This document shows positions 1 to 19,338 of a stretch of 19,338 nucleotides of DNA, piece by piece (positions within the stretch are counted from its first letter, which is position 1; each line of letters begins with the position of its first letter). The stretch is from assembly GCA_023145655.1 (NCBI GenBank), contig JAGLDI010000001.1, positions 1 to 19,338 on the forward strand. Reading direction: 5' to 3'. The stretch is from Desulfuromusa sp. (GTDB lineage: Bacteria > Desulfobacterota > Desulfuromonadia > Desulfuromonadales > Geopsychrobacteraceae). A program made the translations under genes and the position numbers. The notes under the pieces are model-generated. The model did not search any database. It had not been told where the DNA came from and worked only from the letters and a program-made list of their open reading frames with translations.

Positions 1-50
1 GCGCCGATGATACTGCATGGGAGACTATGTGGGAAAGTAGGTCGCTGCCG
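1..50 (+). rRNA. rrf: 5S ribosomal RNA, 3' end (partial)
   Basis: The first ~50 bases match the conserved 3' half of bacterial 5S rRNA, including the GGGAGA and GTAGGTCGCTGCC segments. The 5' part lies outside the window and the exact 3' end is approximate. A strong terminator follows 14 bases later, so this is probably the last gene of an rRNA operon entering from the left. Confidence 0.85.
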
Positions 51-64
51 AAATTATTTGAAAA

Positions 65-97
65 CCCCCCATCTTCCGATGAAGATGGGGGGTTTTT
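65..97 (+). terminator. Rho-independent terminator of the rRNA operon
   Basis: A perfect 12-bp stem (CCCCCCATCTTC paired with GAAGATGGGGGG) encloses the four-base loop CGAT at 77-80 and is followed by TTTTTG. It lies directly after the 5S end. On the minus strand the same hairpin is followed by TTTTC, so it may also end the convergent ntrX transcript, whose stop codon is 18 bases away. Confidence 0.93.
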
Positions 98-110
98 GTT
101 TTCTTTTTTT

Positions 111-1475
111 TTATGATGGTTCGATTTGGTAGTTTTTGATTTTTCGATGGAGATTAGAGCGCTCCAGTCCAATTTCTTCTGCTGTTCTGGAAACATTCCA
201 AGCATTTTCCTGCAGTTTATCTCGTAAAAATTGTTTCTCAAATACCTCTTTTGCTTCACGGTATGAATTTGGTAAACTTGATGTCATCATGCTTTGAGAA
301 TCATTTGCCTGATTATTCTGACTGATAACAAGGGGAAGGTCTGAAACATTAATCTCATTTTCCTGAGTCATAATGACCAGTCTTTCGATGAGATTTTTCA
401 ATTCTCTGACATTCCCGGGCCAATTGTAATCGATCAGAGCATTTAACGCTGGTTCAGTGATTGTTTTGATCTCACGACTCTCTTTGCCACAAAAAAAGTG
501 TAGAAAGTGCTTGCAAAGTCGGGGGATATCATCTTTTCTCTTTCGTAATGATGGCACATGAAAGGGGAGAACGTTGAGTCGAAAAAACAGGTCCTCTCTG
601 AACTTTCCGGAACTCATTTCTTCCTGCAGGTTCTTATTTGTCGCGGCGATGACTCGAACATCGACCTCGATGGTTCTATTTCCTCCAACCCGATCGAATT
701 TATGTTCCTGCAATATCCTCAATATTTTTGCTTGAGTTTTTAAACTCATATCTCCAATTTCATCAAGGAACAGCGTTCCACCATTTGCTTGATCAAACTT
801 TCCTCTTCGAGCAGAAGTCGCCCCGGTAAATGCACCTTTTTCATGACCGAAAAGTTCAGATTCAATAAGTTCTTCGGGGATAGCTGCACAATTAATTTCA
901 ACAAAGGGCTTTTTGGAGCGTGTTGACTGTTGATGTATTGCCCGTGCGACCAGTTCTTTTCCAGTCCCGTTTTCGCCGTTGATCAGGACCCATCCGGAGC
1001 TTGGTGCTGCCATTTTGATCTGCTGTTTAAGATGATCAATGGCTACACTGTTGCCAATCATTTGATAATCATGGCCTATTTTTTCTTTTAACGCTTCATT
1101 CTCAGCAACCAGCTGACCTATTTTTATTGCATTTTGAATAGATAATAGAACTTTTTCAAGTGAGAGTGGTTTTTCAATAAAATCAAATGCCCCGAGCCGG
1201 GTCGCTTTGACCGCTGTTTCAATTGAACCATGGCCACTCATCATCACAACTAATTGCTGCGGTCGTGTCTGCCTAATTTTTTTGAGTGTTTCGAGTCCAT
1301 CTATCCCGGGCATCCAGATGTCGAGCAAGATTAAATCGGGATCCTCCGACTGGAGCAAGGTCAGGCATTCCTCACCTGTTGCAGCAAAAAATGTTTCAAA
1401 TCCCTCATCCTCCAAGATCCCTTCCAGACTTTGGCGGATACTAATTTCATCATCAACGATGAGTATACTTTTCAT
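111..1475 (-). CDS. ntrX: NtrX-type sigma-54-dependent response regulator
   Basis: This 454-residue cytoplasmic transcription activator has the NtrC-family order. The N-terminal receiver domain (~1-115) has acidic residues D8/D9, the phospho-acceptor D52 and the conserved K102. The central AAA+ domain (~138-365) has Walker A GENGTGKE (167-174), the sigma-54-contacting loop GAFTGA (214-219) and a Walker B region ending LFLDEI (~235-240). The C-terminal Fis-type helix-turn-helix ends in [11 protein letters not shown]. Phosphorylated regulators of this family remodel sigma-54 RNA polymerase at -24/-12 promoters. The gene lies 11 bases after ntrY on the same strand, and its ribosome site AAGGATA overlaps the ntrY stop, which suggests translational coupling. 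The partner with HAMP and PAS domains makes NtrX a better name than NtrC. Target genes cannot be read here; nitrogen control is only the classical role of the family. Confidence 0.9.
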
Positions 1476-1486
1476 AAAAAATATCC

Positions 1487-3724
1487 TTATCTGCGACTAG
1501 TCGCAGGAAGTTCAATGATAAACAGTGAACCTTTTGGTTTGTTATCTCTGACACGAATGTAGCCATTATGATCGGCTATGATGGTTGATACAATAGCCAA
1601 ACCCAACCCTGTTCCGGTTTTTTTGGTTGAGAAGTACGGTTCAAACAGTCTGGTTTTATCTTCTGCAGGGATCCCGCACCCAGAATCGGCAACGGTTATG
1701 GTGATAATCTTCAACTCTTGATTGTAAGTTGATTCAAGTCGGATAGTCCCCTCTGTCGCGATCGCAGCAACAGCATTTTCAAGGAGGTTGATGATGACCC
1801 GCTTTATCTGCTCTCGATCAAAGAGAGTATCTGGCAGATGTTGATCCAGTGATTGCTGAAATGTGATCTGTTTATGGGCCTGTCGATAGAGAGTCAAGCA
1901 TTCAATGATCACCTCGTTCAGGTTGTTCTCACTCGGTTTGGTTGCCGGCATTCTGGCAAAATTTGAAAATTCATTGACCAGGTTTTTTAACTCATCTACC
2001 TGATCACTGATCATTCTTGTACAGTCATCAAAAACTCGGTCATCTTTCGGAAATTTGTTCAGGTAGCGGCGGCGAAGACGCTGCGCAGATAGCTGAATGG
2101 GGGTCAGCGGGTTCTTGATTTCATGAGCAATCCGCCTTGCCACTTCTCTCCAAGCAGCCATCCGCTGTGCTTTATAGAGCTGAGTCAAATCGTCAAATAC
2201 GATAACGGTTCCGAGAAAGTTATTCTGTTTATCACGCAAGGTTGTCAGATTGAGCATCAGAGTATACTTGTCGTTACCAATCGGGATGGTCAATTGTTGC
2301 CGTATCGTTCCCCGTTCTGAATAGAATAATTCTTTGAGAAGCTCCATGATTTTTGGCATATAACTTTGCGGAATAATGTCACGGAAGTCTTTTCCCAGCA
2401 TCTTTTCAGCGTTAAAATTGAGTAAGTTTTCAGCTGATTTATTGATTGTTGTCATGTGTCCAGAGCGGTCAATAGAGATAACACCAGCAGTCACATTTGC
2501 CAGAACGATCTCCATATAATCCCTGCGTCGATCAAGTTCAAGGTTTGAATTTAGCAGCTCCTGATTTGCAGCTGTGACTTCAATGCGTCCCTGCCGCAAG
2601 TCGGTGGTCATTTTGTTGAAAGCATTGACCAGTGTCCCTATTTCATCGGTACTTCGAGTTTTAAGTTGAATATCAAGATCACCAGATGCAACTTTAGTTG
2701 TCGCTGTTGCTAATTCCTGAATTGGCACAGTGATCCCGTTGGCGAGGTGGAAGCCAAACCAGGTCGCCAGGAATATTATAATCAAGGCGATGAGAAGTAA
2801 TATAATAACGTAGCTTTGTTGAATCTGTCCCCGTAATGATTTAGTGAGTTTGTATTGATCGACGGAGGAGGAAATCTCTTTCATTTTATTGATTAAAGAG
2901 TAAGGGACATAGTAGTTAACGACAACAACACCTACAATATCCTTAGGATTCCAATTTGATTGAACCGGGACAATCCCTCGAATCAGATCCGCTTGTCCAA
3001 CGGGTGTGATCTGTGAAAAACGGGTTCCCTGAAGCCCCTCCTGTACCGAATCTGAACTTGCTGCGGTAATTTCAATAATCGGTAGCTTAGCGTTGGCAAC
3101 CCGGACGATCTCTTCTTTTGTTGACGAGAAAACCTCAACAATTCCGAGATTGTATTCTTCCTGTTTTTCTTTAATCAGCTGTTTTAGAAGGGGCAGATTT
3201 TCTTCATTAAGAAGTTTGTTCTCCTTGATCCTGTTACTTAGTTGATCGGCATAATAAAGAGCATTTGCCTCTGAATTACGATAGTAGGTTTGTGCCACTT
3301 TCAGAGATTCATCCAGAGCTTTTTCTACTTGAGTATTGAACCAACTGTCGATACTGCTGCTGATAAAGCCTGCTGAGACAAAAAATAGCAACATTGTTGG
3401 TACTAATGACAGGGCAATAAAGGCACCGATCAGTTTGCTGCGAAGCTTGGCTCCGGGGACTCCTCGGCGTCGCTCAAGAAACAATTTGAAGATATTACGG
3501 AAAATGAGAAACAGAAACAGTAGAACCAGAAGGATGTTTAAGTTAATAACAGCAAGAGTAATAATGCTATTATTGATTGGCAGTTGAGACGTTAATTCTG
3601 CTAGGCGGTTTTCTAGTTGAGGAATTAAAATCAACAGGAATAGCGCTAAAAATACCAGTATCCATTCACGCCGTCTGCGGGGTGATTTTTTTTTCTGTTT
3701 TGATTCCGGCAAATTAGTCGTCAT
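1487..3724 (-). CDS. ntrY: NtrY-type membrane sensor histidine kinase
   Basis: This is a sensor kinase of 745 residues from the chosen start. Three N-terminal membrane segments (~21-38, 54-78, 97-121) precede a ~180-residue extracytoplasmic sensing region, a fourth membrane segment (~305-327), a HAMP linker (~328-381), a PAS domain (~401-456), a HisKA domain with the H box AHEIKNPLTP (H534) and an ATPase domain (~636-741). The N box is NLLENAV, and the G boxes are DSGCGIP and GTGLGLAI. The order, and pairing with a sigma-54 activator immediately downstream, is typical of NtrY. An open frame extends to 3781, but the ATG at 3724 has AGGATGG just upstream and starts a normal charged N-terminus, so I use it. 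NtrY and NtrX would form one phosphorelay controlling sigma-54 genes. The signal sensed is unknown. Confidence 0.9.
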   Translation of the reverse strand: MTTNLPESKQKKKSPRRRREWILVFLALFLLILIPQLENRLAELTSQLPINNSIITLAVINLNILLVLLFLFLIFRNIFKLFLERRRGVPGAKLRSKLIGAFIALSLVPTMLLFFVSAGFISSSIDSWFNTQVEKALDESLKVAQTYYRNSEANALYYADQLSNRIKENKLLNEENLPLLKQLIKEKQEEYNLGIVEVFSSTKEEIVRVANAKLPIIEITAASSDSVQEGLQGTRFSQITPVGQADLIRGIVPVQSNWNPKDIVGVVVVNYYVPYSLINKMKEISSSVDQYKLTKSLRGQIQQSYVIILLLIALIIIFLATWFGFHLANGITVPIQELATATTKVASGDLDIQLKTRSTDEIGTLVNAFNKMTTDLRQGRIEVTAANQELLNSNLELDRRRDYMEIVLANVTAGVISIDRSGHMTTINKSAENLLNFNAEKMLGKDFRDIIPQSYMPKIMELLKELFYSERGTIRQQLTIPIGNDKYTLMLNLTTLRDKQNNFLGTVIVFDDLTQLYKAQRMAAWREVARRIAHEIKNPLTPIQLSAQRLRRRYLNKFPKDDRVFDDCTRMISDQVDELKNLVNEFSNFARMPATKPSENNLNEVIIECLTLYRQAHKQITFQQSLDQHLPDTLFDREQIKRVIINLLENAVAAIATEGTIRLESTYNQELKIITITVADSGCGIPAEDKTRLFEPYFSTKKTGTGLGLAIVSTIIADHNGYIRVRDNKPKGSLFIIELPATSRR

Positions 3725-3939
3725 GTTCCATCCTATTAGAAAACAATTAGTTATTCTATTGAATGCGTCGAAACAAAACAAGTACGATGGGTAAAATTGT
3801 GATTATTTAGCTGCTTGAGCAGGTTGTTAAATTTGAATTCTGGCAATAGAACCTGCAGAATTGTATAGAATCAGCATTGAATTTTATCGTCATCGATTCA
3901 CAAAACAGAAGCGTTGTTGGCTATTTGTTGATGAAAGTA

Positions 3940-3976
3940 AAACAGGCACCCGCTTATATTAGCTAAGTGCCTGTTT
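3940..3976 (-). terminator. Terminator downstream of tRNA-Thr
   Basis: A perfect 10-bp stem pairs AAACAGGCAC (3940-3949) with GTGCCTGTTT (3967-3976) around a 17-base loop. Read on the minus strand it follows the tRNA by six bases and ends in a TTTTACTTT stretch. On the plus strand it also ends in TTTTT, so it could stop transcription both ways. It separates the tRNA from ntrY. Confidence 0.8.
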
Positions 3977-3982
3977 TTATTC

Positions 3983-4058
3983 TGGAGCCACCCGCCGGAA
4001 TCGAACCGGCGACCTGATCATTACGAGTGAACTGCTCTACCAACTGAGCTAGGGCGGC
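3983..4058 (-). tRNA. tRNA-Thr (anticodon CGT)
   Basis: The 76-base gene includes an encoded CCA end. The acceptor arm is GCCGCCC/GGGTGGC (one G-T pair), the D arm is GCTC...GAGC and the T arm is GCCGG-TTCGATT-CCGGC. The anticodon loop reads CTCGTAA, giving anticodon CGT for ACG threonine codons. The anticodon stem GTTCA/TGATC contains one T-T mismatch at its second pair. The remainder is canonical, so I regard it as functional. A terminator follows on the minus strand. Confidence 0.95.
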
Positions 4059-4249
4059 AATGAATATTTTCTATTTTTAAATAAAATCAAAGGTTTAATC
4101 TGGTTATTGTGCGGCCTGACGGTTTGTAGCTGCCCATAATTGTGTTGTCAATCGCGGGCATTATGGCTTGATAAAAATAGGTTGTCAATACCAACTCATC
4201 CTACCGACGAGGCTCTTCAGCAGTGGTGCTGCTAGGTTGGTGAATAAAG

Positions 4250-4278
4250 TTGAAACATCTGAAATTTAGAGCTATTTT
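4250..4278 (+). promoter_or_regulatory. Candidate sigma-70 promoter of rubrerythrin
   Basis: TTGAAA (4250-4255) and TATTTT (4273-4278) are separated by exactly 17 bases. They match the -35 and -10 consensus at five and four of six positions. The start codon is about 100 bases downstream, which implies a long 5' leader. No clear PerR or Fur box was recognised. The call rests on the spacing and match alone. Confidence 0.4.
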
Positions 4279-4312
4279 AAGGTTTCATACGTTCAACACC
4301 ACCATTTCAGAT
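4257..4312 (+). repeat. Inverted repeat in the rubrerythrin leader
   Basis: ATCTGAAAT at 4257-4265 and ATTTCAGAT at 4304-4312 are perfect 9-base complements separated by 38 bases. Slightly outside and inside, GTTGAA (4249-4254) is complementary to TTCAAC (4292-4297). The arms overlap the candidate promoter spacer and the early leader. They could form an RNA structure or be a spaced operator. The function is not known. Confidence 0.4.
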
Positions 4313-4380
4313 ATGTCAGAATTATATGGAGAGTGTCGATATATTTTGAATGGCTGCTAACCAGATTAAGGAGAAATTCG

Positions 4381-4959
4381 ATGTCATCAAGTGTTAAAGG
4401 GACGGAAACGGAAAAAAATTTATTGAAATCGTTTGCTGGAGAATCTCAGGCAAGAACCCGTTATACTTATTTTGCAAGCATTGCAAAAAAAGAGGGTTAT
4501 GTGCAAATTTCTGATATCTTTGAGGAAACCGCCAACCAGGAAAAAGAGCATGCAAAGCGATTCTTCAAGTTTCTTGAAGGGGGTGACCTGGAAATTACCG
4601 CAATGTACCCTGCCGGGAAAATGGGAACAACAGCAGAAAACTTATTAGCTGCTGCAGAAGGTGAGCATGAAGAACATACGGAGCTTTATCCTGCTTTTGC
4701 CATAGTTGCATTGAAAGAAGGCTTCGCTGATATTGCCGCAGCTTGGGATGCGATTTCTGTTGCAGAAAAACAGCACGAAAAACGTTATCGTGATCTGTTA
4801 AACAATATTGAAGAGGATAAAGTGTTCAAACGTGATCAGCCGACAATCTGGCGCTGCCGTAACTGTGGTTATTTGCATACCGGTGATGAGGCTCTGGAGA
4901 CCTGCCCGGCTTGCCTCCATCCACAAGCCCACTTTGAGTTGCTTGGTGAAAACTGGTAA
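4381..4959 (+). CDS. rbr: Rubrerythrin
   Basis: This 192-residue cytoplasmic non-haem iron protein belongs to a family that reduces hydrogen peroxide in anaerobes, taking electrons from NADH through rubredoxin-type carriers. The N-terminal four-helix ferritin-like domain (~1-140) carries the expected diiron ligands: E21 (GESQAR), E54/H57 (NQEKEH), E95/E98 (GEHEEH) and E129/H132 (AEKQH). A C-terminal rubredoxin-like Fe(Cys)4 module uses C159, C162, C175 and C178 (CRNCG...CPACLHP). The length matches classical rubrerythrin. The ATG at 4381 is preceded by AAGGAG at a good distance. A longer in-frame start at 4333 would add 16 residues lacking family character. The gene stands alone between its own leader and terminator. 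Confidence 0.95.
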   Translation: MSSSVKGTETEKNLLKSFAGESQARTRYTYFASIAKKEGYVQISDIFEETANQEKEHAKRFFKFLEGGDLEITAMYPAGKMGTTAENLLAAAEGEHEEHTELYPAFAIVALKEGFADIAAAWDAISVAEKQHEKRYRDLLNNIEEDKVFKRDQPTIWRCRNCGYLHTGDEALETCPACLHPQAHFELLGENW

Positions 4960-4979
4960 TCACCTGAAAATGTGAAACG

Positions 4980-5013
4980 AGGCCCCGCAAATTATTTGCG
5001 AGGCCTTTCTTTT
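4980..5013 (+). terminator. Rho-independent terminator after rubrerythrin
   Basis: AGGCC (4980-4984) pairs with GGCCT (5002-5006), and CGCAAA (4986-4991) pairs with TTTGCG (4995-5000). There is one C/A mismatch between them and a TTA loop. The stem is followed by TTCTTTT and starts 20 bases after the rubrerythrin stop codon. Confidence 0.85.
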
Positions 5014-5092
5014 GCAGGATACCCGGATCTCTGTTTTGTCGGGTCTTTCGCAGAATTCAGACAAGATCTTCAATTGTGTCAAGTTTGTATAA

Positions 5093-5561
5093 CAGCGGGC
5101 TTTGCAGAATAATTGGCAGATTCCGCCCCGGATGGCAGTTAATATTTCTTTTCGCCAATTTCAGCATGATTCTCTGGTACAGACAGTGGCAGAAGCACTC
5201 TATTGCACCAAGATAGAGCCCGGTTGTCTAGAGCTGGAAGTGACCGAGGGGATGGTGATGAATAACGTTGAACAGGCAATTGCAAAAAAAAATGGAGGAA
5301 TTTAATGCGATGGGGGTACATCTGGCGATTGTTAATTAGATCATCGCTCTAGGTAATAATATGTCACTGGAGATTATTGCTGAAGGGATAGAACCCGTTG
5401 AACAGCATGATTTCTTACAAAAGGAAGGCTGTGATCAGGGGCAGGGATTCTTGATGGGAAAACCAATGGCCAAGGCTGAACTCCCCACCTTGCTGGATTC
5501 CGTTGTCCTCAACCCTCCTGAAGTTCTTACGAGAATAATGAAAATATCAGAAGCTTCCTAA
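5093..5561 (+). pseudogene. Decayed EAL-domain (c-di-GMP phosphodiesterase) fragment
   Basis: This is the C-terminal part of an EAL domain broken in several ways. The first piece (about 5093-5290) reads ...MAVNISFRQF...LELEVTEGMVM, the usual middle of an EAL domain. The second piece (about 5292-5561) reads MEEFNAMGVHLA and later LEIIAEGIEPVEQ...GQGFLMGKP, the usual end. The frames meet at a run of nine A bases (5284-5292), so a slippage frameshift is likely. The second piece has an in-frame TAG at 5337-5339. The roughly 40 residues that normally lie between HLA and the IVN-IIALG helix are absent, including the DDFGTG metal-binding loop and the catalytic lysine. The N-terminal part of the domain and any GGDEF or sensor domain are also missing. 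The product cannot be an active phosphodiesterase. Confidence 0.88.
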
Positions 5562-5586
5562 CCCTTATTATTGCTCTATAGACCCG

Positions 5587-7080
5587 CTACCTTTTTCCAA
5601 AAATAGAGCCGAGGACGCCGCGAATGATCTGTCGTCCAAGTTGACTGCCAATAGAGCGGGCAGCACTTTTAATCATCGCTTCAGTGGCACTTTGACGTTT
5701 ACGGCCAGAGCTCCTGTTCTTCGTTTTTTCTAATTTCAGTTGTTCCTTTTCAGCTTCCAGCTTCTCCTGTTCTTCCTGTTGTTCTCTAGCGGATGCTGCC
5801 GCTTTCTTTTTGAGTAGTTCATAGGCAGATTCCCGATCAACCTGTTGATTGTATCGGTTACCAATGGGGGAGCGTTGTATCAGTGTTTGCCGGGTTTGTG
5901 AATCAATTGGACCAATTTGACTCTCTGGGGGGGAGATGAGGACACGTTCGACCGGTGTCGGGGTCCCTTCTTCATCCAGTATCGAAATTAATGCTTCTCC
6001 AATACCCAGCTGGGTAACAATTTCTTCTGTATCAAATGCGGGATTCGACCGGAATGAATCAGCGACAGCTTTGACTGTTTTTCGGTCTTTTGCCGTAAAG
6101 GCACGCAGCGCATGTTCGATTTTCATCCCGAGTTGTCCGAGTATATCCTCAGGAATATCAAGGGGGCTCTGAGTGATAAAGTAGATACCAACCCCTTTGG
6201 AGCGGATGAGCCGGACAACTTGTTCGATTTTATTCAGCAGGCTCTTGGGTGCATCGTTGAATAATAGATGTGCTTCGTCAAAAAAAAGCACCAGTTTAGG
6301 ACGATCCGCGTCGCCGACCTCTGGCAATTGTTCAAAGAGTTCAGATAATAGCCACAAAAGAAATGCAGCATAAACTTTGGGTGAGCGATGAATCAAGGTA
6401 CTGGCATCGAGCAGACTGATCACTCCACGGCCAGAAAAATCGCAGTTCATCAGATCATCCAGTTGCAAAGCGGGCTCAGCAAAGAACTGTTCTGCCCCCT
6501 GTTCTTCCAGAACCAGCAATCGACGTTGAATTGCGCCGATACTGGCTGAAGCAATATTCCCGTACTCATGACGCAGTTCAGCACCATTATCTCCCATCCA
6601 TAAGAGTAGGGAGCGCAGATCTTTCAGGTCAAGCAGCAGCATCCCCTCATCATCGGCAATTTCAAATGCCGCATAGAGAATTCCGGACTGGGTTTCATTG
6701 AGTTCCAGCAGATTTGCCAGCAGTAGCGGCCCCATCTCTGAAATCGTTGTTCGCAGTGGATGTCCTTTGTCGTTGTCGATACTCCAGAACAGGGTCGGGC
6801 AGGCTTGCAGTCGGTAGTCGGGCAGGGGGATCTGTTCCAGTCTTTCATCGATTTTTGGATGGCTTTTTCCTGCGATTGCCAGCCCGGAAAGGTCACCTTT
6901 GATGTCGACAGCAAAAACTGGAACCCCCAACTTTGAAAATCCTTCGGCAAAGACTTGTAGAGTGACAGTTTTGCCGGTTCCCGTTGCTCCAGCAATCAAG
7001 CCGTGTCGGTTACTCATTTTCCCCAGTTGTTGAATCAATTGACCCTGGCTGGAACCGAGGTTGATAACGGGTAAAGGCAT
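5587..7080 (-). CDS. YjgR/DUF853 family HerA-like P-loop ATPase
   Basis: This 497-residue cytoplasmic protein is close to the ~500 residues usual for the family. The N-terminal region has Walker A GATGTGKT (31-38), followed by VFAVDIKGDLSG (~55-66). The Walker B segment is LVLFFDEAHLLF (~263-274). It is followed by an IRSKGVGIYFITQSP stretch that resembles the sensor region of HerA/FtsK-type motors. A charged, Glu/Lys-rich probable coiled coil (~415-455) precedes a conserved-looking C-terminal tail, SIGSQLGRQIIRGVLG. YjgR proteins are related to the bipolar helicase HerA but have no settled role. No NurA-like nuclease is nearby, so a HerA-NurA resection role is not supported. The ribosome site is AGGAG nine bases before ATG. 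The SHOCT-domain gene lies 56 bases upstream on the same strand and may share the transcript. Confidence 0.88.
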   Translation of the reverse strand: MPLPVINLGSSQGQLIQQLGKMSNRHGLIAGATGTGKTVTLQVFAEGFSKLGVPVFAVDIKGDLSGLAIAGKSHPKIDERLEQIPLPDYRLQACPTLFWSIDNDKGHPLRTTISEMGPLLLANLLELNETQSGILYAAFEIADDEGMLLLDLKDLRSLLLWMGDNGAELRHEYGNIASASIGAIQRRLLVLEEQGAEQFFAEPALQLDDLMNCDFSGRGVISLLDASTLIHRSPKVYAAFLLWLLSELFEQLPEVGDADRPKLVLFFDEAHLLFNDAPKSLLNKIEQVVRLIRSKGVGIYFITQSPLDIPEDILGQLGMKIEHALRAFTAKDRKTVKAVADSFRSNPAFDTEEIVTQLGIGEALISILDEEGTPTPVERVLISPPESQIGPIDSQTRQTLIQRSPIGNRYNQQVDRESAYELLKKKAAASAREQQEEQEKLEAEKEQLKLEKTKNRSSGRKRQSATEAMIKSAARSIGSQLGRQIIRGVLGSIFGKR

Positions 7081-7136
7081 GTCTCTCTCCTGTTTAGAAT
7101 GGATCGTTGTCCGGAAGATTTGTGCTAGTCTGAAAA

Positions 7137-7616
7137 TTAAAGGATCTCTTTTTTCAGTTGCAGAAACTCTTCGCGGGTAATCAGCCCTTCGTCTACCATT
7201 CTGCTCAGTTCGGATAACTCTTTAAGCTGGATCGACTTCGGACCTTCCAGCTGTTTGATCTGATTATCGCTGTCGGTTTCTATTAATCTGATGCTGTCAT
7301 CTTTATGCCCTAACCGTACTGTTGCCATGCCCCCCATTAAGCTAATTTCCAGGGTCCGGTCATTAAGTGCCGGATCAGACATGAGATCATAAAGTCTTTG
7401 TTTGTGCTCTCTGAAGTATTGATAAAAATAGTATCCGGATCCGCCTATCAAGGCGATACCGGCAATAATAATCAGCCAGCGGAAGTCATAAATTCCTTTG
7501 ATTACCACAACGGTGACACCCAGGCCGATCATCAGCAGGATGTGAAGAACCAGCACCAGGTAGCCAAGCATGACACCATTGAAAACGCTTTTGTTTTGTT
7601 CCCCGTTCAGTTTCAT
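7137..7616 (-). CDS. Small membrane protein with C-terminal SHOCT domain
   Basis: This 159-residue protein has two adjacent hydrophobic helices (~14-40 and ~46-68), then a soluble part. It ends in a SHOCT-type helix pair, seen as LKELSELSRMVDEGLITREEFLQLKKEIL in two parts (LKELSELSRMV and GLITREEFLQLKKEIL). SHOCT is a short domain at the C-terminus of many unrelated, often membrane, proteins and is thought to mediate oligomerisation; no enzymatic activity is implied. The start is preceded by AGAGAAG about 11 bases upstream. It lies just upstream of the YjgR-like gene, and divergent from the glucokinase gene across a 95-bp gap. The specific function is unknown. Confidence 0.8.
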   Translation of the reverse strand: MKLNGEQNKSVFNGVMLGYLVLVLHILLMIGLGVTVVVIKGIYDFRWLIIIAGIALIGGSGYYFYQYFREHKQRLYDLMSDPALNDRTLEISLMGGMATVRLGHKDDSIRLIETDSDNQIKQLEGPKSIQLKELSELSRMVDEGLITREEFLQLKKEIL

Positions 7617-7672
7617 TCTGTTACACTTCTCTTTTGTAAGTTGAATAATAAAGATAACACAGCTGCTGAAAA

Positions 7673-7681
7673 TGATAAAAT
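7673..7681 (+). promoter_or_regulatory. Candidate extended -10 promoter of the glucokinase gene
   Basis: TG at 7673-7674 and TAAAAT at 7676-7681 form an extended -10 element (TGnTAAAAT), 30 bases before the ATG at 7712. No good -35 is seen, which is acceptable for extended -10 promoters. The region is AT-rich, so chance matches are possible. Confidence 0.35.
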
Positions 7682-7711
7682 ATATATGTATCGTGTAGGA
7701 GAAAGAATCTT

Positions 7712-8455
7712 ATGGATGTTCTTGGAATAGATATTGGTGGTAGTGGCATCAAGGGGGCGGTGGTCGCTGTTGAAACCGGCCGGCTGGTTTCTGAACATCT
7801 ACAGATTAAGACCCCGAGACCAGCAACCCCCGCTTCAGTTATCAAAGCTACCGGTGAACTGGTCAGATCATTTGACTGGCACGGTTCCATCGGTTGTGGG
7901 TTCCCAGCAGTTATCCAGGATGGAATGGTCAAGACTGCTGCCAATATCGATACTAGCTGGATAGGTGTTAATGCCAGGGACTTTTTGCAGCGAGAAACTG
8001 GGTGCGTTTGCTCTGTCATCAATGATGCCGATGCGGCGGGATTAGCAGAAATGGTATTTGGTGCAGGACGGGGGAAAATGGGTAGCGTATTGATTCTGAC
8101 TTTGGGAACCGGTATCGGCTCGGCCCTGTTTTATCAGGGGAGGCTCTTTCCCAATTTGGAACTGGGATACCTGCCGCTGGAGGGCGCTCCTGCTGAGCAC
8201 TATGCATCAGCTGCTGTGCGGGTAAATGAAAAATTAAGTTGGGTCACCTGGTCAAAACGGCTCAACCGGTTTCTAAATCATGTTGAACGCCTTTTCTCCC
8301 CGGAGCTGATTATTATTGGTGGCGGGGTCAGTTCCCGACATAAAGAATTTTTCCCATTGCTTGAAACGCGGGCAGAACTGGTTCCGGCAGGTTATCTTAA
8401 TCATTCTGGAATTGTTGGTGCTGCCAGTTTTGTTACTGAGCAGTGTCACGATTGA
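7712..8455 (+). CDS. ppgK: Polyphosphate-glucokinase-like ROK family kinase
   Basis: This 247-residue cytoplasmic sugar kinase resembles polyphosphate glucokinase, which phosphorylates glucose to glucose-6-phosphate using polyphosphate and often also ATP. The phosphate-1 loop is DIGGSGIKG (7-15), followed by a GFPAV segment and TAANIDTSW (~75-83). The catalytic acid is in INDADAAG (D105), the phosphate-2 loop is LGTGIGSA (131-138), and a LFSPELIIIGGG segment (~194-205) follows. The length and the VTWSKRLNRFLNHVERLFSPE segment are characteristic of PPGK rather than longer, zinc-containing ROK kinases. The usual ExGH sugar-contacting motif reads ELGY here (E150-Y153), replacing the histidine. 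The ribosome site is AGGAG. The gene overlaps the convergent neighbour by ten bases. Polyphosphate use is inferred from similarity, not shown. Confidence 0.85.
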   Translation: MDVLGIDIGGSGIKGAVVAVETGRLVSEHLQIKTPRPATPASVIKATGELVRSFDWHGSIGCGFPAVIQDGMVKTAANIDTSWIGVNARDFLQRETGCVCSVINDADAAGLAEMVFGAGRGKMGSVLILTLGTGIGSALFYQGRLFPNLELGYLPLEGAPAEHYASAAVRVNEKLSWVTWSKRLNRFLNHVERLFSPELIIIGGGVSSRHKEFFPLLETRAELVPAGYLNHSGIVGAASFVTEQCHD

Positions 8456-9093
8456 GACATCTTGTTTCTCAGTGCCCGGCTGATCATTTTTCCATCCAAC
8501 AACCCCTGATCATAGAGTAGTTTTCCCCAGGTCTGCATGCCGCTGTTAACCTGGTTGAAAAGAGTTAGAGGGTCACCTTTCAATAAAATTGCCAATATCA
8601 GTTCTTTTCGATTCATCCCCTTTTTGTGCCAATTTCCAAGCTCATCTCCACTGACCCCGAATTGTTGACTTAATTGTAAGTCAACAATCTGGTCTGCTAA
8701 CAGCTCAGGATTGTTTCCCAACTGCCAGTATGTTTCTCCCACCTGCTGTGGGGTGAGTTTCAACTCTTTAAAGACAATATCCCAGCGTTTGCTTTGCCCA
8801 TAAATTTTATCAACAGTGTCAATCTCCTGTTGACTACGTGCTGCAACATCGAAAAGAACCCATAGATAAGACCCACTTGTTCCTGACATCTTTGCCTTGA
8901 CCAAAGAACTTTTCTCAACTCCGTAAAGCAGAGAGATAAAGGAATTCTGGGTTGTCGCCAGAAAATAGGGATCAGCTGCTGCAGTGTCACGGTGGTTGAA
9001 GGTCCGATCTTGAAAGCAGTGACAGCTGATGGTTGATTCTGCACCGGCTAAAGTTGGAAGCAGAAGAAATAACAGGCAAATGAGCACTCTCAT
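8446..9093 (-). CDS. Exported protein of unknown function
   Basis: This 215-residue protein starts with a clear signal peptide: a short basic N-region, LICLLFLLLP, then a likely cleavage after AGA or ESA near residue 18-20. The mature part begins with a CHC pair (SCHCF) and is otherwise Cys-free in what I read. It looks alpha-helical, with a Q-rich middle (KELKLTPQQVGETYWQLG) and a final LLYDQGLLDGKMISRAL segment. I recognise no family. The two adjacent Cys could bind a metal or form a disulfide, but that is a guess. Only a weak ribosome site (TGGAT) precedes the ATG. Its last ten bases overlap the end of the convergent kinase gene. It lies just past the terminator of the OmpA-like gene, so it probably has its own promoter or depends on readthrough. 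Confidence 0.75.
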   Translation of the reverse strand: MRVLICLLFLLLPTLAGAESTISCHCFQDRTFNHRDTAAADPYFLATTQNSFISLLYGVEKSSLVKAKMSGTSGSYLWVLFDVAARSQQEIDTVDKIYGQSKRWDIVFKELKLTPQQVGETYWQLGNNPELLADQIVDLQLSQQFGVSGDELGNWHKKGMNRKELILAILLKGDPLTLFNQVNSGMQTWGKLLYDQGLLDGKMISRALRNKMSQS

Positions 9094-9139
9094 TGGAGAT
9101 TTATCCAGTCAGTATTAAGCCAGCAATAAGATGTTGCAG

Positions 9140-9170
9140 AAAAAACGGGAGCTGATAGCTCCCGTTTTTT
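9140..9170 (-). terminator. Rho-independent terminator after the OmpA-like gene
   Basis: CGGGAGCT (9146-9153) pairs with AGCTCCCG (9157-9164) around a three-base loop, with flanking A6 and T6 runs. On the minus strand it follows the OmpA-like stop codon by about 25 bases and ends in TTTTTT. It is symmetric enough to work in both directions. Confidence 0.88.
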
Positions 9171-9195
9171 TGTTTTAATCATCCAGTTCTAAGCT

Positions 9196-10458
9196 TTATT
9201 TAGTTGCTCCACAGGCAACTTCAACCCTGCGATTCAGTTCTCTTCCACCGGTACTTTTATTGTCGGCCAGCGGCTTACTTTCACCAAAACCCTTTGAAAT
9301 CAATCTGGATTCTTTGATATCGAATTTTTCGATCAGCCGGGTTTTAACTGCATCAGCACGTTGTTGGGATAGTGCCTGATTATACGCTGCAGAACCGGTA
9401 CTATCGGTGTGACCTTCAATAACAACGGTATTACCGGGATAATCTTTAATGCACTGTGCCGCTTTAGCAATTTCACTATCAAATTCAGGACCAACTTTAG
9501 TGCTATCATGGCCAAAATTAATATCCAGGGTTAGCTTAGTTGGGCAGCCATAGACGTCAACGGACACTCCATCCGGGGTACCAGGGCATTGATCATTGTA
9601 GTTGAAGACGCCATCACCATCGCTGTCAAGTGAACAACCGACATCATTGACGGGTGCTCCTTCAGGGGTATTGGGGCAATTATCAACGACATCCATAACA
9701 CCATCACCATCGCTGTCGACTGGTGGAGCTTTAACAATGACTGGTGCTGCGGTGATAAACACATTGTTGACAAAACTTGCCATGCTTGCGCTGTCAGACA
9801 GGTCAGCATCGGTTGTGGCAAATCCGCACTGCCCGATCGTGGCAAGTTGTTTCATCATATCCTGCCCGGCACCATTATTTTCATGTCCAATAGAAATCGT
9901 GTAGATGCAGATGCTCTCCCCTAACTGGTTCTTGAGTTGTTCTGCAGCAGCAGGAGCATCATCAATGTTGAGGCCATCACTAATCACAATCACCGCTGAT
10001 TTGCCCGAGGCAGATTTCAGGTCATCTGCAACAGCTTGCAGTGCTTCCACCATTGGGGTTGGTCCTCCAACATATTTTATCTTGTTCAGACCGTCATGAA
10101 AGTCAGACCGATTATAGCTGGTTATTCCGTAGAGGAGATCAGTCCCATTCTCTGATTGATAACTATTGTGACCAATGCTGCGCAACCCAGCGTTATAGCT
10201 TAAATCAGTTGGAATTTCCTGATTGATCTGGCCGACCAAATCTCTGGCGACGAGAAAGTCGTTCCTGCCATTTTCATTCATACTCAATGAGGCATCTAGC
10301 AGTACGACAAAATTATCGACTTTAGGAACATATTTTTGACCTGCTGTTTTTGATGTGTTTGTATCAAGCGGCTCAAGAGGAGGTTGCATAATTGGTGAAC
10401 AACTGGCAACCAGAACAACCAGAATGGACAAGAACAATAATTTTTGCAGTTTTTTCAT
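9196..10458 (-). CDS. OmpA-family lipoprotein with vWA and type-3 repeats
   Basis: This 420-residue envelope protein begins with a lipoprotein signal peptide and lipobox VASC (lipidated C20). A von Willebrand factor A domain (~48-235) has a complete metal-ion-dependent adhesion motif start, DASLS (D55, S57, S59), plus VISDGLN (~158-164) for the distal acidic part. Two thrombospondin type-3-like calcium-binding repeats (DSDGDGV at ~248 and ~278) follow. The C-terminal OmpA domain (~310-418) carries IEGHTDSTGS and the ELNRRVE motif that binds peptidoglycan. It is probably anchored in the outer membrane and holds peptidoglycan while presenting a ligand-binding vWA domain in the periplasm. The ribosome site GGGAGG is strong. 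It stands alone with its own promoter-like -10 and terminator. The ligand of the vWA domain is unknown. Confidence 0.9.
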   Translation of the reverse strand: MKKLQKLLFLSILVVLVASCSPIMQPPLEPLDTNTSKTAGQKYVPKVDNFVVLLDASLSMNENGRNDFLVARDLVGQINQEIPTDLSYNAGLRSIGHNSYQSENGTDLLYGITSYNRSDFHDGLNKIKYVGGPTPMVEALQAVADDLKSASGKSAVIVISDGLNIDDAPAAAEQLKNQLGESICIYTISIGHENNGAGQDMMKQLATIGQCGFATTDADLSDSASMASFVNNVFITAAPVIVKAPPVDSDGDGVMDVVDNCPNTPEGAPVNDVGCSLDSDGDGVFNYNDQCPGTPDGVSVDVYGCPTKLTLDINFGHDSTKVGPEFDSEIAKAAQCIKDYPGNTVVIEGHTDSTGSAAYNQALSQQRADAVKTRLIEKFDIKESRLISKGFGESKPLADNKSTGGRELNRRVEVACGATK

Positions 10459-10492
10459 TTTAACTTCCTCCCAAGTTGATTATTGAGCATAA

Positions 10493-10498
10493 ATTATA
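10493..10498 (-). promoter_or_regulatory. Candidate -10 element of the OmpA-like gene
   Basis: A perfect TATAAT is present on the minus strand 34 bases before the start codon. The best -35 at 17-base spacing, TACAAT, is poor. The remainder of the 211-bp gap to the next gene has no open frame that I trust. Confidence 0.45.
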
Positions 10499-10669
10499 CG
10501 AGACACCATCCATTTATTGTATCACTGAAATATGACGAGTCAAGTCAGACATGCGAATTTCATTAAAAAAAACAGGTACCGTCCTGAACTTCACTGACAT
10601 TACGTGCTGGCAGGGGTTTTACCAGAACAACCATTCTTTGCAAAGACTGATTTGCGGTCATTTATGCGG

Positions 10670-11950
10670 CTAAGTATCCATCTTTTCAATCAGTCTTTCC
10701 AAATAGCGTGATTTCATCTGTTTGCTGGCCATTGCCTGTTTGATCGGCGGCAGTCGTAAAATCACTCCGAACAGTGCAGCAAGGGCACGGTGGCTGAACA
10801 GCGCCCGATTATCAAAAATCAGGTTCTGTAATTTGCCTCGTTCAATCGCCATGACAACGGCTCGGTGAACCCCGTTGAGTGGAGTCAGGACCCGTTCCGG
10901 TCGTGATTTGAGTTTGATCACTTTTTCTGGACAATTGCGGACACACAGGCCGCAACCGAGGCAGCGATCTTCAATCAGGGTTGCTTGCTTGCGATTTGGG
11001 TTTTTGGGATCATTGGCTGAAGAGAGGGCGATGGCTTCCACTGGACAAACGTTGACGCATTTGCTGCATCCAGTACAGTTGTGTTGATCAATTTCTGGAA
11101 TGAAGTTGGTGGTGTGAACCGGATTTAAAATAGTAAAGCGCCGGGCGGCAATCATTGCTTCACAGCAACAGCCACAGCAGTTGCAGATAAAATTCACATC
11201 TTGTCGAACGTTTTCTCCGAATTGGACCAGATTGTGGTCGTAAGCCTGTTGCAGGAGGTCGAGCCCCTCAGCACTGTCAATCAGGCGGGCATGGCCGTGT
11301 TTGGTGAGCGATGCCGCAGGACTGTTCAACGTCATGCAGATCTCCATCGGCGCATCGCAGGCTTTACCCAGGTGGAACATTTTGTGGCGACAGTAACAGG
11401 TGCCGACGCCGATATGGGTTGCTGTTTTAATCACCTCGCTGGCTCGCTCATAGTCGAGAACATGCAGGGCATCTTGGTTGGTCAAAACCGGTTCGTGGAT
11501 GAAAGTTCGACCGAGTTGAGTCTCTCCACGAGCCATCAGTTCACGAATAAAATCTTCTTCAACATTCATGTATTGATAGAACAATTCACTGAGAACCTTC
11601 TGGTCAATATCACCCCGGGTACGCATCAATGAAAATTCAAAAAAACCAGCCATGGGAGGAGGGAGAACGTAAACTGATTCCCCATTTTGCTCCAGATCCA
11701 CCAGAATAGCTCGGCTGGCCAGTTCTTCGAGTACTTTGCGGGTTTCAGTCAGGTTGACCTTCCAGATTTGACTGGCTTTATTTGCATTGAAGGGTTTAAT
11801 CGGTAGTTGAGCAACCAGTCCCGCTTCCTTTTCACTGAATAATATGGCAAGAATTTTATAGAGTAATTGGGATGGTGGTGCCCCTTGCGGGTAGCGGTTG
11901 AGCCGATCAGCCAGGTTGGAATAACTGGACTTGAGAGTGTGGTGAGCCAT
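10670..11950 (-). CDS. 4Fe-4S dicluster protein with N-terminal winged-helix-like region
   Basis: This cytoplasmic protein has 426 residues from the ATG at 11950, preceded by GGGGA. An in-frame TTG at 11962 would add four residues and is less likely. The N-terminal ~100 residues look like a helical, winged-helix-type region (LLYKILAILFSEKEAGLVAQL, then TRKVLEELASRAILVDL). The middle has scattered Cys (C185, C187, C198, C205) and a striking CNCCGCCC cluster (256-263). Two bacterial ferredoxin motifs follow, CTGCSKCVNVCP (292-303) and CLGCGLCVRNCP (330-341), enough for two [4Fe-4S] clusters. The C-terminal ~80 residues are basic and Cys-free. Members of this loose family occur in anaerobes without a proven function. 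An electron carrier or redox-sensing role is plausible. It is divergent from the msrA gene, so the two may share a control region. Confidence 0.75.
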   Translation of the reverse strand: MAHHTLKSSYSNLADRLNRYPQGAPPSQLLYKILAILFSEKEAGLVAQLPIKPFNANKASQIWKVNLTETRKVLEELASRAILVDLEQNGESVYVLPPPMAGFFEFSLMRTRGDIDQKVLSELFYQYMNVEEDFIRELMARGETQLGRTFIHEPVLTNQDALHVLDYERASEVIKTATHIGVGTCYCRHKMFHLGKACDAPMEICMTLNSPAASLTKHGHARLIDSAEGLDLLQQAYDHNLVQFGENVRQDVNFICNCCGCCCEAMIAARRFTILNPVHTTNFIPEIDQHNCTGCSKCVNVCPVEAIALSSANDPKNPNRKQATLIEDRCLGCGLCVRNCPEKVIKLKSRPERVLTPLNGVHRAVVMAIERGKLQNLIFDNRALFSHRALAALFGVILRLPPIKQAMASKQMKSRYLERLIEKMDT

Positions 11951-12107
11951 ATCATTCCCCAATTTTATAAAAATGAGAGACGGAGATAGAGATCTAATAC
12001 GATCAATATTACGGGTTTCAGATAAAAAATCAATAATTCACAGCAATGAAAAAGATTATTTTGCGGTTGGACTTGCCGGGAAGTGGCGAGGAGTGCAAAA
12101 TACTGTT

Positions 12108-12953
12108 ATGAAACAAAAAAATATGACATTACGCACGTGGTTGATACGCTTTCTGCTCCTCTTCAGTTTTGTCGGTATTGGGTTCTTACTGTCGGCGGGT
12201 TCGATAGAGAGCCTTTTGACGTCCCTGCGGGAGTTAAATTGGGCTTACGCCGGGCAACCTTCACGCCCCCGTCCTGAAATTGATCTTCAGGTCCCTGAAA
12301 CAACCGAGACGGCTCTGTTTGCCCTTGGCTGATTTTGGGGCATTGACTCCCGGTTCGGGAGTGTTCAGGGTGTTTATCGAACCGATGTTGGCTATGCCGG
12401 GGGCTCAGAATCAAAGCCAAGCTATGTCGGTATAAAAGATTATAGTGAAGTGGTTCTGGTTGAATTTGATCCACAGAAGGTCTCCTATCAACAGCTTCTG
12501 GAGATCTTTTGGGCGAGTCATAATCCAACCCATGAAATTTTCAGTCGCCAGTACCGCAATGCGGTTTTTTACCTGTCTGAAGAGCAGCGGATTCAGGCAA
12601 AGCAGTCCCGTGCGGATATCAGGAAGATCAAGAACCGACCGGTTTATACTGCGATTGAAAAAGCTGGTAATTTTTATTCAGCTGAGGATTATCACCAGAA
12701 ATATTATTTGCGCAGACTGGATAAATTGATCGGTGAATTCAAGCAGATTTACCCGGATAACAATCAGTTTGTTGCATCAACTGCAGCCGCAAAAATTAAT
12801 GGTTATCTTGGCTGTAATGGTAATCCGGAAGACTTGAAAAAAGAGGTTGCCTTTTTTGGACTGTCTCCAGCGGCACAGACGTATTTAGTTAGCTACGTTG
12901 CAACAGCTTGCAGTCGTTTTAAGGGACTATCCTGCCCTGCACCGAAGAAGTAG
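12108..12953 (+). CDS. msrA: Selenocysteine-containing peptide methionine sulfoxide reductase A (MsrA)
   Basis: The reading frame is one 281-residue protein if the TGA at 12330-12332 is read as selenocysteine (U75). MsrA reduces methionine-S-sulfoxide in proteins. Its active site is normally GCFWG, and here it is G-U-F-W-G. The same frame continues without another stop through TDVGYAGG (~92-99), a SYQQLLEIFW segment, a HNPT segment, FYSAEDYHQKYY and the end. Both sides of the TGA are therefore family sequence in one frame, unlike a decayed gene. Residues ~11-31 form a hydrophobic segment suggesting export or a membrane anchor. An extension after ~225 carries C236, C268 and C276, candidate resolving cysteines. 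The ATG at 12108 follows GAGGAG at a longish 14 bases; a longer frame to 11973 lacks such support. No Sec synthesis genes are in the window. Conventional annotation would report two truncated ORFs. Confidence 0.88.
12330..12362 (+). promoter_or_regulatory. UGA-Sec codon with SECIS-like hairpin in msrA
   Basis: Thirteen bases after the TGA, ACTCCC (12346-12351) pairs perfectly with GGGAGT (12357-12362) around the loop GGTTC. A seventh G-C pair could close it to a GTT loop. Bacterial SECIS elements are short stem-loops just inside the coding region after the UGA, with a G-rich, U-containing apical loop that is bound by SelB; the E. coli fdhF element has a comparable GGUCU loop. Position and shape fit. 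Whether the lower part pairs further is unclear. Confidence 0.75.
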
Positions 12954-13056
12954 GGGCATAGGGTAGGTCCAACCAACTGACTTTGCTGGGGAATATTTAC
13001 TAATGGTCAATTGTTCTAATGTTTTTGTCGTCAGATTTTTTTAATAGGAGCTTAAA

Positions 13057-13755
13057 ATGAAAACGATTGGATTGTTGGGGGGGATGAGTTGGGAATCGAC
13101 GGTTCTTTATTATCAACTGCTCAATGAGGGGGTGCGGAAGCGGCTCGGCGGTTTGCATTCAGCAAAGATATTGATGCACAGTGTCGATTTTGCTGATATC
13201 GAACAATTTCAGGTCAATGGCGAATGGCAACAGGCAGGGGAGCAACTTGCTGCTGCAGCAGCGGGGTTGGAACAGGCTGGAGCTGAAATGATCCTGCTGT
13301 GTACCAATTTGATGCATAAGGTTGCCCCGCTTATTGAGGCGGAAATAGAGGTCCCTTTTCTTCACATTGCTGATGCTAGCGGACATGCCATTAAAGCTCA
13401 AGGGTTGAAAAAGGTCGGTTTACTAGGAACCCGCTATACCATGGAAGAAGATTTTTACCGGCAGCGATTGCTCGACAAATATAATCTGGATGTTGTTATC
13501 CCGGATCAGGAAGATCGTGATTATGTCCATCAGGTTATTTTTTCTGAACTTTGCCTGGGGAAGTTTACTCCAGAATCACGGGCAAATTACCTTGCCATTA
13601 TCGATAAGTTGCGTGACCAGGGAGCCGAAGGGGTGATTCTCGGTTGTACCGAAATTCCATTGCTGGTTCGTCAGGAAGATACCGATCTGCCGTTGTTTAA
13701 CACGGCTGCGTTGCATGCTGAATACGCACTTGAATATTCATTTGTTGGTGAATAA
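13057..13755 (+). CDS. Aspartate/glutamate racemase family protein
   Basis: This 232-residue cytoplasmic enzyme of the cofactor-independent two-cysteine racemase family interconverts L- and D-amino acids, classically aspartate or glutamate. It opens with IGLLGGMSWEST, a family signature. The two catalytic cysteines are visible as LLCTNLMHK (C82) and LGCTEIPLL (C197). The first motif is usually CTNTMH; here it is CTNL. The middle GLLGTRYTMEEDFY and late PLFNTAALHAEYAL segments also fit. The length is normal and the ribosome site is AGGAG. The gene follows msrA by 103 bases on the same strand, so cotranscription is possible. Substrate preference (Asp, Glu or broad specificity as in E. coli YgeA) cannot be decided from sequence. 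Confidence 0.88.
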   Translation: MKTIGLLGGMSWESTVLYYQLLNEGVRKRLGGLHSAKILMHSVDFADIEQFQVNGEWQQAGEQLAAAAAGLEQAGAEMILLCTNLMHKVAPLIEAEIEVPFLHIADASGHAIKAQGLKKVGLLGTRYTMEEDFYRQRLLDKYNLDVVIPDQEDRDYVHQVIFSELCLGKFTPESRANYLAIIDKLRDQGAEGVILGCTEIPLLVRQEDTDLPLFNTAALHAEYALEYSFVGE

Positions 13756-13800
13756 AGAAAAGTTCTGCTGATCTTTTGTCAGAATAAGTCAAACTTTTCT
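13756..13800. terminator. Possible terminator between convergent genes
   Basis: AGAAAAGTT (13756-13764) pairs with AACTTTTCT (13792-13800). An inner four-base stem CTGA/TCAG fits on the minus-strand reading, followed by TTTATTC. The hairpin starts immediately after the racemase stop and overlaps the last codons of the convergent transporter gene. It is AT-rich and lacks a strong T run, so the call is weak. Confidence 0.35.
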
Positions 13801-14670
13801 CAAAGCAAGCGTCACATTGGCAGAGAAAATAAGTAAAGCACCACACCAGCCTGAGATTGCCAGCGCTGGGTCAGCTACTAATGCAGGCCCGAGCAGAGCC
13901 GCCAGTAATATTCTACTGGAAGAAATAATAGAGCCTTCCACTGCGGTGACATATAAAAAACCGTAAGTGATCAGATACTGACCGAGCACACCAGCAGCCG
14001 AACAGCTCAGTAGAAAAAATAACTCCTCGAAATTTGGTATAAAGATGGCGTCATGGAAAAATATCAGCATCAAAATTGTACCCAGACCAAACATGAAAAA
14101 AAGTATTGTTTGCGAATCGTGGTATCGCCTGCTGATATTAAGGTAAATAATCGCCACTGCTGCGCTTACTCCAGAACTGAGACCCCATAGATTTGTCCAG
14201 CCGGGATTAATATCACCCGGAGAAAGAACCAGCCAAACTCCAACAAATGCCACCGCAACAATCAGCAGTGATAAAAAATCGCGCTGCCCCCGAAGAAAAA
14301 ACCAGGCGAATACAGCAACAAAAAGAGGGTAGGTCATGTTGAGGATGTTTGCTTCAGCCACCGATCCCATTTCAACTGCTTTATAAAAACAGAAAACGGC
14401 AATGGTATTGGCTACCGTTCGACCAATAAGATAATGGTATTTCTGGGGTCGTATCCTTTGCTTCTGCAGAATCATAGTCACGGAAACGACTATGAAGCCG
14501 AGCAGCAGTCGGGCAAAAACAAAATAGGCAGACTCAATAGTCACATGGGGCGCAGCCCAGCGAATTATGAGTGTGGCCAGATAGAAGCAGAAGGCCGAAC
14601 CGAAAACAGCAAGCCAGCCGGCGGCTTGACGGGACACCTTTGGATCGAGTCCAAATAACTGAATATTCAT
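13789..14670 (-). CDS. EamA/DMT-family transporter
   Basis: This 293-residue inner-membrane protein has about ten hydrophobic helices arranged as two EamA halves of five. Family-type segments visible include ATLIIRWAAPHV near the first helix, VAEANILNMTYPLFVAVFAW at the end of the first half and VEGSIISSSRILLAALLG at the equivalent place in the second half. Members of the drug/metabolite transporter superfamily export or import amino acids, nucleotide precursors or other small metabolites; the substrate here is unknown. The start has only a weak ribosome site (TTAAGT), so the N-terminus is less certain. It converges on the racemase gene, with a 33-bp gap between stop codons. Proximity to an amino-acid racemase hints at, but does not show, an amino-acid substrate. 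Confidence 0.87.
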   Translation of the reverse strand: MNIQLFGLDPKVSRQAAGWLAVFGSAFCFYLATLIIRWAAPHVTIESAYFVFARLLLGFIVVSVTMILQKQRIRPQKYHYLIGRTVANTIAVFCFYKAVEMGSVAEANILNMTYPLFVAVFAWFFLRGQRDFLSLLIVAVAFVGVWLVLSPGDINPGWTNLWGLSSGVSAAVAIIYLNISRRYHDSQTILFFMFGLGTILMLIFFHDAIFIPNFEELFFLLSCSAAGVLGQYLITYGFLYVTAVEGSIISSSRILLAALLGPALVADPALAISGWCGALLIFSANVTLALRKV

Positions 14671-14739
14671 GAATACTTAAACCGTCATCAAAAACAGAAA
14701 AGGTTTGTCAGCTGATTCTGAAAAGAGGACTCAAATGAG

Positions 14740-14752
14740 CCTCTTGCAAAAG
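14740..14752 (+). repeat. Left terminal inverted repeat of IS remnant
   Basis: CCTCTTGCAAAAG is the exact reverse complement of the sequence at 15291-15303. The match ends at both sides, since 14739 and 15304 are not complementary and the bases inside diverge immediately. Confidence 0.85.
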
Positions 14753-14892
14753 TCTTGCTTAGGGACTGAACAAAATTTTGCCCAACAGCGTTGCTAATTT
14801 TACAATAGAGCTGTTGTGGAACGTCCTGCGAAGCCATTTTCTAAGATTAAAGGCAAACTGCTCCCTCTGAAATGTTTCTTGTTCTTTGACAA

Positions 14893-15179
14893 TCAGTAAC
14901 CTGTAACTTTGAGCAACTGATCAGCAAACAATGTGATGACACCAAACATCAGGTGCCACATTACTTTTTCTGACCCACGGACTTGAATGCACCGGCCTCC
15001 AAGTTCGTCTTTAAGGCGACCATAGCTTCTGTCCGTTCATTGTAGCGAACCAGTTCAAGGAACTTGACCAAATGTTTTTCAGGCTCCGTAAGCGGAAGAG
15101 GCAAACATCCGTTTAAATGTGGAAACAGGCTCTGCTGTACTGTTTCCATTAACCATGATACTTTGGCTCTGAGCTTCAT
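14893..15179 (-). pseudogene. Transposase remnant: N-terminus fused to C-terminus, frameshifted
   Basis: The open frame (72 residues, 15179-14961) begins with a transposase-like N-terminus, METVQQSLFPHLN then LTEPEKHLVKFLELVR. After residue ~45 it jumps to a segment that looks like the end of DDE transposases, NERTEAMVALKTNLEAGAFK. It then hits TAA after GQKK. Dropping to the next frame continues the expected ending MWHLMFGVITLFADQLLKV up to a TGA at 14893-14895. Restoring one G between AAG and TA would rejoin the frames as K-K-V-M-W-H, so a single-base deletion is the likely cause. The catalytic core is absent, so the product cannot transpose DNA. The recognition is from memory of motifs and not from a search. 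Confidence 0.75.
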
Positions 15180-15290
15180 CGGTATTCTTCTGCTTATTAT
15201 TTGGCATCGTAACCTAATAATATCAGTTAGTTGTTTTTGAAGCTCGTTTTTTATGTAGTATCAAAAAGAATATTCAAAAACGCACATACT

Positions 15291-15303
15291 CTTTTGCAAG
15301 AGG
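15291..15303 (-). repeat. Right terminal inverted repeat of IS remnant
   Basis: CTTTTGCAAGAGG is the perfect complement of the left terminus at 14740-14752. It lies upstream of the transposase start, so it is the promoter-proximal end of the element. The tctC promoter candidate lies only about 65 bases beyond it. Confidence 0.85.
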
Positions 15304-15367
15304 ATTTGTTGAAAAAAACCATTTTGCCCCCATTGTTTACACTGTTTTACTGAACCGCTAGTTTCTG

Positions 15368-15373
15368 TATACT
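15368..15373 (+). promoter_or_regulatory. Candidate -10 element of the tct operon
   Basis: TATACT matches the -10 consensus at five of six positions. At 17-base spacing the upstream hexamer is TTTTAC, a poor -35. It lies about 75 bases before tctC and just outside the IS remnant. Confidence 0.35.
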
Positions 15374-15447
15374 AAAACTGAAATAGATTAGTTGGTAGAA
15401 ATAAAACTGCTCGGCATAAACCGAGCCCTGACACGAAGGAGACTCAG

Positions 15448-16428
15448 ATGAAAATAACAATCGGCAAATTGATAATCCTGTTAGCGCTGGTGGCGCTGGC
15501 ACTGCCGGTCAGCACAAGTTTGGCCAGTGGCGATGTTAAAGAAATTCATTTTATTATTCCCGGTGGTGCTGGTGGCGGTTGGGATGGAACGGCCCGCGGC
15601 GTTGGCAAGGCGTTGCTCGATTCTGGATTGCTGAAACAAACCTCATTTGAAAATATGTCCGGTGGCGGCGGCGGTAAAGCGCTGAATCACTTGATCAGTA
15701 CTGCTAAACGTCAGCAGGGCACCCTGTTGGTCAACTCGACCCCGATTATTATACGCTCGCTGACCGGCGTGTTTCCCCAATCTTTCCGTGACTTGACGCC
15801 AATTGCTTCAGTTATTGCCGATTACGCCGCTCTTGTTGTCAAAAAAGACTCTAAATATCAGACTCTTGACCAAATCATGGACGATTTCAAAAAAGATCCA
15901 CGTTCGGTCAAGATAGGCGGCGGTTCAGTTAAAGGTGGCATGGATCATCTGGTCCCGGCAATGATCATCAAGGGTGCTGGTGGTGATCCATTGAAGCTTG
16001 TTTACATCCCCTACGATGCTGGTGGTAAAGCAATGGCAGGACTCCTCTCCGGCGATACACAGATACTCTCAACCGGTTTCGGTGAGGCTCTTGGTTTGGC
16101 AAATCAGGGTGAAGTGCGGATTCTCGCTATCACTTCTGACGAGCGCCTCGCTATGGCTCCTGATGTGCCAACAGTTAAGGAATCTGGTATCGATGTGACC
16201 TTTGCTAACTGGCGTGGTTTCTTCGGTGCTCCTGGATTACCAGAAGCCAAAGCTCAGGCTTATCGTGATCTACTGAAAAAAATGTATGATACCCCGGAGT
16301 GGGAAGAAATTCGCAGTAAACGTGGTTGGCAAAATCTCTATCAGCCGGGCGCTGAATTCACCACTTTTCTGGAAAATCAGGAAAAGGCCATTGGTAGCAT
16401 GATGCGTGAGCTCGGATTTATAAAATAG
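15448..16428 (+). CDS. tctC: TctC-type periplasmic substrate-binding protein
   Basis: This 326-residue binding protein of a tripartite tricarboxylate transporter captures a carboxylate in the periplasm and hands it to the TctA/TctB membrane pair. A signal peptide (basic start, then LIILLALVALALPV, cleavage near SLA-SG at ~27) precedes the mature protein. The family features are IHFIIPGGAGGGWD near the N-terminus, a SGGGGGKALN stretch, IPYDAGGKAMAGLLSGD (~188-204) and GVDV/NWRGFFGAPGL-like sequence (~255). The glycine-rich PGGAGGGWD matches the citrate/tricarboxylate-type TctC pattern, but substrates of this family vary widely (citrate, dicarboxylates, aromatic acids) and cannot be named. The ribosome site AAGGAG is strong. 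It is the first gene of tctC-tctB-tctA, followed by a large hairpin. Confidence 0.92.
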   Translation: MKITIGKLIILLALVALALPVSTSLASGDVKEIHFIIPGGAGGGWDGTARGVGKALLDSGLLKQTSFENMSGGGGGKALNHLISTAKRQQGTLLVNSTPIIIRSLTGVFPQSFRDLTPIASVIADYAALVVKKDSKYQTLDQIMDDFKKDPRSVKIGGGSVKGGMDHLVPAMIIKGAGGDPLKLVYIPYDAGGKAMAGLLSGDTQILSTGFGEALGLANQGEVRILAITSDERLAMAPDVPTVKESGIDVTFANWRGFFGAPGLPEAKAQAYRDLLKKMYDTPEWEEIRSKRGWQNLYQPGAEFTTFLENQEKAIGSMMRELGFIK

Positions 16429-16449
16429 CACACGAAAACCATAGAACAA

Positions 16450-16492
16450 TTGGGCACTTCCCTCCTCAAGAAGTGGAGAGGGGGGTGCCCAA
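16450..16492 (+). terminator. Hairpin between tctC and tctB (partial terminator or mRNA stabiliser)
   Basis: TTGGGCAC (16450-16457) pairs with GTGCCCAA (16485-16492). An inner stem joins TTCCCTCC to GGAG-A-GGGG with small bulges, and TTTAATAT follows. It lies in the 99-bp gap between tctC and tctB. Such hairpins commonly let a binding-protein gene be expressed above its membrane partners, by partial termination or by protecting the upstream mRNA. Confidence 0.75.
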
Positions 16493-16527
16493 TTTAATAT
16501 CGATAGTAATATCTGAAAGGGTTTTTT

Positions 16528-17007
16528 ATGGCTAGGGAAAAGATAGGAGCGCTGGTGATGCTGCTCTTTTCGATGGCTTACGGGTTGCTGGCATTCAGAA
16601 TCCCCTTAAGTTTCATGGATCAGGGTGAATTTTTCACCTCACGAACCATGCCATATGCCCTTGCTGTTCTGGGGACTATCCTTTCATTACTTATTCTAGT
16701 AATGCCGACCGTTGATCCAGAGGGCAAGCGAACCCTTACGGAAGAGACCCATGGCATGGACTGGAAAAAAGCGATCCTGTTGGTCGTTGGGATGATTATT
16801 TACGGATTAGTGATGAAGTGGCTAGGCTTCATTATCTCTTCAATCGTATTTTTGCTATGCGGGTTCTACATCCTCGGAGAACGACGGATTAAACGGATGC
16901 TACTGGCGGCAATTCCATTAGTGCTTCTCCTCTGGGTCATTATGTCGGCTCTGCTTGATGTCTACATTGCACCGGGTGAAATCTTCTACATGCTGGGGGT
17001 CTTATAA
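16528..17007 (+). CDS. tctB: TctB-type small membrane subunit of the tripartite transporter
   Basis: This 159-residue inner-membrane protein has about four to five helices: IGALVMLLFSMAYGLLAF, TMPYALAVLGTILSLLILV, a long AILLVVGMIIYGLV/IISSIVFLLCGFYIL pair, and AAIPLVLLLWVIMSALL. A hydrophilic loop lies at ~65-80. TctB proteins are poorly conserved, and the call rests on size, topology and position between tctC and tctA. The ribosome site is AAAGGG. The stop codon TAA is separated from the tctA ATG by a single base, consistent with coupled translation. Confidence 0.9.
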   Translation: MAREKIGALVMLLFSMAYGLLAFRIPLSFMDQGEFFTSRTMPYALAVLGTILSLLILVMPTVDPEGKRTLTEETHGMDWKKAILLVVGMIIYGLVMKWLGFIISSIVFLLCGFYILGERRIKRMLLAAIPLVLLLWVIMSALLDVYIAPGEIFYMLGVL

Positions 17008-17008
17008 T

Positions 17009-18556
17009 ATGTGGGATGGAATGTTTAGCGGCATGTTAACCGGGATCAGCACCACATTGATCCCGATGAATATCGCTATGGTGCTGTTCGGTTGCTTTAT
17101 GGGTAGCTTGATTGGCATGTTGCCGGGCTTGGGACCAATCACTGCGGTAGCACTGATGATCCCGGTCACCTACGGGCTGGATCCTGCCACTGGAATGGTA
17201 CTGTTGGCCGGTGTTTACTACGGTGCCATCTTTGGCGGTTCGACCTCGTCAATACTGATTAATGCTCCCGGAGAGGCAGCTACGGTTGCTACTGCACTCG
17301 ATGGCTACCCGCTGGCGCGTCAGGGATATCCCGGCAAAGCTTTGGCTATAGCGGCTTATGCTTCTTTTTCTGGCGGGACTATTTCGGTCATCATGTTGAT
17401 GGTCTTTGCTCCAATACTGGCCAGTGTCGCGACCAGTTTTCAATCAGCCGATTACTTTGCTCTGATGATTCTCGGTCTGACCGCAGTTTCGGCTTTTGCC
17501 GGGCGGGGTGGAGTGCTCAAGGCGCTACTGATGGTGGTGCTTGGGTTGATGCTAGCCACAGTTGGGACCGATCAAACCTCTGGAGTACAACGTTTCACCT
17601 TTGGCTCACTGGAATTACTCGATGGCATCGAATTTTTACTGCTGGCAATGGCGACTTTTGCTCTGACCGAGGCACTATCGATTATTCTCAAGCGGGATGC
17701 CTCTTCCGATAGTCTTGACCCGAAGCTGATTGGCTTCAAAAGCCTCAAGGTGACCAAGAAAGAGTTCAAACAGATCGGTCCGACTATCGGTCGCTCATCA
17801 CTGCTCGGATTTTTTATTGGCGTTCTACCTGGTGCCGGCGCGACTCTTGGTTCCTTTATGGCTTACGGTATGGAACGTAACCTGGCATCACCAGAAGAGC
17901 AGAAGAAATTTGGTAAGGGGAGTTTGCGCGGGTTGGCCGCGCCAGAGGCCGGCAATAATGCTGCAAGTTCAGGATCTTTCGTGCCGCTGCTCTGCCTCGG
18001 TATTCCCGGATCTGGTACGACTGCAGTCATGCTCGGTGCGTTGATTGCTTACGGAATCGAGCCCGGACCCCGTATGCTCACCGCCAGCCCCGAGGTCTTC
18101 TGGGGCTTGATCATGTCAATGTACCTAGGCAACGTTTTTCTGCTGATTCTTAACCTACCACTGATCCCCTATTTTGCTCGCTTGCTGGCAATTCCACGTA
18201 ACTTTATGGTGCCGATGATCCTGTTTTTCTCATTGATGGGAGTCTATCTGATCACCTTCAACGATTTCGATATCCTGATGATGGTTATCTTCTGTATCGC
18301 CGCCATGGCGCTGCGCTTGATGAACTTTCCTATGGCGCCGTTGCTGCTTGGATTTATCCTCGGGGGGCTGATGGAAGACAACCTTCGTCGAGCTTTACTG
18401 ATCTATGACGAATCTCTCAGCTTCATGTGGGAACGGCCGCTAACCTTGGGGATTAATTTGACAACTCTTTTCATTCTTCTGTTTCCGCTACTGCGTTCCT
18501 TTCTGGCCAGACGTAAGAGTGGGGGGGACTCCGATGACAGAGAAGTGGCTGCTTGA
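17009..18556 (+). CDS. tctA: TctA-type large membrane subunit of the tripartite transporter
   Basis: This 515-residue inner-membrane permease has about twelve helices. Family motifs include GSLIGMLPGLGPITAVALMIP (glycine/proline-rich, near ~35-55) and YYGAIFGGSTSSILINAPGE (~75-95). The pseudo-repeat in the second half has GVLPGAGATLGSFMAYG and GNNAASSGSFVPLLCLGIPGSGTTAVMLGAL. The two glycine-rich repeats are the hallmark of TctA. A longer open frame begins at 16955 inside tctB, but the ATG at 17009, preceded by GGGGG at a good distance and one base after the tctB stop, is the natural start. With TctC and TctB it forms a cation-coupled carboxylate importer. It ends at TGA, followed by a terminator. 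Confidence 0.95.
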   Translation: MWDGMFSGMLTGISTTLIPMNIAMVLFGCFMGSLIGMLPGLGPITAVALMIPVTYGLDPATGMVLLAGVYYGAIFGGSTSSILINAPGEAATVATALDGYPLARQGYPGKALAIAAYASFSGGTISVIMLMVFAPILASVATSFQSADYFALMILGLTAVSAFAGRGGVLKALLMVVLGLMLATVGTDQTSGVQRFTFGSLELLDGIEFLLLAMATFALTEALSIILKRDASSDSLDPKLIGFKSLKVTKKEFKQIGPTIGRSSLLGFFIGVLPGAGATLGSFMAYGMERNLASPEEQKKFGKGSLRGLAAPEAGNNAASSGSFVPLLCLGIPGSGTTAVMLGALIAYGIEPGPRMLTASPEVFWGLIMSMYLGNVFLLILNLPLIPYFARLLAIPRNFMVPMILFFSLMGVYLITFNDFDILMMVIFCIAAMALRLMNFPMAPLLLGFILGGLMEDNLRRALLIYDESLSFMWERPLTLGINLTTLFILLFPLLRSFLARRKSGGDSDDREVAA

Positions 18557-18623
18557 ATATAGACCTGCTAAAACAAAAAAAGGATGTTACTGACTTTCTG
18601 AGACATCGACGATAGTAGGATTT

Positions 18624-18664
18624 CAGGGTCATTTGATCATATCGTCAAGTGACCCTGTTCTGTT
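18624..18664 (+). terminator. Terminator of the tct operon
   Basis: CAGGGTCA (18624-18631) pairs with TGACCCTG (18650-18657), extended inward by TTGA/TCAA. The stem is followed by TTCTGTT. It starts about 67 bases after the tctA stop. The T run is interrupted, so efficiency is uncertain. Confidence 0.75.
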
Positions 18665-18772
18665 AATGGCTATATCCCAATCGCTCAACTGAATTATGTA
18701 CCCATTTGGACTGCATGTTCAACATGTGCTTGAGTTTTCTTTTGCTTGGTTGTTATTTTCTCTGAGAAATCT

Positions 18773-19252
18773 ATGAATAAAGAAGCCTTGTGTGATCAGA
18801 TCATGGCCCGATTGAAAGCTGATCACGCTTTGCTGCTGCAGGCGGCGAAGACCGCTCATGCCGCTGCGACCCACGATGAGAATATCCCCGATAATAAATA
18901 CGCCACCCTCGGTCTTGAGGCGTCCTATCTGGCGCAGGGTCAGGCTAATCGAGCGCAGGAAATTTTGCAGGCGATACAGGTGTTTCAGCAACTGACTTTG
19001 CGGACTTTTTCTGCACAGTCGGTTATCCGTCTGACGGCGGTGGTACAACTGGAGGATGATGAGGGACGGATCAGGTTGGTTTTTCTTGGCCCAGCTGCAG
19101 GCGGTTTACTACTAGATCTTGATGGTGTGGAGCTCATGATCATCACGCCCGCATCTCCACTCGGTCGAGAACTGATCGGCAAGCAGTGCGGTGACGTGAT
19201 TGAACTTAACAGTGGCACTGCTCGGGAATACGAAATCATCTCGATCTGTTGA
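18773..19252 (+). CDS. GreA/GreB-like C-terminal domain protein
   Basis: This cytoplasmic protein has 159 residues from the ATG at 18773; a TTG-started longer frame from 18746 is less likely. The N-terminal half is helical (KEALCDQIMARLKADHALLLQAAK), with a conserved-looking segment DENIPDNKYATLGLEASYLA. The C-terminal half ends in ITPASPLGRELIGKQCGDVIEL, which closely follows the GreA/GreB C-terminal FKBP-like pattern (TPxSPLGxALLGxxxGD). Elongation factors of this type bind RNA polymerase in the secondary channel and reactivate backtracked complexes through an acidic coiled-coil tip. The N-terminus here is not a standard GreA coiled coil, so cleavage activity is doubtful. Small GreA/B-like proteins of this kind occur in proteobacteria with unknown roles. 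The ribosome site is weak (TGAGAA). It lies beyond the tct terminator, so it is probably transcribed separately. Confidence 0.8.
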   Translation: MNKEALCDQIMARLKADHALLLQAAKTAHAAATHDENIPDNKYATLGLEASYLAQGQANRAQEILQAIQVFQQLTLRTFSAQSVIRLTAVVQLEDDEGRIRLVFLGPAAGGLLLDLDGVELMIITPASPLGRELIGKQCGDVIELNSGTAREYEIISIC

Positions 19253-19338
19253 TAGGGGCTTTTCTTATCCTTTGAGTTGAAATGTCCTCTGGCGTTTCTC
19301 GGCATAGTCAAATTCGTGGGTTATTTTCCAGGTGACGA

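Follow-up and report, generated by a model that had tools for sequence, protein, structure and literature searches.

Strong sequence support for a selenocysteine-containing methionine sulfoxide reductase A with a predicted membrane segment and three conserved cysteines in a Desulfuromusa-like clade

A selenoprotein form of methionine sulfoxide reductase A (MsrA) that carries a helical domain has been described before in Clostridium (Alkaliphilus) oremlandii, and Pfam models the domain as PF20939 (MsrA_helical; Selenoprotein methionine sulfoxide reductase A, helical domain). The available parts of the reports on this enzyme, CoMsrA, give 4LWJ as its structure (PMC4333827) and describe a protein of 209 residues with one selenocysteine (Sec), no Cys, a helical domain at residues 145-209 and recycling by glutaredoxin (PMC4333827; PMC4479559); in the dimer, Gly177 is the closest contact of the two helical domains, at 6.5 A (PMC4479559). 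For the 3-Cys MsrA of E. coli, the portion of the source available describes a relay with Cys-198 and Cys-206 as the recycling pair (PMC6316033). The selenoprotein MsrA of Chlamydomonas, as far as the accessible text goes (PMC9404770), is also a Sec MsrA but a eukaryotic one, and is likened here by name. Sec-MsrA is listed among prokaryotic selenoproteins in the available text of two reviews (PMC9312934, PMC13188914), which holds nothing on the location of MsrA, and is also named in that of a marine survey (PMC2398784). No exported or three-cysteine Sec-MsrA appeared in the titles and abstract openings covered, subscription literature being mostly outside this coverage. The variant described here, a Sec-MsrA of a Desulfuromusa-like clade, is counted as new because it has an N-terminal hydrophobic segment together with three conserved cysteines (C236, C268 and C276), and its novelty is provisional since the literature coverage was partial.

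The window, by which the whole analysed stretch of 19,338 nucleotides is meant, holds on its forward strand an msrA coding sequence at 12108..12953, with 281 residues and a TAG stop (12951-12953) when one in-frame TGA is read through; the features of this gene given below lie on the same strand. Its start codon is taken to be the ATG proposed in the original prediction, and the starts of the relatives, themselves chosen by script, are nearby. Translation shows that the sole TGA is residue 75 (12330..12332), in the context ...LFALG-U-FWGIDSRFG..., the GCFWG motif being G-U-FWG here. The PMSR family (PF01625) matches across this codon (residues 68-203, 6.7e-41, 140.5 bits against a cut-off of 23.7), the read-through protein exceeds the TIGR00401 cut-off (128.6 against 108.1 bits), and the PMSR match and structure alignment place the catalytic domain at residues 67-203 (12306..12716). 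The best solved relatives are MsrA structures, including 4u66 and 4lwj, and U75 aligns with their catalytic Cys. The original prediction of an MsrA with a single in-frame TGA at the catalytic Cys codon is thus confirmed, as is its view that the gene is hidden as two open reading frames, which under the standard code are 11973-12332 (119 aa) and 12450-12953 (167 aa).

Gene finders usually split this gene at the UGA, and the database entries point to misannotation. Among the 120 best-listed of 680 database relatives, the active-site motif is absent from 84, and carries C in 31 and W in 5; entries with C do not distinguish Cys from Sec. Within the same 120, the motif is missing from 57 of the 58 proteins with a CPAP tail. 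These 120 include the window's own fragment (P0003), and contig ends may have truncated some others.

Compared with CoMsrA (PDB 4LWJ and others), U75 corresponds to residue 16 and the alignment is gapless from window residue 67 to 252 (CoMsrA 193), covering most of the helical domain. The offset from CoMsrA residues 145-209 places the putative helical domain of the window protein at residues 204-268 (12717..12911), the alignment itself reaching residue 252. The C-terminal 100 residues score 11.7 bits with PF20939, below the cut-off of 23.7, and at 1e-3 this family matches 52 of 83 aligned Sec-MsrAs and 4 of the 14 members of the three-cysteine clade; the helical domain would therefore be divergent here. 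Unlike CoMsrA, the window protein has about 59 more N-terminal residues with a hydrophobic stretch and, in place of Sec alone, also contains C236, C268 and C276. The original prediction mentioned neither these cysteines nor the helical-domain lineage and the frequency of export-like segments within it.

Regarding the cysteines, all three (codons at 12813..12815, 12909..12911 and 12933..12935) are Cys in every one of the 14 aligned clade members, and by reading also in L143. In alignments with the 69 other Sec genes, column 236 holds G in 60, R in 7, H in 1 and N in 1, column 268 holds Cys in none, and column 276 holds Cys in 13 with a gap in the remaining 56. By the alignment offset of 59, the clade-specific C236 occupies the place of CoMsrA Gly177. 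C268, likewise specific to the clade, and C276 lie in the tail 8 residues apart, which is the spacing of Cys-198 and Cys-206 in E. coli; the two enzymes were compared by spacing rather than by aligned tails, and unlike the E. coli protein with its catalytic Cys, the window protein has Sec and a tail that follows an extra helical domain. This likeness of spacing suggests that C268 and C276 may form a thiol relay. Alternatively, the cysteines could serve no relay, C268-C276 being a structural disulfide that stabilises an exported tail while a partner resembling glutaredoxin or thioredoxin reduces Sec directly, as in C. oremlandii, a reading that agrees with the characterised CoMsrA, described in the available parts of the reports as working with glutaredoxin and having no Cys (PMC4333827; PMC4479559), and with the lack of Cys at column 276 in 56 of 69 other Sec-MsrAs. 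Against it, both the spacing of 8 and the C-terminal place fit the E. coli recycling pair, and the Cys at column 276 recurs in 13 of 69 relatives spread across the tree (11 changes), so that a purely structural disulfide is possible though somewhat doubtful.

A hydrophobic N-terminal segment, recognised by hydropathy and probably a membrane anchor or signal, covers residues 15-29 (12150..12194). Under a strict hydropathy rule it is present in 13 of the 14 clade members; in the fourteenth (L015) the segment lies nearer the domain and escapes the rule. Export-like segments occur in 53 of 69 other Sec-MsrAs, 26 of the 69 having a lipobox-like motif alongside, and in 1 of 17 Cys MsrAs (L061), all counted with a crude rule that misses domain-proximal segments and with start codons chosen by script; in three clade members the lipobox pattern also matches within the hydrophobic stretch, which is probably fortuitous. 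The segment would probably tether the enzyme to the inner membrane, leaving the catalytic and helical domains on the periplasmic side, and the helical-domain Sec-MsrA lineage looks largely exported, to judge from these sequence features. The predicted hydrophobic segment thus stands, while the action outside the cytoplasm that was proposed with it remains a hydropathy-based prediction. That the protein is instead cytoplasmic, or membrane-bound and facing inward, the segment exporting no domain, would be in keeping with an export prediction drawn from hydropathy and with the 16 of 69 other Sec members that have no such segment; its presence in 13 of 14 clade members and the lipobox-like motifs of 26 of 69 other Sec members fit export, and this arrangement is unlikely.

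Conservation of the TGA was followed in three sets of relatives. Within the family, 15 of 44 genomes (own included) have this gene type at E <= 1e-40, and all 15 have TGA at the catalytic codon. Across 60 genomes of the order (own included), the same codon is TGA in the genome analysed here and in 15 others (L001 and L003-L017 in all); rows for two further loci (L019, L026) mention TGA, yet both are Cys genes, and the TGA rows G031:C67 and G051:C16 stand outside the codon-level reading. Of 283 relatives confirmed among named genomes, the best 80 were kept, and in 78 of these the catalytic codon is TGA (77 by pattern, plus L114), the two exceptions being Cys genes (L061 with TGC and L089, Microcoleus, with TGT); this proportion is no census, because the 80 were selected for their closeness to a Sec query, and nine of them (L035-L043) are probably the same contigs as loci from the order search. 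Alignments cover 83 of the 86 TGA genes (without L016, L114 and L143), and the TGA is shared by 14 of 14 aligned clade members and by L143. Homologues thus have TGA at the same codon and not at unrelated sites, in line with the original prediction. The gene with all three cysteines is also present in the cultured Malonomonas rubra DSM 5091 (L041).

Directly behind the TGA, in the position of a bacterial SECIS element, a hairpin of 7 pairs was found at 12346..12362 by folding, a codon-aware test and pair counts in relatives, its loop (12353-12355) lying 20 nt downstream of the TGA; this bears on the SECIS check called for in the original prediction. In 14 of 14 aligned clade members, the TGA is followed by a stem of GACTCC...GGGAGT type. 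When compared with synonymous recodings using each gene's own codon use, the fold was better at p <= 0.05 in 14/14 clade genes (mean z -2.92) and in 51/69 other Sec genes (mean z -2.52), as against 2/17 Cys genes (L025 and L061; mean z 0.05), the latter being the part of the available Cys rows made up of 15 from the order search or own genome and two from named genomes. Codon 84 is GGG throughout the clade (14/14) and in 68/69 other Sec genes. The pairings counted over 82 distinct rows include U-A (45) and G-C (32) at pair 19-31, C-G (39) and U-A (18) at pair 18-32, and G-C (62) and A-U (12) at pair 23-27. Cells changed on both sides numbered 64, against 24.6 in shuffles that ignore relatedness, with none of 500 shuffles as high, and this count dropped to 0-23 when the pairing partner was slid. 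Two of five covariation measures did not rise above the shuffles, namely pairs changed on both sides (3; 459/500 as high) and further pair types (9; 184/500 as high). Of the 82 rows, 41 lack the outermost pair 17-33 and 18 lack pair 18-32; the general helix is therefore one of 5 to 6 pairs. No Rfam family was matched by the hairpin, and in dinucleotide shuffles the window's own local fold was not clearly stable (z -1.10 to 0.13). As codon-level comparison of the relatives indicates, the hairpin is kept by codon choice and by paired changes. In L061, a helical-type Cys (TGC) MsrA from a Syntrophobacterales MAG, the hairpin slightly exceeds synonymous expectation (p 0.047) and is perhaps a relic SECIS left after a change from Sec to Cys.

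A nonsense mutation, gene decay or a sequencing error at the Cys codon has in its favour that TGA is one base away from TGC and TGT and that the same metagenome-assembled genome (MAG) encodes a second, intact MsrA of the Cys type (TGC, contig C15). However, the part of the gene behind the TGA is better conserved than the part before it (window against L003: dN 0.172 and dS 0.837 on the 3' side, dN 0.468 and dS 0.878 on the 5' side), and by these rates purifying selection acts on the post-TGA part. Most TGA genes, against 2 of 17 Cys genes, have a hairpin that exceeds synonymous expectation, which also argues against decay or error, and the same TGA in 15 of 15 family members and 78 of the best 80 of 283 relatives rules decay out; this explanation is rejected as very improbable.

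Regarding the machinery of selenocysteine incorporation, the window's MAG (1,478,505 bases, 84.63% complete) has SelB (344.5 bits, cut-off 242.25), tRNA-Sec, the product of selC (64.8 bits, cut-off 47), and SelD (353.9 bits, cut-off 125), cut-offs which were passed in 2, 5 and 2 of 14 control genomes, respectively. There were no matches to selA in this 84.6% complete MAG. In the relatives search, selA was above cut-off in 31 of 38 genomes (own included), and in 4 of 4 relatives examined the match coordinates leave a gap of about 26 to 166 bases between the end of selA and the selB match downstream of it; contig C180 (3,091 bases) of the MAG ends just upstream of selB, and selA is likely missing because the contig breaks beside selB. 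The expectation that the genome would carry the Sec genes was therefore borne out for selB, selC and selD, and selA was not found. On the same contig, the selD gene (L115, reverse strand, approximately 1133-96) has a near-start in-frame TGA and is a second selenoprotein gene of this genome.

General recoding, in which UGA would be read as an ordinary amino acid (Trp or Cys), agrees with the W in the motif of 5 of the 120 best-listed among 680 database relatives but is rejected as having a negligible probability, because TGA acts as a normal stop (terminating 5 of 16 window ORFs taken as genes), selB, selC and selD are present, the TGA-linked hairpin is conserved and the position is that of the catalytic Cys in homologues.

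Thus, the U75/Cys alignment, the hairpin in the SECIS position, selB, selC and selD, and the TGA at the same codon in homologues uphold the predicted selenoprotein, and a real selenoprotein MsrA is strongly supported, with sequence evidence behind the decoding. The reading as a whole, a Sec-MsrA whose UGA would be decoded as Sec and which would be anchored in the inner membrane, facing the periplasm, and recycled by tail cysteines, is considered highly probable. In the proposed mechanism, SelB and tRNA-Sec would decode UGA codon 75 as selenocysteine, aided by the hairpin behind it, and the U75 selenolate of the enzyme, probably held in the inner membrane by the N-terminal segment so that the catalytic and helical domains face the periplasm, would reduce methionine-S-sulfoxide there. 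The least certain steps follow: the selenenic acid would probably be resolved by a tail cysteine (C276 or C268), the C268-C276 disulfide would be handed, in the manner of 3-Cys MsrA, to a thiol reductant of the periplasm, and C236 may have a role in the dimer or serve as an additional resolving thiol. Among the neighbours of msrA, no gene for a reductant was recognised. Neither a DsbD/CcdA-type protein nor MsrB was found in the MAG; in the relatives search they were present in 36 of 38 and 34 of 38 genomes (own included), respectively, and because most relatives' genomes have them, their absence may reflect incompleteness. To our knowledge, glutaredoxin is usually absent outside the cytoplasm. 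A broader proposal, offered tentatively and falling a little short of the probable, is that a Sec-only, glutaredoxin-dependent design gained in this periplasmic Sec-MsrA its own relay (from U75 to a tail Cys to C268-C276) and the dimer-interface C236, making it rechargeable outside the cytoplasm, and that the helical-domain lineage serves anaerobes chiefly in envelope repair. The way in which a catalytic Sec regains its reduced form outside the cytoplasm becomes a testable question, and the cultured M. rubra carries the gene.

Regarding family history, a tree was built, after masking of the catalytic column, from 83 Sec proteins and 17 Cys proteins, its bootstrap being incompletely settled. 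A fully supported branch (100/100) sets the 15 short Cys MsrAs apart from all others, and the 14 three-cysteine proteins form one group (98/88; 87 in the quick tree). The Sec/Cys state needs three changes on this tree, which fits one gain and two losses (L061, L089). By database records, the other Sec members belong to Acidobacteriota, Chloroflexota, Synergistota, Spirochaetota, Thermodesulfobacteriota, Planctomycetota and Bacillota and are mostly MAGs; records labelled only Deltaproteobacteria are partly filed as Myxococcota, which is doubtful. The longer-type Cys MsrA of the cyanobacterium Microcoleus sp. FACHB-DQ6 (L089) is nested among Sec genes, which perhaps reflects transfer with loss of Sec. 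MsrA of this type is fused to MsrB (SelR) in P0083 and, by its listed domains, in P0089, and 1 of the 83 Sec genes has a SelR domain.

Regarding the neighbourhood in the window, a gene for a 4Fe-4S protein (10670..11962, reverse strand) is divergent from msrA; in 8 loci of relatives, the two genes are immediate neighbours in 4 and one gene apart in another. At 5102-5561 (forward strand), two short ORFs that are probably the broken remnant of a cyclic-di-GMP phosphodiesterase gene each match a different part of a single EAL domain (8.7e-05 and 7.7e-06), below the curated cut-off in both cases. Genes resembling those of a tripartite tricarboxylate transporter lie at 15448-18556 on the forward strand, and the first, which was the sole gene checked, matches TctC at 1.5e-24.
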